NCBI GenBank assembly: GCA_002689385.1
Contig: NZFX01000005.1
Coordinates: 1-57,124 of the forward strand
Reading direction: 5' to 3'
Origin: Phycisphaerae bacterium
GTDB lineage: Bacteria; Planctomycetota; Phycisphaerae; Phycisphaerales; SM1A02
DNA length: 57,124 nt
The position numbers and the translations under genes were made by a program. A model generated the notes under the pieces. That model was not told the DNA's origin and did no database searches. It was given only the letters and a program-made list of their open reading frames with translations. This document shows positions 1-57,124 of the stretch, piece after piece. The stretch's first letter is position 1. The number at the start of each line of letters is the position of its first letter.

Positions 1-65
1 CCACACCGATTGCTTCCGGTGTGCCCATTTGTTTCTTCAGTTAAAACAGAAATTTTAGCGTGCAT
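1..65 (-). CDS. 5' end of an unknown protein, cut by the window edge
   Basis: An ATG at 65 on the minus strand opens a frame that stays open for 21 codons to the window edge (begins MHAKISVLTEE, then NGHTGSNRCG). A good Shine-Dalgarno sequence, AGGAAG, lies 8 bases upstream, and a plausible promoter sits behind it (TTGTCA at 108-103, 16-base spacer, TAAACT at 86-81). I do not recognise the protein. The ribosome site and promoter together are the reason to call it a gene; too little is visible to assign a family. Confidence 0.5.
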   Translation of the reverse strand, partial: MHAKISVLTEETNGHTGSNRC

Positions 66-80
66 GGTTATTTCTTCCTA

Positions 81-103
81 AGTTTAACAGTGCAGTCATT
101 ATT
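81..103 (-). promoter_or_regulatory. Candidate promoter for the left-edge gene
   Basis: Minus strand: -35-like TTGTCA (108-103), 16-base spacer, -10-like TAAACT (86-81), then AGGAAG and the ATG at 65. Unlike most first genes in this window, this one has a leader with a ribosome site. Confidence 0.35.
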
Positions 104-180
104 GACAACAAAAATGTCAACCGTCTCTCGTTTCTTAAACGTTAAGTTTAACATAAATTGCGGCGTGCATAAACACACTG

Positions 181-218
181 GAAAAAAGCAGATGGTGGCT
201 GTGGATGGGTCCCTGTTA
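181..218 (-). repeat. Degenerate copy of the dockerin-gene 3' end/terminator repeat
   Basis: Bases 181-198 are identical to 3065-3082 (an A-run followed by GCAGATGGTGG). The match continues with small gaps (GGATGG, A or G, TCCC, TG, TTA) to 218. At 3065-3100 the element follows the stop codon of a dockerin gene and resembles a minus-strand terminator with a six-T tail. Here one hairpin arm is missing, so this looks like a decayed relic. Confidence 0.5.
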
Positions 219-234
219 TGTAATACTCTCATTG
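212..234 (+). repeat. Left direct repeat flanking the acetyltransferase gene
   Basis: This 23-base stretch matches 1005-1027 at 20 of 23 positions (shared core CCTGTTATGTAA). The two copies bracket the GC-rich acetyltransferase gene. Confidence 0.5.
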
Positions 235-381
235 TGGTCCACCTCATGTATTTATGAAATCTAATATAATAATTTTGATACATTAAATGACTACTTCAAT
301 ACAACAAATCGTATTGCCAGATACTTGGCTTAGTACAGAAGGAACGATTCGCAAAACCGGGCCCGGCCACCGATCACTGTG

Positions 382-975
382 ATGTCCAGGATGTTCGATT
401 CCTCCCAAGTCAATCTTGATCAACTCGAAATCGCCACGCCTCGACTCCTGCTTCGGCCCGTGACGAAGCAGGACCTCGATGATTTTCACCGCATCATCAC
501 GTCACCTGGTGTATCTGAGGGGACACTGTCCTTCCCCAGATCAGTTGATCTCGAGTGGGCACGAAATCGTCTTGAAGATGGCATCAAGAAGATGAGAGAT
601 GGACTGTGCATCTATATGCATGCCCATCCACGTGAACCCGGCAACCATCCTGGTGCCGTTGGAAACATCGGACTGGACTTCATCGCCAAGCACAATCGTG
701 CGAACCTGGGCTACATGCTCGACGAAACGTGTCGCGGGCAGGGGTATGCAACTGAAATGCTCACTGCAGTGGTGGACTATGCATTCGATACGATGGGCAT
801 GCACCGGCTGTGCGCGACCACCTTTACATGGAACGATGCATCCTTCAAGTTGCTCACCCGAGTGGGTTTCTCCCACGAGGGCCGGGCCCGCCAACACTAC
901 TACAAGGAAGGCGAGTACATTGATGCTGAAGACTGGGGCATACTTGCCTCCGACCCAAGACCTTGGAAGGACTGA
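382..975 (+). CDS. GNAT family N-acetyltransferase (RimJ/RimL type)
   Basis: A 197-residue protein with the RimJ/RimL-type GNAT layout. It has an N-terminal T-P-R-L-L-L-R-P strand, a central V-G-N-I-G-L strand, the acetyl-CoA pyrophosphate loop R-G-Q-G-Y-A-T, and a C-terminal N-D-A-S-F-K-L-L ... V-G-F segment. It probably transfers acetyl groups from acetyl-CoA to an amine, either a small molecule or a protein N-terminus; the substrate cannot be told. GTG at 379 is an alternative start; neither start has a clear ribosome site or promoter. The gene is distinctly GC-rich with G/C-ending codons, unlike everything around it, and lies between two imperfect 23-base direct repeats, which suggests acquisition from elsewhere. 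Confidence 0.85.
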   Translation: MSRMFDSSQVNLDQLEIATPRLLLRPVTKQDLDDFHRIITSPGVSEGTLSFPRSVDLEWARNRLEDGIKKMRDGLCIYMHAHPREPGNHPGAVGNIGLDFIAKHNRANLGYMLDETCRGQGYATEMLTAVVDYAFDTMGMHRLCATTFTWNDASFKLLTRVGFSHEGRARQHYYKEGEYIDAEDWGILASDPRPWKD

Positions 976-1004
976 ACTGTGCGTGCATCCTTTCAATACC
1001 CCCC

Positions 1005-1027
1005 CCTGTTATGTAAAACTCTTATGG
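1005..1027 (+). repeat. Right direct repeat flanking the acetyltransferase gene
   Basis: Partner of 212-234 (20 of 23 identical), beginning 29 bases after the acetyltransferase stop codon. Confidence 0.5.
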
Positions 1028-1121
1028 GCAAGCGCCCACTCAATCGCAGAATCATATTGCAACCATATCAAACAAAAAAATTGAACGATCTAAATCCGAT
1101 ACCAGAGAAGACCTCAATGTA

Positions 1122-1136
1122 GATGGGACCTTGTTA
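1122..1136 (+). repeat. Third short copy of the GATGGG-CC-TGTTA motif
   Basis: Thirteen of 15 bases match 204-218. It abuts the stop codon of the amidohydrolase, so on the minus strand it again lies at a gene 3' end. Short and imperfect, so weak alone. Confidence 0.3.
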
Positions 1137-1137
1137 A

Positions 1138-1998
1138 CTAACCCAGAGGCAAGTTGTAAAATGTTCGTGCATTGCCTGCCAAGATTTTAGATGCATCTTC
1201 AAATGACACCTCTCTCAATAATGAATTGGTTAACGAAACCCAAGATTCATAATCACCATTAAGCGTTAAAACTGGCCAGTCGCTTCCCCACAAAATTCTG
1301 TCAGGACCAAAAACTTCCATGATGTGATCGAAGCAAGGCTTAAGAACTTCTGTGCTTACCTTGCCTTTGGGAGCCTCTGTCATTAAGCCAGAAAGCTTGA
1401 TACAAACATTAGCACAAGCCCCAATATTGACGAGGCTGCTCTTCCAAAAAACGGAGATTTTTTGTGATAAATCAGGTTTTGCACAATGGTTAATAACAAT
1501 ACTTAAATTTGGATGTCTTTCAGCCAGAATTTGAATATTTGATAGATGAATATCTGTAATCAATGCATCAAAAGTAAGATGATTTTCTGACATACATTCA
1601 AAAATAGGAGTAAATTTATCTTTTAAAATCCAACCAGCATCATCAATATCTTTCAACCATGGGCGAATGCCTTTGAAGTATGTATTTTTAGTAAAGTGTT
1701 CTAACCTCGTTAGAGCGGTTGGGGATTCCAGATCAATCCAACCAACAACTCCTCCAACAAAACTCCATTTGTTCGCTAACTCCAGCAAAAATTGAGTCTC
1801 TTCTTCAGTTTGGGCTGCTTGGACCAATACTGTTTGGCTAATACCATTCTTGGAAAGTTGCTGCGTTAAATTGTCTGGAAGAAAGTCCTGATACAGCGTG
1901 CCATAATCAGGCGTAAGCCAGCGATAGTCTCCGCGTGACAATTGCCAAAAGTGCTGATGAGTATCTACTTTGGAAATATCAGTGTAATCCGAATTCAT
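1138..1998 (-). CDS. Amidohydrolase family protein (COG3618, lactonase-like)
   Basis: A 286-residue TIM-barrel metal hydrolase. The N-terminal V-D-T-H-Q-H-F-W carries the H-x-H metal pair (His14, His16). Further signatures are K-G-I-R-P-W, I-N-H-C-A-K-P with the barrel histidine, and W-G-S-D-W-P-V with the catalytic aspartate. The family includes L-fucono-lactonases, L-rhamnono-lactonases and 2-pyrone-4,6-dicarboxylate hydrolases, so hydrolysis of a sugar lactone is the best guess. No sugar-catabolism genes adjoin it to fix the substrate. An AGGAAGG ribosome site precedes the ATG at 1998, so this gene is not of the leaderless kind common in the window. Confidence 0.85.
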   Translation of the reverse strand: MNSDYTDISKVDTHQHFWQLSRGDYRWLTPDYGTLYQDFLPDNLTQQLSKNGISQTVLVQAAQTEEETQFLLELANKWSFVGGVVGWIDLESPTALTRLEHFTKNTYFKGIRPWLKDIDDAGWILKDKFTPIFECMSENHLTFDALITDIHLSNIQILAERHPNLSIVINHCAKPDLSQKISVFWKSSLVNIGACANVCIKLSGLMTEAPKGKVSTEVLKPCFDHIMEVFGPDRILWGSDWPVLTLNGDYESWVSLTNSLLREVSFEDASKILAGNARTFYNLPLG

Positions 1999-2048
1999 AC
2001 GGTGTTTACCTTCCTGTCAAGAGGAAAAACTACCTAACTGTAACACTA

Positions 2049-3053
2049 TTAAAAACAAGAAACAGACCCGCAACTAGTGTCATCCCCTTGATACCATCCG
2101 CCGTAATCCCAACATTCATCTTCAGTGAGACCACCTTTGCACCACGGTTCTTCCCATCCAATACAGCAAGCACCCACTGGGTCTGGGGAACAATCATTCC
2201 CCCACACTGAAACAAGAAAAAGAATATCTTCAACATTAATAATCCCATCAAGAGTCACATCGCCATATACATTCGATGTATTCCAGTTTTTGATGATGAC
2301 AAGTAAATCTCCAACATTAACGATGTCGTCTCCATTGATATCCCCACAACTTTCACATGCTTCAGAAATAACGCAGTCATCATCAGCGCCACCACCATAT
2401 AGTTGTCCATTTGCATTTGAGCATACAACAGTATTCTGAAGAATCCCGCTACAACAATATACGTAAACTCCACCGATGATATTTGCAACATTATCTCTAA
2501 CAAGGCAATCGATCATCCAGAAATTTCCCATGTCACAAAATGCGGCGCCGCCAAAAGTAGCTTCATTATTTTGTAAGACACAATTGACAATTTCGGCCAT
2601 ATCTGCGTTTGAACCTAAGAAGGCAATTCCACCCCCCTGACCTGCATAATTATTAATAATACGACAGTTCTCTATTTTCGGCGAGGATCCTAAGCATTTG
2701 ATACCACCACCTTGACTACCTGAACCCTCAGTAATTGTAAAGCCTGAAATAATTGTTGAGGTAGTTTCGTTGTTTCCACAAAAGAAAACATTTCGCTGAT
2801 TTTGCCCACTAACTATTGTAGTTTGTGGGCCTTCCTGACTTCTCAGCAAAATACCTTTGCCATTCATATTGACAACATAACTGCCACTGCCTGTATACGT
2901 CCCCGGCATCACAACAACCTCATCACCATCACTTGCAGCATCTACCGCTGCTTGAATGTTGTCAAAGTCAGCCTTGCCGTCATCATCGACAGTCCACGTG
3001 TCAGCAAGTGCTGTACTTGTAAGGAACACCAAGATAAGTAATAGACGGTACAT
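2049..3053 (-). CDS. Secreted right-handed beta-helix protein with C-terminal dockerin-like repeats
   Basis: A 334-residue exported protein. The ATG at 3053 begins a typical signal peptide (MYRLLLILVFL ... TALA). Next come a conserved DTWTVDDDG strand opening the parallel beta-helix, G-G-I/G-G-G turns with repeated I-x-N-C motifs over roughly residues 60-230, and two dockerin-like calcium loops (D-I-N-G-D-D-I-V-N-V-G-D-L-L and its partner). A cysteine-rich extension follows the dockerin pair and ends in CF, unlike the WGECE ends of its neighbours. An upstream GTG at 3107 would run through the preceding terminator and is unlikely. Probably a cell-surface or secreted polysaccharide-binding or -cleaving protein; no catalytic motif was identified. 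Confidence 0.85.
   Translation of the reverse strand: MYRLLLILVFLTSTALADTWTVDDDGKADFDNIQAAVDAASDGDEVVVMPGTYTGSGSYVVNMNGKGILLRSQEGPQTTIVSGQNQRNVFFCGNNETTSTIISGFTITEGSGSQGGGIKCLGSSPKIENCRIINNYAGQGGGIAFLGSNADMAEIVNCVLQNNEATFGGAAFCDMGNFWMIDCLVRDNVANIIGGVYVYCCSGILQNTVVCSNANGQLYGGGADDDCVISEACESCGDINGDDIVNVGDLLVIIKNWNTSNVYGDVTLDGIINVEDILFLVSVWGNDCSPDPVGACCIGWEEPWCKGGLTEDECWDYGGWYQGDDTSCGSVSCF
2951..3028 (-). repeat. 78-base identical copy of the signal-peptide/first-strand module
   Basis: These 78 bases are identical to 4746-4823. They encode the end of the signal peptide and the DTWTVDDDG-K-A-D-F-D-N-I-Q segment in two different beta-helix genes. Identity at synonymous positions points to recent duplication or gene conversion. 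Confidence 0.8.
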
Positions 3054-3064
3054 ATTTACTGTAT

Positions 3065-3100
3065 GAAAAAAGCAGATGGTGGATGGATCCCCTGCTGTTA
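3065..3100 (-). terminator. Terminator after the dockerin-dioxygenase gene
   Basis: On the minus strand, directly after the TAA at 3098-3100, AGCAG (96-92 strand partner) and CTGCT form an outer stem around a GGAT/ATCC inner stem, followed by six Ts (3071-3066). The stem has an uneven bulge, so the terminator call is moderate. A partial copy occurs at 181-218. Confidence 0.45.
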
Positions 3101-3825
3101 TTCGCACTCTCCCCAGTTGCCTACAACCATAAGTAAGTCAGATACATCGACGATGTCGTCGTCATTTACATCCGCTGGTGCGTTAGCGAGTCCCCATTGG
3201 TCAATGATTGTGAGCAAGTCACTTACATTGACATAATTATCCCCATTGATATCTGGGCAACCATGCCTATCCTCAACTACAAAATGAAATTCAGCGATCA
3301 TATTGCCATCGGCATCCACTTCTATGACGCTGACCTCAAGATCTGGGTGGTAGAAGAAGTCATCATCGTTCTCTGGCACATCTGGAAAGTACAACTGTGT
3401 TGTAAAGATTGACGGCGAGTCACCTTGAACCTTCACGTGGATATGGCTCGTTCGGCCAGGATACAGCCCAGGAATCACCGTCTCTAGTATTGAATAGCCT
3501 GCCCCATCAGCAAAGTGGTGTCCGCGATATCCCCAGCCCTTCTTATCATAGTCACCATCAGCATCAGCATGCCAGATGTCAATCCATGCGTTTGGAATGG
3601 GCCCACAATCCTGATCCACTACGGAAAAATACAGATCAAGCATTGGAGCGTCGCCGGGATCACGCAAATTCGATCGCTGGGGCGAGTCAGGGATCCAGTA
3701 GGGACCCTCAACATCCGGCCGAGTCTGCGTGCATAGCGGATCATTTGTTCTATCAGTAAACAATGCCGTGGTGGTAGCTAGTGCTGCACTTGTGAGGAAC
3801 ATCGAGATGAGTGCGATGCGGAACA

Positions 3826-3826
<1 letters not shown>
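3098..3826 (-). CDS. Secreted intradiol ring-cleavage dioxygenase with dockerin-like repeats
   Basis: A 242-residue exported protein that joins an intradiol (catechol/protocatechuate-type) dioxygenase fold to dockerin repeats. After the signal peptide (residues 1-17) comes E-G-P-Y-W, then D-I-W-H-A-D-A-D-G-D-Y, R-G-H-H-F-A-D-G-A-G-Y and P-G-L-Y-P-G-R-T-S-H-I-H-V-K-V. All four ferric-iron ligands expected for the family are present: Tyr93, Tyr122, His128 and His130. Two dockerin loops close the protein, which ends WGECE. The ATG at 3826 overlaps the upstream gene's stop as TAATG, implying coupled translation. It would open aromatic rings outside the cytoplasm, perhaps on lignin- or algal-phenol-derived substrates (inference). 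Confidence 0.88.
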
Positions 3827-4820
<994 letters not shown>

Positions 4821-4848
<28 letters not shown>

Positions 4849-4916
4849 TATTCGCACTCTCCCCAGCTGCCTACAACGATGAGTAGGTCGGTGACATCGA
4901 CGATGCCGTCGAAGTT
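4821..4916 (-). repeat. Gene-junction repeat, copy 2
   Basis: Partner of 3799-3894, covering a dockerin 3' end plus the signal-peptide start of the next gene. Confidence 0.75.
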
Positions 4917-6611
4917 TACATCAGCTGGTGAGTTGGCGAGCCCCCATTGGTCAATGATCGCGAGCAAGTCATTGACATTGACTAACCCATCACCGCTGAT
5001 GTCAGGGCAATCAACAGGACACTCATTTGCAATCGTATTTCCGCCACCATCAATCCAGTTGCCGTCAATTTGATTGGGAGTGTTACCGCAAACAATTGTG
5101 TCTCTCAGCGTAGGATTGCTTTCGAAGCTGTGTATCGCACCACCATAGGCAGAAGAATTATTCTTGAATGTACACCCCTCAATTATTGGGGTTGCATTTT
5201 CAATATACAGCCCACCTCCATACTCAATCGATACATTATTTTCAAAGTGGCAGTTAATAATTTGAACATCACTGTTATTTGTCCACATACCTCCACCAAA
5301 GTTATCAAATCCATGTTTAATAGTTACGTTTTCAATGATTAATAGATGATTTTCACCCGCAACAACTTCATCACTGATGACAGAGCGTTGGCTCCCACCA
5401 TCAAGAATAATTTCTGAGGTTTCACCTTCACCATGAATCCATAGTGAATGCCCCTGTGTATCCACAACCTCTAGAAGTCCGGATTGACCTGTGTATATTC
5501 CAGGCGCGATAATAATTTCAACTGGCTCTACTACCCAAGCGTTCTCACCAATAAAATCGATCGCTTCTTGGATTGTATGAAAAAAGTATTCACTGTCAGG
5601 TTCAACCCTCAGGGAGGTTTCCACATGCCTCATCCCCAGTTGATCTGGATCCATTCCCTTTGGGAAGATAGTCGAAGAGTTATATGTAGCACGATTCCAT
5701 ATGGCACTTGACCATCCAAGAAGACCTCGCAAGTCAACACTAGATACATCAGCGTCAGATAAATTCGCATTCGTGACATACACATAAAAGTGCGTGTCAG
5801 GCCTGAAGAAGGAATTACTTAAATCAGCATTTGTAAAGTACACTGACTGAAGCGTGGTTCCAGAGAAGTTCGAACCAGATAAGTCTGCGTGAGAAAAATC
5901 ACTGAATGTGATTGTTGAACCTGTGAAATTTATTCCCGCCAACATTGCATCGGTAAAGTCAGTTGAGTAAATTGCTGATGCAGCGAGTTGTGCATTATTT
6001 GCAACTACCTGATGTAATACGGATCCGTCAATTTCTGAACCATCTAGTTGCACAGCGTTTAGATTTGCATATGAAAAATCAGTATTGATAAGTGTCGAAT
6101 ACTTCATATAGACACCGTATTCATTATTGCCTGTCGATATATTCGCATGGCGAGCAATGGCATCAGTTAAGACCACGCTGCCCATACTTGAGTTATATAA
6201 GTTTGCGTAGGATAAATTGGCTCCAGTTAAGTCGCAGCCACCAAAGTCTGATTGGTTTAAATTTGCGTTTGCAAAAGTTGAATTTTGAGCATTTGCAAAT
6301 CGAAAGTAACCGTTCGATATATCTGCATACGAGAAATCAGTACTAATCAAAGTTGAGCTACTAAACCAAGTGCTATAAAGATTGGCATGATTAAGGTCAG
6401 AATTAGATATGTTCGCTTGATACAAAAAAGCATCTTCTAAATCAGCACATCCAAGATAGAGATTAGACAAATTGACATATGCATCCGGTTCCGCAGCAGT
6501 CAGGAAAAGTGTTCCATCAGCATCGCAATCATCGTATTGATAAATGTCTGCTGTTAGAGCAGATACTATTAAGAAAGAACACAGGGAGAAATATAATTGC
6601 ATTGATTTCAT
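4848..6611 (-). CDS. Secreted pentapeptide-repeat / beta-helix / dockerin protein
   Basis: A 587-residue exported protein with three parts. After a signal peptide (MKSMQLYFSLCSFLIVSALTA), residues about 40-290 are pentapeptide repeats of the A(D/N)LxX kind (N-A-N-L, Y-A-N-L, H-A-D-L, T-N-A-D-L), which fold as a square beta-helix. Residues about 340-510 form a right-handed parallel beta-helix (I-I-N-C-H-F-E-N-N, Y-G-G-G-L). The last about 60 residues are the dockerin pair ending WGECE. Two stacked helical solenoids in one protein suggest a long rod-like surface protein. It is the first gene of the coupled series. A TAAGAT hexamer 10 bases upstream of the ATG may be its promoter. Confidence 0.85.
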
Positions 6612-6725
6612 GATTTTAAGTATCTTATTATGTAAGCAAAACAGTGTTAAAGCAAGTCAATTCTGCTAAATGCGAGATTGATACATAAACTAATTCTGCA
6701 TAGTTGCTTTATATGGATTTATGAA

Positions 6726-6745
6726 CATTGCCCCCATGGGCAATG
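6726..6745. other. Perfect inverted repeat between two dockerin genes
   Basis: CATTGCCC and GGGCAATG form an 8-base perfect stem with a 4-base loop, 35 bases past the stop codon of the 6780-7790 gene. No T-run follows on either strand, so a terminator is possible but unproven. Confidence 0.35.
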
Positions 6746-6779
6746 AGCACTAATAAATCTAAAACGTTTACCTTATCAA

Positions 6780-7790
6780 TTACGAGCCGGACCAGAATCC
6801 GATGACTTCAAGAAGATCCGTTACATTTACGAGGCCGTCGTTGTTTATGTCTTCGTTGCACTCTGCGCAAGGTCCCCACGCAGCAACAATGGCGAGCAAA
6901 TCGTTTACACCAACAACGCCGTCACCGTTAACATCACCTGCAGTGGCAACCTCGCCAACTGCTGTGATTTGAATATTTGTTTGCATTGTCAAGGTTGCGT
7001 ATTCTGCCTGCGCGCTAAGTAACAAATGTGCAATTTGCCCGGAAGGGATTATTGTTGGAGCTTCAAAGGGCACATTTTCAAACTCTATTGGAACGTCTTC
7101 AATAAACTCTTTAGAACCAATAGAAGTTGACGCCGTGAATTCATACGCATTGCCTTTTTTCACGAGTGTGCCTGTAAGTTGCAACAATCCAGGTGTAACA
7201 ATTGGTCCCGATGGTGTTTCGAAAACTGTCATTTCCATTGTAACTGTGACTGGGATATCAGCAACAAAAGACCATGTTTTATCGCCCGCTGGAATGAGTT
7301 TTGTTTGGGCACTTGCAACTTGTTCAAACTGCAACACATCTAAGCTGCCTTCTCCAAGCGGAATATCCACTTGTATTCCACCCGGATATAGCGAGCCAGG
7401 TTGCACAGAACGAAATGTTTCATACAACATGCCAAGCGTTACTTGAAATGTTCCTAGCGCATCATTGAATGAAGACAGAACAAACCCATCAACTGTAAGC
7501 ATTTCAAACACTGCGTCGGGCTCTATCGAAACATTGCCGCTGCAAAGCGAATTAAATGGACCGCTAAGAGTAGGCGTCAACTCGCATGGAATGAAGTTGT
7601 TGCCACTACCACCCCAAACACCCTCTATGGTGCTCGTGCCTTCTGGATTCTCAACCGCATCCCAGTTGCCTATGAGTGTTCCGGGCAAAAAGGTGGATTG
7701 TTCAAATGTACCCTCAATCGAACTCTGCGAAGAGTCAACTTCAAGTGGAACAAAAGAGATACATGAAATCAAAAACGTTTGCAAAAACAT
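6780..7790 (-). CDS. Secreted protein of unknown function with dockerin-like repeats
   Basis: A 336-residue protein with a short signal peptide (MFLQTFLISCISFVPL). Its middle of about 230 residues shows beta-strand-like alternation and no family I recognise, and it ends in two dockerin loops (D-V-N-G-D-G-V-V-G-V-N-D-L-L and D-I-N-N-D-G-L-V-N-V-T-D-L-L). The ATG at 7790 is preferred over TTG at 7793. A perfect-looking TATAGT (7802-7797) ends 6 bases before the ATG, so the mRNA is predicted leaderless. It is separate from the coupled dockerin series by 168 bases. Confidence 0.75.
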   Translation of the reverse strand: MFLQTFLISCISFVPLEVDSSQSSIEGTFEQSTFLPGTLIGNWDAVENPEGTSTIEGVWGGSGNNFIPCELTPTLSGPFNSLCSGNVSIEPDAVFEMLTVDGFVLSSFNDALGTFQVTLGMLYETFRSVQPGSLYPGGIQVDIPLGEGSLDVLQFEQVASAQTKLIPAGDKTWSFVADIPVTVTMEMTVFETPSGPIVTPGLLQLTGTLVKKGNAYEFTASTSIGSKEFIEDVPIEFENVPFEAPTIIPSGQIAHLLLSAQAEYATLTMQTNIQITAVGEVATAGDVNGDGVVGVNDLLAIVAAWGPCAECNEDINNDGLVNVTDLLEVIGFWSGS

Positions 7791-7802
7791 CAATCCACTA
7801 TA
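7791..7802 (-). promoter_or_regulatory. -10 element giving a leaderless start
   Basis: TATAGT at 7802-7797 followed by 6 bases and the ATG at 7790. Confidence 0.5.
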
Positions 7803-7876
7803 CCACCAAATAGAGAATATACAAAGAACTTTCTATTACACGCGGTTTACTGCAATAACTCACCTTCAATAGCCGA

Positions 7877-7888
7877 TAAAGTGCGTTA
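7877..7888 (+). promoter_or_regulatory. Possible -10 element giving a leaderless start
   Basis: TAAAGT at 7877-7882, then 6 bases to the ATG at 7889. It is a weaker hexamer than at other genes, but the spacing is the same. Confidence 0.35.
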
Positions 7889-9154
7889 ATGCCTGATTCA
7901 AAGCCAGAACAAACAGACAAGAACGGTCCAATGAAGGTCGTTATCCTGAATCAATATTACGCTCCAGATGTCGCATCCTCTGGACACCTACTTTTTGAAC
8001 TGGCTGAAGAAATTGCACGGCTCGGGGCAAACACATCTGTAGTTACATGTCGTCCTTCCTACGGTCCTCCAGAATCGTGGCAACCATGCCCGCGCAAAGA
8101 GACGAAGAATGGCGTCAAAACCCTGCGCATGAATGTCACACGTTTTAGCAAAGACAACCTCATCGGCCGTCTTGTGAATATCGTGAGTTTCATGATTCCA
8201 TTGACGCTATTTCACGTTTTACCAAAACGTAAGGGCAAAGTTTTTCTTTACACTACCAACCCACCCTTCCTTGGATTTGTAGGCGGATTTTGCTCGTACG
8301 TTTTCAAACACAAGTATGTCGTGTTATTGCATGACTCGTATCCTGAAATTGGTGTTTGGCTTGGCAAATTAAAAAAAGGGGGCATCATCGATCGAGTTTG
8401 GCAATGGTGTAATAAAATAATGTACTGCAGGGCAAACCAAATTATTGTGTTAAGCGAAGCGGCAAAAGAACTTGTTGTTAATAATTACGGACCAGATCCT
8501 AAGCGGGTGCGCGTTATTCCGAACTGGGCTGACCCAAATGATTTGACTCCGAAACCAAAAGAAGAAAGCTATTTTGCAAAAGAGCACAACTTGCTTGAGC
8601 CATTTACTGTGTTGTACTCTGGCAACTTAGGCTTGTATTATGAATTTGACATGATTCTTGAAGGCGCTCGCCAACTCCTCGGCGAAAACTTTCGGCTTGT
8701 CATCACAGGTGCAGGCGGTGGCAAAGACAACATCGCGAAAAAAATAAAAGAGCTCGAGTTAACAAATACGATCCTCCTTGGCTATACGCCCCAAGAAGAA
8801 TTCAACGATGCACTTAATTGCTGCGATGCATTAATAGTCACAATTGCCAAAGGAATCGATGGCATCAGTTTCCCATCGAAACTCTATACATGTCTTTCTG
8901 TAGGCAGACCAATAATTGCATTCTCAACGCCGAAGTCCGAACTTCGCCCAATAATCGAACAGAATGGTATAGGTGCTTGGTTCGATATCACTGATGCAGA
9001 AGGTTTTGTCGAATATGTCCGCAAGATGATTGCAAACCCAAATGAGGCCAAAGATGCTGGAATCCGAGCACGAAAACTCCTTGAAACTAACTACACCGTA
9101 GAAAAATCAGGGAAAGCGTATTTCGATGTCCTTGAACTCGCACATCGAGAATAA
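7889..9154 (+). CDS. WcaI-like glycosyltransferase (GT4 family)
   Basis: A 421-residue GT-B glycosyltransferase. The N-terminal V-V-I-L-N-Q-Y-Y-A-P-D is characteristic of the WcaI/GT4 group. G-H-L-L-F-E-L-A follows, and the C-terminal domain has I-P-N-W-A-D, Y-S-G-N-L-G and S-F-P-S-K-L-Y-T-C-L-S-V-G-R-P-I, the nucleotide-sugar-binding region. It transfers a sugar, plausibly fucose given the next two genes, onto a lipid- or sugar-linked acceptor in the cytoplasm for exopolysaccharide or O-antigen. The first 14 residues are not part of the family core, so the second ATG at 7931 is an alternative start; a -10-like hexamer at the leaderless distance supports 7889. Confidence 0.85.
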   Translation: MPDSKPEQTDKNGPMKVVILNQYYAPDVASSGHLLFELAEEIARLGANTSVVTCRPSYGPPESWQPCPRKETKNGVKTLRMNVTRFSKDNLIGRLVNIVSFMIPLTLFHVLPKRKGKVFLYTTNPPFLGFVGGFCSYVFKHKYVVLLHDSYPEIGVWLGKLKKGGIIDRVWQWCNKIMYCRANQIIVLSEAAKELVVNNYGPDPKRVRVIPNWADPNDLTPKPKEESYFAKEHNLLEPFTVLYSGNLGLYYEFDMILEGARQLLGENFRLVITGAGGGKDNIAKKIKELELTNTILLGYTPQEEFNDALNCCDALIVTIAKGIDGISFPSKLYTCLSVGRPIIAFSTPKSELRPIIEQNGIGAWFDITDAEGFVEYVRKMIANPNEAKDAGIRARKLLETNYTVEKSGKAYFDVLELAHRE

Positions 9155-9205
9155 TATACTCCAACCTATGCTACGCAAACCTGATCTCTATATAAGGAAC
9201 GCAAC

Positions 9206-10108
9206 ATGTCTTTACTCGTGACAGGCGGAAGAGGTCTCGTCGGTTCAGCAATCGAAGCTGATCTTAAGCCTACCCATGCTGAGTTAGAGCTTATGGACCT
9301 CGACGCAGTTGAAACGTACCTAAAAGCCAATAATGTTTCCAAAATTATCCATTGCGCTGCAAAAGTAGGTGGAATCAAGGCGAATATGGATCAACTCGGT
9401 GCGTTTTTCTATGCCAATACCATTATTAACACCAACGTTCTAGAAGGCGCTCGCCGGTCTGGGGTGGAAAAAGTCGTCTCGTTTATGAGCACCTGTGTCT
9501 TTCCAGATGATGCAACCTACCCTCTGAGTCCTGACCAAGTACATAACGGGGAACCGCATCCATCCAATTACGCGTATGCATATGCAAAACGAATGCTTGA
9601 CGTGCAAAGCCGTGCATACCGCGACCAATATGGATGCAACTTCGTAACTGTAATCCCCTGCAATATTTACGGGCCTCATGACAACTACGATTTAGAAAAT
9701 AGCCATGTAATTCCCGCACTCATTCGGAAATGCGAAACTGCAATTAAAGATAACACCGATTTCGTAATCTGGGGATCAGGAAAACCATGGAGAGAGTTCA
9801 TGTACTCAGGTGATGTAGCCGAAGTAGCCACTTGGGTACTCAATAACTACGATTCCCCAATTCCATTTATTATGTCACCAGACGAAGAAGTACAAATTGC
9901 AACTATCGCACAATCCATCGCAACGGTGATGGGATTTAACGGTTCGATCGTCTATGACAATTCATATCCAGATGGCCAACTCAAAAAACCATCAGACAAC
10001 AGCGTGTTAAAAACGTGCATGCCTAATTTTGAATTCACTTCAATTCAAGACGGACTTACAAAAGCAATTGACTGGTACAAAGAAAACAAGAAAGACATTC
10101 GATCATGA
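9206..10108 (+). CDS. fcl: GDP-L-fucose synthase
   Basis: A 300-residue short-chain dehydrogenase of the GDP-L-fucose synthase (WcaG) family. It has the Rossmann motif G-G-R-G-L-V-G, C-A-A-K-V-G-G-I, S-T-C-V-F-P, the catalytic Y-A-Y-A-K and N-I-Y-G-P-H-D-N. It epimerises and reduces GDP-4-keto-6-deoxymannose to GDP-L-fucose with NADPH. AAGGA sits 9 bases before the ATG. The following gmd overlaps by ATGA, so the two pathway enzymes are made together, with the product enzyme encoded first. Slightly short for the family (usually about 310-320). Confidence 0.93.
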   Translation: MSLLVTGGRGLVGSAIEADLKPTHAELELMDLDAVETYLKANNVSKIIHCAAKVGGIKANMDQLGAFFYANTIINTNVLEGARRSGVEKVVSFMSTCVFPDDATYPLSPDQVHNGEPHPSNYAYAYAKRMLDVQSRAYRDQYGCNFVTVIPCNIYGPHDNYDLENSHVIPALIRKCETAIKDNTDFVIWGSGKPWREFMYSGDVAEVATWVLNNYDSPIPFIMSPDEEVQIATIAQSIATVMGFNGSIVYDNSYPDGQLKKPSDNSVLKTCMPNFEFTSIQDGLTKAIDWYKENKKDIRS

Positions 10109-11082
10109 AAAAAGCACTCATCACCGGAATCAATGGGCAAGACGGTTCGTACCTTGCTGAGTTTCTCCTAGCAAAAGGTTACGAAGTCCACGGCATCTTG
10201 AAACGAAACTCTGTTGCAGAAAACCAAACTGCACGACTTGATGCTTGCTACAAAGATTTGAATCTTTACTATGGCGATCTTTGTGACCTTTCATCACTCA
10301 TTTCGATTATGCAAAAAGTTATGCCAGATGAAGTGTATAACCTCGCCGCACAATCGCACGTTCGAATTAGTTTTGACGTCCCAATTTATACCGTGCAAGC
10401 TGATGCTGTTGGAGTTCTCAATGTCTTTGAGGCTGTAAAATTGATCAAACCAGACACAAGAATTTACCAAGCATCTTCTTCGGAAATGTTCGGCAACTGC
10501 ATCGATGATGATGGTTTTCAGCGCGAAAGCACGCGCATGCTTCCAGTGAGCCCCTACGGTTGTGCAAAGGTCTTCGCATACAATTTAGCAAGGAATTACC
10601 GCCATTCCTATGACATGTTCATTAGCAACGGCATCCTTTTTAACCATGAATCGCCTAGAAGGGGCTCGAACTTTGTAACAAGTAAAATAGTAAAAGGCGC
10701 GATTGCTATTGCCAGTGGTAAAGCAACAGAAATTCGCATGGGGAACCTTGATGCTCGGCGCGACTGGGGCCATGCTAAAGATTACGTTGAAGCTATGTGG
10801 ATGATTCTCCAAGCGGACAAACCGGAAGATTACTGCTGTTCGACAGGCGTCTCCCACAGCGTTAAAGATTGTTGCGAATATGTGTTCAGTAAACTTGGCA
10901 TGGATTACCGCGACTATTATGTGCTTGATGAACGGTACCTTCGACCAGAAGAACTTGAAGACCTTAAGGGTGACTCCACAAAAATTCGAACGGAATTGGG
11001 TTGGGATCCAAAGTACACGTTTGAAACTTTGATGGATGACATGGTCGAGAGCGACGAGAATTACCTCAATATCAAAAAGTAA
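10105..11082 (+). CDS. gmd: GDP-mannose 4,6-dehydratase
   Basis: A 325-residue extended SDR enzyme. It has G-I-N-G-Q-D-G-S-Y-L-A near the N-terminus (NADP binding), A-A-Q-S-H-V, S-S-S-E-M-F-G, catalytic S-P-Y-G-C-A-K, and N-H-E-S-P-R-R-G for substrate binding. It converts GDP-D-mannose to GDP-4-keto-6-deoxy-D-mannose, the substrate of the fcl product just upstream. The ATGA overlap with fcl indicates one transcript. Somewhat shorter than typical Gmd (about 340-370) but with all core motifs. It supplies fucose, or another 6-deoxyhexose, for surface polysaccharide. Confidence 0.93.
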   Translation: MKKALITGINGQDGSYLAEFLLAKGYEVHGILKRNSVAENQTARLDACYKDLNLYYGDLCDLSSLISIMQKVMPDEVYNLAAQSHVRISFDVPIYTVQADAVGVLNVFEAVKLIKPDTRIYQASSSEMFGNCIDDDGFQRESTRMLPVSPYGCAKVFAYNLARNYRHSYDMFISNGILFNHESPRRGSNFVTSKIVKGAIAIASGKATEIRMGNLDARRDWGHAKDYVEAMWMILQADKPEDYCCSTGVSHSVKDCCEYVFSKLGMDYRDYYVLDERYLRPEELEDLKGDSTKIRTELGWDPKYTFETLMDDMVESDENYLNIKK

Positions 11083-11272
11083 TTCGTAATTCTCATTGAT
11101 AAAACTGTTCTTTTTCTAAAAAAAACTTCAAAAACACTGCATTTTCCTGTGCAATCCACTTGTTATGTACACTCAAAGGAGTTACATTTCACTTTGTACG
11201 TGCCATTTTGAATCGCCATTGTTGGCGGGAGAGCACATTAATGAGTAGGACCTAAGAAAGGATTCGAATTCC

Positions 11273-11635
11273 ATGGCCAAGAAGAAAACAACGAAAAAGA
11301 GTGCAAAAAAGAGCGCAAAAACTACAGAAGTTAAGCCTCGCACAAAAACTCAAATCATGAGTGACATCTCAACAGATACTGGACTGACTCGCAAAGAAGT
11401 TGCATCAGTATTTGAATGCATGTCCAAAATGATCAAGAAAGATCTCGGCAACCGAGGTCCTGGTGTATTCACCGTTCCTGGTCTTATGAAAGTGAAAAAG
11501 AAAATGGTTCCACGACGTCCTGCTCGCAAGAACGTTTACCTGCCACTTCTTAAAGAGTATCGCGACCTTCCAGCGAAACCAGCACGCAAAGCTGTCAAAG
11601 TTACACCTTTGAAAGCATTGAAAGAAATGGTCTAA
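11273..11635 (+). CDS. HU-family histone-like DNA-binding protein with basic tail
   Basis: A 120-residue, very basic protein. It begins with a Lys/Ala/Thr-rich tail (A-K-K-K-T-T-K-K-S-A-K-K), then an HU-like core with two helices (T-K-T-Q-I-M-S-D-I-S ... L-T-R-K-E-V-A-S-V-F) and the G-V-F-T-V-P-G-L beta-strand. The arm region is R-P-A-R-K-N-V-Y-L-P, where most HU proteins have the G-R-N-P-x-T-G DNA-intercalating tip, so DNA bending may differ. AGAAAGGA lies upstream of the ATG and a strong terminator follows. Likely an abundant nucleoid protein. Confidence 0.85.
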   Translation: MAKKKTTKKSAKKSAKTTEVKPRTKTQIMSDISTDTGLTRKEVASVFECMSKMIKKDLGNRGPGVFTVPGLMKVKKKMVPRRPARKNVYLPLLKEYRDLPAKPARKAVKVTPLKALKEMV

Positions 11636-11660
11636 TAGATCTATTTTTATTCTGAACGAC

Positions 11661-11695
11661 AACAGCGCCTTGCATTTGCAAGGCGCTGTTTTTTT
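11661..11695 (+). terminator. Strong Rho-independent terminator after the HU gene
   Basis: AACAGCGCCTTGCA and its exact complement form a 14-base perfect stem with a 2-base loop as written, followed by seven Ts. The downstream murQ promoter overlaps its end. Confidence 0.93.
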
Positions 11696-11699
11696 AGAG

Positions 11700-11711
11700 T
11701 ACCATTTACGT
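11700..11711 (+). promoter_or_regulatory. -10 element giving a leaderless murQ start
   Basis: TACCAT (11700-11705), then 6 bases to the ATG at 11712. TTGCAA, 18 bases upstream and inside the terminator stem, could be the -35. Confidence 0.5.
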
Positions 11712-12614
11712 ATGGCAACGCCTACTGACAGAGGACACATCGCAACAGAACAATCGCACGAAAAAACGTGTCATTTTGATGCACTGTCAACATTGCAGTG
11801 CGTTGATCTGTTAGCCAATGACCATGAACAAGCCATTAAAGCTGTGCAAAATGCTTCCCAATCGATTGCTTCTTTTATCGAAGCACTCGTTCCTAGAATC
11901 GAGGATGGTGGAAGACTTATCTATTTTGGTTGCGGAACTTCGGGACGTCTTGGTGTACTCGATGCATCCGAATGCCCGCCAACTTTTCGATCCGAACCAG
12001 AGTTAGTTGTTGGTCTCATTGCAGGCGGTGATAAATCTCTGCGTACTTCCTCTGAAGCAAAGGAAGATGACCCGAATGGAATCCTGCCAGATTTCAATCG
12101 CATTGCCTTATCTTCAAAAGATACCGTGATTGGCATCGCCGCAGGTGGAACAACTCCGTGGGTTCTTGGCGGTCTTAAACTCGCAAAACAACGCGGTTCG
12201 CGAACATGTTTTTTAACATGCAGCGAAATTGCACCAAAAGTTGACCATTTGATTTCATTGCAAACGGGCGCGGAACCGCTTACTGGTTCCACTCGTTTGA
12301 AAGCAGGTACAGCAACGAAACTAACTTTGAACATTATCACAACAACTCTTTTTACCAAGCTTGGAAACGTCTATGGCAACCTGATGGTTGATGTCAAAGC
12401 CAGCAACGAAAAACTACTCGATAGAGCGATTCGAATTGTGTCGAGTGTTTGCGATGTTGATCGCGAAACATCGACAACTCTTCTTGCCAAATCTGGTGGC
12501 GAAGTAAAGGTGTCGATTGTGATGCATAAAAACCAGACTAGTGCTGAATCAGCTAAACAAAAACTTGCAGCAGCTCGTGGCAATCTTCGCAAAGCACTGC
12601 AAGCCAAAGTATAA
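11712..12614 (+). CDS. murQ: N-acetylmuramic acid 6-phosphate etherase
   Basis: A 300-residue SIS-domain enzyme that splits MurNAc-6-phosphate into GlcNAc-6-phosphate and D-lactate during peptidoglycan recycling. Motifs seen: F-G-C-G-T-S-G-R-L-G-V-L-D-A-S-E-C-P-P-T, G-L-I-A-G-G, the catalytic E-A-K-E-D region, G-I-A-A-G-G-T-T-P-W-V, and K-A-G-T-A-T-K-L-T-L-N near the C-terminus. ATG 11712 gives the normal family length; a TTG further upstream would start within the terminator. It shows that the organism handles peptidoglycan-derived muramic acid, in keeping with the mur genes at 37-41 kb. Confidence 0.95.
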   Translation: MATPTDRGHIATEQSHEKTCHFDALSTLQCVDLLANDHEQAIKAVQNASQSIASFIEALVPRIEDGGRLIYFGCGTSGRLGVLDASECPPTFRSEPELVVGLIAGGDKSLRTSSEAKEDDPNGILPDFNRIALSSKDTVIGIAAGGTTPWVLGGLKLAKQRGSRTCFLTCSEIAPKVDHLISLQTGAEPLTGSTRLKAGTATKLTLNIITTTLFTKLGNVYGNLMVDVKASNEKLLDRAIRIVSSVCDVDRETSTTLLAKSGGEVKVSIVMHKNQTSAESAKQKLAAARGNLRKALQAKV

Positions 12615-12623
12615 TCCCCCCCT
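12610..12623 (+). promoter_or_regulatory. -10 element inside the murQ stop, leaderless kinase start
   Basis: A consensus TATAAT (12610-12615) contains the murQ TAA stop and lies 8 bases before the ATG at 12624. The same arrangement (GTA-TAA-T) occurs at the end of pyrG ahead of the tRNA. Confidence 0.5.
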
Positions 12624-13541
12624 ATGCCATTACTCGTTACAGGAACAATCGGAATTGACACTGTCCACACTCCAACTGCGAAAGCAGAAGAAGTTTCAGG
12701 CGGTTCATGCGCTTACTTTGCTGCTGCTGCTGCATTTCACCATGCGCCAGTACGCATCGTCGGAGCAGTTGGTGGCGATTGGCCAGAAGATCACGCAAAT
12801 TTGCTTCAGTCAATTAATGGACTTTGCCTTGATGGTCTTGAAAAAAGAAGCGCATCAAAAACTTTCGCTTGGGGTGGTCGTTACTTCGACAATATGAACC
12901 AACGCGAAACCTTGTTTACCGAACTCGGTGTTCTTGAAGAGGCCCCACCCGCAGTTCCCGCTACATATGGAGATAGCCGGCTTATCTTTCTCGCGAACTC
13001 GCATCCATGTGTGCAACTAGACTTGTTAAACAAATTCCCAGATCGAAAACTCGCGGTCGCCGACACAATGGACTTATGGATTAACATCGCACGGGACGAA
13101 TTGCTTGAACTATTCAAACAAATTGACGGTGTCATTATCAATGACTCTGAAGCAGAACTACTTACTGAAATAACAAATCCAATCAGCGCCGCAAGAGCCA
13201 TTATTGAGATGGGCCCAAGCTTTGTCATTGTTAAGAAAGGCGAACATGGCGCCGTGCTTGTGCATAGGGACGGCATTGCAGTTGTGCCTGCATTCCCGCT
13301 TGAGATTAATGGCGTAGTTGACCCTACCGGGGCTGGTGATAGTTTCGCAGGCGGGTTTATGGGGTACCTGGCTGCATCTGGACGGCTTGATTTTCCAGCG
13401 ATGCAGGTGGGCATGGCATGGGGGACCGTGACTGCCTCCTTCACACTTGGCTCCTTCGGGCTTGACGGGCTATGCTCGACCACACGCGAAGACCTTGAAG
13501 CTCGCATGCTTGATTTTCGAAAAATCTGCCTCATTTCATAA
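12624..13541 (+). CDS. PfkB-family carbohydrate kinase
   Basis: A 305-residue ribokinase-like protein. The N-terminal G-T-I-G-I-D-T-V, the G-G-S-C-A-Y-F-A-A-A substrate lid and the C-terminal D-P-T-G-A-G-D-S-F-A-G-G signature, with its catalytic aspartate and anion hole, are present. It phosphorylates a sugar or nucleoside with ATP; the substrate is not evident. Its place directly after murQ, nine bases away, makes an amino-sugar or recycling role possible, but it has its own consensus -10 and may be expressed separately. Confidence 0.9.
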   Translation: MPLLVTGTIGIDTVHTPTAKAEEVSGGSCAYFAAAAAFHHAPVRIVGAVGGDWPEDHANLLQSINGLCLDGLEKRSASKTFAWGGRYFDNMNQRETLFTELGVLEEAPPAVPATYGDSRLIFLANSHPCVQLDLLNKFPDRKLAVADTMDLWINIARDELLELFKQIDGVIINDSEAELLTEITNPISAARAIIEMGPSFVIVKKGEHGAVLVHRDGIAVVPAFPLEINGVVDPTGAGDSFAGGFMGYLAASGRLDFPAMQVGMAWGTVTASFTLGSFGLDGLCSTTREDLEARMLDFRKICLIS

Positions 13542-13581
13542 TCATAAACACCATTTTAATTTGGATAACTTTATATATAAA

Positions 13582-13603
13582 TAGATGATACACTTGTCAT
13601 CTA
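13582..13603. promoter_or_regulatory. Perfect inverted repeat upstream of the Rrf2 gene, candidate operator
   Basis: TAGATGA and TCATCTA, exact complements, are separated by 8 bases just downstream of a TATATATAAATA stretch and 25 bases before the Rrf2 start. Rrf2 proteins bind as dimers to palindromes and often control their own gene, so autoregulation is a reasonable inference. Confidence 0.5.
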
Positions 13604-13628
13604 AATGGTTTTAACAAAGGAACGCCTT

Positions 13629-14090
13629 ATGCTTTCAAGAACAGCTGAATATGCACTCCGCATTATGATTCTCCTCACAGAGCGTGAAGGGACTTCTTTG
13701 ACTGCAGAACAAATTGCAAAAGCAACCCTGGTCCCAGCCGGCTACACAGTCAAGGTTCTACAGCAACTCGGTCGAGCTAAGTTATCCAAAGGGCAACGAG
13801 GGCGCAAAGGCGGATTTGTACTTGCTTGCAACCCGTCCAAAGTAGATTTACTTCAAGTCGTAACAGTCATAGACCCACTGAAGCGAATAACGGAGTTCCC
13901 GCTTGGTCGCACAGAACACCAGCACTCGCTCTGCGCTTTATATAAACAGATTGACGCAGCAATTGAATCGCTTCAAAAAAGTCTTTCGAGCATGTCACTA
14001 AAAGAAGTAGTCAAAAGTGGTGAAGGCGAGTCACTTTGCCAAGAACATGGTCATGGCAATGCAACACTGAGTGTAAAAGCAGCTAATTAA
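13629..14090 (+). CDS. Rrf2-family transcriptional regulator lacking the usual cysteine triad
   Basis: A 153-residue winged-helix protein. M-L-S-R-T-A-E-Y-A-L-R-I-M, the E-Q-I-A-K-A-T-x-V-P helix and the K-G-Q-R-G-R-K-G-G-F wing are typical of Rrf2 (IscR, NsrR, RsrR, CymR). Family members that bind an iron-sulfur cluster have three closely spaced cysteines after the wing. Here only Cys102 is in that region, with Cys67 and Cys137 elsewhere, so cluster binding in the usual manner is unlikely. ATG 13629 follows AAAGGA; the upstream ATG at 13605 is less likely. The near-C-terminal H-G-H-G could bind metal but is weak evidence. Confidence 0.88.
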   Translation: MLSRTAEYALRIMILLTEREGTSLTAEQIAKATLVPAGYTVKVLQQLGRAKLSKGQRGRKGGFVLACNPSKVDLLQVVTVIDPLKRITEFPLGRTEHQHSLCALYKQIDAAIESLQKSLSSMSLKEVVKSGEGESLCQEHGHGNATLSVKAAN

Positions 14091-14106
14091 TTTGTATCGG
14101 CGAACG

Positions 14107-14129
14107 TAAACGACCTGTGGGCTCGTTTA
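14107..14129. terminator. Possible hairpin terminator between convergent genes
   Basis: TAAACGA and TCGTTTA form a perfect 7-base stem around a 9-base loop, 17 bases after the Rrf2 stop. No T-run follows, so the call is tentative. Confidence 0.3.
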
Positions 14130-14249
14130 TAACCAGCGAACTAGATTGCTGTTTTAATTGTAAACGTTTGCTTTTCTCGGTCGACATTCAGTGCAACAAG
14201 CCAATACAAACCGTTGGAAGACAAGTTTGCAAACTCCATCTGTTTCCCC

Positions 14250-15059
14250 TTACGCTTCTTGTGCATCCGTTTCTGGTTTTTCTGCAAACGAGACTGCCCA
14301 AGAAAGACCGATGGACACACCCATGACAATGCCAGCGCCATATGCTATCGGCATAGGGTACAGCAACGGAGAAATCGATTGTTGCGCGAATGCTACATCA
14401 GAAAGTGGATTGATTATTGAACCAAAAAAGTAACCAAGCCCACCGACTGCAATTGGAAGCGGGTACAACATCACTGGTTGTATCGTTGGGATGAATTGAC
14501 GCGCAAGGAAACCAATTGCTACTCCTCCAACTGCGGAGGCACCTATCGCTTGTCCTCGCATAGGCGTTTGCGCGATGATATAGACCACAGGCAAAATCGC
14601 AAGTGATATAAGTGATACTTTCCAGAAGTTTGATTCATTAGGCACTGATGCCTGTTGCACGTCCTTAACTGGACCACCAATTGCAAAAACAATAAGAGTG
14701 CAGAGCAAAACAAGAACACTTAGCAAGAGCGCTTCAATGATCAGTAGATTTACATTACCCCCACCGTAAATGAAACCCTCGATACCGTCCATTTTCATCG
14801 CCATGACGAACAGTGAAAACCCAAGAACAAGCATGCCCGAGATTGTTGTGGTAAACCTTGCAACGAACCCAGCGATGAAAGAGCTGACACCAAGGGTAAT
14901 CAAAACTGCGACGAGGGCAGAAATTGGCGATTGTGCTTGTAACACTGTAGGGCCTAATTCACCTCGAGTTGAAACAAGCGCAGAGGCCTCCCAGGAGCCG
15001 AGAAAACCTACGATTGCCAGTGCCACTAGCACTACACCTGTTTTAATCCATGATTCCAT
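14250..15059 (-). CDS. Polytopic membrane protein of unknown function
   Basis: A 269-residue protein with about eight hydrophobic segments: an N-terminal one at about 8-26, then segments at about 45-70, 75-90, 105-130, 150-165, 175-190, 198-215 and 235-255. Glycine- and alanine-rich helices (A-I-G-A-S-A-V-G-G-V-A-I-G-F) suggest tight packing. The C-terminus is short and acidic (E-K-P-E-T-D-A-Q-E-A). I do not recognise a family. It converges with the Rrf2 gene and diverges from hutH. TATCAT (15073-15068) lies 8 bases before the ATG, so a leaderless message is likely. Confidence 0.7.
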   Translation of the reverse strand: MESWIKTGVVLVALAIVGFLGSWEASALVSTRGELGPTVLQAQSPISALVAVLITLGVSSFIAGFVARFTTTISGMLVLGFSLFVMAMKMDGIEGFIYGGGNVNLLIIEALLLSVLVLLCTLIVFAIGGPVKDVQQASVPNESNFWKVSLISLAILPVVYIIAQTPMRGQAIGASAVGGVAIGFLARQFIPTIQPVMLYPLPIAVGGLGYFFGSIINPLSDVAFAQQSISPLLYPMPIAYGAGIVMGVSIGLSWAVSFAEKPETDAQEA

Positions 15060-15073
15060 TGTTTGGCATGATA
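15060..15073 (-). promoter_or_regulatory. -10 element giving a leaderless start for the membrane protein
   Basis: TATCAT (15073-15068) with 8 bases to the ATG at 15059. Confidence 0.4.
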
Positions 15074-15160
15074 CAGCACTCTATTTATTACGTCCCAGCC
15101 ATCCGGTAAAACAAATTGATTCCTCAGAGACGTTTTTTGCATGCGTGGCTTATCTAAGGA

Positions 15161-15185
15161 GGTCAGACACCGAGGTTCAGACACC
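15161..15185 (+). repeat. Short direct repeat upstream of hutH
   Basis: GGTCAGACACC (15161-15171) is followed by GGTTCAGACACC (15174-15185). The motif resembles the GGGGTCAGACCCC palindromes at 46746-46772, possibly a worn copy of the same kind of element. Confidence 0.4.
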
Positions 15186-15193
15186 CTATGCGG

Positions 15194-15205
15194 TAAGATG
15201 CGCAA
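15194..15205 (+). promoter_or_regulatory. -10 element giving a leaderless hutH start
   Basis: TAAGAT (15194-15199), then 6 bases to the ATG at 15206. The same hexamer and spacing occur at 49878-49890. Confidence 0.5.
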
Positions 15206-16702
15206 ATGGAACAAGAAACCCTGCTGTTAAATAGTGGACCACTCGCTGGACCCCAAGTAATACAAGTTGCTCGCAAATATCTGCGAGTTGAAATCAGTGA
15301 ACACTCAGTCGATTTAATGGCTAAAGCACGCGTGATCGTTGAAGACGCCCTGCATGCAAGCACGCCGACATATGGCATCAATACAGGTTTTGGAGCACTT
15401 TCAACAACAAGCATTTCCCATGAAAAGCTCGGCTATTTGCAAATGAACATTATTCGTTCACACGCCGCAGGTGTCGGCAACCCGCTCGAACACGAAGTTG
15501 TTCGAGGCATGATGCTTCTGCTTGCTGCAAGCTTGTGCAGAGGGCACAGCGGTGCAAGGCCACTCGTTGCACAAACCATTGTCGACATGCTCAATGCAAA
15601 TGTTACGCCTATTATTCCGTCGCGCGGTTCTGTTGGCGCATCTGGCGATCTCGCTCCACTCGCACATCTCGCACTCGTTCTGTGCGGTGAAGGCAAGGCG
15701 ATGCTTGGAGAAAAAGAAATGCCTGGTAAAGCAGCCATGGCCGCAGCTGGCATAACGCCAATCGTTCCAGCTGAAAAAGAAGGGCTTGCTCTGCTCAACG
15801 GTACGCACCTCATGGCTTCAATAGCTGCAATCGCACTTGGCGACATCGCTGTCATCTGTGAAGCAGCAGTCATTGCAACGGCGATGTCAATTGATGCGGC
15901 AAAAGCAACAAGCATGTTTCTTGATGACCGAATTCACGCCGTCCGTGGTCAAAGTGGACAACGCACTGTTGCCACAAGCATTCGTGAACACCTTCGTGGC
16001 TCAACTATTCTCACATCGCACGGCGAAGGCGACTCTCGCGTGCAAGACCCGTACAGTTTTAGATGTTCACCCCAAGTGCTTGGGGCTGCAATTGAATCGA
16101 TTGCACGAATCACTGGAACGGTTTCTGCAGAACTTGGCGCAGTCACCGACAACCCATTGGTCTTCGCCGAAGACAAAGAAATTCTTTCGGGTGGAAACTT
16201 TCACGGCATGCCGTTAGCTATTGCACTTGATGAATTGCGAATTGCACTTTGCCACATTGCAGGCATTGCTGACCGTCGACTTGAGTGGATTCTTTCCGCT
16301 CGCGATATTCACAACACGTTGCCACATTTTATGGCGTGCGAGCCAGGTGTTGAAAGCGGTCTTATGATTGTGCAATATACAACTGCCGCATGTTGCGCCG
16401 AACTGCGAACACTCTCTATGCCTGCAAGCGTTTCAAACATTTCAACTTCTGCCGGAATCGAAGATTACAACTCAATGGGCGCAACCGCTGGTTTGCTCTT
16501 ACGCCAATCAATCAATTTATGTAGGAGCGTAATTGCTTCCGAAATTCTTGTTGGATGCGATGCGCTCGACCATCACAGACCACTTAAAAGTGGCGATGCT
16601 GTAGAACGTATGTATGCTAAAGTTCGCGAAGTTGTTCCTGAACGAAATTGTGACCGTTCGCCATCAGAAGATGTTGCTGCTATCGAAAAACTACTTATAT
16701 AA
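15206..16702 (+). CDS. hutH: Histidine ammonia-lyase
   Basis: A 498-residue member of the aromatic amino acid ammonia-lyase family. G-S-V-G-A-S-G-D-L-A-P-L-A-H-L contains Ala145-Ser146-Gly147, which cyclises to the MIO electrophile. Y-G-I-N-T-G-F-G holds the catalytic tyrosine, and Q-D-P-Y-S-F-R-C-S-P-Q and N-P-L also match. It deaminates L-histidine to urocanate, the first step of histidine degradation. The next enzymes, hutU and hutI, lie 4.4 kb downstream on the same strand, separated by two minus-strand dockerin genes. Histidase rather than tyrosine or phenylalanine lyase is favoured by the presence of hutU and hutI. Confidence 0.95.
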   Translation: MEQETLLLNSGPLAGPQVIQVARKYLRVEISEHSVDLMAKARVIVEDALHASTPTYGINTGFGALSTTSISHEKLGYLQMNIIRSHAAGVGNPLEHEVVRGMMLLLAASLCRGHSGARPLVAQTIVDMLNANVTPIIPSRGSVGASGDLAPLAHLALVLCGEGKAMLGEKEMPGKAAMAAAGITPIVPAEKEGLALLNGTHLMASIAAIALGDIAVICEAAVIATAMSIDAAKATSMFLDDRIHAVRGQSGQRTVATSIREHLRGSTILTSHGEGDSRVQDPYSFRCSPQVLGAAIESIARITGTVSAELGAVTDNPLVFAEDKEILSGGNFHGMPLAIALDELRIALCHIAGIADRRLEWILSARDIHNTLPHFMACEPGVESGLMIVQYTTAACCAELRTLSMPASVSNISTSAGIEDYNSMGATAGLLLRQSINLCRSVIASEILVGCDALDHHRPLKSGDAVERMYAKVREVVPERNCDRSPSEDVAAIEKLLI

Positions 16703-16711
16703 TCGACCAAG

Positions 16712-18577
16712 TCAATCGCAACTTCCCCAAACGCTCACGAGAGAGATAATGTCGCCAACGCCGACAACGCCATCACTATCTAAATCACAAATGATTGACT
16801 CTGCCGAGCCCCACTCGACAATCAGCGCAATAATATCCGTTACGTTAACAGCGCCGTCACCATTAATATCGCCAGTGCAATCACATTCATCTGGAATTTC
16901 GTTGTTGTTTTCATCAAGACTGTACCCATTTTCGATGTCTAGATAATCAGGCATACAGTTACGATTACAGTCATACGCGAATGTGCTATCTTCAACAACG
17001 CGGATTATTTGGTCTACCTCTTGCTCAAAAATTGTATTCACAATACCGCTTGGCCAACGAATAGTAACTTCCGTTATCTCTTCGGTAGTGCCAAGCCCAA
17101 AATGCGCACGTAACATGTGTCCTGAGTTGTACCCAGAACCACTTTGGATTTCTCGCACTTGTGTTTTTGGATGTCCTGCGCTGTTTAAGTAACTGATAGT
17201 TACACGAGCACCAATTGCAAGTCGGTTGGAATACATCCCACACAATTCAACTTCAAACCAATGATTGCCATTTTGATTCGTATTCCGTAACAGACGATTC
17301 ATGCCCGGGCCAGGAAACTCCGAACTACCGCCAACGACGAAAATATCTATCCAACCGTCGTTATCAAAGTCTGCCCAAGATGCTGACGCACCGTTGCCCT
17401 CGGCTCCAGCAATAAGTGTTCCGTCACCAACCTCGGTAAAAGTGTTGTTGCCATTGTTTCGGTACAAGTGATTTGGAGGAAGCGCATTTCCAAAATTCAC
17501 GACATAAATATCTAAGTACCCATCGTTATCGAAATCCGCCATTGACACACCACGCGTTCTAAACGATTCATATAACCCCGCCCACGCAGTGATATCATTG
17601 AACGTGCCATTACCGTTGTTTCGAAACAGGCGGTTATGCCCACCTCCTGTATCAGAACCTTTTTGGTTACCGACAAACAAGTCGAAATCACCATCATTAT
17701 CAATGTCGCCCCATGCTTGCCCTCGTCCGTGACCAATATCATCTACGCCGGCGATTTCAGCAACGTCAATCCATGTACCGTCACCCATATTTTTAAACAG
17801 TTGGTTCGTCCGTACGCTAACGTCACTATTGTCTTCAGCACCATTAGTAATGTACACATCGGGTAACCTGTCGTTATTGTAATCACACCAACCGATTGAT
17901 CGACTTTCTTTCAAGTCCTCAGAAAACAACGAAGTATCAAGTGTAAAATTTAACGTTCCGGTATTGACTAACATTCGATTTTTCTTGTTATCGCCGTTTG
18001 AATTCGCAACTAGTAAATCGATGTACCCATCGTTGTTTATATCTTGCCAAGCCACGCCACGTGGCAAAATGCCCGCCATGTTTATAGGCGCGCCATTGGT
18101 GATATCAACAAAATTTCCAAGCGATTCATGATGAAGTAGTACGCTTGATTCAGTTCCGGAATTTGAACTTTGTGATATATACAAATCAGGTAGTCCATCA
18201 TTATCGATATCGCCCCACGCTGGATGATGCGAAAGGCCATCGTATGCTTCTAATTCAACCGTGGTCGCATCGACAAATTCTCCATTGCCAACATTTAGCA
18301 AGAGTTGGTTTGGTGAGCCAAGATAATCAGCGTCTGGGTCAAAGGCACCGAAATGGGCTACATACAAATCGAGCAAGCCATCATTGTTGTAATCGCACCA
18401 TGCGGAACCTCGATGGTTTTCGTACCCCTCGCCAGCTGTTAGCGGTGTTGACATGTCTTGCCAGCTCGAAGTCCCTATGCTTCGTGGCTCCCCTTTGCCA
18501 CTAGCCTCCACCAGCGAAAACGTCCCAAGTGTACAAACACTGAGCACAATGACACCTGTTTTATATTTGTAAACCAT
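16712..18577 (-). CDS. Secreted FG-GAP/VCBS propeller protein with ASPIC/UnbV domain and dockerin repeats
   Basis: A 621-residue exported protein of the CRTAC1-like type. After the signal peptide there are seven or so FG-GAP/VCBS blades, each with an F/Y-D-x-D-x-D-G-x-x-D-L/I calcium loop (for example D-Y-N-N-D-G-L-L-D-L-Y, D-I-N-N-D-G-Y-I-D-L), forming a beta-propeller. An ASPIC/UnbV domain follows (N-R-L-A-I-G-A-R-V, Q-S-G-S-G-Y-N-S-G, H-F-G-L-G, W-P-S-G). The C-terminus is a dockerin pair ending V-W-G-S-C-D. ATG 18577 follows GAGGA; an upstream TTG at 18595 is less likely. Probably a calcium-dependent surface or adhesion protein; the UnbV domain's function is unknown. Confidence 0.9.
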   Translation of the reverse strand: MVYKYKTGVIVLSVCTLGTFSLVEASGKGEPRSIGTSSWQDMSTPLTAGEGYENHRGSAWCDYNNDGLLDLYVAHFGAFDPDADYLGSPNQLLLNVGNGEFVDATTVELEAYDGLSHHPAWGDIDNDGLPDLYISQSSNSGTESSVLLHHESLGNFVDITNGAPINMAGILPRGVAWQDINNDGYIDLLVANSNGDNKKNRMLVNTGTLNFTLDTSLFSEDLKESRSIGWCDYNNDRLPDVYITNGAEDNSDVSVRTNQLFKNMGDGTWIDVAEIAGVDDIGHGRGQAWGDIDNDGDFDLFVGNQKGSDTGGGHNRLFRNNGNGTFNDITAWAGLYESFRTRGVSMADFDNDGYLDIYVVNFGNALPPNHLYRNNGNNTFTEVGDGTLIAGAEGNGASASWADFDNDGWIDIFVVGGSSEFPGPGMNRLLRNTNQNGNHWFEVELCGMYSNRLAIGARVTISYLNSAGHPKTQVREIQSGSGYNSGHMLRAHFGLGTTEEITEVTIRWPSGIVNTIFEQEVDQIIRVVEDSTFAYDCNRNCMPDYLDIENGYSLDENNNEIPDECDCTGDINGDGAVNVTDIIALIVEWGSAESIICDLDSDGVVGVGDIISLVSVWGSCD

Positions 18578-18668
18578 GCTTTTATATCCTCGCAAAACGC
18601 TTCTTTCTTCAATAAATCAAAATAAAACGACTGTATTAATCAATAAACAAGCCGAAATTGAACGAAAC

Positions 18669-20720
18669 TTAATCGCCGCAAGACCCCCACGTTCCGATAA
18701 CAGCAAGCAAGTCTACTACGTTCACAATGCCGTCAATGTTCAAATCTGCATCACCGCATGCGTTACCCCAATTATCAAGAACAATTAAGAAATCAGAAAC
18801 GTTTACCGCTCCGTCATAGGTCAGATCCGCAAAGCATGAATCAATACAAGAAACTGATGGACCATCAATGAAAATTTCACCCGTTCCAAATGAATCCCAA
18901 TACGTCCCACCTACTCGAATAAAGTATTCCGTGCCTGCAACAAGTTGGTCAATAATGATACTTGAATTGCCTCCGCAATCTTGCGTATCACCGTTACATG
19001 CAATTTGCTTAAGACCGCAACAGCTACCACTGTACACCACAATATCCGCATCAAAACTATCAATGCCGCACGAATCGATGCGCAACTCGCCGCTCTCACA
19101 TGCATAATAAAAGAACCAAACATCCTTTGCCATCTCACCAAGATTTGTACCTTCACATTGTGTCGAGTCATATTCATCGAAAGAGTTTGTTGCAAACATT
19201 GTAGAAACATCGACGTACCCATTAAAAATTTGTTGCGCAGAACTACACTCGTCCGGAAAAGGAATATTGATTTGAAACGATACGAGTGATTCATTCGAAA
19301 GCAAGCAGTCGTTCACTCTGTAATGCAATGTTTCAAGTCCTACAAAACCGAACTCTGGTGTATATTTCAGATAACTATTTGGCAAATAATACGGAACAGA
19401 AGTAATCCGTGTTCCAGTTGAATCTTTTACATCGCCAGTTTCAGGCAAAGATGTGACTATGTAACTTAGTGAATTTCCCGCAATCGATTCACCCTGCAGC
19501 TCAACTTCAATAGATGTATAGGAACTTGACTGCCTATTGATATCATTCGTTATTGGCGGGCAAACAAATTCCCCATGATCACCCAAACCATCACACACTA
19601 AACACTCTCGTTGCAAGAGTACATTTGCTCCTGGGTGCGAAAAATTCGTACACGCCGTGACAATGTCAAACATTCCATCGCTGTTGAAGTCTGCAATTCT
19701 TACTTCGGCCGGCCCACCTGTAATTGCAAGCATCTGTGTAGAATTAATCTTAGCGTTACCATCGCTGTACAAAATAAATTGCGACTCAGAGCCAACATGC
19801 GTGATCAGAAAATCAACATCACCATCTTTATCGATATCGTGCACAACCATTGAATGAGGTGCGTCGTTAACCTTAATCGTTTCATGCAACGTAAACTGTG
19901 CATTCCCATCGTTTGTCAAAATCCAAAAATAACCACGTAGCTTATCAAGGGCTGCAATATCTATATCGCTATCGTTGTCGAAATCGCCGAGTTTGATATA
20001 CCGTGGTGCGCCCGGGGCCATTGGGATACTTATGCGCTCTTCCCATTCACGCTTACCAATCGCTAACACCACAGAAATGGTTTGCGAATAAATGTCTGCA
20101 ACGACAACGTCAAGCAATCCATCGCCGTTCACGTCGGCAGATTGTCCTGCTCTGGGTTGGACACCGACATGTGCGAACGAACCGCGTTCAAAAGTCCCGT
20201 CACTATTTCCATAAAAGGGTTGCATATTCGACGGGCTGTTCTGTGGATTTTTTGCATCACCGTCCCAATGCAACACGATGATGTCCTCGTGGCCATCAAG
20301 ATCCAAATCGTCTATCCAAACAAATGCTGGAGTAAACGTATCAAGTTGTTGGACAAGAGTAAAATTACCAAGACCATCATTTTCTAACAGAGAAGTAGTG
20401 TGGCCGTAGTAGTCGGGCGTGCATAGATCGACATCGCCGTCATTGTCAAGATCAATTGCCTCAACATACCGAGGGTTGACGCCCGTTGCAAAATCCGTTG
20501 GGTTTATAAATGCGCCGGTACTGTCGTTGTACAAAACTGTAACCGTATTACTTGTCCGATTTACAATAGCAACATCAATGTCACCGTCGTTATCAAAGTC
20601 TGCTGTGCACACACCTGTTGAGTTTCCCCCTGCTGGATATTGAATCTCCGTGTCAAACCGAACATCGCTAAACGCGATGTTCGCCAATCCAATTGTATAA
20701 AACAAATGCAGCAGATACAT
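18669..20720 (-). CDS. Large secreted VCBS/FG-GAP protein with Ig-like and dockerin domains
   Basis: A 683-residue exported protein. A signal peptide is followed by about six VCBS/FG-GAP blades (D-F-D-N-D-G-D-I-D-V-A, D-L-D-N-D-G-D-V-D-L, D-V-N-G-D-G-L-L-D-V, D-F-N-S-D-G-M-F-D-I). Next come a cadherin- or Ig-like segment around residues 400-490 (S-L-P-E-T-G-D-V ... Y-T-P-E-F-G-F-V-G-L-E-T-L-H-Y), a cysteine-rich jelly-roll-like domain around 495-625 (V-W-F-F-Y, D-S-C-G, I-A-C-N-G-D), and a dockerin pair ending W-G-S-C-G-D. ATG 20720 is preferred to GTG 20726 because TATAGT ends 6 bases before it. Likely surface binding or matrix protein. Confidence 0.88.
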   Translation of the reverse strand: MYLLHLFYTIGLANIAFSDVRFDTEIQYPAGGNSTGVCTADFDNDGDIDVAIVNRTSNTVTVLYNDSTGAFINPTDFATGVNPRYVEAIDLDNDGDVDLCTPDYYGHTTSLLENDGLGNFTLVQQLDTFTPAFVWIDDLDLDGHEDIIVLHWDGDAKNPQNSPSNMQPFYGNSDGTFERGSFAHVGVQPRAGQSADVNGDGLLDVVVADIYSQTISVVLAIGKREWEERISIPMAPGAPRYIKLGDFDNDSDIDIAALDKLRGYFWILTNDGNAQFTLHETIKVNDAPHSMVVHDIDKDGDVDFLITHVGSESQFILYSDGNAKINSTQMLAITGGPAEVRIADFNSDGMFDIVTACTNFSHPGANVLLQRECLVCDGLGDHGEFVCPPITNDINRQSSSYTSIEVELQGESIAGNSLSYIVTSLPETGDVKDSTGTRITSVPYYLPNSYLKYTPEFGFVGLETLHYRVNDCLLSNESLVSFQINIPFPDECSSAQQIFNGYVDVSTMFATNSFDEYDSTQCEGTNLGEMAKDVWFFYYACESGELRIDSCGIDSFDADIVVYSGSCCGLKQIACNGDTQDCGGNSSIIIDQLVAGTEYFIRVGGTYWDSFGTGEIFIDGPSVSCIDSCFADLTYDGAVNVSDFLIVLDNWGNACGDADLNIDGIVNVVDLLAVIGTWGSCGD

Positions 20721-20732
20721 TTTCACACTATA
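20721..20732 (-). promoter_or_regulatory. -10 element giving a leaderless start
   Basis: TATAGT (20732-20727), then 6 bases to the ATG at 20720. The same hexamer and spacing occur upstream of the dockerin gene starting at 7790. Confidence 0.5.
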
Positions 20733-20764
20733 AAGGTACTACGCCAACCAAAATTGTCAAGAAT

Positions 20765-20992
20765 TCATGGTTGAATTACAGGTTTATGGGCAACAATCAT
20801 CACCTGAACGGTATTCTGATAGTCCGGTAAAGACTGCAATAGTGGCTCCGCATGAATCTGTAAATACTTAATATATGGTCAGAAGTGTCTGCCAAACAAC
20901 GCTGTGTAAAATGCGATTGCTTTTTCTGTATCCCAAACAGCTCGTTCATTCCAACAAAAAGTTCCCGTTGTCATTTCTGTTTGTATAGCCAT
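20765..20992 (-). pseudogene. Remnant of a VOC (glyoxalase-like) family gene
   Basis: An ATG at 20992 opens 37 codons that read as the N-terminus of a VOC-family protein (G-T-F-C-W-N-E ... D-T-E-K-A-I-A-F-Y-T-A-L-F-G). An in-frame TGA (20881-20879) interrupts it. The same frame then stays open for 36 more codons (P-Y-I-K-Y-L-Q-I-H-A-E-P-L-L-Q-S-L-P-D) to a second TGA at 20767-20765. VOC proteins of this type are normally over 110 residues, so most of the domain, including the later metal ligands, is gone. The second part resembles coding sequence but not a VOC C-terminus, suggesting a deletion that joined two gene ends. It makes up most of the 351-base gap before hutU. Confidence 0.65.
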
Positions 20993-21059
20993 TGTTTGAT
21001 TCTGCTTTTTCTCACAGTTTATATACAATTTGCACCGTGCAAAGATGTGCCATCGCGGA

Positions 21060-21071
21060 TACCATCGTGAA
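21060..21071 (+). promoter_or_regulatory. -10 element giving a leaderless hutU start
   Basis: TACCAT (21060-21065), then 6 bases to the ATG at 21072; the same hexamer and spacing as at murQ. A second candidate, TACAAT at 21024-21029, would give a leadered transcript. Confidence 0.45.
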
Positions 21072-22754
21072 ATGATGGCACCCCTTACAGCAGACCAAAA
21101 ACGCATGATTACAGCACCAAGAGGCCACGAACTCTCTTGTAAATCCTGGCAAGCCGAAGCAGCGATGCGAATGCTCATGAATAACCTCGACCCGGAAGTT
21201 GCGGAACGCCCAGAGGACCTCATCGTGTACGGAGGACGTGGAAAAGCCGCACGGAGCTGGAAATCCTATGAAGCAATCATTGCTTCTTTAAAATCAATCG
21301 AGCCAGACGAAACACTACTCGTGCAATCAGGTAAGCCAGTTGGCATAGCAACGACGACAGTCGATGCACCTCGTGTGATTATCGCAAACAGTAATCTTGT
21401 GCCGCACTGGGCAACACAAGAAATTTTTGATGACCTTGAAGCGCACGACCTCATGATGTACGGGCAGATGACTGCTGGTTCATGGATTTACATCGGAACG
21501 CAAGGTATTTTGCAAGGCACCTACGAAACATTCGCAGAATGTGCGCGACAACATTTTGGCGGTACATTAACTGGAACACTTTCTGTCACTGGTGGTTGCG
21601 GCGGCATGGGCGGAGCACAACCACTTTCCGTAACGATGAATGATGGAACGTGTCTTATTGCTGATATGTGCATCGAACGTTTAGAAAAAAGAGTAACCGA
21701 TCGGTATCTTGATGAAATTTTCGAAAACATCGACCAAGCCATTGACCGCGCTTTACAAGCAACGAAAAACAAAGAACCAGTTTCAATCGGATACCTTGGC
21801 AACATCGTCGACCTACTCGCTCGCCTCAAAGAACGAAGTATTATTCCGGAAATTTTGACAGACCAAACTTCTGCACATGATCCACTCGTTGGGTATTACC
21901 CATCAGGCATGAGCCGCGAAGAAGCAGATGCCCTTCGCGTACAAGATGCCGCTGCTTATGTCGAACGCTCAATAGACACCATGTCAGAACATGTCAAACT
22001 TATGCTATGGTTTATGCACCAAGGAGCAAAAACGTTTGACTATGGAAACAATATCCGCCAACGCGCGTTTGACAATGGTGTCAAAGATGCATTCGACTTT
22101 AAAGGATTCGTTCCAGAATATATTCGACCACAGTTTTGCAGAGGACGCGGGCCGTTTCGATGGTGCGCACTATCGGGCGACCCAGAAGATATCCGTAAAA
22201 CAGACGAAGTCATTTTGAAGTTATTCCCCAAAGATGAATCACTTAAACGGTGGATAACGATGGCGCAAGACCGCGTTGCATTCCAAGGTTTACCCTGCAG
22301 AATTTGCTGGCTGGGCTTAGGTGAGCGGGACAAAGCAGGTCTTGCCTTTAATGAACTCGTTCGTAGCGGAGAAGTCTCCGCACCAATTGTGATTGGAAGA
22401 GACCATCTCGATTGTGGAAGTGTCGCAAGCCCAAACCGCGAAACCGAAGGCATGCTTGATGGCAGCGATGCGATTAGCGACTGGCCGTTGATTAACTTTG
22501 CACTTAATATTGCAAGTGGTGCAAGTTGGGTGAGCTTTCATCACGGTGGCGGCGTTGGGATTGGCTATTCTCAACACGCAGGGCAAGTAATTGTTGCCGA
22601 TGGAACACCTGAAGCAGATGCTCGTCTAAAGCGCGTTCTTACAAACGACCCAATGATGGGAATTTTTCGGCACGTAGATGCTGGGTACGACGAAGCTGTG
22701 CAATGCGCTGTAGACCAGAACGTAAAAATCCCAATGCAAGAGAACAATTCATGA
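21072..22754 (+). CDS. hutU: Urocanate hydratase
   Basis: A 560-residue urocanase. Recognised segments are [10 protein letters not shown] near residue 55, [31 protein letters not shown], the NAD-binding [17 protein letters not shown], and [14 protein letters not shown]. It adds water to urocanate to give imidazolonepropionate, using tightly bound NAD+. ATG 21072 (or 21075) gives the usual family length; longer starts add residues not seen in the family. The ATGA overlap with hutI means coupled translation of consecutive pathway steps. Confidence 0.95.
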
Positions 22755-24022
22755 ATAGTTTTATCATTGTGAATGCTCGCATTCTCACACTCGCTGGCGA
22801 AAATGCGCCTCGTCGTAATGAGTTTCTAGCAGATCTTGGCATCATCGAAAATGGTTTTCTGTCCGTGCAAGATGGGGTCATCGAACAGATAGCCCAAGGC
22901 TTGCCAGACGAAGATTTTATAAACAACCACCCAGAAGTACCAGTCGTCGACGCGAACGGTCGCGTTCTTATGCCATCCTTTGTCGATTGCCACACACATA
23001 CATGCTGGGCAGGAAGCCGGCTTGAAGAATTCGAAATGGGAGTTCGCGGAGTCCCCTATCTAGACATCCTCGCTCAAGGTGGGGGCATCATGTCAACCGT
23101 TCACGCAGTGCGTGAAGCAAGTCAAGAAGATTTATGTTTTAACGTGCTTGGCAGACTCGGTTTGATGGCATCACAGGGAACAACTACCGTTGAAATCAAA
23201 AGTGGATACGGCTTAACGACAGAGAGCGAGTTAAAAATGCTCCGTTCCATCCATGACGCTTCGCAAGATGTTCCACAACTTATTGTTGGAACATTTCTAG
23301 GCGCGCATGCAATTGACCCAGACCAAGAAAATTTTGTTGACATCGTCATTCATGAAACACTCCCTGCGATCGTGCAAGAATTTCCTGGAATCACATGCGA
23401 CGCGTACTGTGAAAAAGGCGCGTGGTCTGTTGAAGAAACCACAAAGTTGTTTAAGAAAGCAATTGAACTCGATTGCCCAATAAGAGCTCATCTCGATCAA
23501 TTCAATCCGCTTGGCATGCTCTCTCATGCAGTCGAACTTGGCGCAAAAAGTGTTGACCACCTAGAGCATTCAACAGATGAAGAATTAAAACTGCTTGCAA
23601 AAAGTGATACCATTGCTGTGCTGTTGCCAGCCAGCGGATTTTGTTTAAACGACGCATATCCACGCGGTCGCTTTATTGCAGACATTGGTTGCCCTATAGC
23701 AATCGCAACAAATTATAACCCCGGCTCTGCACCGAGCCCATCAATGCCTTTTACAATCTCACTCGCTTGTAGGCGCCTAGGTCTTACACCCGCTGAAGCA
23801 ATTATTGCTTCAACTTTCAACGCTGCATGCGTGTTGAACTTGCAAGATAAAGTTGGCAGTTTAGAAGTTGGGAAACAAGCAGACTTACAGTTACTTGATT
23901 GCGAAGATGAACGAGAACTTGCCTGGCACGTTGCATCCGGCGGACCACTTCTTGTATCCATTAAGGGTGAAATCGTACACTTGTTAACCGACGGCGACAT
24001 GGAGCTAGAGGACGAAGAATGA
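22751..24022 (+). CDS. hutI: Imidazolonepropionase
   Basis: A 423-residue amidohydrolase-superfamily enzyme that opens 4-imidazolone-5-propionate to N-formimino-L-glutamate. It has the metal site [14 protein letters not shown] near residue 75, [26 protein letters not shown], and A-T-N-Y-N-P-G-S with its aspartate/asparagine substrate contact. ATG 22751 overlaps the hutU stop (ATGA); the frame extends upstream but that part is hutU-internal. No hutG or hutF for the next step is in the window. Confidence 0.95.
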
Positions 24023-24843
24023 AAACAGCCCCAATTATCACAGACAAAGACATAGAGTCTGCACGAATATCTGCGCAATTTGTTGTTGAAGTGCACAAGG
24101 CACTTACTGATTTTTTATGCGCAGGACAAACACTTCCGGAAATTGATTCCTTTGTTGGTGAAAAACTTCGTTCGCTAAAATGCAAGAGCGCGTTTTATAA
24201 ATATAAAATCCCAGGGCAACCCCCCTTCCCAAGCCAATCGTGTTTGTCTGTGAATGACTGCGTTGTTCATGGCACGCACATTATGGAACAAGCGCCGCTT
24301 GCTCCTGGCGACCTCGTCTCAATTGATATTGGCGTAGCACATCAGGGCTGGATTGGCGACGCTGCTTGGACATGGGCTATCGAAGGAACATCAGATGAAA
24401 ATATGCGGCTCATGCAAGCTGGGCGAGAATCCCTTGCAGCGGGCGTCGCTGCCATGCAACCTAAACGACCGCTAATGGATTTTGCAAGAGAAGTGCAACG
24501 CGTCGCCGAAAAGGAATTTGGATTTCATTTGATACGAGGCCTGGGTGGACACGGATACGGCCGAACATTACACGCTCCCCCGTTCATTTCAAACGTTGTG
24601 CCTTCCCATCCTTCCGAGTGGCCCGACGCGTGGAAAACATTTAATGAAGGCATGCTGATTGCAGTGGAGCCGATGCTCGCTGTTGGCACTGGGCAAATCG
24701 AAAATAAAAGAGGCACCTGGCCAATTTATCCTGCCGACCACTCCATGAGTGTGCATTACGAAGCAGACATATTAATCGGTGCCGAAGGCCCGATTGACTT
24801 AACAGAGGGTTTACACGACCTTCCTTACCTAGTTGGAAATTAA
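24019..24843 (+). CDS. map: Type I methionine aminopeptidase
   Basis: A 274-residue pita-bread-fold metallopeptidase that removes the initiator methionine from new proteins. The expected ligands are visible: Asp in S-I-D-I-G-V, Asp in W-I-G-D-A-A-W-T, His in G-L-G-G-H-G-Y-G-R, Glu in I-A-V-E-P-M-L and Glu in V-H-Y-E-A-D. The substrate His lies in S-V-N-D-C-V-V-H-G. It overlaps hutI by ATGA, so this housekeeping gene is translated with a histidine-degradation operon, which is unusual. A role as a second, peptide-directed copy fits the prolyl oligopeptidase next door, but this cannot be decided here. Confidence 0.93.
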   Translation: MKTAPIITDKDIESARISAQFVVEVHKALTDFLCAGQTLPEIDSFVGEKLRSLKCKSAFYKYKIPGQPPFPSQSCLSVNDCVVHGTHIMEQAPLAPGDLVSIDIGVAHQGWIGDAAWTWAIEGTSDENMRLMQAGRESLAAGVAAMQPKRPLMDFAREVQRVAEKEFGFHLIRGLGGHGYGRTLHAPPFISNVVPSHPSEWPDAWKTFNEGMLIAVEPMLAVGTGQIENKRGTWPIYPADHSMSVHYEADILIGAEGPIDLTEGLHDLPYLVGN

Positions 24844-24847
24844 TTAC

Positions 24848-26938
24848 ATGATTTATTGCATAGTAACCGTCATTGCCCTCGCGCCCCTTGCGCACAGTGT
24901 CCCCTATCCAGAAACACCTAGAGGAAACGTCGTCGACACTCTACACGGCATTGAAGTTGCAGACCCGTACCGATGGCTTGAAGAAGACGTTCGAGAAAGC
25001 GATGAAGTCAGAGCATGGGTGACTGCAGAAAACGAAGTTACGCGGGCATACCTCGACGCCATTCCAACGCTGCCCTCCATTAAAGAAAAGTTAACAGCAG
25101 CTTGGAATTATGAAAAACAAGGGCTACCGTTTCATCGTGGGTCACGTTGGTTCCAATCAAGAAATACAGGATTGCAAAACCATAGTGTGATTTATACAGG
25201 AGACTCAGTCTCAACAATCACAAGTGTACTGCTTGACCCAAATACATTTTCGCTCGATGGGACGCAGGCACTTTCTATGTATAGTCCAAGCCCAGATGGA
25301 AACTTTTTAGTCTGGGGAATCGCAGATGCTGGTTCTGATTGGTCGACGTGGTACACAAAAAATTTATCAACTGGTGAAACGCTCACCGAAATAATGAGTG
25401 ATATAAAAAACGATTCGCCTTCTTGGTTACCTGACGAAAGCGGATACTATTATTCAAGGTATCCAGACGCAAACAGTGAAGACCATATTTCCACGGCGGA
25501 TGGTTCACAACTTTGGTTCCATCAAGTTGGAACGGATCAATCAGAAGATATGTTGGTCTGGAAAGACGCTGAACGCCCCGACCGTTTTTATGATGCAAGC
25601 GTTACAAAAGATGGGCACTGGCTGGTCATCAGTGTGAATGAAGGCACATCGTCAAACAACGCTTTGCTCGTTAAAGGTCCAAAAGAAGATGCACTACATT
25701 GGTTGCTTGAAGATTTTGATGCAAAAGTAACGTTGATTGGAGGGATTGGCGACAAGCTGTGGTTTAAAACTGACCGAGACGCGCCTAACGGAAAAATTAT
25801 CGCCGTTGACTTTTCTGCCGACTCTCCAAAATGGTCCGTTGTGATTCCAGAACAAAAAAATATACTTCGCTCTGCTGACATTGTTGGAGGGAAAATCACA
25901 TGTACTTGGTTAGAAGATGCCTCATCAAAAGCAACAGTGCACAATCTTCTTGGTGCAAAATTATATGAAGTAAAAATGCCAGGAATCGGCACAGCATCTG
26001 GTTTTAGTGGAACAAATAAAGATACCGTTGTGTATTGGTCGTTCGCAAGTTACAACCGACCACCTTCTATCTATTCTTTAAGTTTACAAGATGAAGAAAC
26101 AGCGCTCTTCTGGGAATCAGACGTGCCAATTGATTTGTCCTCTATAGTTGTAAAACGTGAATTTATCACTAGCACGGATGGTGCGAAGGTCCCTCTGTTT
26201 ATAGTGGCGGATAAAGACACCGTACTTGATGGAACAAATCCTGTGCTTCAATATGGGTACGGTGGTTTTGATATTGCAATTTTGCCGCATTTCTCTGCTT
26301 CAAGAGCAACGTGGATTGAAATGGGCGGCGTGTATGCTGTTGCATGTATTCGTGGAGGAAGTGAATACGGTAGAGCATGGCACGAAGGCGGTATGCTTGA
26401 CAACAAACAACAATGCTTTGATGACTTCATTGCATGCAGCGAATGGCTTATAGAAAACAAATGGACACATCAGTCAAAACTTGCAATCCAAGGTGGGAGT
26501 AACGGTGGACTTCTTGTGGGCGCGTGCATGACACAACGGCCAGAGTTATATGGAGCCTGCTTGCCTGCAGTTGGCGTGTTAGACATGCTTAGATTCCCGC
26601 TATTTACTGTTGGCTGGGCGTGGACGAGTGATTATGGTGATCCACAAGAACAAGATATGTTCAACTACCTGCTTGGCTATTCACCATATCACAATGTTAA
26701 AAAGGGTACATGTTTTCCAGCAACAATGGTTACGACTGGCGACACCGATGATCGCGTAGTACCGGCGCACAGTTTCAAGTTTGGTGCCGAACTGCAATAC
26801 GCTCAATCTTGCGATAATCCTGTGCTCATTCGAATTGAAACTCGTGCCGGTCATGGCGCTGGAAAACCAACGCATCTTCGCATTGAAGAAGCCGCTGACA
26901 TTTACGCATTCCTTTGGCAATCCCTTGGCATGAACTAA
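24848..26938 (+). CDS. Prolyl oligopeptidase (S9A family), probably exported
   Basis: A 696-residue serine peptidase. The N-terminus from ATG 24848 (M-I-Y-C-I-V-T-V-I-A-L-A-P-L-A-H-S) looks like a signal peptide. It is followed by the family's Y-P-E-T-P-R-G-N-V-V-D and D-P-Y-R-W-L-E-E-D. After the beta-propeller comes the alpha/beta-hydrolase domain with the nucleophile in G-G-S-N-G-G-L-L, the aspartate in G-D-T-D-D-R-V-V-P and the histidine in R-A-G-H-G-A-G-K-P. It cuts short peptides after proline. Five bases separate it from map, so it belongs to the hutU-hutI-map unit. The unit thus joins peptide breakdown with histidine use. The TTG at 24833 lies inside map and is not the start. Confidence 0.93.
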   Translation: MIYCIVTVIALAPLAHSVPYPETPRGNVVDTLHGIEVADPYRWLEEDVRESDEVRAWVTAENEVTRAYLDAIPTLPSIKEKLTAAWNYEKQGLPFHRGSRWFQSRNTGLQNHSVIYTGDSVSTITSVLLDPNTFSLDGTQALSMYSPSPDGNFLVWGIADAGSDWSTWYTKNLSTGETLTEIMSDIKNDSPSWLPDESGYYYSRYPDANSEDHISTADGSQLWFHQVGTDQSEDMLVWKDAERPDRFYDASVTKDGHWLVISVNEGTSSNNALLVKGPKEDALHWLLEDFDAKVTLIGGIGDKLWFKTDRDAPNGKIIAVDFSADSPKWSVVIPEQKNILRSADIVGGKITCTWLEDASSKATVHNLLGAKLYEVKMPGIGTASGFSGTNKDTVVYWSFASYNRPPSIYSLSLQDEETALFWESDVPIDLSSIVVKREFITSTDGAKVPLFIVADKDTVLDGTNPVLQYGYGGFDIAILPHFSASRATWIEMGGVYAVACIRGGSEYGRAWHEGGMLDNKQQCFDDFIACSEWLIENKWTHQSKLAIQGGSNGGLLVGACMTQRPELYGACLPAVGVLDMLRFPLFTVGWAWTSDYGDPQEQDMFNYLLGYSPYHNVKKGTCFPATMVTTGDTDDRVVPAHSFKFGAELQYAQSCDNPVLIRIETRAGHGAGKPTHLRIEEAADIYAFLWQSLGMN

Positions 26939-27164
26939 GCCAATCACTTTTAATTTTTCAAAGCGGTCGTCACTTATGTAACTTGTTCCAAATAATAGGT
27001 TTAGATAGCGCAAGTCTTCTTCATGTGCACGTTTTCTCTGACGATTGATGCATTAAACCGTTTGATAAAGCGCGTAACAAAAAAGCTGGTTTTAAAACGC
27101 AATGTTGATTATTCAGTACCTACCCCTTTTAGCAGTCCTCAATGGAACAATGCCATTGAAATGA
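26939..27164. other. Intergenic region without a recognisable gene
   Basis: About 225 bases between the peptidase and ispH. I see no long frame with family resemblance and no clear hairpin with a T-run. The ispH promoter lies at its right end. Confidence 0.5.
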
Positions 27165-27176
27165 TACAATAGACAA
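27165..27176 (+). promoter_or_regulatory. -10 element giving a leaderless ispH start
   Basis: TACAAT (27165-27170), then 6 bases to the ATG at 27177. Confidence 0.5.
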
Positions 27177-28148
27177 ATGCGAATAAAATTATCAAATCCA
27201 CGTGGATTCTGCGCTGGCGTTCGCATGGCGGTCGATATAGTCGATCAACTACTTGACGTAATAGGCGATCACGAAAAACTGTATGTGTATCATGAAATTG
27301 TCCATAATCGACACGTTGTAAAACGGTTACGAGACCGCGGGGCGCTTTTTGTAGAAACCATTAAAGAAATTCCAAGCAATGCAATCGTTGTATTCAGTGC
27401 CCATGGGGTAAGCCCAGAAGTAAAAAAGCAAGCCGCAGACAAACACCTCAAATGCATCGATGCTACTTGCCCTCTAGTTACAAAGGTCCATGCAGAGGCA
27501 ATTCGCTACGCTAAGAGAGGGTGGCAAATTCTACTCATCGGTCATAAGAATCACCAAGAAGTCGTAGGAACTCAAGGCGAGGCACCAAATGAAATTCAGA
27601 TTGTTGAAACTGTTAATGACATTTCAAATTTGAACATCGACGACCCATCTAAACTCGTATATCTAACGCAAACTACGCTAAGTACTGATGATGCAGAAAT
27701 CATAATTTCCGCGCTTCGATCTGCATTCCCAAAAATACATGCACCTCCTACAGATGATATTTGCTACGCAACAACTGAAAGACAAAATGCTGTCAGAGAA
27801 GATGCCGAAGGAGTCGATCTTGTGCTTGTTGTTGGCTCTAAAAACAGTTCCAATTCTGTTCGACTTACTGAGATATCAGAAAGTGTCGGAACCACCGCTC
27901 ACCTTATTGATGATGTGTCTGAGTTAAAACAAGAATGGTTCGAGAACATCAATAGTGTTCTCATCACAGCAGGTGCAAGTGCACCTGAACATCTGGTGTT
28001 AGAACTGATTAAACATCTAAGCACAACGTATGACGGCGTTCTTGAAGGAAATTCTGAATTCGACGAAGGGATGACTTTTTCTATGCCGCCATCACTAAAC
28101 ACTTTTTTACAATCTAAGACTATCACGATTGAAGGGAAACAAGTTTGA
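27177..28148 (+). CDS. ispH: 4-hydroxy-3-methylbut-2-enyl diphosphate reductase
   Basis: A 323-residue iron-sulfur enzyme performing the last step of the MEP isoprenoid pathway, making IPP and DMAPP from HMBPP. The three cluster cysteines are Cys12 (R-G-F-C-A-G-V), Cys98 (D-A-T-C-P-L-V) and Cys196 (D-I-C-Y-A-T-T). H-E-I-V-H-N, S-A-H-G-V and T-Q-T-T-L-S bind substrate. It overlaps rlmN by four bases (TTGA), so the two are co-translated. Confidence 0.96.
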   Translation: MRIKLSNPRGFCAGVRMAVDIVDQLLDVIGDHEKLYVYHEIVHNRHVVKRLRDRGALFVETIKEIPSNAIVVFSAHGVSPEVKKQAADKHLKCIDATCPLVTKVHAEAIRYAKRGWQILLIGHKNHQEVVGTQGEAPNEIQIVETVNDISNLNIDDPSKLVYLTQTTLSTDDAEIIISALRSAFPKIHAPPTDDICYATTERQNAVREDAEGVDLVLVVGSKNSSNSVRLTEISESVGTTAHLIDDVSELKQEWFENINSVLITAGASAPEHLVLELIKHLSTTYDGVLEGNSEFDEGMTFSMPPSLNTFLQSKTITIEGKQV

Positions 28149-29185
28149 ACGCTCAAAAAGTACACGCACTAGAACTTTTTCCACGAGATATCGATGCCAT
28201 TGTTGCTGAAATTGGTTTGCCAACTTTTGCGGGTAAGCAAGTGCTCGATTGGATTTATCAAAAGCAAGTTACGAGTGTTGATGAAATGTCAAACATTTCA
28301 AAAGAAAAACGAGAATTGCTTGCTGAACGGATTTATTTTCGGCGATCAAAGTGCCTCAAAACACAAAAAGCATCAGATGGCACAATCAAAAAACTCCTTG
28401 CATGGGACGATGGTTCAAAACAGACAGAAACAGTAATGATTCCCGCAAAGGAAAGACGGACTGCATGTGTTTCAAGCCAAGTGGGATGTCCAGTGAAGTG
28501 CACTTTTTGTGCATCAGGACTTGACGGTCTTGAAGGAAGCCTCGATGTTGGGCAAATCGTTGAACAAGTGGTCGCACTTGGCGGAAACGACATTTCAAAC
28601 ATTGTATTCATGGGAATGGGCGAACCACTTGCAAACTACAACGCAGTAACACGGGCAATACGAATACTCAATGCACCTTGGGGGTTGGGCATAGGCGCAA
28701 GGAAAATTACTGTTTCAACTGTTGGCTTACCTGTTGCTATAGAAAAACTTGCAACTTTTGACATACCAGTAACGTTGGCACTGAGTTTGCACGCGCCCAA
28801 TGACGAGGTACGACAAAAACTTATTCCATGGGCGCGTTTTGCAGCTATTGAAGACATTCTAAAATCATGCAACAACTACTTTGAATCAACCGGCCGAGAA
28901 ATCACGCTTGAATATTTATTGCTAGGCGGGGTCAACGACCGAACAGTAGATGCAAAAGAACTCATCGGTCTTTGCCGAACATTGCGATGCAATGTAAATT
29001 TGATTCGCTATAACGAAGTATCAGAACTTGAATATAAAAGACCGAAAACAGAACAAGTTCGCAGGTTCCAAGAAATATTGACTAAGGCGGGTGTAAACAC
29101 ACATATTCGAGCAAGTCGCGGTAGAGATATTTCAGCAGCTTGTGGCCAGCTCAAACGAGAATACACACAGATTACTGCTGAATAA
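28145..29185 (+). CDS. rlmN: 23S rRNA/tRNA adenine C2-methyltransferase (RlmN)
   Basis: A 346-residue radical-SAM methyltransferase that methylates A2503 of 23S rRNA and A37 of some tRNAs. Cys115, Cys119 and Cys122 form the CxxxCxxC cluster motif. G-M-G-E-P-L-A-N-Y, S-T-V-G-L and S-L-H-A-P-N are family signatures, and the C-terminal S-A-A-C-G-Q-L carries the methyl-relay cysteine. The start is a TTG at 28145, overlapping the ispH TGA; no better in-frame ATG covers the N-terminal domain. Its 3' end overlaps the convergent gene by 14 bases. Confidence 0.95.
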   Translation: MNAQKVHALELFPRDIDAIVAEIGLPTFAGKQVLDWIYQKQVTSVDEMSNISKEKRELLAERIYFRRSKCLKTQKASDGTIKKLLAWDDGSKQTETVMIPAKERRTACVSSQVGCPVKCTFCASGLDGLEGSLDVGQIVEQVVALGGNDISNIVFMGMGEPLANYNAVTRAIRILNAPWGLGIGARKITVSTVGLPVAIEKLATFDIPVTLALSLHAPNDEVRQKLIPWARFAAIEDILKSCNNYFESTGREITLEYLLLGGVNDRTVDAKELIGLCRTLRCNVNLIRYNEVSELEYKRPKTEQVRRFQEILTKAGVNTHIRASRGRDISAACGQLKREYTQITAE

Positions 29186-32100
29186 TCTTTTTAATCTCTT
29201 CAAGGGAAGTAGTGTGCCACTTACTTTCTAGTGCAAGTTTATTCAGATTAGCAAAAACATCTACCCAATGATCGTAACAATCTGGGGATGTGATCGCATT
29301 ATTTATAGCATCAGAAATTGTTTCGCGAACCGCTTTATCTCTTTTATGTCCGCGCCATCTTCTAGGAACAAATCGACCAACACCTGAAACAAATACTGAT
29401 GACCAGTCGCTCGTGCGAAGGTCGACTTGCAATGACCACTTCCATAATCGCAAACGGAATCTCGATAAAAATCTTCGTTTTAAAGTATCACCACGAGAGT
29501 GCCGAACGTTTAACTGTTTTCGAATCCGCCGAAGTATTTCAGGACTCCTTGCTAAACGAGCTAGATAAATAGGATCCCGGATTAACATAGATTCAGCAAG
29601 TGGCAAAATCACATTGCGAGTAAGTTGACGGCCATTTTCAGCTGAGTCAACTTCATAAACCTTGCACAAGGCCTTGAGAAATTTGGTTGCCACTTCTTCC
29701 CCGCCCCAAAGCATACAACGACGAATTCCGTTCATTATATCTGTCAAAGACTGTCGGCCATCCACGCTCTCGTACAAACCAGGCAAAGATTGTCGACACT
29801 GCCTAAGTAATCTCTTGACGACTTCTGCATTTGCTACAGAACGCCCACCCTGTTTTTGTAAATCTCGTACACAACGCTTCTCTAGTTTAGCAAGATCGAC
29901 TTTTGTTTCCTCTGCAATTGGTTTCCAAGCATCGTCTGCTTCTATAGCTACACGGCGCCCAAACTCAAAAGCTTCTGCACTACGAGCAAAACCTTTTTTC
30001 TCTATCGCATGCACGGCAAGAAGCATTGCGTCTACTGTTGCCGGGATGTAACCCATCTGAAAAGCCATGCCCAGTTGCACAACATCTCCAAGTCGTTCAT
30101 TGTGAAAACGCACCCTTGCAAGTGAGGCAAAACCTCGGAGTATCAACTTCTCAGCGTTACAACATTTTGAGAGCGCGCGGTCGTCAAAAGGAACCAACGC
30201 ATTGTTTTCGTCTTTGATCTCTGTCTGATGTTCAAGTAAATCGATGTTCACAAGTGCAAAAGTTTTTGCACTTGTACTTACGCGCAAATTTCCCGCTGGA
30301 TCAATAGCACGCAGTACTTCCTCACGGTCCCAGCCCAACAATAGATCTGCTTCGCCCCAGGGAATCGACCCTATGAGTGGCCGATACGAATTTGTAGTCT
30401 GCTTTCGTGTATACAAAATCTGAGACCATGCACATCGACCTGGTCCAACAAATCGGTTATTACATTGAACCCGAATGTCGTACCCCATTTGTATCCCAGC
30501 ATGGATCAAAATATTTCCTACAACACCTGGCTGCGTGCCTCTTGACCCCGCAATGTGCACACGCCAATTTGGAGCAGAACCATGCAGAACTTTAGGCGGT
30601 GCAAGCCCAGCGGTACTTTTTGTAACCACTCGAACTGGTGGCTTACTCCTTGTAACTTCAACCCGTTCTAAAATAGGCCGAAGTGATATGCTCCACCGAC
30701 GGTAGTCGGGCTCTAACCACCGTGTTGACATCGATGTTTCTAAGGGCATTGCTGGCGTCGTAGTTTTTGTTTTCCAAGGATCAAAAGGAACTATCCGTAC
30801 TGGCGTAAGTTGCTCCATCGGGATAACGATGGCATGTTGCTGCCTGAAGCCAAGCTTATCGACTTGGGAAGCAACTTCAGCAAGGCGTCGTAAATCAAAC
30901 CGTGGATCTTCGCTATCCCGAACAACAATGACACTCACGCCATCTTTTGCAGATGCATTCTCGATTGCTTTATCAAGTTCTTCACCTTGGTCAATCGCAA
31001 CTTCTAGTACTTGCTTTCCATCATCGCTTTTGGATGGCAAAATTGCACTGATAAGCGACATTAGCGCGGACCCTATAGCAAAGTTTCGCCAAACAATAAT
31101 AACTCGTGTCTCATCTCGAGAAACTGCATACCGAAGAACATTGATGCCGCTATCTAAGAACCGATCTTCGCCCCATGTCTCAATAAAAATCTTAGAGCCC
31201 TCGCCATTTTTTACCGTAAAGCCATCGACCAAGACATGACTATTTGATTCAGAATGGCAAAGAACACGTTCAGCCATCGAACGCAATAAATCAAGAGCAC
31301 CCTTCGTTCCAAACTCCGTTCGTTTAGTTGGTTTTGCTTCAAGTAATGCAAATTCGGGTGATAGTAATTCACTAATGTTGGCTGAAGGGCTGACTTCTTT
31401 CAAAAGGTGCTGGGTTAGACGCGCCACCACAGAGGGATGAATCGCATTTACAGGAACAGGCACTGCTGGGCCTTCTGGAGTAAACGGTGGAAGCTGTTTG
31501 CCCCAAATTGAAGCAACTTCTCTGCCTTCACGGCGCATTGATTGGGCGATACGAATAATTTCTTGTTCAACTTCTCCCGGTCTTGGTTCAAGCACAACAA
31601 CGTGGCGGCAGCGAGAAAGCAACCGCTCAACAGGAAATTTATCGATTGGATGTACCAATCGTACGTTCAACATCGGAACTCTGCCTAACAATTGCAATTC
31701 ACTAACTAGGTACTTCAAAGATAAATCGGACTCGCCTAGAGTGATGAATCCAACCTCGACTTGTTCGCCTGGGCTAGGCAAGGTTCGCTGACGATTGAGT
31801 TCGAGTCGACGCCCCAAGTGCAACGGTGTTGTTGATTCAACTGTTGAAGAAAGTGCTTGATATGGATTTCCAGTTTTGCGAACTTCGGTTGCAGAGCTTG
31901 CAAGAAGGCGATGGTGAAGAAGCAATACAACCGGAGCACGAAGTGAATGAGAAAAAGAAACTGCAGCAGACGCACAATATTGAATCTCCGTCGAGTCACA
32001 TGGTTCAATGACTGAAATGCCCGCTTGTTTCGCACGTTCTCTTGGCAGTAACTGGCTAGCAAGGGCGGGATGATCTTCGACAACTAACACGATAGGATGA

Positions 32101-32375
32101 TCAGTAATCAAAACCCTGCAAAATTCATAGACCGAAGATATTTGCCTATTAGGCACAAAAACAATGGCAGGTTTCTCTTTTTCAATAGCAAGAACAACAC
32201 CTCGCTTTGCAGTTGGTACTGTTCTAAAGTTTTGATAATGAGCGAGACCATCGTAAAACGGTTCGCTTTCTGGTGCAAATAAACGCCACGATTCCTCAGC
32301 AGATACTGCTTCGATAATAGAAGGTAAGGGCCAAGTTAAAACTATCTCTGGTGCAGTTGCTGAACTTTCATGCAT
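29172..32375 (-). CDS. Indolepyruvate:ferredoxin-oxidoreductase-like protein with degenerate cofactor sites
   Basis: A 1067-residue protein with the domain order of fused 2-oxoacid (indolepyruvate) oxidoreductases. The regions are a pyrimidine-domain-like segment at about 60-190 (D-H-P-I-V-L-V-V-E-D-H-P, V-I-E-P-C-D-S-T-E, A-P-V-V-L-L-L-H-H-R), a transketolase-C-like domain at about 215-310 (V-E-V-G-F-I-T-L-G ... H-P-I-D-K-F-P ... V-V-V-L-E), a thiamine-diphosphate-domain-like segment at about 370-550 (G-E-D-R-F-L-D-S-G-I-N-V-L), a gamma-subunit-like domain at about 620-770, and a helical C-terminus. The expected motifs are absent: no C-x-G-C-P, no G-D-G...N thiamine site, no CxxCxxC clusters, and the G-x-G-G-x-G loop reads G-S-R-G-T-Q. 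ATG 32375 overlaps the upstream HAD stop as TGATG. Probably no longer an oxidoreductase; function unknown. Confidence 0.7.
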   Translation of the reverse strand: MHESSATAPEIVLTWPLPSIIEAVSAEESWRLFAPESEPFYDGLAHYQNFRTVPTAKRGVVLAIEKEKPAIVFVPNRQISSVYEFCRVLITDHPIVLVVEDHPALASQLLPRERAKQAGISVIEPCDSTEIQYCASAAVSFSHSLRAPVVLLLHHRLLASSATEVRKTGNPYQALSSTVESTTPLHLGRRLELNRQRTLPSPGEQVEVGFITLGESDLSLKYLVSELQLLGRVPMLNVRLVHPIDKFPVERLLSRCRHVVVLEPRPGEVEQEIIRIAQSMRREGREVASIWGKQLPPFTPEGPAVPVPVNAIHPSVVARLTQHLLKEVSPSANISELLSPEFALLEAKPTKRTEFGTKGALDLLRSMAERVLCHSESNSHVLVDGFTVKNGEGSKIFIETWGEDRFLDSGINVLRYAVSRDETRVIIVWRNFAIGSALMSLISAILPSKSDDGKQVLEVAIDQGEELDKAIENASAKDGVSVIVVRDSEDPRFDLRRLAEVASQVDKLGFRQQHAIVIPMEQLTPVRIVPFDPWKTKTTTPAMPLETSMSTRWLEPDYRRWSISLRPILERVEVTRSKPPVRVVTKSTAGLAPPKVLHGSAPNWRVHIAGSRGTQPGVVGNILIHAGIQMGYDIRVQCNNRFVGPGRCAWSQILYTRKQTTNSYRPLIGSIPWGEADLLLGWDREEVLRAIDPAGNLRVSTSAKTFALVNIDLLEHQTEIKDENNALVPFDDRALSKCCNAEKLILRGFASLARVRFHNERLGDVVQLGMAFQMGYIPATVDAMLLAVHAIEKKGFARSAEAFEFGRRVAIEADDAWKPIAEETKVDLAKLEKRCVRDLQKQGGRSVANAEVVKRLLRQCRQSLPGLYESVDGRQSLTDIMNGIRRCMLWGGEEVATKFLKALCKVYEVDSAENGRQLTRNVILPLAESMLIRDPIYLARLARSPEILRRIRKQLNVRHSRGDTLKRRFLSRFRLRLWKWSLQVDLRTSDWSSVFVSGVGRFVPRRWRGHKRDKAVRETISDAINNAITSPDCYDHWVDVFANLNKLALESKWHTTSLEEIKKIIQQ

Positions 32376-33247
32376 CACGAATTTGCCCCTGGGATAATCC
32401 AATTGTGCATCGCAGTCGCAAAGCCATGGTTGTCGTGATGATCAGCAATGACATGTGCAAACTGTTGTACATATTCGTTTGCATTTTTCATAACAATAGA
32501 AAGTCCAGCTTCACTAAGCACCTCTACATCATTCAAACCATCACCTATTGCTGCAATTTTATCTGCATCAATAGATTCACCCAAGTGCCGCTTAAGCATC
32601 GACCATTTGTTCACGTCATAGCCAAACACTTCAAGTAAGTGCGTCGAAGAACCTGTAGCTTCAGAGCAGGTCACGGCAGACCAATGTTGCAACTTCGCTC
32701 GACCTTCAAGGGAAGATTTCAGCCGTTTTGCAATGGGTAGTAACTCTTCTTCATTGGCAACTGCGCCGACTCGTAAAGTGTGTTCTGGCCATGGATCTTC
32801 ATCAATTGAGCTAACTTCAACAACAGCTACATTATGTGTTTCAAACCACCAGGTTGATGCATCATGCAGGGGTGCGTCGCCTACTAACACATAAGGAGAT
32901 TCGCAAATTGTTGAATCCTTAAGAAGTAACGATCGGTGCCCTGATGAAAGAACTTGCTCAGTTACCTCCTGCACAACAATGGTGTCAACAATCCCACGAG
33001 CCAGTGATTTGCCGTCAGTGCAAGTGAGCAAGGATCCTCCAGCCGAGATGCAAACCCCACTATGTTGCATGGCTTCGAGAATATGCTTGCACTCACCTAC
33101 GCTCCTGCCTGTAGCAACCACAATTTCAACTCCATGCTCACGGACAATATCCAAAGCATGTAAATTTTGATCTGACACTTCGCCTTGGCTACACAACAGC
33201 GTGCCATCTAAATCAAGTACTAAAACATCCCATTGCGAAGTTTTCAC
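32375..33247 (-). CDS. HAD-superfamily phosphatase, Cof type
   Basis: A 290-residue HAD hydrolase with a C2B cap. Motif I is L-V-L-D-L-D-G-T-L-L with nucleophile Asp and acid Asp, motif II lies in V-A-T-G-R-S, and motif IV is I-G-D-G-L-N-D-V-E-V-L. Members dephosphorylate sugar phosphates, PLP or similar metabolites; no specific substrate is evident. The start is GTG at 33247. Its stop overlaps the start of the next gene as TGATG, so it is translationally coupled to the oxidoreductase-like protein, an unusual partnership that may point to a shared task. Confidence 0.9.
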   Translation of the reverse strand: MKTSQWDVLVLDLDGTLLCSQGEVSDQNLHALDIVREHGVEIVVATGRSVGECKHILEAMQHSGVCISAGGSLLTCTDGKSLARGIVDTIVVQEVTEQVLSSGHRSLLLKDSTICESPYVLVGDAPLHDASTWWFETHNVAVVEVSSIDEDPWPEHTLRVGAVANEEELLPIAKRLKSSLEGRAKLQHWSAVTCSEATGSSTHLLEVFGYDVNKWSMLKRHLGESIDADKIAAIGDGLNDVEVLSEAGLSIVMKNANEYVQQFAHVIADHHDNHGFATAMHNWIIPGANS

Positions 33248-33361
33248 TCGTTATAAACTATGTTCTTAGAGCAATAAAGGCAACCCCTTCAAGAAAAGAC
33301 TTGCCTCATTACCTAATTTACCTTACTCTAATTATGTGAAAGTTCTTCTAGAGAATCGAAC

Positions 33362-34321
33362 ATGATTGAATCTGCTAAAAGCAGTATTTCATCTTCACTG
33401 GCAAGTTCACTCGAGCCTGTCTTGAAAAAACAAACACATAATCGAGTTGCCAATATACATTGGTTTCGCACAGACTGGCAACGAGGTGGTGCTTCTACCG
33501 GTTTTGCGACTTGGCAAAGTGATGATGGTAAAACAACTCCAGCAGTTATAAAACTACCTGTGAACCAAAAAGAACTTCTTTGGACTCGAAAACTCCAAGA
33601 ACAAAACGGCGTCGTACCGCACCTTTACGCAAGCGGCGAAAAGCTAAACGGGTATGACCTTGCTTGGATTATTATTGAACGTTTCCCTTACGGACCACTC
33701 GGCGGTCATTGGGATGATTCTAATATTACCCGTATTACAGAAGCCGCCGCCCGCTTCTCAAAAAAAGCATCGCTATTTCCGATTGACCAAGAAGGGAGAC
33801 GAGAAGATTGGAAAGTGTTGTTGAAGAATGCAAAAAAAAGCGTTCGCGACAATCGTATCCAAAACGAATCACAGTGGAAAAAAGCGCATTCTCTGCTTAC
33901 AAAAAAACTTAGCCAAGTTATTGAAATTTGGCGCGCGAGAAGAATTGACCAGTGGCTTCACGGAGATTTGCATTTAGCAAATGCAATGTGTCGATGCGAT
34001 GACCCTGATTCAAAAGTTGTGCTCATTGATTTAGCCGAGGTCCATGCTGGTCACTGGATTGAGGATGCAATCTATCTAGAACGCCAATTATGGGGACACA
34101 AAAGCCGCTTAAAAGCGACGAAACCCGTTTCAACTATGGCCACAGCAAGAAAAAATTTAGGTATGCGCGTTGATGACGATTACAATACGTTTGTCGATGT
34201 ACGACGGCTCATGCTCGCTGCGACCGCACCTGCATTTATGCAATCAGAAGGCGATCCAAGATATTTAACGTCTTGTTTAGAACAACTACAGAATGCACTC
34301 GACCGTCTTCGACTAAAATGA
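33362..34321 (+). CDS. Aminoglycoside-phosphotransferase-like kinase
   Basis: A 319-residue protein of the APH/choline-kinase fold. The catalytic loop H-G-D-L-H-L-A-N-A-M near residue 200 and the metal site V-V-L-I-D-L-A-E-V lie in the expected order. The second motif usually reads I-D-x-x; here I-D-L-A-E keeps the aspartate. It probably phosphorylates a small hydroxylated molecule; antibiotic resistance should not be assumed. The next gene, a sulfotransferase, begins 16 bases after the stop, suggesting a two-gene unit for modifying a common surface or secondary metabolite (inference). Confidence 0.8.
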   Translation: MIESAKSSISSSLASSLEPVLKKQTHNRVANIHWFRTDWQRGGASTGFATWQSDDGKTTPAVIKLPVNQKELLWTRKLQEQNGVVPHLYASGEKLNGYDLAWIIIERFPYGPLGGHWDDSNITRITEAAARFSKKASLFPIDQEGRREDWKVLLKNAKKSVRDNRIQNESQWKKAHSLLTKKLSQVIEIWRARRIDQWLHGDLHLANAMCRCDDPDSKVVLIDLAEVHAGHWIEDAIYLERQLWGHKSRLKATKPVSTMATARKNLGMRVDDDYNTFVDVRRLMLAATAPAFMQSEGDPRYLTSCLEQLQNALDRLRLK

Positions 34322-34337
34322 CGAAGATAGACCGAAG

Positions 34338-35297
34338 ATGTTCAAGGCAATACTCAATTCAATTCGTCCAGTTGCACGTTCCATAAAATATGGCAAACTA
34401 TTACAACGCGCAAAAAATGATGCAAAGAAGCAAAGCAACGCTGAACATACACCACCTGTTGCTTTCATACTTGGTTGCGGTCGATCAGGCACAACTATTT
34501 TAGGGAAGTTACTCAAAGAGAACAGCGAAGTGCTCTATCTCTTCGAACCGTACCATCTTTGGAAAACGGTTTGTTCTCAAACAGACATGGTGCAACTGTA
34601 TTCAAAGGAAGAAAGCAAAACACATTGTATTCTTGGGGCTGCAGATGACCACTCTGCCTCAAAACGTTTTAACGCGTGCATACAAGGCGAAATCCGTCGC
34701 TCAAAAAAGCTGAGCCCATGTGTTATCGAAAAAACCCCAATCAATGCGATGCGTCTCCCCTTTTTACATTCCTTAAGCCCTCATTCGAAGGTTCTCCATA
34801 TTGTTCGTAATGGTATTGATGTAGTTCGTTCAATTGAACGGCTCTCGAGTGCAAACTCATACCAAATGAGCGGCAAGGGTAATTGGAATCAATGGTGGGG
34901 TCGGGACCACTGCAAGTGGCACTCGCTTGTTGCAGACGCAAAAACAAATGGGTGGTTCGCAGACGAAGTCGAGCAATTGAGTTCAAACATAGAAGTGGGC
35001 GCACTTGAATGGCTGGTAAGTTTGAAAGAAATCGAAAAACACCGTCAACTATTTGGTGATAATCTTATTGAAATAAGATACGACCAACTGACCCAGAACC
35101 CAAATGCAGAGCTTACCCGCCTTTGCACCCATTTTGGGATTCAACCGTCTGTATCATGGCTCAACTATTGTTCAGAGCATCTTGACTCTGCTCGGAAAAA
35201 TGCGGGCAAAATGATAGTTTTACCCATCAAGATGTGCGAAGCTTTCAATGCGTTCCAGGAACAATACGACTTTGAAGGGCGAGCAACGACCGCCTGA
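34338..35297 (+). CDS. Sulfotransferase family protein
   Basis: A 319-residue PAPS-dependent sulfotransferase. The 5'-phosphosulfate loop is F-I-L-G-C-G-R-S-G-T-T-I-L-G near residue 40 and is followed by E-P-Y-H-L-W. The 3'-phosphate-binding region is H-I-V-R-N-G-I-D-V-V-R-S. I-R-Y-D-Q-L-T-Q-N-P marks the C-terminal third. It transfers sulfate from PAPS to a carbohydrate or other hydroxyl acceptor. Sulfated polysaccharides are prominent in marine planctomycete ecology, but the acceptor here is unknown. Confidence 0.88.
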   Translation: MFKAILNSIRPVARSIKYGKLLQRAKNDAKKQSNAEHTPPVAFILGCGRSGTTILGKLLKENSEVLYLFEPYHLWKTVCSQTDMVQLYSKEESKTHCILGAADDHSASKRFNACIQGEIRRSKKLSPCVIEKTPINAMRLPFLHSLSPHSKVLHIVRNGIDVVRSIERLSSANSYQMSGKGNWNQWWGRDHCKWHSLVADAKTNGWFADEVEQLSSNIEVGALEWLVSLKEIEKHRQLFGDNLIEIRYDQLTQNPNAELTRLCTHFGIQPSVSWLNYCSEHLDSARKNAGKMIVLPIKMCEAFNAFQEQYDFEGRATTA

Positions 35298-35355
35298 ATG
35301 ATTTCATTACCTTTGTTTCTATGCTAGTATGTACGATTCTAAAAGGAATCCCCAA

Positions 35356-36111
35356 ATGGACCAAGACCGATTAAAAGATATTCAAACGGCTGATCTTTCA
35401 GACAGCCAAGTAAACGAAGATTTCGTGCATTGGTTGAAAACCAAGGGGCCGAGTTACTTACTGATTGTGATGATTGTTATCGTGAGTTATTTGTTCTTCG
35501 TTCGTTACCAACAAGGCGAAACTGCTCATCGTGCAGAAGCTTGGATTGCTTACCTTGAAGCTCAAGCATCTGGACTTCCTGCTTCCCATGAAGATGTCGC
35601 AAAATCCTATGCTGATGTTGATTCCATCGAAGCACTTGGTTTACTTAGCGCAGGCGATGCATACTTAAAATCAATAGTGACTGGACTCGCAATCGGTAGT
35701 AATGCAGACATTACAACACCACTTGCCGAGGAAGACAAAACATTCTATCTTGAAAAAGCTGACAACTTGTATTCGATGGTGGTACAACTTGATGACAACA
35801 CACCTGCGTCTGCACTTATCACTATCAGTGCACTAAACGGTCGTGCTGCAATCGCCGAAGCTACTGGCGATGTTGTAACTGCACAAGGGTATTACAACAA
35901 TGTTATTGCTCGGATTTCAGACCAGTACCCTGCGCTTGCCAATCAGGCACAAAGTAGAATCGATACCCTCGGTGCTTTGACAAGTGCTATTTTGTTACCC
36001 ACTGATGCCGAAGTATCTGCTCGAAATGCTCAAATTGTTCCTCGCGAAACTGCACCAACCAATACTTCCATTGATGGACTCTCTGATTTAACTAACTCAG
36101 ACGATCAATAA
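35356..36111 (+). CDS. Single-pass membrane protein, YfgM-like
   Basis: A 251-residue protein with a cytosolic N-terminus containing V-N-E-D-F-V-H-W-L-K-T-K-G, one transmembrane helix at about residues 36-55 (Y-L-L-I-V-M-I-V-I-V-S-Y-L-F-F-V) and an extracytoplasmic helical, TPR-like domain rich in Ala. The layout matches YfgM/ancillary SecYEG-translocon-type proteins, but identity is not certain. ATG 35356 follows AAAAGGA and is chosen over the ATG at 35329. The pseudouridine synthase gene starts at the very next base after its stop. Confidence 0.7.
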   Translation: MDQDRLKDIQTADLSDSQVNEDFVHWLKTKGPSYLLIVMIVIVSYLFFVRYQQGETAHRAEAWIAYLEAQASGLPASHEDVAKSYADVDSIEALGLLSAGDAYLKSIVTGLAIGSNADITTPLAEEDKTFYLEKADNLYSMVVQLDDNTPASALITISALNGRAAIAEATGDVVTAQGYYNNVIARISDQYPALANQAQSRIDTLGALTSAILLPTDAEVSARNAQIVPRETAPTNTSIDGLSDLTNSDDQ

Positions 36112-37266
36112 ATGTGTACGCCGAGTGATCGGTCAAAAGAAATAGTAGACGGCGGAGGAAACATCGATTCAGATGCGCTATTCCGTGCTTATGAAGAACA
36201 GAGCGCTGAAGATGAGGGCGTCGTCGAAGTAAGTTTTACTCTATCGCGTGATTTGAATAGGCGGCTTGACAGCTACCTTGCGACTCGTATTCCATTTCTT
36301 TCAAGGACAAGTCTAAAGCGCTTGATTGAAGAAAAAATGGTCACCGTAAATGGCCGTAACCCAAAGGGTTCAACAAAACTTAAAAAACATGACGTTATCA
36401 ATGTTGTTCTTCCACCACCCCCTTCATCTGAAATTCCAGCAGAAGATATTCCATTAAAAATACTCTACGAAGACCACGATTTGATTGTTATCAACAAAGA
36501 TGATGACATCATTGTGCACCCCGCGCGTTCACACAAATCCGGCACAATCATCAACGCACTCGCATGGCATTACCAAAACGTAAGCAGTGGCGAACTTTCT
36601 TCTGTTGGCGAAGAGTTTGCGCGCCCTGGCGTAGTGCATCGCTTAGACAGACACACTACAGGCGTGATGGTTTCTGCAAAAACAGATACTGCGCACTGGC
36701 GACTTGGAAAACAGTTCGAACAAAGAAAAACACGCAAGCGATACCTTGCTGTTGTACACGGTGAAGTTGAACCCTTAACAGACACCATTGATGTTCCCTT
36801 AGGTAAGCATCCAACAAAACGAGATGGGTACGCTGTTCGCTGGGATGATACGGGCAAGCCCTCTGTCACAATTTTTCATGTGCGTGAAATTTATGATGGC
36901 TTTACGTTACTTGAGCTCGACCTAAAAACTGGAAGAACACATCAAATTCGGTTGCACTTACAACACTTGGGGTACCCAATTGTTGGCGATGACATGTATA
37001 GCGGAAAGCATTTAAAGGTGGCAAACATCATTCCTCGTGGTGTTCCGTACAATGCTCCTCGCACAGATTTTGTCATTAAACGGCAAGCTCTGCATGCAAC
37101 GTATCTTGCGTTTAAACATCCGATTACAGAGAAACCGGTAGAATTTACTGCGCCCGTGCATGGCGATATGGCTAATCTTATCTCTATGCTCCGTGCCCAT
37201 CGTTTCAAAAAAGCCCTAAAGTTACCTGGCGCGATTATCGACCTCGATTCCGCAGTCCAGATTTAA
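36112..37266 (+). CDS. RluA/RluD-family pseudouridine synthase
   Basis: A 384-residue enzyme. After an acidic N-terminal extension of about 40 residues comes an S4 RNA-binding domain (R-L-D-S-Y-L-A-T-R-I-P-F-L-S-R-T-S-L-K-R-L) at about 50-110. The catalytic domain has V-V-H-R-L-D-R-H-T-T-G-V with the nucleophilic aspartate, R-K-R-Y-L-A-V-V-H-G, L-K-T-G-R-T-H-Q-I-R and Y-P-I-V-G-D. It isomerises uridine in rRNA, most likely the large-subunit sites served by RluD, but RluC-like specificity cannot be excluded. The ATG abuts the preceding TAA. Confidence 0.93.
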   Translation: MCTPSDRSKEIVDGGGNIDSDALFRAYEEQSAEDEGVVEVSFTLSRDLNRRLDSYLATRIPFLSRTSLKRLIEEKMVTVNGRNPKGSTKLKKHDVINVVLPPPPSSEIPAEDIPLKILYEDHDLIVINKDDDIIVHPARSHKSGTIINALAWHYQNVSSGELSSVGEEFARPGVVHRLDRHTTGVMVSAKTDTAHWRLGKQFEQRKTRKRYLAVVHGEVEPLTDTIDVPLGKHPTKRDGYAVRWDDTGKPSVTIFHVREIYDGFTLLELDLKTGRTHQIRLHLQHLGYPIVGDDMYSGKHLKVANIIPRGVPYNAPRTDFVIKRQALHATYLAFKHPITEKPVEFTAPVHGDMANLISMLRAHRFKKALKLPGAIIDLDSAVQI

Positions 37267-37443
37267 CGACCCTAGTTCCACTTGTACCAACCATGCAAAC
37301 AGATACATTTCTCTGAGCAATTAAGTGAACAAATTCTTCGGAGGATTTTTAACTAGACGAAGAACTTAGCTCCCCGGATGTATAAAACGTTTCTTTCCAA
37401 AAACGATTAATTCCTCAGAGTTTTTTTTAAATCTGTAAAGGGG

Positions 37444-38613
37444 TTATCGAAGCTTGATAGAAACAAGCGCGATCATGGCAAGAATGACTGCGATGACCCA
37501 AAATCGAATCACAACCTTGGATTCAGACCACCCCTTGTGATGAAAGTGGTGATGAATCGGCGCGCATGTAAAAATCCGCTTGCCTTTTGTCGCTTTGTAG
37601 TACCCAATCTGAAGTGCACTGCTTCCAATTTCAAGCAAGAAGATGCCGCCAATGATGAGCAACAAAAACTCTTGGCGAATAATGATTGCTATCGTAGCAA
37701 GCAAACCACCAAGCGCCAACGATCCTGTATCACCCATAAACACCTGTGCGGGATGACAGTTAAACCACAAAAATCCTAAGCACGCACCCGCTGTTGCACC
37801 AGCAACAACCATCATCTCAGCAGATCCCTCAATGTATGGCATCAAAAGAAAGCCCGCAAGATCAGGCGAGCCAGCGATATAGCAAAGGACCATCATCGCA
37901 AAACTTGCAATCATGACAGTTCCCGGAGCTAATCCATCAAGGCCATCTGTAATATTAACCGCATTGGACATCAACATCACCATAAAAATTGAAATCACCG
38001 CAAACGCCGTTCCTCCAAGCACAATAACGTTCGGTGAAAGTGTCAACGTCTCCACACCAGGGATGTAGGTGCGAACAAATGGCAACGTCAAAGAGTGAGC
38101 TACATCATTATCGCCTGTGTACCTCCAAACCATAAATGCAACAATGCCACCAATTCCAAACTGAAAAAGCAATTTCTCCCACCGGTACAATCCGTCTCGA
38201 GAACCAGGGCTTTTATTGCCTGCAACTAATTTTAGGTAATCATCGAACCCGCCAAGAACCGTAAACATGCACATAACAACCAGTAACAACTGGACATATT
38301 GATTAAACAAGTCAGCAAACAGCAAAGTGGTCGCAATGACAGAGCCCATTAATAGAATACCGCCCATGGTTGGCGTGTTTTCTTTCGATTTCATCATGGC
38401 GTTCAGTTGTTCATGGTTAAACTCTGCTCGGTCGCCAATCTTCAATTTAATCAGTGCACGAATCAATGGCTTTCCTAGGAGTATCACGATAAAGAACGCG
38501 ACAACTACAGCAGTAAATGCTCGAAACTCACGTTGATAGAGTACTTGGAGAAACGAATACAGCCCCGCACTGTCGAGCCACTCGTCCATTGATTGCAATA
38601 AATTAAATAGCAT
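37444..38613 (-). CDS. mraY: Phospho-N-acetylmuramoyl-pentapeptide-transferase
   Basis: A 389-residue integral membrane enzyme that moves phospho-MurNAc-pentapeptide from UDP to undecaprenyl phosphate, giving lipid I. Seen: T-P-T-M-G-G-I-L-L, F-D-D-Y-L-K, N-A-V-N-I-T-D-G-L-D-G-L-A-P-G, F-L-W-F-N-C-H-P-A-Q-V-F-M-G-D-T-G-S-L-A-L-G and the C-terminal P-I-H-H-H-F-H-H-K-G. About ten hydrophobic segments fit the family. It is last in the minus-strand operon. TATACT 6 bases before the ATG suggests an additional internal promoter. Confidence 0.96.
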   Translation of the reverse strand: MLFNLLQSMDEWLDSAGLYSFLQVLYQREFRAFTAVVVAFFIVILLGKPLIRALIKLKIGDRAEFNHEQLNAMMKSKENTPTMGGILLMGSVIATTLLFADLFNQYVQLLLVVMCMFTVLGGFDDYLKLVAGNKSPGSRDGLYRWEKLLFQFGIGGIVAFMVWRYTGDNDVAHSLTLPFVRTYIPGVETLTLSPNVIVLGGTAFAVISIFMVMLMSNAVNITDGLDGLAPGTVMIASFAMMVLCYIAGSPDLAGFLLMPYIEGSAEMMVVAGATAGACLGFLWFNCHPAQVFMGDTGSLALGGLLATIAIIIRQEFLLLIIGGIFLLEIGSSALQIGYYKATKGKRIFTCAPIHHHFHHKGWSESKVVIRFWVIAVILAMIALVSIKLR

Positions 38614-38625
38614 ATAAAAAGTATA
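38614..38625 (-). promoter_or_regulatory. -10 element giving a possible leaderless mraY transcript
   Basis: TATACT (38625-38620), then 6 bases to the ATG at 38613, in the 19-base gap after murF. Confidence 0.4.
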
Positions 38626-38632
38626 TCGCCGA

Positions 38633-39958
38633 CTAGTGCTCTAAAACTTTCGTTTGCTGAAACATTTCAATGAGTCGTTCTAGCTGTAAGCCGCGCGAAC
38701 CCTTAACAAGGACGAGATCACCTCGTTGAAACAATGGAACAACCTCTTCGAGAGTATCCGCATTGGGCAGATGCATTGCCGTTGAACAACCCGCAGATTC
38801 CATCGCGTTTCCTACAAGGACCACTACATCCGCCTGAATTTTCGACACATTAGAGATAAGTGCACGATGTTCTGCATGCGAACTCTCTCCAAGTTCTAGC
38901 ATATCGCCAAGGACTACTACCTTCCGCTTTGCTTGCATTTTGTTCAATAGTGCTAATGCACTTCGCATCGACGCTGGATTCGCATTATAAGAATCATTTA
39001 AAAATGTAACTCCATCTATTTTTTGTCGTTGAAGCCGACCTATTGGCGCCTTTGCATGAGAAGCCCTTTGCAACAATTCATCGATTAAAAACGAGTTTGA
39101 AGATTTCAAAACTGCAACTATCGCAAGGGCTGCATTCATCGCATTGTGCTCGCCAAGAAGTGAAAGCGTGATAAATGCCCCATCCATGCCTAACGTGGCA
39201 AATCCCTGCTCGTTGACTCCCGTTTCAACAACAATGTCTGCTGTTTCAGTGATGCCAACAGTAACAATATGAGCATCAATTGAAACACCTGACAAATCAA
39301 TGAAATCGGGCACAATAACAAACCCGCCGGCTGGTACTTGCTGTAACAACTTCGCTTTTTCCTGCAGTACTGTTTCGGTATTCTTAAAACCCTCAAGGTG
39401 TGCTTTTTCAATTGATGTCAAAATGGCAACATCTGGCTGCACTAACTTCGCAAGTGGTTCAATCTCCCCAACGTCGTTTGCTCCAATTTCCGCAACCAAA
39501 CACTCTGCCTGTTCGCCCGCAAGAATAGTAAGTGGAACGCCAAGGTCATTGTTAAAACTTTTTCTTGACACAACAACATTGTCGCCCAATAAACAACCAA
39601 GTATATCTTTTGTTGTTGTTTTTCCAACAGATCCAGTGACCGCAATAACTGAACTCAATCCCATCTCGGAACGTCTTGCTCTAGCTAGTGCAAAAAGTGC
39701 TTCGCGTGTATTCTGCACAACGATTTGCGGAACTTCGACTGTCCTCGCCAGACGTTCAACAACAACCGCACTACAACCATTCTTCACCGCTTGATTGACG
39801 TATGCATGCCCGTCTACATGCTCACCTTTGAGCGCGAAAAAGACTTTGCCTTCAACTCGTTGCCGCGTATCAATTTCTGCGCCACAACATACTGTTTCAC
39901 CTTCGCCATGCAAAACACCTGAAACATATGCCGCGAGTTGGGCGGAAGTAAAACTCAT
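38633..39958 (-). CDS. murF: UDP-N-acetylmuramoyl-tripeptide--D-alanyl-D-alanine ligase
   Basis: A 441-residue Mur ligase adding D-Ala-D-Ala to UDP-MurNAc-tripeptide. The N-terminal domain has I-D-T-R and F-A-L-K-G-E-x-V-D-G-H. The ATP site is V-T-G-S-V-G-K-T-T-T-K-D, followed by A-E-I-G-A-N-D-V-G-E-I, N-A-L-A-A-type A-M-N-A-A-L-A, D-S-Y-N-A-N-P-A-S-M and V-L-G-D-M-L-E-L-G. It overlaps murE by ATGA. Confidence 0.95.
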   Translation of the reverse strand: MSFTSAQLAAYVSGVLHGEGETVCCGAEIDTRQRVEGKVFFALKGEHVDGHAYVNQAVKNGCSAVVVERLARTVEVPQIVVQNTREALFALARARRSEMGLSSVIAVTGSVGKTTTKDILGCLLGDNVVVSRKSFNNDLGVPLTILAGEQAECLVAEIGANDVGEIEPLAKLVQPDVAILTSIEKAHLEGFKNTETVLQEKAKLLQQVPAGGFVIVPDFIDLSGVSIDAHIVTVGITETADIVVETGVNEQGFATLGMDGAFITLSLLGEHNAMNAALAIVAVLKSSNSFLIDELLQRASHAKAPIGRLQRQKIDGVTFLNDSYNANPASMRSALALLNKMQAKRKVVVLGDMLELGESSHAEHRALISNVSKIQADVVVLVGNAMESAGCSTAMHLPNADTLEEVVPLFQRGDLVLVKGSRGLQLERLIEMFQQTKVLEH

Positions 39959-41457
39959 ACACTAATGCCCTGTTCAAGAATTGCTTCCTCAGCGACCTTA
40001 ACATCATCAAAAGGAATCACTTTGTCTTTTAGGATTTGATTTTTTTCATGTCCCTTGCCTGCAATCACAACAACATCACATTCACTTGCTGCAAGTATCG
40101 CTGTTTGTATTGCCTCTTTGCGGTCCGCAATTCGGTGTACTCTTTGCGCGCGATCACTGGGAACACCAGCAAGCACTTGGTCTAAAATAGATTCTGGATC
40201 TTCACTTCGAGGATTATCACTTGTCGCATAGGCAATGTCGCCAACCGTTGATGCAATGCGCCCCATGCGTGGGCGCTTCGAAACATCCCGATCACCACCA
40301 CAACCAAACACAACGTGTAACTTTCCACCCTCAGGCAATACCTGCCGTACTGACCAAAGCATTTGCTCGAGCGCGTCATCTGTGTGCGCAAAATCAACGA
40401 ATACTGCTTGATTTTCACTTTGAACTCGTTCAAGGCGACCGGGGGGAGCTGGTGCACACGCTAAACCTTGCACGATAGCTTCTCGTGAGACTCCTAATGT
40501 GTAGGCAACCACAACTGCTTGCAATGCGTTTGTTGCATTGTGTCTTCCAAGCAGAGGTAACACCAATTCCATTACACCCCATTCCCCATACAGCCGGATA
40601 TAAGAGCCATCAATTTTTTCTTCAACAATTTCAACCCATGCAGATGCCGCATCGCTCTGCGTTCTGCAGGAAATTACTTTTGCAGTTGCATGATCTGCAA
40701 CAGACCAGCTTGCTGGATCGTCCATGTTAATCACTGCATAATCAGAAACAGAATCGAACAATTTCATCTTCGCTTGCAAATACGCATCTGCAGACCCGTG
40801 GTAATCTAAATGATCGCCAGACAAATTAGTGAACACGCCAATTGAAAAATCAAGCGCAGAAACTCTGCCTTGATCTAGCGCGTGACTTGAGCATTCCATC
40901 ACCGCCACTTCGCATTTGTTATCCACCATCGAGTGTAATATCGAACCGATGTCACAAAAACTTGGCGTTGTTAACGTCGACTGATTTGCAACAATCCCAT
41001 CATCGCAAACAATTGTTCCAAGCATTCCGCACTTGACGCCTGAGTGCGATAAGAGATGCCTAATCAGCCAGGCAATCGTTGTCTTTCCATTCGTCCCAGT
41101 CACGCCAACAAGTTTTAATTTAGATGAAGGATTACCATGAAAACGTTCTGCAATAATTGCACCGATTTTGCACGGGTCACATGTTTCAATGATTGCGACA
41201 TCTTTACAAACCAACAAATTTGCAACGACTGGTGTACAAACAACCGCAACAGCACCTTTTGCAATTGCGTCATCTATAAATGCCGAACCATCTCGGCGAA
41301 CCCCGCTTCTTGCAATGAATAATGATCCAGGTGTGGCCCTGTCGGAATGTTGCACAACACTGCTCACCGATGAGGCGTATTGCTCGCCATCAATCCGTGC
41401 ATCAAGTCCTTCGATTAACTTCCGTAGTGTGTGCATCCGTGCAGTTACAGGATACAT
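39955..41457 (-). CDS. murE: UDP-N-acetylmuramoyl-L-alanyl-D-glutamate ligase, diaminopimelate type
   Basis: A 500-residue Mur ligase adding the third amino acid to the peptidoglycan peptide. V-T-G-T-N-G-K-T-T-I-A-W is the ATP loop. S-S-H-A-L-D-Q-G-R-V, N-L-S-G-D-H-L-D-Y-H, and H-N-A-T-N-A-L-Q-A follow. The S-D-N-P-R tetrad DNPR is the signature of enzymes that use meso-diaminopimelate rather than lysine. ATG 41457 is preferred to GTG 41460. Nine bases separate it from queA upstream and it overlaps murF by ATGA. Confidence 0.95.
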   Translation of the reverse strand: MYPVTARMHTLRKLIEGLDARIDGEQYASSVSSVVQHSDRATPGSLFIARSGVRRDGSAFIDDAIAKGAVAVVCTPVVANLLVCKDVAIIETCDPCKIGAIIAERFHGNPSSKLKLVGVTGTNGKTTIAWLIRHLLSHSGVKCGMLGTIVCDDGIVANQSTLTTPSFCDIGSILHSMVDNKCEVAVMECSSHALDQGRVSALDFSIGVFTNLSGDHLDYHGSADAYLQAKMKLFDSVSDYAVINMDDPASWSVADHATAKVISCRTQSDAASAWVEIVEEKIDGSYIRLYGEWGVMELVLPLLGRHNATNALQAVVVAYTLGVSREAIVQGLACAPAPPGRLERVQSENQAVFVDFAHTDDALEQMLWSVRQVLPEGGKLHVVFGCGGDRDVSKRPRMGRIASTVGDIAYATSDNPRSEDPESILDQVLAGVPSDRAQRVHRIADRKEAIQTAILAASECDVVVIAGKGHEKNQILKDKVIPFDDVKVAEEAILEQGISV

Positions 41458-41466
41458 CACTTTAGA

Positions 41467-42531
41467 CTACTGCGAAAGAAAGAACATCGCATCACCGTAA
41501 CTGTAAAATCGGTACTCCTTCTCAATCGCCTCGGCGTACGCCGATTTGAGACGGTCGATGCCAATCATTGCGGCAACAAGTGTTAGCAAAGTTGATTTCG
41601 GCAAGTGAAAATTTGTCAGCATGCCGTTAACGACCTTAAAATCGTATGGTGGAGTGATCATCAGGCGTGTTTCCCCAGCAAGTCCACCTGTTTCAGGCCA
41701 TGTTTCGACAGGAGGCAATGACTCTAGAGTACGTACCGAAGTTGTGCCAATCGCAATCACATGTCTTCCTGCCTGTTTCGACTCTCGAATTGCATCAAGT
41801 GTAGATTGCCTAACTTCCCACATTTCCTCATGCATTTCATGTGCTTCAATTGTATCGGTTTCGATTCCCTTGAATGTGCCTGCGCCTACATGCAACGTGA
41901 CTGGGGCAAGTTCAATACCTTTTTCAGAGAGTGCATCAAGCAGTGCTGCGTCAAAATGCAAACCAGCTGTTGGCGCAGCTACCGATTTTGCTTGCGCCAT
42001 GCTGGCATACACTGTTTGGTAGCGTTCCCTGTCATCCGAATCCGACATTGTTTTATCACCACGAGCGGACAATATATAGGGCGGAATTGGCGTCATACCA
42101 ACTGCCTGCAACACAACATCCACCGGTCGCGTGTCATTGCATACGCACTTCCAATGTTTGCCGCTTCGTTCAACAAGTTCGAGCTGCACACCATTGCCCA
42201 ATCCAAGAACTATACCTTCGCGCAACTTACTGTTACTCTTGAGCATCACAACCCAAAGTACATCATCCTGTGAAAGAAAGAGACCCTCGCCCTTTCCCCC
42301 TGTATCAACTCGCGTTGTTTTAAATCGTGCAGGCAATACCGCTGTTTCGTTAACAACAAGTAATGCGTTTTCAGGAAGAAGCGCTGGCAAATCTAGGACA
42401 TGCTTATGTTCAAGTTCATCAGAATCAACAACAAGTAACTTTGCAGAAGATCGCGGAGTAACCGGGCGTGTCGCAATCAACCCTTCAGGCAAGTCATATT
42501 CTAAATCTGCAATAGTCAGTGAACGTGTCAC
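41467..42531 (-). CDS. queA: S-adenosylmethionine:tRNA ribosyltransferase-isomerase
   Basis: A 354-residue QueA that transfers and rearranges the ribosyl part of SAM onto 7-aminomethyl-7-deazaguanine in tRNA, giving epoxyqueuosine. Seen: Y-D-L-P-E-G-L-I-A-T-R-P near the N-terminus, the N-E-T-A-V-L-P-A-R strand, P-P-Y-I, Y-Q-T-V-Y-A, A-A-P-T-A-G-L-H-F, V-T-L-H-V-G-A-G-T-F and N-F-H-L-P-K-S-T-L-L. It overlaps the preceding HExxH gene by ATGA. It sits in the middle of a def/fmt/mur operon. Confidence 0.95.
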   Translation of the reverse strand: MTRSLTIADLEYDLPEGLIATRPVTPRSSAKLLVVDSDELEHKHVLDLPALLPENALLVVNETAVLPARFKTTRVDTGGKGEGLFLSQDDVLWVVMLKSNSKLREGIVLGLGNGVQLELVERSGKHWKCVCNDTRPVDVVLQAVGMTPIPPYILSARGDKTMSDSDDRERYQTVYASMAQAKSVAAPTAGLHFDAALLDALSEKGIELAPVTLHVGAGTFKGIETDTIEAHEMHEEMWEVRQSTLDAIRESKQAGRHVIAIGTTSVRTLESLPPVETWPETGGLAGETRLMITPPYDFKVVNGMLTNFHLPKSTLLTLVAAMIGIDRLKSAYAEAIEKEYRFYSYGDAMFFLSQ

Positions 42532-43058
42532 GAAGTCACTCGATACTGCGATGGAATAAAGGGCTCGAGTTCAACAGGAACACGTTTCAATCCTCGTCGC
42601 AATGCTTTCGATAACGCGTATTGCAGCGAGTCATCTCTGCGCTTTAACACATTCGCTGTGATGTTAATATCGTTTGCTTTCATTGCAGCTAGCGACCACT
42701 CCCAAGCGTAGTACTCTTCCAAACATCTTGGTTTGTATGTGTGAAATCCTATTGCGTGGTGTCCAACTTCGTGCAGAAAAATCGCGCAACTCATCGGCCC
42801 CTTTGGATACGGAGACTCAAGCATTCGATACAAGTTTCCTTCCTTGTCTTTCAACTCCCAAGCACAGCCACTCATCGACGAACGCCACTTTCGGATTCTA
42901 AAGCCGTAGGTTTCTTTCATTTTCAAAACAATTGCATCGTATTTTGCTTGAATTGGCCTGGATTTACTCGGTTTCTTTATTTGCTTTTTTGCTGACACTT
43001 CTGGTTCTAGTGGCTTCAGTAAATCCCACAAAGTAAGCGCAAATGTTTTGACGTTCAT
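42528..43058 (-). CDS. Small HExxH protein, possible zinc metalloprotease
   Basis: A 176-residue cytoplasmic-looking protein. After a Lys-rich linker (about 22-36) is a compact domain with I-F-L-H-E-V-G-H-H-A-I-G: His96, Glu97 and His100 form an HExxH zinc signature. L-E-E-Y-Y-A-W-E-W-S-L-A-A about 15 residues on could give the third ligand, as in ImmA/IrrE-like (M78) and related minigluzincins. Family assignment is tentative. ATG 43058 overlaps the fmt stop (ATGA) and its own stop overlaps queA, so it is locked between translation-related genes. A longer start at 43118 would lie within fmt and is rejected. Confidence 0.72.
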   Translation of the reverse strand: MNVKTFALTLWDLLKPLEPEVSAKKQIKKPSKSRPIQAKYDAIVLKMKETYGFRIRKWRSSMSGCAWELKDKEGNLYRMLESPYPKGPMSCAIFLHEVGHHAIGFHTYKPRCLEEYYAWEWSLAAMKANDINITANVLKRRDDSLQYALSKALRRGLKRVPVELEPFIPSQYRVTS

Positions 43059-43954
43059 GATGCAACACCGCAAATAGTGCCAACTGGAATTGTTCTGCCG
43101 TTGGAAAAATCTTTCCAACTCATCGCTCTGCTTCCTGCTGGTTTCATTTCGAGAATCTCAATACTTCCTGAACCCGTTGCAATTGTGCCATCTTCCAATA
43201 CTTCGCCAATGTTCCCGTTACTATTTTTAGGAATGGCGTTTATTATTTTGCAGTCAACTCCTGCAATATTCAAATGGCAACCGGGCCATGGTGACAAGCC
43301 ACGAATAGTTCTTGCAACAGTTTCTGCATCATTGGATAAATCTAACTCAGAATCTTTTCGTGAAAGTTTCGGTGCTACTGTTACAAGTGATTCGTCTTGC
43401 GGAATACCCTCTGGGTTATTTTCAAGAATGTCCAACACCAACTCTGGGCCAAGTAATGCTAATCGGTCGTGCAATTCTCCCGCGGTTTCTTTGCCACCTA
43501 TTGCGACTGATTGCTGCCCAAGGACAAGACCGGCATCCATCTTTTGCGCAAGAGTAATCACACTGACGCCAGATGTAACATCACCATGAATCACCGCAGC
43601 GTTAACTGGAGATGCACCTCGCCATCGAGGCAGTAATGAAGCGTGTAAATTCATTGTGCGCTGGGCTTGAATAAGTTCATCAGAAAGTTTTTGTCCAAAA
43701 GCAATAACAACCATTGCATCAACCTTCAACGCCGAAATTTCTTTAAGCATTTCTGGTGTGTTTACGTTCGTTGTTTTAAGAAGTTGCAAGCCACTCTGTT
43801 CTGCCCATGAACCAATTGGCGTTGCTGTGGGTTTGCGGTTTCGACCTGCTGCGCGATCAGGCGACGTGACAACAACGGCAACCGAATGTGTTTCCACCAA
43901 CTTCTGCAAGGTAGGAAGACCAAATTCACCAGAACCTAAGAAAGCAATTCTCAT
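43055..43954 (-). CDS. fmt: Methionyl-tRNA formyltransferase
   Basis: A 299-residue enzyme that formylates initiator Met-tRNA using 10-formyltetrahydrofolate. Seen: I-A-F-L-G-S-G-E-F-G at the N-terminus, T-S-P-D-R-A-A-G-R, the N-L-H-A-S-L-L-P-R-W-R-G-A-S-P-V-N-A-A catalytic stretch with Asn-His, and D-A-G-L-V-L-G-Q. The C-terminal domain carries R-G-L-S-P-W-P-G. It overlaps def upstream (ATGA) and the HExxH gene downstream (ATGA). Confidence 0.96.
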   Translation of the reverse strand: MRIAFLGSGEFGLPTLQKLVETHSVAVVVTSPDRAAGRNRKPTATPIGSWAEQSGLQLLKTTNVNTPEMLKEISALKVDAMVVIAFGQKLSDELIQAQRTMNLHASLLPRWRGASPVNAAVIHGDVTSGVSVITLAQKMDAGLVLGQQSVAIGGKETAGELHDRLALLGPELVLDILENNPEGIPQDESLVTVAPKLSRKDSELDLSNDAETVARTIRGLSPWPGCHLNIAGVDCKIINAIPKNSNGNIGEVLEDGTIATGSGSIEILEMKPAGSRAMSWKDFSNGRTIPVGTICGVAS

Positions 43955-44466
43955 CGAGCGCGCTCAAGTTCACGAATAAGTCGACGGTTCACCAAGCGGT
44001 CCATTGTCGACATTTTTTCGATAATTAAAATGCCATCAAGATGGTCGTTCTCATGTTGCCAGACACGTGCCATAAACTCGTCACTTTCGTGCGTCATCGG
44101 CTTTCCATCCATTCCAAAACCCGAAATACGTATGCCAATTGGACGACGGACGCCACCACGAATCTCCGGCAGACTCAGGCATCCTTCTTCGTCGGTTTCT
44201 TGCTCTTCGTGTATCACTTCAAGTGTTGGGTTTAACCAAGCAATCCCTCCTCCTTCATTTTCCGGGTCAAGCGTCACAAAAAGGCGCCAAGGAAGACCCA
44301 CCTGCGGCGCGGCAAGGCCCACGCCATTCTGTTTGGTCATGATCTCAACCATTTTTTTTGCCACCGCTTGGACATTTTCATCCGCTGGGTCTACTTCTTT
44401 AGCAACCAGCTTTAAAATTGGGTCCGGATAGAGAACGAGCGAAAGCATATTTGGGTCTACAGACAT
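43951..44466 (-). CDS. def: Peptide deformylase
   Basis: A 171-residue metallopeptidase that removes the formyl group from nascent proteins, undoing the work of fmt with which it is coupled (ATGA overlap). Motif 1 is G-V-G-L-A-A-P-Q-V-G, motif 2 E-E-G-C-L-S-L-P with the metal cysteine, motif 3 W-Q-H-E-N-D-H-L-D-G with the two histidines and catalytic glutamate. ATG 44466 is chosen over an upstream start because TAGAAT lies 7 bases before it. It heads the operon def-fmt-HExxH-queA-murE-murF-mraY. Confidence 0.96.
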   Translation of the reverse strand: MSVDPNMLSLVLYPDPILKLVAKEVDPADENVQAVAKKMVEIMTKQNGVGLAAPQVGLPWRLFVTLDPENEGGGIAWLNPTLEVIHEEQETDEEGCLSLPEIRGGVRRPIGIRISGFGMDGKPMTHESDEFMARVWQHENDHLDGILIIEKMSTMDRLVNRRLIRELERAR

Positions 44467-44479
44467 AAAAAACATTCTA
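44467..44479 (-). promoter_or_regulatory. -10 element giving a leaderless def operon start
   Basis: TAGAAT (44479-44474), then 7 bases to the ATG at 44466. The facing strand has its own TAGAAT at 44501-44506 for the divergent TPR gene, which by contrast has a 28-base leader. Confidence 0.5.
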
Positions 44480-44500
44480 CCGCAGTCGTCGACACTCGGT

Positions 44501-44506
44501 TAGAAT
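44501..44506 (+). promoter_or_regulatory. -10 element of the TPR gene
   Basis: TAGAAT, 28 bases before the ATG at 44535, with AGGGA in between as a ribosome site. A leadered counter-example to the leaderless genes around it. Confidence 0.4.
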
Positions 44507-44534
44507 ATAGAAGCCCGTTTAGGGACTACAAACT

Positions 44535-45989
44535 ATGGCTCTATTTGGAAAAAAATCAAAATCTGAAGATCTCTTTCTCCCAGATCCCGAAAAAGCATAT
44601 GCTTGGTTCGAGCGTGCTCGGCAAATGGCAGACAGCCACAATTACGAATCAGCTTTTGCATTTTTTGCAAGCGGATTTAAATTAGATCCTAGAGACATTT
44701 CAATTCATAAAGAAGTATTAGATGTTGCAAAAACGTATTATGAACGTGGTGGTGAAAAGGCAACGAGCAAACAAATAAAACAAGTTGATGGCTCCACGAA
44801 TATTGAAAAATTCATTACTTCCCTGTTCGTCTGGTGGCATGACTTTACGAATGCCAAACACGCGATGAAAGCGGTTTCCTTAGCTGTTCAAGCGGAACAA
44901 AATGTTTTTGGTGTTGCCATGGCTGACACGCTCCTTACCCTTGCATCAAGAGATGGCAAGGCACTTTCCTTTAAAGAATTAAAAGCGCTGATGGAGTTGT
45001 TTCAATCCGCTGGTGCTTGGGACCAAGCAATTAAAGTGGGGCAAGCGGCACTTGCTGCAAAACCAGACGACGCTGTGCTCGAGCGTTCTCTGAATGAACT
45101 TGCCGCAGAGCGTGCAATTTCTGGTGGCGGTTACGACCAAATGGGTACTGAAGAAGGCGGTTTTAAGAAGTTTGTCAAGGATATTGATAAACAACGCGAA
45201 CTTGAGGAAGACGAATCGCTTGCAGGCAGCGCCGGCAGCATGGAGCGCGTCGTAGCTCGTGCAAAGAAAGAACTTGAAGATAATCCAGATTCGCCCGACG
45301 CTGTCTCTGCGTACGTCAAAGTATTGAGAAAGCAATCAACGCCTGAATCTACAAAGTTGGCATTCCAAGTATTGATGCACGGGTTCAAAGTAACAAAACA
45401 ATACCGTTTCCGCATGGAAGCAGCTGATATTAAAATAGCAATGGCAAGCAGACACATCGAAAAGATAGCTGAGCAACTGACGCAAAATCCATCCGATGAA
45501 CTGCAAGAAAAGCATGACGCAGCTGTTGCTGAATTTCGATCTTTTCGAAAAACAGAGTTTCAAGAACGAACCGCTAAGTACCCAACTGATCGAAAAATTA
45601 AATTTCAACTTGGCGAACTTGCCATTGAAGATGGTGATTTAAACCTTGCAATGGAATGCTTTCAAAAAGCAAAAGACGAGCCACGATTGCGTGTGCGCGC
45701 AGGGCAGGAACTCGGCCGTTGCTTTGCATCTGAGGGTTGGTATTCTGAAGCAGTTGGTGAGTTTAAAGAATCTATAAAAGCACTAGGCGGCAGTGACAAC
45801 GAGATGGAACTGTCACTTCGATATGAATTGATGCAATCTCTAGCCAAAAAAGCAAAGAAAGATGAAAACATCGACCTCGCAAAGGAAGCTATGGATATCT
45901 GTTCCGGCATTGCCCGTAAGGACATTTCTTATCGCGATATCCGTGACTGTCGCCGACACCTTGACGATCTCGTCAAAGAACTTGAGTAA
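44535..45989 (+). CDS. Tetratricopeptide-repeat protein of unknown role
   Basis: A 484-residue soluble, charged, helical protein. TPR-like units are seen at about 22-60 (A-Y-A-W-F-E-R-A-R-Q-M-A ... A-F-A-F-F-A-S-G-F-K-L-D-P), 150-185 (A-W-D-Q-A-I-K-V-G-Q-A-A-L-A-A-K-P-D-D), and 350-425 (D-L-N-L-A-M-E-C-F-Q-K-A ... G-W-Y-S-E-A-V-G-E-F-K-E-S). A Lys/Glu-rich coiled segment lies at about 215-250. The N-terminal M-A-L-F-G-K-K-S-K has no signal peptide. Probably a scaffold for protein contacts; no partner is evident from the divergent def operon or the convergent kdsB. Confidence 0.75.
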   Translation: MALFGKKSKSEDLFLPDPEKAYAWFERARQMADSHNYESAFAFFASGFKLDPRDISIHKEVLDVAKTYYERGGEKATSKQIKQVDGSTNIEKFITSLFVWWHDFTNAKHAMKAVSLAVQAEQNVFGVAMADTLLTLASRDGKALSFKELKALMELFQSAGAWDQAIKVGQAALAAKPDDAVLERSLNELAAERAISGGGYDQMGTEEGGFKKFVKDIDKQRELEEDESLAGSAGSMERVVARAKKELEDNPDSPDAVSAYVKVLRKQSTPESTKLAFQVLMHGFKVTKQYRFRMEAADIKIAMASRHIEKIAEQLTQNPSDELQEKHDAAVAEFRSFRKTEFQERTAKYPTDRKIKFQLGELAIEDGDLNLAMECFQKAKDEPRLRVRAGQELGRCFASEGWYSEAVGEFKESIKALGGSDNEMELSLRYELMQSLAKKAKKDENIDLAKEAMDICSGIARKDISYRDIRDCRRHLDDLVKELE

Positions 45990-46041
45990 TCTAATCGCGG
46001 CAGATTAATCTCTCTTAAAAGTTTGTTGTACTCGGGGTTGT

Positions 46042-46728
46042 TTAACTCGTATGCCGTAGTACGAATTCATCATATTGCTCTTTTGTATCAATGCCCCCTG
46101 GCTGTGGTTCAACTGTTGCAACTGCAATCGTGAAGCCATTATCAATTGCGCGCATTTGTTCTAGCCGACGAGCAATCTCGTTTTGCGTTGGCTGCATTTC
46201 AACATACGTTTGTAAAAAAGTCGGTTGATAGACATATAAGCCAATATGGCGAGCGGCGCCTTCTGATGCTTGCCTTGAAAAGTCAACCGCCCTGTTGCCT
46301 TCAAGAATTGCTTTAACAACGTTTTCGTTCTGAACTTCATCTTTTTGTAACTTGCATACTGCAGTTGCCATCACTGATGACCCAAGGGCTTCAATCGTGG
46401 TGTCAATGACCGCTGGGTCAAGTTCCGGCTCGTCTCCCTGCATATTAACCACCACATCGCAGTCAAGAGCACGTACGGCCTGGGCAATACGGCTTGTTCC
46501 ATTTGGGTGCTCGCCAGTCATGATAACCTCGCCACCAAACTCCCTAACCCGCGTTGCGATGTCTTCAGAATCCGTTGCGATATACACATTCGTGACCGCT
46601 TGTGCCATTTTTGCTACTTCCCAAGCATATTGAATCAAAGGCTTGCCTGTTTCATCAGCAATCATTTTTGCAGGAAATCGCGATGAATCAATCCTTGCTG
46701 GAATTATTGCAACTACGTTATTCGCCAT
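46042..46728 (-). CDS. kdsB: 3-deoxy-manno-octulosonate cytidylyltransferase
   Basis: A 228-residue nucleotidyltransferase that activates KDO as CMP-KDO for lipopolysaccharide. Seen: I-I-P-A-R-I-D-S-S-R-F-P-A-K with the triphosphate-binding lysine, V-Y-I-A-T-D, N-G-T-S-R-I-A-Q-A (family usually G-T-D-R), N-M-Q-G-D-E-P-E-L, R-H-I-G-L-Y-V-Y and L-E-Q-M-R-A-I. Slightly short for KdsB (about 245-255), and the usual D in G-T-D-R is S, so a related sugar acid is a small possibility. ATG 46728 is preferred over GTG 46731. Confidence 0.9.
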   Translation of the reverse strand: MANNVVAIIPARIDSSRFPAKMIADETGKPLIQYAWEVAKMAQAVTNVYIATDSEDIATRVREFGGEVIMTGEHPNGTSRIAQAVRALDCDVVVNMQGDEPELDPAVIDTTIEALGSSVMATAVCKLQKDEVQNENVVKAILEGNRAVDFSRQASEGAARHIGLYVYQPTFLQTYVEMQPTQNEIARRLEQMRAIDNGFTIAVATVEPQPGGIDTKEQYDEFVLRHTS

Positions 46729-46740
46729 CACACCATTCTA
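46729..46740 (-). promoter_or_regulatory. -10 element giving a leaderless kdsB start
   Basis: TAGAAT (46740-46735), then 6 bases to the ATG at 46728. The promoter's upstream part would run into the palindromic element at 46746. Confidence 0.45.
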
Positions 46741-46745
46741 CTCGT

Positions 46746-46772
46746 GGGGTCTGACCCCGGGGGTCAGACCCC
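46746..46772. repeat. Double palindrome, REP-like element
   Basis: GGGGTCTGACCCC and GGGGTCAGACCCC are exact 13-base complements either side of one G, and each half is itself palindromic. Such GGGGTCWGACCCC motifs recur around REP-associated tyrosine transposase (RAYT) genes in many bacteria; none is in this window. It lies between the divergent kdsB and pyrG. Confidence 0.7.
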
Positions 46773-46791
46773 CTTGAGAAATTTGGTAATC

Positions 46792-46814
46792 AAAGTGACT
46801 GTCACTTTTTTTAA
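46792..46814. repeat. AAAGTGAC palindrome followed by T-run
   Basis: AAAGTGAC and GTCACTTT flank a single T, followed by further Ts. Together with the 46746 palindrome it forms a compact inserted-looking unit of about 70 bases. It might also act as a weak terminator. Confidence 0.55.
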
Positions 46815-46824
46815 AGAAAAGCGC

Positions 46825-46853
46825 TTGGTGCAGAGTGCACTCCATGCTACAAT
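46825..46853 (+). promoter_or_regulatory. pyrG promoter giving a leaderless start
   Basis: -35-like TTGGTG (46825-46830), 17-base spacer, -10 TACAAT (46848-46853), then 5 bases to the ATG at 46859. The best-spaced complete promoter in the window. Confidence 0.6.
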
Positions 46854-46858
46854 CGGGA

Positions 46859-48676
46859 ATGCCCACCCAAGATTCAAACGAAACGTTTTTGAGCCAATTC
46901 GGCAAAAGTGCCGAAACCACAGAATTTTATTCACCTATTCCAGAAGGCTACAAGCAAGGCCACACGCGCTACGTCGTTGTCCTTGGCACTGTCATGTCTG
47001 GACTTGGCAAGGGGATTTTCAGTTCCTCACTAGCAAAACTACTCCAAGACAAAGGGCTCTCTGTCACGCCCGTAAAACTTGAGGGCTACCTCAATATCGA
47101 TTCAGGCACGCTCAACCCCTTCCGCCATGGCGAAGTTTTCGTCCTCGACGATGGTACGGAAACTGACATGGACCTTGGAACGTACGAACGTATCCTCGAC
47201 CTCAACCTTTCGCATGCTAACTTCACGACTGCGGGGCAAATTTACACTGAAATTTTAGCTCGTGAACGTGCTGGTGGTTACCTTGGTCGTGATGTACAAA
47301 TGATTCCTCACGTTACCGGCGAAGTCAAACGGCGCTTACGTCAACTTGCCATTGATGGTGGTAAAAATGGCGCGCAAGCTGATGTCGTCTTCGTCGAAGT
47401 TGGTGGTACTGTAGGAGATTACGAAAACAGTTTCTACATCGAAGCACTCCGCGAGCTTGCCTATGAAGAAGGACCTGAATCAACTTGTTTTGTAGCACTC
47501 ACCTACATTGTTGAACCAGCAATCCTTGGCGAACAAAAATCAAAGCCTGCGCAACTCGGCATCAAGGCGTTAATGGAAACAGGCATCCAGCCACACTTAG
47601 TAGCGTGCCGTGCAGAAATGCCCGTGACTGACACCGTCATCCAAAAGATTTCGATGTTCTCAAACGTACCAAAAGAATGCGTGTTCTCAATGCATGATCG
47701 TGCATCGATTTACACCATTCCAGATGCAATGCGAAGCGAAGGCCTCGACAGGCAAATTTTATCAATGCTCAAGTTGCACAGCAGAGTTAACGCAACAACT
47801 GAAGACTCTGCGCGCTCTGCTTGGAACAAATATACAACAGCCATTGCTTCAAAGCGCAAGCACAACATCAACATTGGCATCCTTGGAAAATACACTTCGA
47901 TTCGTGATGCATATGCATCCATCGATAAAGCGATCGAACACGCATCGACGCATCTTTCTGCGAACGCCAACATCAAGTGGCTTGACGTCACAAATTTTAC
48001 AGCAGAAAATGCAGACGCCAAACTTGAAGCTGCAGACCTTGACGCAGTCATCGTACCTGGCGGCTTTGGCGAACGCGGCATCGAAGGCAAACTTGCGAGC
48101 GTCAAGTGGGCGCGCGAACACGGCATTCCGTTCCTTGGTATTTGCCTTGGTTTTCAAATGGCTGTCGTTGAATTCGCGCGAAACGTCGTCGAATTACAAG
48201 ATGCAAACTCCGCTGAATTTGATGTGAGCTGTGCACACCCTGTCATCGCGGAACTCCCAGACCAAAAAGAGATTGAGGGTCTTGGCGGAACGATGCGCCT
48301 CGGTGGTCAAGATGTCGAAATCACCCCAGGTAGTTTCGCTCACCAATTGTTTGGCGCCACAAGTGTTCGTGAACGATTCCGACACCGTTACGAAGTGGAG
48401 CCAAAATACATTGAGCAACTTACAAATGCTGGCTTGAGTTTCAGTGGCCACCACCCAGAACACCGAATTATGCAAGTCCTTGAACTTTCAAGCGATGTAC
48501 ACCCCTACTTTGTTGCGGGTCAGTTTCACCCAGAGCTAACGAGCAGGCCCCTGACTCCTCAGCCAATGTTTATGGGCTTAATTGCTGCTGGCATCGCACA
48601 TCGTTCTGGCGAGAGGCATCCTTCTGGCGTGGATTCACGCTGGCTTACTGGCAACAACTCGGCTGCTAGCGTATAA
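46859..48676 (+). CDS. pyrG: CTP synthase
   Basis: A 605-residue enzyme making CTP from UTP, ATP and glutamine. An N-terminal extension of about 35 residues precedes the synthase domain (V-L-G-T-V-M-S-G-L-G-K-G-I-F-S-S-S, where most CTP synthases read G-G-V-V-S-S-L-G-K-G). It continues with H-G-E-V-F-V-L-D-D-G-T-E-T-D-M-D-L-G, E-V-G-G-T-V-G-D and Q-S-K-P-A-Q-L-G. The class I glutamine amidotransferase domain (about 335-590) has P-G-G-F-G-E-R-G, nucleophile Cys in L-G-I-C-L-G-F-Q and Q-F-H-P-E-L. ATG 46859 fits the promoter; upstream ATG 46844 and GTG 46835 would fall before the expected transcription start. Confidence 0.95.
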   Translation: MPTQDSNETFLSQFGKSAETTEFYSPIPEGYKQGHTRYVVVLGTVMSGLGKGIFSSSLAKLLQDKGLSVTPVKLEGYLNIDSGTLNPFRHGEVFVLDDGTETDMDLGTYERILDLNLSHANFTTAGQIYTEILARERAGGYLGRDVQMIPHVTGEVKRRLRQLAIDGGKNGAQADVVFVEVGGTVGDYENSFYIEALRELAYEEGPESTCFVALTYIVEPAILGEQKSKPAQLGIKALMETGIQPHLVACRAEMPVTDTVIQKISMFSNVPKECVFSMHDRASIYTIPDAMRSEGLDRQILSMLKLHSRVNATTEDSARSAWNKYTTAIASKRKHNINIGILGKYTSIRDAYASIDKAIEHASTHLSANANIKWLDVTNFTAENADAKLEAADLDAVIVPGGFGERGIEGKLASVKWAREHGIPFLGICLGFQMAVVEFARNVVELQDANSAEFDVSCAHPVIAELPDQKEIEGLGGTMRLGGQDVEITPGSFAHQLFGATSVRERFRHRYEVEPKYIEQLTNAGLSFSGHHPEHRIMQVLELSSDVHPYFVAGQFHPELTSRPLTPQPMFMGLIAAGIAHRSGERHPSGVDSRWLTGNNSAASV

Positions 48677-48677
48677 T
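48672..48677 (+). promoter_or_regulatory. -10 element of the tRNA gene
   Basis: Consensus TATAAT containing the pyrG stop codon, 13 bases before the tRNA 5' end. TGGCAA, 17 bases upstream, is a possible -35. Confidence 0.5.
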
Positions 48678-48690
48678 CCACACCCCATAT

Positions 48691-48764
48691 GGCGATATAG
48701 CTCAGTTGGTTAGAGCGTGGGATTCATAAGCCCGAGGTCACAGGTTCGAATCCTGTTATCGCTA
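48691..48764 (+). tRNA. tRNA-Met (anticodon CAT)
   Basis: A complete 74-base cloverleaf: acceptor GGCGATA pairs with TATCGCT (one G-T), D arm GCTC/GAGC, anticodon loop TTCATAA, variable AGGTC, T arm ACAGG-TTCGAAT-CCTGT, discriminator A. CCA is not encoded. The base before the loop faces a G (A-G) at the bottom of the anticodon stem. The paired first acceptor position argues against initiator tRNA. CAT could also be a tRNA-Ile whose C is changed to lysidine, but the body resembles elongator Met. Confidence 0.9.
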
Positions 48765-48810
48765 TTGAAACGTAAGAAGCCCTCCACTTGGAGGGCTTCT
48801 TACGTTTCAA
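48765..48810 (+). terminator. Long perfect hairpin after the tRNA
   Basis: Two 22-base arms, exact complements, with a 2-base centre (core AAGAAGCCCTCCA and TGGAGGGCTTCTT) begin on the base after the tRNA. The 3' arm ends in short T groups rather than one run. It most likely ends the tRNA transcript, and its position makes it a candidate for 3'-end processing as well. Confidence 0.75.
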
Positions 48811-48877
48811 CTTTGAACTACATACATTTACGACCATCTGGATTAAGTGCTGCTTTTTTGTATACCATGGACCAATC

Positions 48878-49846
48878 ATGCGCATTTGCCTGCTTACGAA
48901 CCAAGACCTTGATTCACCAACAATCCGAGAAGACGATTGGCCGTGTGACCCGCGACCATTCTTACCAAATGAAGATTGGCACTTAGCGGTTCTAGGCGAA
49001 AAACACGAAGCAGCAACACAAGTTGAAGTCTTGATTGCACAAGGATTCGATTTGTATTTCAATTTATGCGATGGTGCTGAAAACCAACTTGACACGCCAG
49101 GCATCGAAGTCATTCAAACACTTGAAAAACATGGTGTGCCTTTTACTGGCGCAACAAGTGCATGCTACGAACCAACCCGAGAAGAAATGAAAATTGCGTG
49201 TATGAAGAGTGGCATTTCCACACCGAAATTTGTATTTGCAAAAACGCGGTATGACATTGTGATGGCAAACAAACATTTGGAATACCCACTGTTTGTCAAA
49301 CATTACAACAGTTATGCGTCCATCGACTTAACACCAAAATCAAGAGTAACGTGTTACAAAGAACTCGTCCACCAAGCCGAAAAAATGATTCGAAGGCACG
49401 GCGCTTGCCTTATTGAGGAGTACATCGATGGCACAGAATACACCGTACTCATTGCAGAAAATCCTGAGGACAAAAGTAATCCAAAAGTATACCCGCCAGT
49501 CCAGTACGAGTTTCCGGAAGGTGAAACGTTTAAACACTCTGACCTAAAGTGGGAAACGTTTGCTGGGATGAAAACATTTCCCGTACAAGACGAAGTTCTT
49601 GCCGATCGACTCTGCAATGAATGCGCCAAGTTCTTTGTGGCAATGGAACAAAAAAGTTTTGGTCGTTGCGATGTTCGTGTTGATAAAACGGGTACGCCTT
49701 TTATCCTTGAGATCAATTCAAATTGCGGGGTTTACTTTGAGAAAGAAGCATACGGAAGCGCTGACTTTTGCATTGCACTTGACCCTAATGGCCATATTGG
49801 ATTTACAGAACAATTAGCCAAGGTAGCATTTGCTCGAAAAACATAA
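48878..49846 (+). CDS. ATP-grasp ligase, D-alanine--D-alanine ligase-like
   Basis: A 322-residue ATP-grasp enzyme. The N-terminal domain (M-R-I-C-L-L-T-N-Q-D-L ... F-N-L-C-D-G) and V-P-F-T-G-A-T-S-A-C-Y precede the ATP-binding Y-P-L-F-V-K-H-Y-N-S-Y-A-S and L-I-E-E-Y-I-D-G-T-E-Y. G-R-C-D-V-R-V-D-K-T-G-T-P-F-I-L-E-I-N-S-N-C-G holds the metal ligands Asp, Glu and Asn. The S-Y-A-S loop and a short N-domain differ from ordinary Ddl, so D-Ala-D-Ala may not be the product; another amino-acid or peptide ligation is as likely. ATG 48878 is chosen; TACCAT ends 9 bases upstream. Confidence 0.85.
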   Translation: MRICLLTNQDLDSPTIREDDWPCDPRPFLPNEDWHLAVLGEKHEAATQVEVLIAQGFDLYFNLCDGAENQLDTPGIEVIQTLEKHGVPFTGATSACYEPTREEMKIACMKSGISTPKFVFAKTRYDIVMANKHLEYPLFVKHYNSYASIDLTPKSRVTCYKELVHQAEKMIRRHGACLIEEYIDGTEYTVLIAENPEDKSNPKVYPPVQYEFPEGETFKHSDLKWETFAGMKTFPVQDEVLADRLCNECAKFFVAMEQKSFGRCDVRVDKTGTPFILEINSNCGVYFEKEAYGSADFCIALDPNGHIGFTEQLAKVAFARKT

Positions 49847-49877
49847 AAAGACAAATTCAGAATGTTTGTATACCCTG

Positions 49878-49889
49878 TAAGATGACCAT
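49878..49889 (+). promoter_or_regulatory. -10 element giving a leaderless kinase start
   Basis: TAAGAT (49878-49883), then 6 bases to the ATG at 49890; TTCAGA 16 bases upstream may be the -35. Confidence 0.5.
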
Positions 49890-52298
49890 ATGACAAGTAA
49901 TTCAGAAGATTTTACCTCACCAGACGATTCCACCGAAGAATTTATTTCTCCTCCACCTGCGCTTAATTCCGCAGGTGACCCAATGATTGGTAAAAAAATT
50001 GGCTCATGCACAATAAAACGAGTCATAGGGTCTGGCGGCATGGGCACTGTCTACGAAGCAATACAAGAGAATCCTCGAAGGAGGGTTGCACTCAAAGTCA
50101 TGAAGCGAGGCATATCTTCACGTTCTGCTATTCGCCGTTTTGAATTTGAGTCGCAAACACTTGCTCGACTTAAGCACCAAGGCATAGCGCAAGTATACGA
50201 AGCCGGTACACATGACGATGGCTCGGGCGGTGCCCCTTACTTTGTTATGGAGTACGTCATCAATGCAAAACCCATAACGCATTACGCGGATGATAAAGAT
50301 CTAAACACACGTAAACGATTAGAACTATTTTCAAAAGTATGCGATGCAATTCAGCAAGGTCATTTAAAAGGGATTGTTCATCGAGATTTAAAACCAGGGA
50401 ACATACTTGTTAACTCGAATGGGCAACCAAAGATTATTGACTTTGGCGTTGCGCGTTCAACAGACAGTGACCTTGCAATCACTACGTTGCAAACTGATGT
50501 TGGGCAACTCATAGGTACGTTGCAATACATGAGTCCTGAACAGTGCGAAGCTGACCCAAGCGATATCGATATCCGGAGTGACGTCTATGCACTTGGCGTT
50601 TTGTTATATGAATTGCTCACTGGAAATTTACCTTACGACATCAAGCGCGTAGCGATTCATGAAGCTGTGCGTGTTATCCGAGAACAAGAACCTATAAAAT
50701 TATCTGCTACCCACAAACATTTACGTGGTGATATTGAAACTATCGCCCACAAAGCGTTAGAAAAAGACCGAGTCAGACGATACCAGTCTGCCACTGCAAT
50801 TCAAGAAGATGTAATGCACTACCTGAATGACGAGCCAATTACGGCAAGGCCACCAGGAGCGATTGATTACCTTCGAAGGTTTGCTAAAAAACACACTGCT
50901 GCAGCTTTAGCAATTGCGTCGATATTTTTCGTGCTCATCATTTCAGTGTTTGTCATTTCGAACTACGCAGTAGAGTTAGAAAAACAAACGAAAGGGTTAA
51001 AATACGAGACTATACGATCAACCGCTGTCAAAAAATTCGCATCTAGCATGCTTTCTTCGGTCGACCCTGCAGTTTGTGGCGAAATGGATAAGGAGCTAAT
51101 GCTGCATATACTTGCTAAGGCATCTGATTCTGTTAGCGAAGACTTCGAGAACCAGCCACTTGTTGAAGCCGAGATTCGAAAAATAATTGGCACTGCGTAC
51201 CTTGATATTAGCCAGTACGCAAAAGCAAAACCGCATTTGCAAGAATCCATTTCTTTGTTTGATAAATACGGTGATTCTGTCCGCTTAAAGGATAAAGTCG
51301 TTAGCGTGAATCCAAAGTCTATCGGTTCGAAAATTACACTTGCGCGCTTACATTACTTACTTGGAGAATATAAAAAATCTGAAGCGCTACTTAAAACAGC
51401 TCTTCTATTGACAACTACTGCACTCGGACCAGATAAGCCTATCACACTTGAAGCCAATTTACAAATGGCAGATTTATTGAATCGTCAAGGAAAACACGAT
51501 GAATCTGAAAAATATATAAATGAAGTTTTACGTATTCAGCGTGCGATATATGGCGATGAACATAAAGAGACTGTTAGAACTTTAGCAAACCTGGGCGTAT
51601 CGTATTTCGGGCAAGGAAAATATGAAGAAGCCCTACCCTATTTTCGAGAAGCGCTCGAGTCAACACGTACACTTTTTGGTGAAGATCACCCAAGCACACT
51701 CAACATCATGTTAAATCTTGGCAATACATTGCTTTCTCAAAAAAAGTATGACGAAGCAAAACCGTTTCTTCTTGAAGTTCTTGCCTCAAACCGTCGCATA
51801 CTTGGGAATGATCACCCCTCAACTGCAAGCGCGCTCAACAGCGTAGGAAGTTTGTTGAAATCCCAGTTAAAGTATGCGGAAGCTGAGCCATATCTGCTTG
51901 AAGCTTTCGAAATGAGCAAGCGAGTTTCAGGGGCTTCCCATCCCAAAACACTTTGGCTCATGGGAACGTATGCTGGAGTCCTTGCTACCCAAGATAAATT
52001 TGAAAAAGCGGAATCACTTCTATCTGGAGCCCTCACGACAAGCCGATCTGTAAGTGGCAACGAAGCTCCAAGCACTATCTATTTGATTGGTAGTGCTGGC
52101 GAAATACAGATGAAACAGGGCAAGTACCCTGAAGCAGAAGCACTGTTTCTTGAATATATTCGATTGAATAAAAGTGTGAACAGTGGCGACCATCCAGATC
52201 TGCAATGGGGGTACCACATGCTTGCCACTATATACGAAGATTGGGGCAAACCGGAAGAAGCAACTAAGTACCGAAACTTGGCTCCTGCGCCGAAGTAA
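49890..52298 (+). CDS. Membrane Ser/Thr protein kinase with TPR domain
   Basis: An 802-residue Hanks-type kinase. An acidic, Ser/Pro-rich N-terminus (1-30) precedes the kinase domain: glycine loop G-S-G-G-M-G at 47-52, catalytic Lys69 in V-A-L-K, H-R-D-L-K-P-G-N at 164-171, D-F-G at 184-186, and M-S-P-E-Q. One transmembrane helix follows at about 340-362 (A-A-L-A-I-A-S-I-F-F-V-L-I-I-S-V-F-V-I). The extracytoplasmic part has at least seven kinesin-light-chain-like TPRs (Y-A-E-A-E-P-Y-L-L-E-A, H-P-x-T-L). It probably senses protein contacts outside the membrane and signals inward. Kinases of this layout are typical of planctomycetes. Confidence 0.93.
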   Translation: MTSNSEDFTSPDDSTEEFISPPPALNSAGDPMIGKKIGSCTIKRVIGSGGMGTVYEAIQENPRRRVALKVMKRGISSRSAIRRFEFESQTLARLKHQGIAQVYEAGTHDDGSGGAPYFVMEYVINAKPITHYADDKDLNTRKRLELFSKVCDAIQQGHLKGIVHRDLKPGNILVNSNGQPKIIDFGVARSTDSDLAITTLQTDVGQLIGTLQYMSPEQCEADPSDIDIRSDVYALGVLLYELLTGNLPYDIKRVAIHEAVRVIREQEPIKLSATHKHLRGDIETIAHKALEKDRVRRYQSATAIQEDVMHYLNDEPITARPPGAIDYLRRFAKKHTAAALAIASIFFVLIISVFVISNYAVELEKQTKGLKYETIRSTAVKKFASSMLSSVDPAVCGEMDKELMLHILAKASDSVSEDFENQPLVEAEIRKIIGTAYLDISQYAKAKPHLQESISLFDKYGDSVRLKDKVVSVNPKSIGSKITLARLHYLLGEYKKSEALLKTALLLTTTALGPDKPITLEANLQMADLLNRQGKHDESEKYINEVLRIQRAIYGDEHKETVRTLANLGVSYFGQGKYEEALPYFREALESTRTLFGEDHPSTLNIMLNLGNTLLSQKKYDEAKPFLLEVLASNRRILGNDHPSTASALNSVGSLLKSQLKYAEAEPYLLEAFEMSKRVSGASHPKTLWLMGTYAGVLATQDKFEKAESLLSGALTTSRSVSGNEAPSTIYLIGSAGEIQMKQGKYPEAEALFLEYIRLNKSVNSGDHPDLQWGYHMLATIYEDWGKPEEATKYRNLAPAPK

Positions 52299-52481
52299 AA
52301 AAGTTGTTTGCCAAGGGCTGGTGTTAGCATAAGAAAAACACCATCCTTCTTATCAACAATTGAGGGTGGCGTGTATCTAATGATGATTTTCATCATAATA
52401 CATCATTGAGTCATCTCATAAATAAGTTTCTAATGCTGTGTGTACTGGTACTCATAAACGAATCACCGAACTAATAATGTC

Positions 52482-52509
52482 AAAAGCACCTGAAAAATCA
52501 AGTGCTTTT
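52482..52509. terminator. Bidirectional terminator hairpin
   Basis: AAAAGCAC and GTGCTTTT with inner TGA/TCA pairing around a short loop, T-rich on both strands. It lies between the kinase gene and the convergent DUF378 gene, 180 bases after the kinase stop. Confidence 0.6.
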
Positions 52510-52550
52510 AAACGAGTTAAGAGTTATTTATTCAAACACTAAAAGTGAAA

Positions 52551-52757
52551 TCAAGATGCACTACCAATTACCTCTAGCATAGAAAGAAGTTGGATAACCG
52601 CTGAGACACCTACTAAAGAATATACTAGCCTTGCGATAGGCTTTTCATTTCCGCCACAAAGAGCTGCAACTAAATCGAATTTAGCCATACCCCATAAACC
52701 CCAATTGACCCCGCCAATAACACATAAAATCATTGATATACAAATTACCATATCCAT
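52551..52757 (-). CDS. DUF378-family small membrane protein
   Basis: A 68-residue protein with two transmembrane helices. I-L-C-V-I-G-G-V-N-W-G-L-W-G, F-D-L-V-A-A-L, and R-L-V-Y-S-L-V-G-V-S-A match the DUF378 (YuzA) pattern. Function unknown. A near-perfect ribosome site, AAGGAGAT, lies 8 bases before the ATG, in contrast to the leaderless genes to the left. Confidence 0.85.
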   Translation of the reverse strand: MDMVICISMILCVIGGVNWGLWGMAKFDLVAALCGGNEKPIARLVYSLVGVSAVIQLLSMLEVIGSAS

Positions 52758-52800
52758 TTTATTAATCTCCTTTTTTATAATGAATTAAATTAATTAAGCG

Positions 52801-52830
52801 ATGTAGAGAAGTTTACTAGGTTCTCTACAT
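52801..52830. repeat. Perfect 10-base inverted repeat
   Basis: ATGTAGAGAA and TTCTCTACAT flank a 10-base loop, upstream of the DUF378 gene and downstream of the next. It could be an operator, a leader hairpin or a terminator; no T-run follows. The rest of the 226-base gap shows nothing I can assign. Confidence 0.5.
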
Positions 52831-52983
52831 TAATGCAATAGGAAATTAATATTAGGAGGCAGACGAACCTCAAAACAAAAAACATTAAATCAAACAAAAG
52901 TATGCAATTGCATAGATTGAGTTCCCTTGATCTATATCTTAAGTACTACAAGAAGAACGCTATTTCCTAAGATTGAACCTTTG

Positions 52984-53391
52984 TTACTGGTAAGTTTTTT
53001 CAAAGGATAAAATTATTTTAGCTGAAAGGAATGCGACAATTGGATACAGTGGAATCTCAATCCACATCCATGTGGGTAGTGAAATACTTTGAATATTCAA
53101 AAGGCCGCCAATCAGCGAAAGAATTCCAATGATCATGGCAACTGTAACAGGTCTTTTCCTACTTATTGTTGCTGCAATAAGGCCCCCAAAAAATGCCTGG
53201 CTTAAATGAGCCACAAGAATAATCAAGAAAGCAAATACAGGCAACGATTCCAAGTAGGAAGAAAAATCCTGATTATCACCAAATACTACTCCCTCTGGCA
53301 TTGGATACATTGCAAGATTAAACATAGTAAAAAGCATGTTTGCAACCATGCCGGTAATCCATCCAGCCAGCACTGCTATTATGTCTCGCAT
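52984..53391 (-). CDS. Small polytopic membrane protein of unknown function
   Basis: A 135-residue protein with four hydrophobic helices: 4-27 (I-A-V-L-A-G-W-I-T-G-M-V-A), 51-78 (V-F-A-F-L-I-I-L-V-A-H-L-S-Q-A-F-F-G-G-L-I-A), 84-101 and 108-126. G-W-I-T-G-M-V-A-N-M and the H-L-S-Q-A-F-F-G-G segment look conserved-like, but I do not recognise the family. An AAAGGAGAT ribosome site precedes the ATG. Confidence 0.7.
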   Translation of the reverse strand: MRDIIAVLAGWITGMVANMLFTMFNLAMYPMPEGVVFGDNQDFSSYLESLPVFAFLIILVAHLSQAFFGGLIAATISRKRPVTVAMIIGILSLIGGLLNIQSISLPTWMWIEIPLYPIVAFLSAKIILSFEKTYQ

Positions 53392-53411
53392 AACTCAATC
53401 TCCTTTTACAC

Positions 53412-53483
53412 ATCTCGATGCTCCTAACAAGTGCAGCGCTTGCTGATACTTGGACTGTCGACGATGACGGCAATATTTTATAA
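53412..53483 (+). pseudogene. Stranded fragment of a dockerin-family signal peptide module
   Basis: Read forward, this stretch encodes I-S-M-L-L-T-S-A-A-L-A then D-T-W-T-V-D-D-D-G-N-I-L and a stop. It matches, residue for residue over about 19 positions, the signal peptide end and first strand of the beta-helix genes at 2049-3053 and 3826-4848, almost 50 kb away. No upstream start with a ribosome site and no beta-helix follow, so it is a broken-off piece. It shows that this module moves or is left behind by deletion. Confidence 0.75.
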
Positions 53484-53525
53484 CAAATAGAACTTGCGTT
53501 TTCTCCTGGTTTTTGAAAAATAATA

Positions 53526-53571
53526 AAACATTTAAAAAAGCCCCTCTAAAGAGGCGCTTTTTTAAATGTTT
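53526..53571. terminator. Bidirectional terminator after the haem oxygenase gene
   Basis: Twenty-one-base arms with one mismatch around a TAAA loop; the stem core is GCCCCTC/GAGGCGC, with six or more A/T on either side. On the minus strand it follows the haem oxygenase stop by 13 bases. Confidence 0.8.
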
Positions 53572-53584
53572 GAAAATTAAACTA

Positions 53585-54256
53585 TCACACAGATGCTGTG
53601 TTTAAACTATCCACTTCTTTTGAAACATCCATGACCATTCTGAATGTTTCTTGCGCAACTTCGACACATTCTGCTTGTTCATCATCAGTTAGATCCAATT
53701 GATTCAAGTTTTGCTTAAAAGCATTCCAGCAACGTCGTTGATCTTCTCCATGTGGATCTAAATAGCCCATTGCCTTATCATCACCTAGCCCCATCGTAGC
53801 GCGTAATTTCTTAGCAATAAATTTGTTGCCATTTGTAGCGCCTTCTTTTACATACAAAAAACCAATGAGTGAAGTAGCACTCTTTTCTGACATCTTATTG
53901 ATGTAAGTAGTAAAACGAAGAGTTGATGGAAGGACATCCTGCATCTCAGAGCATCCTAAATCTTCCAAATCTTGTTCGATACGTAATTTTCGCAAATGCG
54001 ATTTTTCAAAAATCTGACTTACTCTGCTATCGCTCTCAGCTGCTGATTCTAGACTTGGATCTAATATCGAGTGAACGTGATGCATCTGGCATAAGAATGT
54101 GGAAAACTCTGCTCTTGCTAAATTGCCTTCAACCATTCTTACTTGAAAACTACCTGCTTCCGCATCATCGTGAAGAGCCTGAGTGCCCTCTTTTAATTTC
54201 AAATGAAACCCTGTTGCTTTTGGCATTTGGCCGTGATGGTGTCCGTGATTTTCCAT
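53585..54256 (-). CDS. Haem oxygenase-like protein
   Basis: A 223-residue, mostly helical protein. L-K-E-G-T-Q-A-L-H-D-D-A-E places His29 as the proximal haem ligand in the first helix. G-F-L-Y-V-K-E-G-A-T-N-G matches the Y-V-x-E-G-S-x-x-G stretch of the distal helix in bacterial biliverdin-producing haem oxygenases. A His-rich N-terminal tail (H-G-H-H-H-G) is an addition that could bind metal. It would open haem to release iron, carbon monoxide and biliverdin. The gene follows an importer for iron-type substrates on the same strand (89-base gap). ACAGGAG precedes the ATG. Confidence 0.85.
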   Translation of the reverse strand: MENHGHHHGQMPKATGFHLKLKEGTQALHDDAEAGSFQVRMVEGNLARAEFSTFLCQMHHVHSILDPSLESAAESDSRVSQIFEKSHLRKLRIEQDLEDLGCSEMQDVLPSTLRFTTYINKMSEKSATSLIGFLYVKEGATNGNKFIAKKLRATMGLGDDKAMGYLDPHGEDQRRCWNAFKQNLNQLDLTDDEQAECVEVAQETFRMVMDVSKEVDSLNTASV

Positions 54257-54345
54257 ATAAACTCCTGTTTTAAATTAATGGTGAACTAAATAGTATATAC
54301 CATTCGAACCTAATATGCTAATGCTTTGAGGTGTTGAAATATAGC

Positions 54346-55137
54346 TTAACGATCTAAAGATATTGGGCAATTTCTATAGATGATTAATGGCTGATTTGAT
54401 TCTGCTTCACGCTTCACTATTGCATCAATATTAAAAACAGAATGAAGCAATTCAGTTGTAATAATTTCATCCGGCTGGCCATCGGCAATCAAATTGCCTT
54501 CTTGAATCACAACTAAACGATTAAAACTTCGCATAGCTAACTCTAAATTGTGCAAAACTACAATAATAGTATGTTCTTTAGAATTGAGCGCTTCGAGCAA
54601 ACTTAAAAGAGCATACTGATGTTCTAAATCTAATGCATTCAAAGGTTCGTCTAAGAGCATATAAGAAGGCGATTGAGTTAAAAGCGTAGCGATGCGCACC
54701 CGCTTTCGTTCCCCGCCTGACAAGCTTTCGACTAAACGTGATTCTAAATGTTTAATCTCGCATAAAGAAATAGCGCGTTGAATTGCAGATTCATCAGCGA
54801 AATAACTATTATTAAAATAACTTCGATACGGGTACCTTCCCGAAGCAACATAATCATAGACGGTCGTCATTGTTGGTATAACATCAGATTGACTTAATAG
54901 GCCCAACTTCTTCGCAAAGGACTTACGTGGATACTTATGGATAACCTCATCATCGATAAGTATTTTACCCCGAATAGGTTTAATTATGCCTGCAATTGTT
55001 CTTAGCAGAGTTGATTTGCCACATCCATTTGGACCAACTATGGCAACTTTTTCTCCTGCGGCTATTGATAAATCTATACCTTTAAGAATAGTATTATTGG
55101 CTAATTGCACATGCAAGTCATTTATACGAATACTCAT
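54346..55137 (-). CDS. FecE/HmuV-type ABC transporter ATP-binding protein
   Basis: A 263-residue ATPase for the FecCD-type importer: Walker A G-P-N-G-C-G-K-S-T-L-L, Q-loop L-L-S-Q-S, signature L-S-G-G-E-R-K-R-V-R-I-A, Walker B Y-M-L-L-D-E-P-L-N-A-L-D and switch His in V-V-L-H-N-L-E. ATG 55137 overlaps the permease stop (ATGA); GTG 55146 is the longer alternative. It powers import of haem, iron-siderophore or cobalamin; the haem oxygenase downstream favours haem. Confidence 0.92.
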   Translation of the reverse strand: MSIRINDLHVQLANNTILKGIDLSIAAGEKVAIVGPNGCGKSTLLRTIAGIIKPIRGKILIDDEVIHKYPRKSFAKKLGLLSQSDVIPTMTTVYDYVASGRYPYRSYFNNSYFADESAIQRAISLCEIKHLESRLVESLSGGERKRVRIATLLTQSPSYMLLDEPLNALDLEHQYALLSLLEALNSKEHTIIVVLHNLELAMRSFNRLVVIQEGNLIADGQPDEIITTELLHSVFNIDAIVKREAESNQPLIIYRNCPISLDR

Positions 55138-56132
55138 CTTAGCCACCTCACCTTATACATCAGGTAGATAAAATATGGCCCACCAATAAGTCCTGTCACC
55201 ACACCAACAGGAATCTCTGCAGGCGCCAAAGTCAACCGAGCAATAAGATCAGACCAGAGAAGCATTGAACCACCCGCTATTGCTGATAACGGTATCAAGC
55301 CCTTATTTGAACCAAGAAGCAATCGCATTAAATGTGGAACAACCAAACCTACAAATCCGACAAGACCAGCAACACTTGCGGCGGAACCTGCAAGTAATGC
55401 TGCTGCTGCAAAAGCAATTAACCGAGTTCGTTCAACAGGAATGCCCATAGTGCTAGCGGCATCGTCTCCCAATTCCATAACACTAAGCCTTGGCCGTAAC
55501 CATAAAGCGATAAGAAGCCCAACTAAACTATAGGGCCAAATCATTTCGACATGAGTCCACCCTCTACCATTAAAAGAACCAGAAGTCCAAAATACAATTG
55601 CTGGAATTCGGTCAGCAAAAGCCGTCATTAAAAACCCAATAACAGCACCTAATACGGCATTGATTGCAACTCCTGCAAGAATCATTCGCATAGGGGAAGA
55701 ACCTGCGCCTGGACGCCATGAAACAGTGTAAACAAGAACTGCGGATAACATCGCTCCAACAAATGCCGCAACGGGAAGCAATACAGCTGAAGATGGTACT
55801 ACCGCTAAAACCAAAACTGCTGCAAGTGCTGCACCCGCTGTAACTCCAATTAATCCTGGGTCTGCCAAGGGATTTCTAGTAACAGTCTGTAGCAATGCAC
55901 CAGAGATAGCTAAATTAGCGCCGACTAAAATAGCAGCACATGCACGTGGTAGCCTAGATTCAAGAATGATTTGCTTATAAATCGGGTCTGGCGAATCACT
56001 AAGAATTTGAAAAACATTACTTATTGGTATTTCAACAGCTCCAAAGGCCATCGAACATATAACGCCAATACTCACAGTAGCAATAACTATAAGTGCTTTT
56101 AAAATCACTTTAAATGAAGATGGAGGTTTCAT
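55134..56132 (-). CDS. FecCD-family ABC transporter permease
   Basis: A 332-residue permease with about ten transmembrane helices. R-L-P-R-A-C-A-A-I-L-V-G-A-N-L-A-I-S-G is the family signature, followed by N-P-L-A-D-P-G-L-I-G and G-L-V-G-F-V-G-L-V-V-P-H-L-M-R near the coupling helix. Forms the membrane channel with the ATPase. The binding-protein gene ends 32 bases upstream. Confidence 0.93.
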   Translation of the reverse strand: MKPPSSFKVILKALIVIATVSIGVICSMAFGAVEIPISNVFQILSDSPDPIYKQIILESRLPRACAAILVGANLAISGALLQTVTRNPLADPGLIGVTAGAALAAVLVLAVVPSSAVLLPVAAFVGAMLSAVLVYTVSWRPGAGSSPMRMILAGVAINAVLGAVIGFLMTAFADRIPAIVFWTSGSFNGRGWTHVEMIWPYSLVGLLIALWLRPRLSVMELGDDAASTMGIPVERTRLIAFAAAALLAGSAASVAGLVGFVGLVVPHLMRLLLGSNKGLIPLSAIAGGSMLLWSDLIARLTLAPAEIPVGVVTGLIGGPYFIYLMYKVRWLR

Positions 56133-56164
56133 TATCTTAGAAAAAATCGTTGCAATCTCTGATA

Positions 56165-57124
56165 TCAGTTAGCAATAATATTCGCTGTGTAATTATTTAT
56201 ATAACCCTTGATCTCATTTATAGAACCATAAAGATTAGATCCTGGGCGCATAACATAACGATCATCCTCAAGAAAATACATATGATTATTTTTAACTGAA
56301 TCAAGCGCGCCCCAAAGCGGATCATTTTCGAACAGCGATCTTGATGTTTCTACTGGTCCATGGAATAGAACGAAAAGAATATCTGGTTCAAACGCTATAA
56401 CCATCTCCATACTCAGAGGAGCAAGCCCGGCATAAATTTTATGTGAAGTCAGGCCAGAAGGCCCAAGTTCTCCACCCGAATGATTAATTAAATCTCCTAA
56501 ATAACTACTAGGCAAAAATGCGTAAAAAGATGCTGGAGTTCCAAACAACGCCAAAACCCGAGGTTTATCCTCCACTGATATCGCGGATCCGATATCAAGA
56601 TTAATTTTACGAATCATTTCTTGCCCTTTATTAGGCTCTCCTATAATCTCGCTTAGCCTGCGAATATGGTCTTGAACACTATCAATAGAATTGATGTCCA
56701 TAAAAACAACATCCGCATGAGTAATCGATTCGATTTGTGGCATAAATTGAGCATATGTACTTCCAGTGATAATAACATCTGGATTAACTGCAATTAGTTC
56801 TTCTAAGTTTGGACCTATACTATGATCTAGTTGAACTTCAGGAATGCCCTCCCATTCAGTTGGTGTTTCGCCACTTATCTTAGGCACACAAACAGGATCG
56901 CAGCCCATTGCAATTAACTGGTCTGCCGCAAATGGCAATAAGGTGGCTACACGAATTCCACCTTTGTCGACTTCTTCTATCACTTCTTCTTGTCCAGCAG
57001 TAGCGGAAGAAGGAATAATAATTCCAATATGGCTACTATTTATCTTTAGAACAAAAACTAACACTAATGTAAATAGGACACATGCAAAAAGAGAAATTAC
57101 TTTGGCTTTGCCAAGCCTTCCCCC
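56165..57124 (-). CDS. Periplasmic substrate-binding protein of the ABC importer (5' end outside window)
   Basis: A TroA-like (FecB/BtuF/HmuT-type) binding protein: G-I-R-V-A-T-L-L-P-F-A-A-D-Q-L-I-A-M-G, P-D-V-I-I-T-G-S-T-Y, V-V-F-M-D-I-N-S, and the D-I-L-F-V-L-F-H-G stretch, with the interdomain helix between. The frame is open right to the window edge. Upstream of the GTG at 57064 it reads a Lys-containing stretch and a hydrophobic run (V-I-S-L-F-A-C-V-L-F-T-L-V), clearly a signal peptide, so the true start lies beyond 57124. An insert S-S-A-T-A-G-Q-E-E-V-I-E-E-V-D between the signal and the core is unusual. It delivers the iron-type ligand to the permease. Confidence 0.88.
   Translation of the reverse strand, partial: GGRLGKAKVISLFACVLFTLVLVFVLKINSSHIGIIIPSSATAGQEEVIEEVDKGGIRVATLLPFAADQLIAMGCDPVCVPKISGETPTEWEGIPEVQLDHSIGPNLEELIAVNPDVIITGSTYAQFMPQIESITHADVVFMDINSIDSVQDHIRRLSEIIGEPNKGQEMIRKINLDIGSAISVEDKPRVLALFGTPASFYAFLPSSYLGDLINHSGGELGPSGLTSHKIYAGLAPLSMEMVIAFEPDILFVLFHGPVETSRSLFENDPLWGALDSVKNNHMYFLEDDRYVMRPGSNLYGSINEIKGYINNYTANIIAN

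Follow-up and report, generated by a model that had tools for sequence, protein, structure and literature searches.

What is a giant relative of the 2-oxoacid:ferredoxin oxidoreductases (OFORs) kept for when none of its cofactor sites can be recognised? The question is raised by a gene in the window analysed here, a stretch of 57,124 nucleotides from a Phycisphaerae bacterium, whose 1067-residue product resembles the fused indolepyruvate oxidoreductases (IORs) and is called PSI (pseudo-IOR) below.

The PSI gene, its neighbour and its fold

The PSI reading frame spans 29172..32402 on the minus strand, with the ATG at 32375 and the stop codon at 29172, and translation of the plus strand across the region is full of stops. 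The preliminary description of this DNA had noted an intact 3.2-kb frame with no strand given; the frame stands, as a minus-strand ORF of 1067 codons' worth of residues. Its translational coupling is also borne out: the stop codon of an upstream HAD phosphatase (32377-32375) and the PSI ATG overlap in TGATG, with one base in common. The number of sites found in a promoter and terminator scan of 29000-33500 was not above that in shuffled sequences.

The phosphatase, presumably of the Cof type, contains DLDGT and GDGLND, which we take to be HAD motifs. It lies upstream of PSI on the same strand in all 30 named loci with sequence on that flank, and a 4-base start/stop overlap is possible in 22 of these 30. 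HAD homologues are also present in families f4–f6, f2 and others, away from the window genes that were tested. The window genes adjoining PSI were not found next to IOR genes of other families.

Table 1. Features of the PSI locus (positions in the window) and domains of the protein
Feature	Residues	Position	Strand	Remarks
PSI (pseudo-IOR), 1067 aa		29172..32375	-	related to fused 2-oxoacid:ferredoxin oxidoreductases; no cofactor site recognisable
HAD phosphatase (Hydrolase_3)		32375..33247	-	directly upstream of PSI, start/stop overlap
Pyr-like domain	8-180	31836..32354	-	presumed ThDP-activating Glu in 0/22 family rows; invariant in 30 rows: R58, E100
Transketolase-C-like (TKC) domain	181-328	31392..31835	-	RRLELNR..LPSPGE motif; lowest dN/dS in PSI
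PP (thiamine-domain) relic, shortened	342-532	30780..31352	-	CPGCPHR segment missing
Linker	533-600	30576..30779	-	cysteine-rich ferredoxin-like segment here in intact relatives
Gamma (POR)-like region	601-830	29886..30575	-	GSRGTQPG replaces GVGGMGIG; motifs GPGR.AW, GEADLLLG
DUF6537 region	831-1067	29175..29885	-	Pfam match 882-1009, E 1.5e-5, slightly below the cut-off

Profile-profile comparison (hhalign) with planctomycete fused IORs shows homology along almost the whole protein, with a probability of 100 and an E-value of 3.5e-105 at 20% identity over 1081 columns. Matches of PSI to models of fused and unfused IORs are all sub-threshold; the fused IOR model NF009589, for example, gives 52.7 bits where its curated cut-off is 816, and NF009588 gives 29.1 where it is 952. 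The helical C-terminal domain described previously probably corresponds to DUF6537, for which it scores 25.5 bits, just short of the curated cut-off of 27. PF01558 (POR) was not reported for PSI at E-values up to 10, and neither Pfam nor NCBIfam assigned it to another enzyme family. Searching PDB sequences with phmmer returned no match below an E-value of 0.17, a family profile search gave two weak ThDP-domain matches (E 0.004-0.005) and another at 0.43, and the viral library BFVD contributed two ThDP-enzyme matches with E-values of at most 0.001.

The AlphaFold model of PSI (pLDDT 83.7, pTM 0.82) matches OFOR and PFOR structures in Foldseek/VIA, reaching Z 25.4 over 294 residues with OGOR 6n2n and 23.8 over 481 residues with PFOR 7plm. 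Taken in isolation, region 342-532 structurally resembles the PP domains of thiamine enzymes (best Z 10.5; the matches listed are all ThDP-enzyme chains). The sub-threshold IOR models, the profile match and the fold matches thus uphold the IOR-like domain order read from the letters, and the absence of any fold match, which the preliminary description had allowed for, did not come true in either the profile or the structure comparison.

Cofactor sites

We compared 22 family rows (L045 left out) with 15 canonical enzymes in one alignment, and scored motifs in a larger table of 36 family rows that retained the fragments L013 and L019 and dropped L050, a different, unfused IorA-like gene. None of the 36 rows matches any of four regular expressions for CxGCPH, GDGTFFH-type, CxxCxxC-type and GxGGxG motifs, which intact relatives match in 8/8, 5/8, 3/8 and 8/8 cases, respectively. 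The PP relic of PSI has no match to GDGTFFH or NxTTAMTG. In the Pyr domain, canonical E76, which we take to be the ThDP-activating Glu, is kept in 0/22 rows, with Asp at this position in all four f4 copies. In the PP domain, where we assume GDG..N to be the metal/ThDP motif, the metal-site D511 is kept in 0/22 rows and N539 in a single one. Glu is found at the former position in 8/36 rows and Asn at the latter in 5/36; the window protein reads WGED and WRN there. We considered this Glu and Asn as metal ligands and rejected them, as only a minority of family rows have them.

Ten of the eleven canonical Fe-S-type cysteines are kept in 0/22 rows. The eleventh, C653, has a lone Cys opposite it in 16/22 (19/36 in the larger table) and a Thr in the window. 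Relocation of the cofactor ligands to other parts of the protein was likewise rejected, a single Fe-S regular expression having given no alternative cluster. The gamma loop changes from GxGGxGxG to GxRGxxxG: G746 is kept in no row (Arg in 21) and G749 in one, while G744, G747 and G751 are kept in 22, 21 and 22. More broadly, 163 columns are invariant in the 15 canonical enzymes, and 56 of them, with polar residues, Gly or Cys, persist in two or fewer of the 22 family rows; 52 columns are conserved in both groups alike. The window's genome also encodes an intact two-subunit OFOR (KorA/KorB-like, G000:C82) whose sequence contains CPGCGDY and SGDGD, therefore such motifs are readable there.

The thiamine-diphosphate motif reported as missing is indeed missing, and nowhere in the protein does the alignment show an intact site for thiamine or an Fe-S cluster, the other outcome that would have refuted the preliminary description. 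Two other reported losses have to be qualified. The cysteine clusters have gone, but most family rows have a Cys aligned with C653, and the G-x-G-G loop, though no longer matched by its regular expression, is altered and not erased, three of its five glycines being left. Residual ligand-like residues (Cys at C653, Glu at D511, Asn at N539, and Asp at E76 in f4) never make up a full set.

Distribution, retention and constraint

Whether the losses are planctomycete-wide, which the preliminary description had thought worth checking, can be answered with no: full-length fused IORs with high scores are found in eleven further families of the class (f5, f6, f9-f15, f17 and f25), their motifs having been checked in 15 sequences. 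Degenerate copies are found in the window's family (f1), in f4 (L037, L038, L047, L048) and in one f6 genome (L049), and those of f4 and L049 group with the window's family with an SH-aLRT of 98. Two trees have f1, f4 and L049 on one side, with long branches present; in the second, built without L045 and L035, proteobacterial rows attach elsewhere. The series from intact IORs (f5, f9 and others) through L046, which is divergent and mostly intact, and the motif-less L049, with more of its PP domain left, to the shortened proteins of f4 and f1 may show stages in the stripping and retention of a large redox enzyme.

Within the window's bacterial family the PSI gene is present in 142 of 151 genomes (96 of the 98 good ones), mostly as one open frame of more than 1050 aa, and the canonical profile found no intact fused IOR in these 151 genomes (no match above 307.4 bits). 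Its dN/dS is 0.166 in one close pair, the only usable one, more distant congeners being saturated; the neighbours of PSI range from 0.059 to 0.175. The low dN/dS expected of a gene under constraint is thus found in that pair. In ten canonical and ten family rows, hand-picked for diversity, the share of invariant columns is 19% versus 2% in Pyr, 19% versus 2% in PP and 24% versus 3% in the ferredoxin segment, compared with 12% versus 12% in TKC, 18% versus 15% in gamma and 7% versus 9% in DUF6537. In-frame TGAs in one copy (G342) led us to consider UGA recoding, which was rejected because the stretch that contains them does not match the relative of this copy, fitting local indels.

Possible function and comparison with known enzymes

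Since its fold is kept and the residues of the chemistry are missing, PSI is probably put to a use different from oxoacid oxidation. Catalytic residues missing throughout an orthologous group, together with retention under purifying selection (here in one usable pair), are the sequence marks of a pseudoenzyme, a loss of the ancestral catalysis being the biochemical one, and by its sequence PSI is one. The earlier suggestion of a repurposed pseudoenzyme is thereby supported, with retention and constraint pointing to the repurposing. That it derives from a fused IOR, lost its sites within Phycisphaerales and survives in a structural or regulatory role is a reading to which we give about an even chance. 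A fused IOR ancestor would have shed its ThDP, metal and Fe-S sites within this order, and PSI would no longer oxidise 2-oxoacids. The OFOR architecture would persist as a scaffold, cytosolic to judge by eye from the N-terminus, whose working surface would be the TKC/gamma/DUF6537 core and not the old thiamine site. Adjacency suggests the co-translated HAD phosphatase as the likeliest partner, and PSI might control its activity or substrate supply. More tentatively, the TKC/gamma/DUF6537 part may have had a second, cofactor-independent function (binding of a metabolite or of a protein, e.g. the HAD) that is now the sole function in these Phycisphaerales, as part of the core gene set.

Regional dN/dS values in the close pair count against the scaffold: dN/dS is lower in the PP relic (0.127) than in gamma (0.186) and DUF6537 (0.229). 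This sits badly with the view that the PP domain is a relic and that DUF6537 holds the working site. The PP value favours a possible, if rather unlikely, alternative, namely a new active site made of charged residues (candidates are E100, E192, E399, R612, R647, E675, R754 and R761) that catalyses a different, cofactor-free reaction, perhaps with the HAD's substrate or product. Sixteen columns switch their conserved residue (one residue in at least 80% of canonical rows, another in at least 90% of family rows), several of them exchanging Gly or a hydrophobic residue for Glu or Arg, some beside the former thiamine motif and in the gamma loop. The 62 columns invariant in 30 rows, many of them charged, would fit a new active site as well, and the two-gene unit with a phosphatase agrees with it; the failure of Pfam and NCBIfam to give another enzyme family speaks against it.

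It is improbable that PSI acts as a partner or regulator of the intact KorA/KorB-like OFOR through mixed oligomers: the superfamily fold is shared and the gene pair resides in the same genome, but the PSI and OFOR genes lie on different contigs. A still active 2-oxoacid oxidoreductase with unconventional cofactor ligands appears very improbable. The recognisable domain folds, the Cys at C653 and the Glu and Asn at the metal positions, the window included, would agree with one; however, those residues vary across the family, and ten cysteines, the ThDP Glu and the metal-site Asp are kept in none of the 22 rows. A decaying gene or MAG artefact would match the faster evolution than in canonical IORs (branch lengths; mean pairwise identity 0.35 versus 0.49) and the few copies that are split or frameshifted in individual MAGs (L080, L151), but is practically negligible because of the wide retention and the dN/dS given above, and given the neighbours conserved in named relatives, so that the gene is not a simple pseudogene, as had been proposed.

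As far as could be found, a nearly full-length pseudo-oxidoreductase without ThDP and Fe-S sites that is near-universal in a bacterial family is apparently undescribed; the literature searched (DUF6537, inactive or pseudo OFOR, Phycisphaerales indolepyruvate, planctomycete IORs, ThDP pseudoenzymes), a scope outside which most subscription papers fall, contained no matching description. PSI presents the unexplained gamma/DUF6537 module on its own for direct testing, and if the second-function reading is true, it would amount to a natural knock-out of the redox half and give access to the role of DUF6537. Annotators should not read IOR homology here as a sign of aromatic 2-oxoacid metabolism.

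Among enzymes of known structure, the OFOR chains 6n2n and 5b48 (archaeal OFOR) align with the PSI model from residue 8 on (Z 24-25, 287-294 residues), and the PFORs 2c3y, 6cip and 7plm align over 476-486 residues within PSI 8-814 (Z 22-24); unlike PFOR, OGOR and OFOR, PSI lacks the cofactor ligands. We take domain VI of PFOR to be the PP domain, and its position differs, following domain III in PFOR and preceding the gamma region in PSI. In PFOR the domain at residues 786-1170 of 1232 comes after domain III (PMC8945911). The degenerate IORs of f4 and L049 have the same motif losses as PSI but another genomic neighbourhood, and show about 23-33% identity to the window protein in partial local alignments; a larger part of the PP domain is left in L049, and in f4 the Glu position is taken by Asp. 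Compared with the fused IORs (PRK13030 / NF009589, PRK13029 / NF009588), PSI is without the ThDP Glu, GDG..N, CxGCPH and ten of eleven cysteines, and its gamma loop is GxRGxxxG instead of GxGGxGxG, but the order Pyr - TKC - PP - gamma (POR), with a probable DUF6537 at the end in PSI, is common to both.

Gene structure and neighbourhood of PSI

The pseudo-IOR gene (PSI; IOR, fused indolepyruvate:ferredoxin oxidoreductase) adjoins an upstream HAD phosphatase gene at a TGATG junction, where the HAD stop codon ends on the A of the PSI ATG, while its 3' end and that of the convergent rlmN ORF overlap by 14 bases. Gene order is mostly retained in 34 named relatives from the window's family (f1): murE-murF-mraY, rluD-ORF-APH on the opposite strand, HAD-PSI, and rlmN-ispH on the opposite strand again. 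HAD lies upstream of PSI on the same strand in all 30 loci that reach that side, and at 22 of these 30 PSI has a possible start codon that would overlap the HAD stop by 4 bases. APH was not found in eight loci reaching its place (L063-L065, L069-L071, L074, L078), nor rlmN in L073 and L078; in L074 rlmN is ∼3 kb distant. The IOR genes examined from other families are not at the genomic place of PSI, and HAD homologues in those genomes have no other tested window genes within ∼1.5 kb, the one exception, L125, being an f1 genome. Of 35 loci compared, some of which stop short of this place, just three (the window, L051, L055) have a sulfotransferase gene, which represents a patchy gain or loss; the adjacent 260-aa ORF gave no Pfam match at 0.01.

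Features of the window and of its own genome (G000) referred to in the text
Feature	Position	Strand	Remarks
PSI	ATG 32375, stop codon 29174-29172	minus	single gene, 1067 aa
Sulfotransferase gene	34338-35297		between APH and 260-aa ORF, inside conserved block
260-aa ORF	35329-36111		apparent membrane helix (by eye); adjoins rluD in most syntenic loci
KorA/KorB-like OFOR genes	G000:C82:2500-9500 (L157)		5 bases later, an ORF that we take to be MnmG (GidA)-like

Homology to OFORs and loss of cofactor sites

Pfam searched at E up to 10 finds DUF6537 alone in PSI (E 1.5e-5, just under the cut-off), and NCBIfam gives sub-threshold matches to PRK13030 (E 1.5e-14, best stretch 586-956) and IOR_alpha (E 4e-6, residues 95-283). 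In a profile-profile comparison 30 relatives align with eight intact IORs from the same order over 1081 columns (probability 100, E 3.5e-105, 20% identity). An AlphaFold2 model from a 30-sequence input (pLDDT 83.7, pTM 0.82) has pyruvate:ferredoxin oxidoreductase (PFOR) chains as all of its top 18 Foldseek matches in the PDB (best E 1.2e-10), with TM-scores of ∼0.3 over the whole chain. VIA-align superposes the model on 2-oxoglutarate:ferredoxin oxidoreductase 6n2n (Z 25.4, rmsd 3.1, 294 aligned, model 8-326) and on PFOR 7plm (Z 23.8, rmsd 4.2, 481 aligned, model 8-814). Folded alone, residues 342-532 (pLDDT 76.6, pTM 0.67) match thiamine (PP) domains of thiamine diphosphate enzymes at a best Foldseek E of 5.4e-4 and a moderate best VIA Z of 10.5, with rmsd 10.0 there and 3-6 in most other rows. 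Profiles and model bear out the domain order given in the preliminary description, namely pyrimidine (Pyr), transketolase-C (TKC), thiamine, gamma and helical C-terminal, along with near-full-length homology and an OFOR-type (2-oxoacid:ferredoxin oxidoreductase) fold.

Cofactor motifs were compared in 49 aligned rows: 36 from f1 (two of them fragments), four from family f4, one degenerate row from f6 and eight intact (six f5, two f6). The CxGCPH and GxGGxG expressions match all eight intact rows, the GDGTFFH-type five (the others read GDGTFYH in two cases and GDAAYFH in one) and the Fe-S expression three, yet the aligned cysteines are present in all eight; none of the four matches any of the other 41 rows. 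Across 15 canonical planctomycete enzymes 163 columns are invariant, and 56 of their polar, Gly or Cys members are retained in at most two of 22 family rows. Ten of the eleven invariant Fe-S-type cysteines are kept in none of these 22 rows; at the eleventh, C653 (canonical IOR numbering), Cys aligns in 16 of the 22 and the window has Thr. The Pyr glutamate E76 and PP aspartate D511 each score 0/22. Glu stands at D511 in eight rows and Asn at N539 in five rows of the 36-row f1 table, and all four f4 rows have Asp at the E76 position. Expressions and alignment together confirm that the thiamine motif and cysteine clusters cannot be found. The reported absence of the G-x-G-G loop holds for the motif but not for all of its residues: G-x-G-G-x-G-x-G reads G-x-R-G-x-x-x-G in the family, with glycines 744, 747 and 751 persisting in 22, 21 and 22 of the 22 rows and Arg at 746 in 21. 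The window's own genome encodes an intact KorA/KorB-like OFOR pair with CPGCGDY and SGDGD.

Constraint, distribution and origin

Purifying selection on PSI is evident from a low dN/dS of 0.166 between L051 and L057 (93% identical), the only pair that is not saturated. This is inside the range of its neighbours: rlmN 0.059, rluD 0.098, HAD 0.126, ispH 0.131, APH 0.144 and the 260-aa ORF 0.175 (rluD and ispH from partial sequences). By region the values are 0.039 for TKC, 0.127 for the PP relic, 0.186 for gamma, 0.229 for DUF6537 and 0.298 for Pyr. Between ten canonical and ten family rows, the latter being more divergent (mean identity 0.49 versus 0.35), invariant columns fall from 19% to 2% in both Pyr and PP and from 24% to 3% in the ferredoxin segment, versus 12% and 12% in TKC, 18% and 15% in gamma, and 7% and 9% in DUF6537. 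Family-wide, these columns indicate that constraint has gone from the redox half and remains in TKC/gamma/DUF6537; in the close pair TKC and Pyr fit this pattern, while the PP relic and DUF6537 do not. UGA recoding, considered for locus L151 (G342:C37), was rejected: the in-frame TGAs sit where this copy mismatches its relative and fit local indels.

The family profile finds the gene in 142 of 151 f1 genomes (96/98 of good quality, 44/45 genera), mostly as a single copy. It is fragmented in several and present twice in G347, G380 and G031; the second, divergent copy in G031 (L035, G031:C41) could be a contaminant or a paralogue, the genome having 7% contamination. Good genomes G341 and G345 have neither PSI nor a close HAD match, so the pair is absent jointly, through assembly or loss. 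The search of f1 revealed no intact fused IOR: the canonical profile scores no higher than 307.4 bits across its 151 genomes, versus 1403-2376 for most full-length intact enzymes in the class search. Unfused IorA-like matches occur in a few f1 genomes (G020, G291, G023). The one in G020:C90 (L050) has CAGCTHR and GDSTFFH in a single open frame of 1142 residues, whose cysteine-rich downstream part resembles, by eye, a glutamate-synthase small subunit.

The class search (248 genomes) gave high-scoring enzymes in f5, f6, f9-f15, f17 and f25, with motifs verified for 15 only (from f5, f6, f9, f10, f11, f13, f14 and f15), and no match in the listed f2 genomes. At E ≤ 1e-105, a threshold too strict for cases like G057 from f6, 16 of 392 genomes of the phylum matched: ten f1, two f4 and four intact f5/f6. 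Loss of active-site residues is therefore not common to all planctomycete orthologues: it applies to the aligned f1 rows, f4 and one f6 genome, while other families have intact IORs. In a 47-row tree a branch with SH-aLRT 98 sets f1, f4 and L049 apart; the planctomycete IORs are their neighbours, and L046, a divergent row, sits close to the base. The same grouping is recovered from 45 rows in a second tree, where the proteobacterial rows attach elsewhere. The cofactor sites were likely lost a single time, although branches in these trees are long. Two f6 loci are possible intermediates: L046 (G041) retains the cysteines and GVGGTG, with GDAAYFH replacing GDGTFFH, and L049 (G057) matches none of the four motif expressions and retains more of the PP domain.

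Possible role and precedents

PSI is a conserved OFOR relative with no recognisable cofactor sites; purifying selection maintains it, and the gene pair to which it belongs is conserved. It very likely performs no OFOR chemistry. Through its TKC/gamma/DUF6537 core it would serve as a scaffold or regulator, the HAD phosphatase being the first candidate partner, a proposal to which we give about an even chance. That it is a new enzyme seems to us less likely. The literature searched, with most subscription papers outside its scope, yielded nothing on PSI, DUF6537 or any OFOR pseudoenzyme, and we class PSI as a pseudoenzyme in a superfamily where no described one was found. Domain III of OFORs is presumably the equivalent of the gamma domain. 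Subunit fusions differ between IOR, VOR and KOR types (PMC13285125). In a study of an archaeal OFOR, domain III is described as a wing that holds ferredoxin in the modelled complex (PMC5020499), which offers a precedent for docking through the gamma-equivalent domain.
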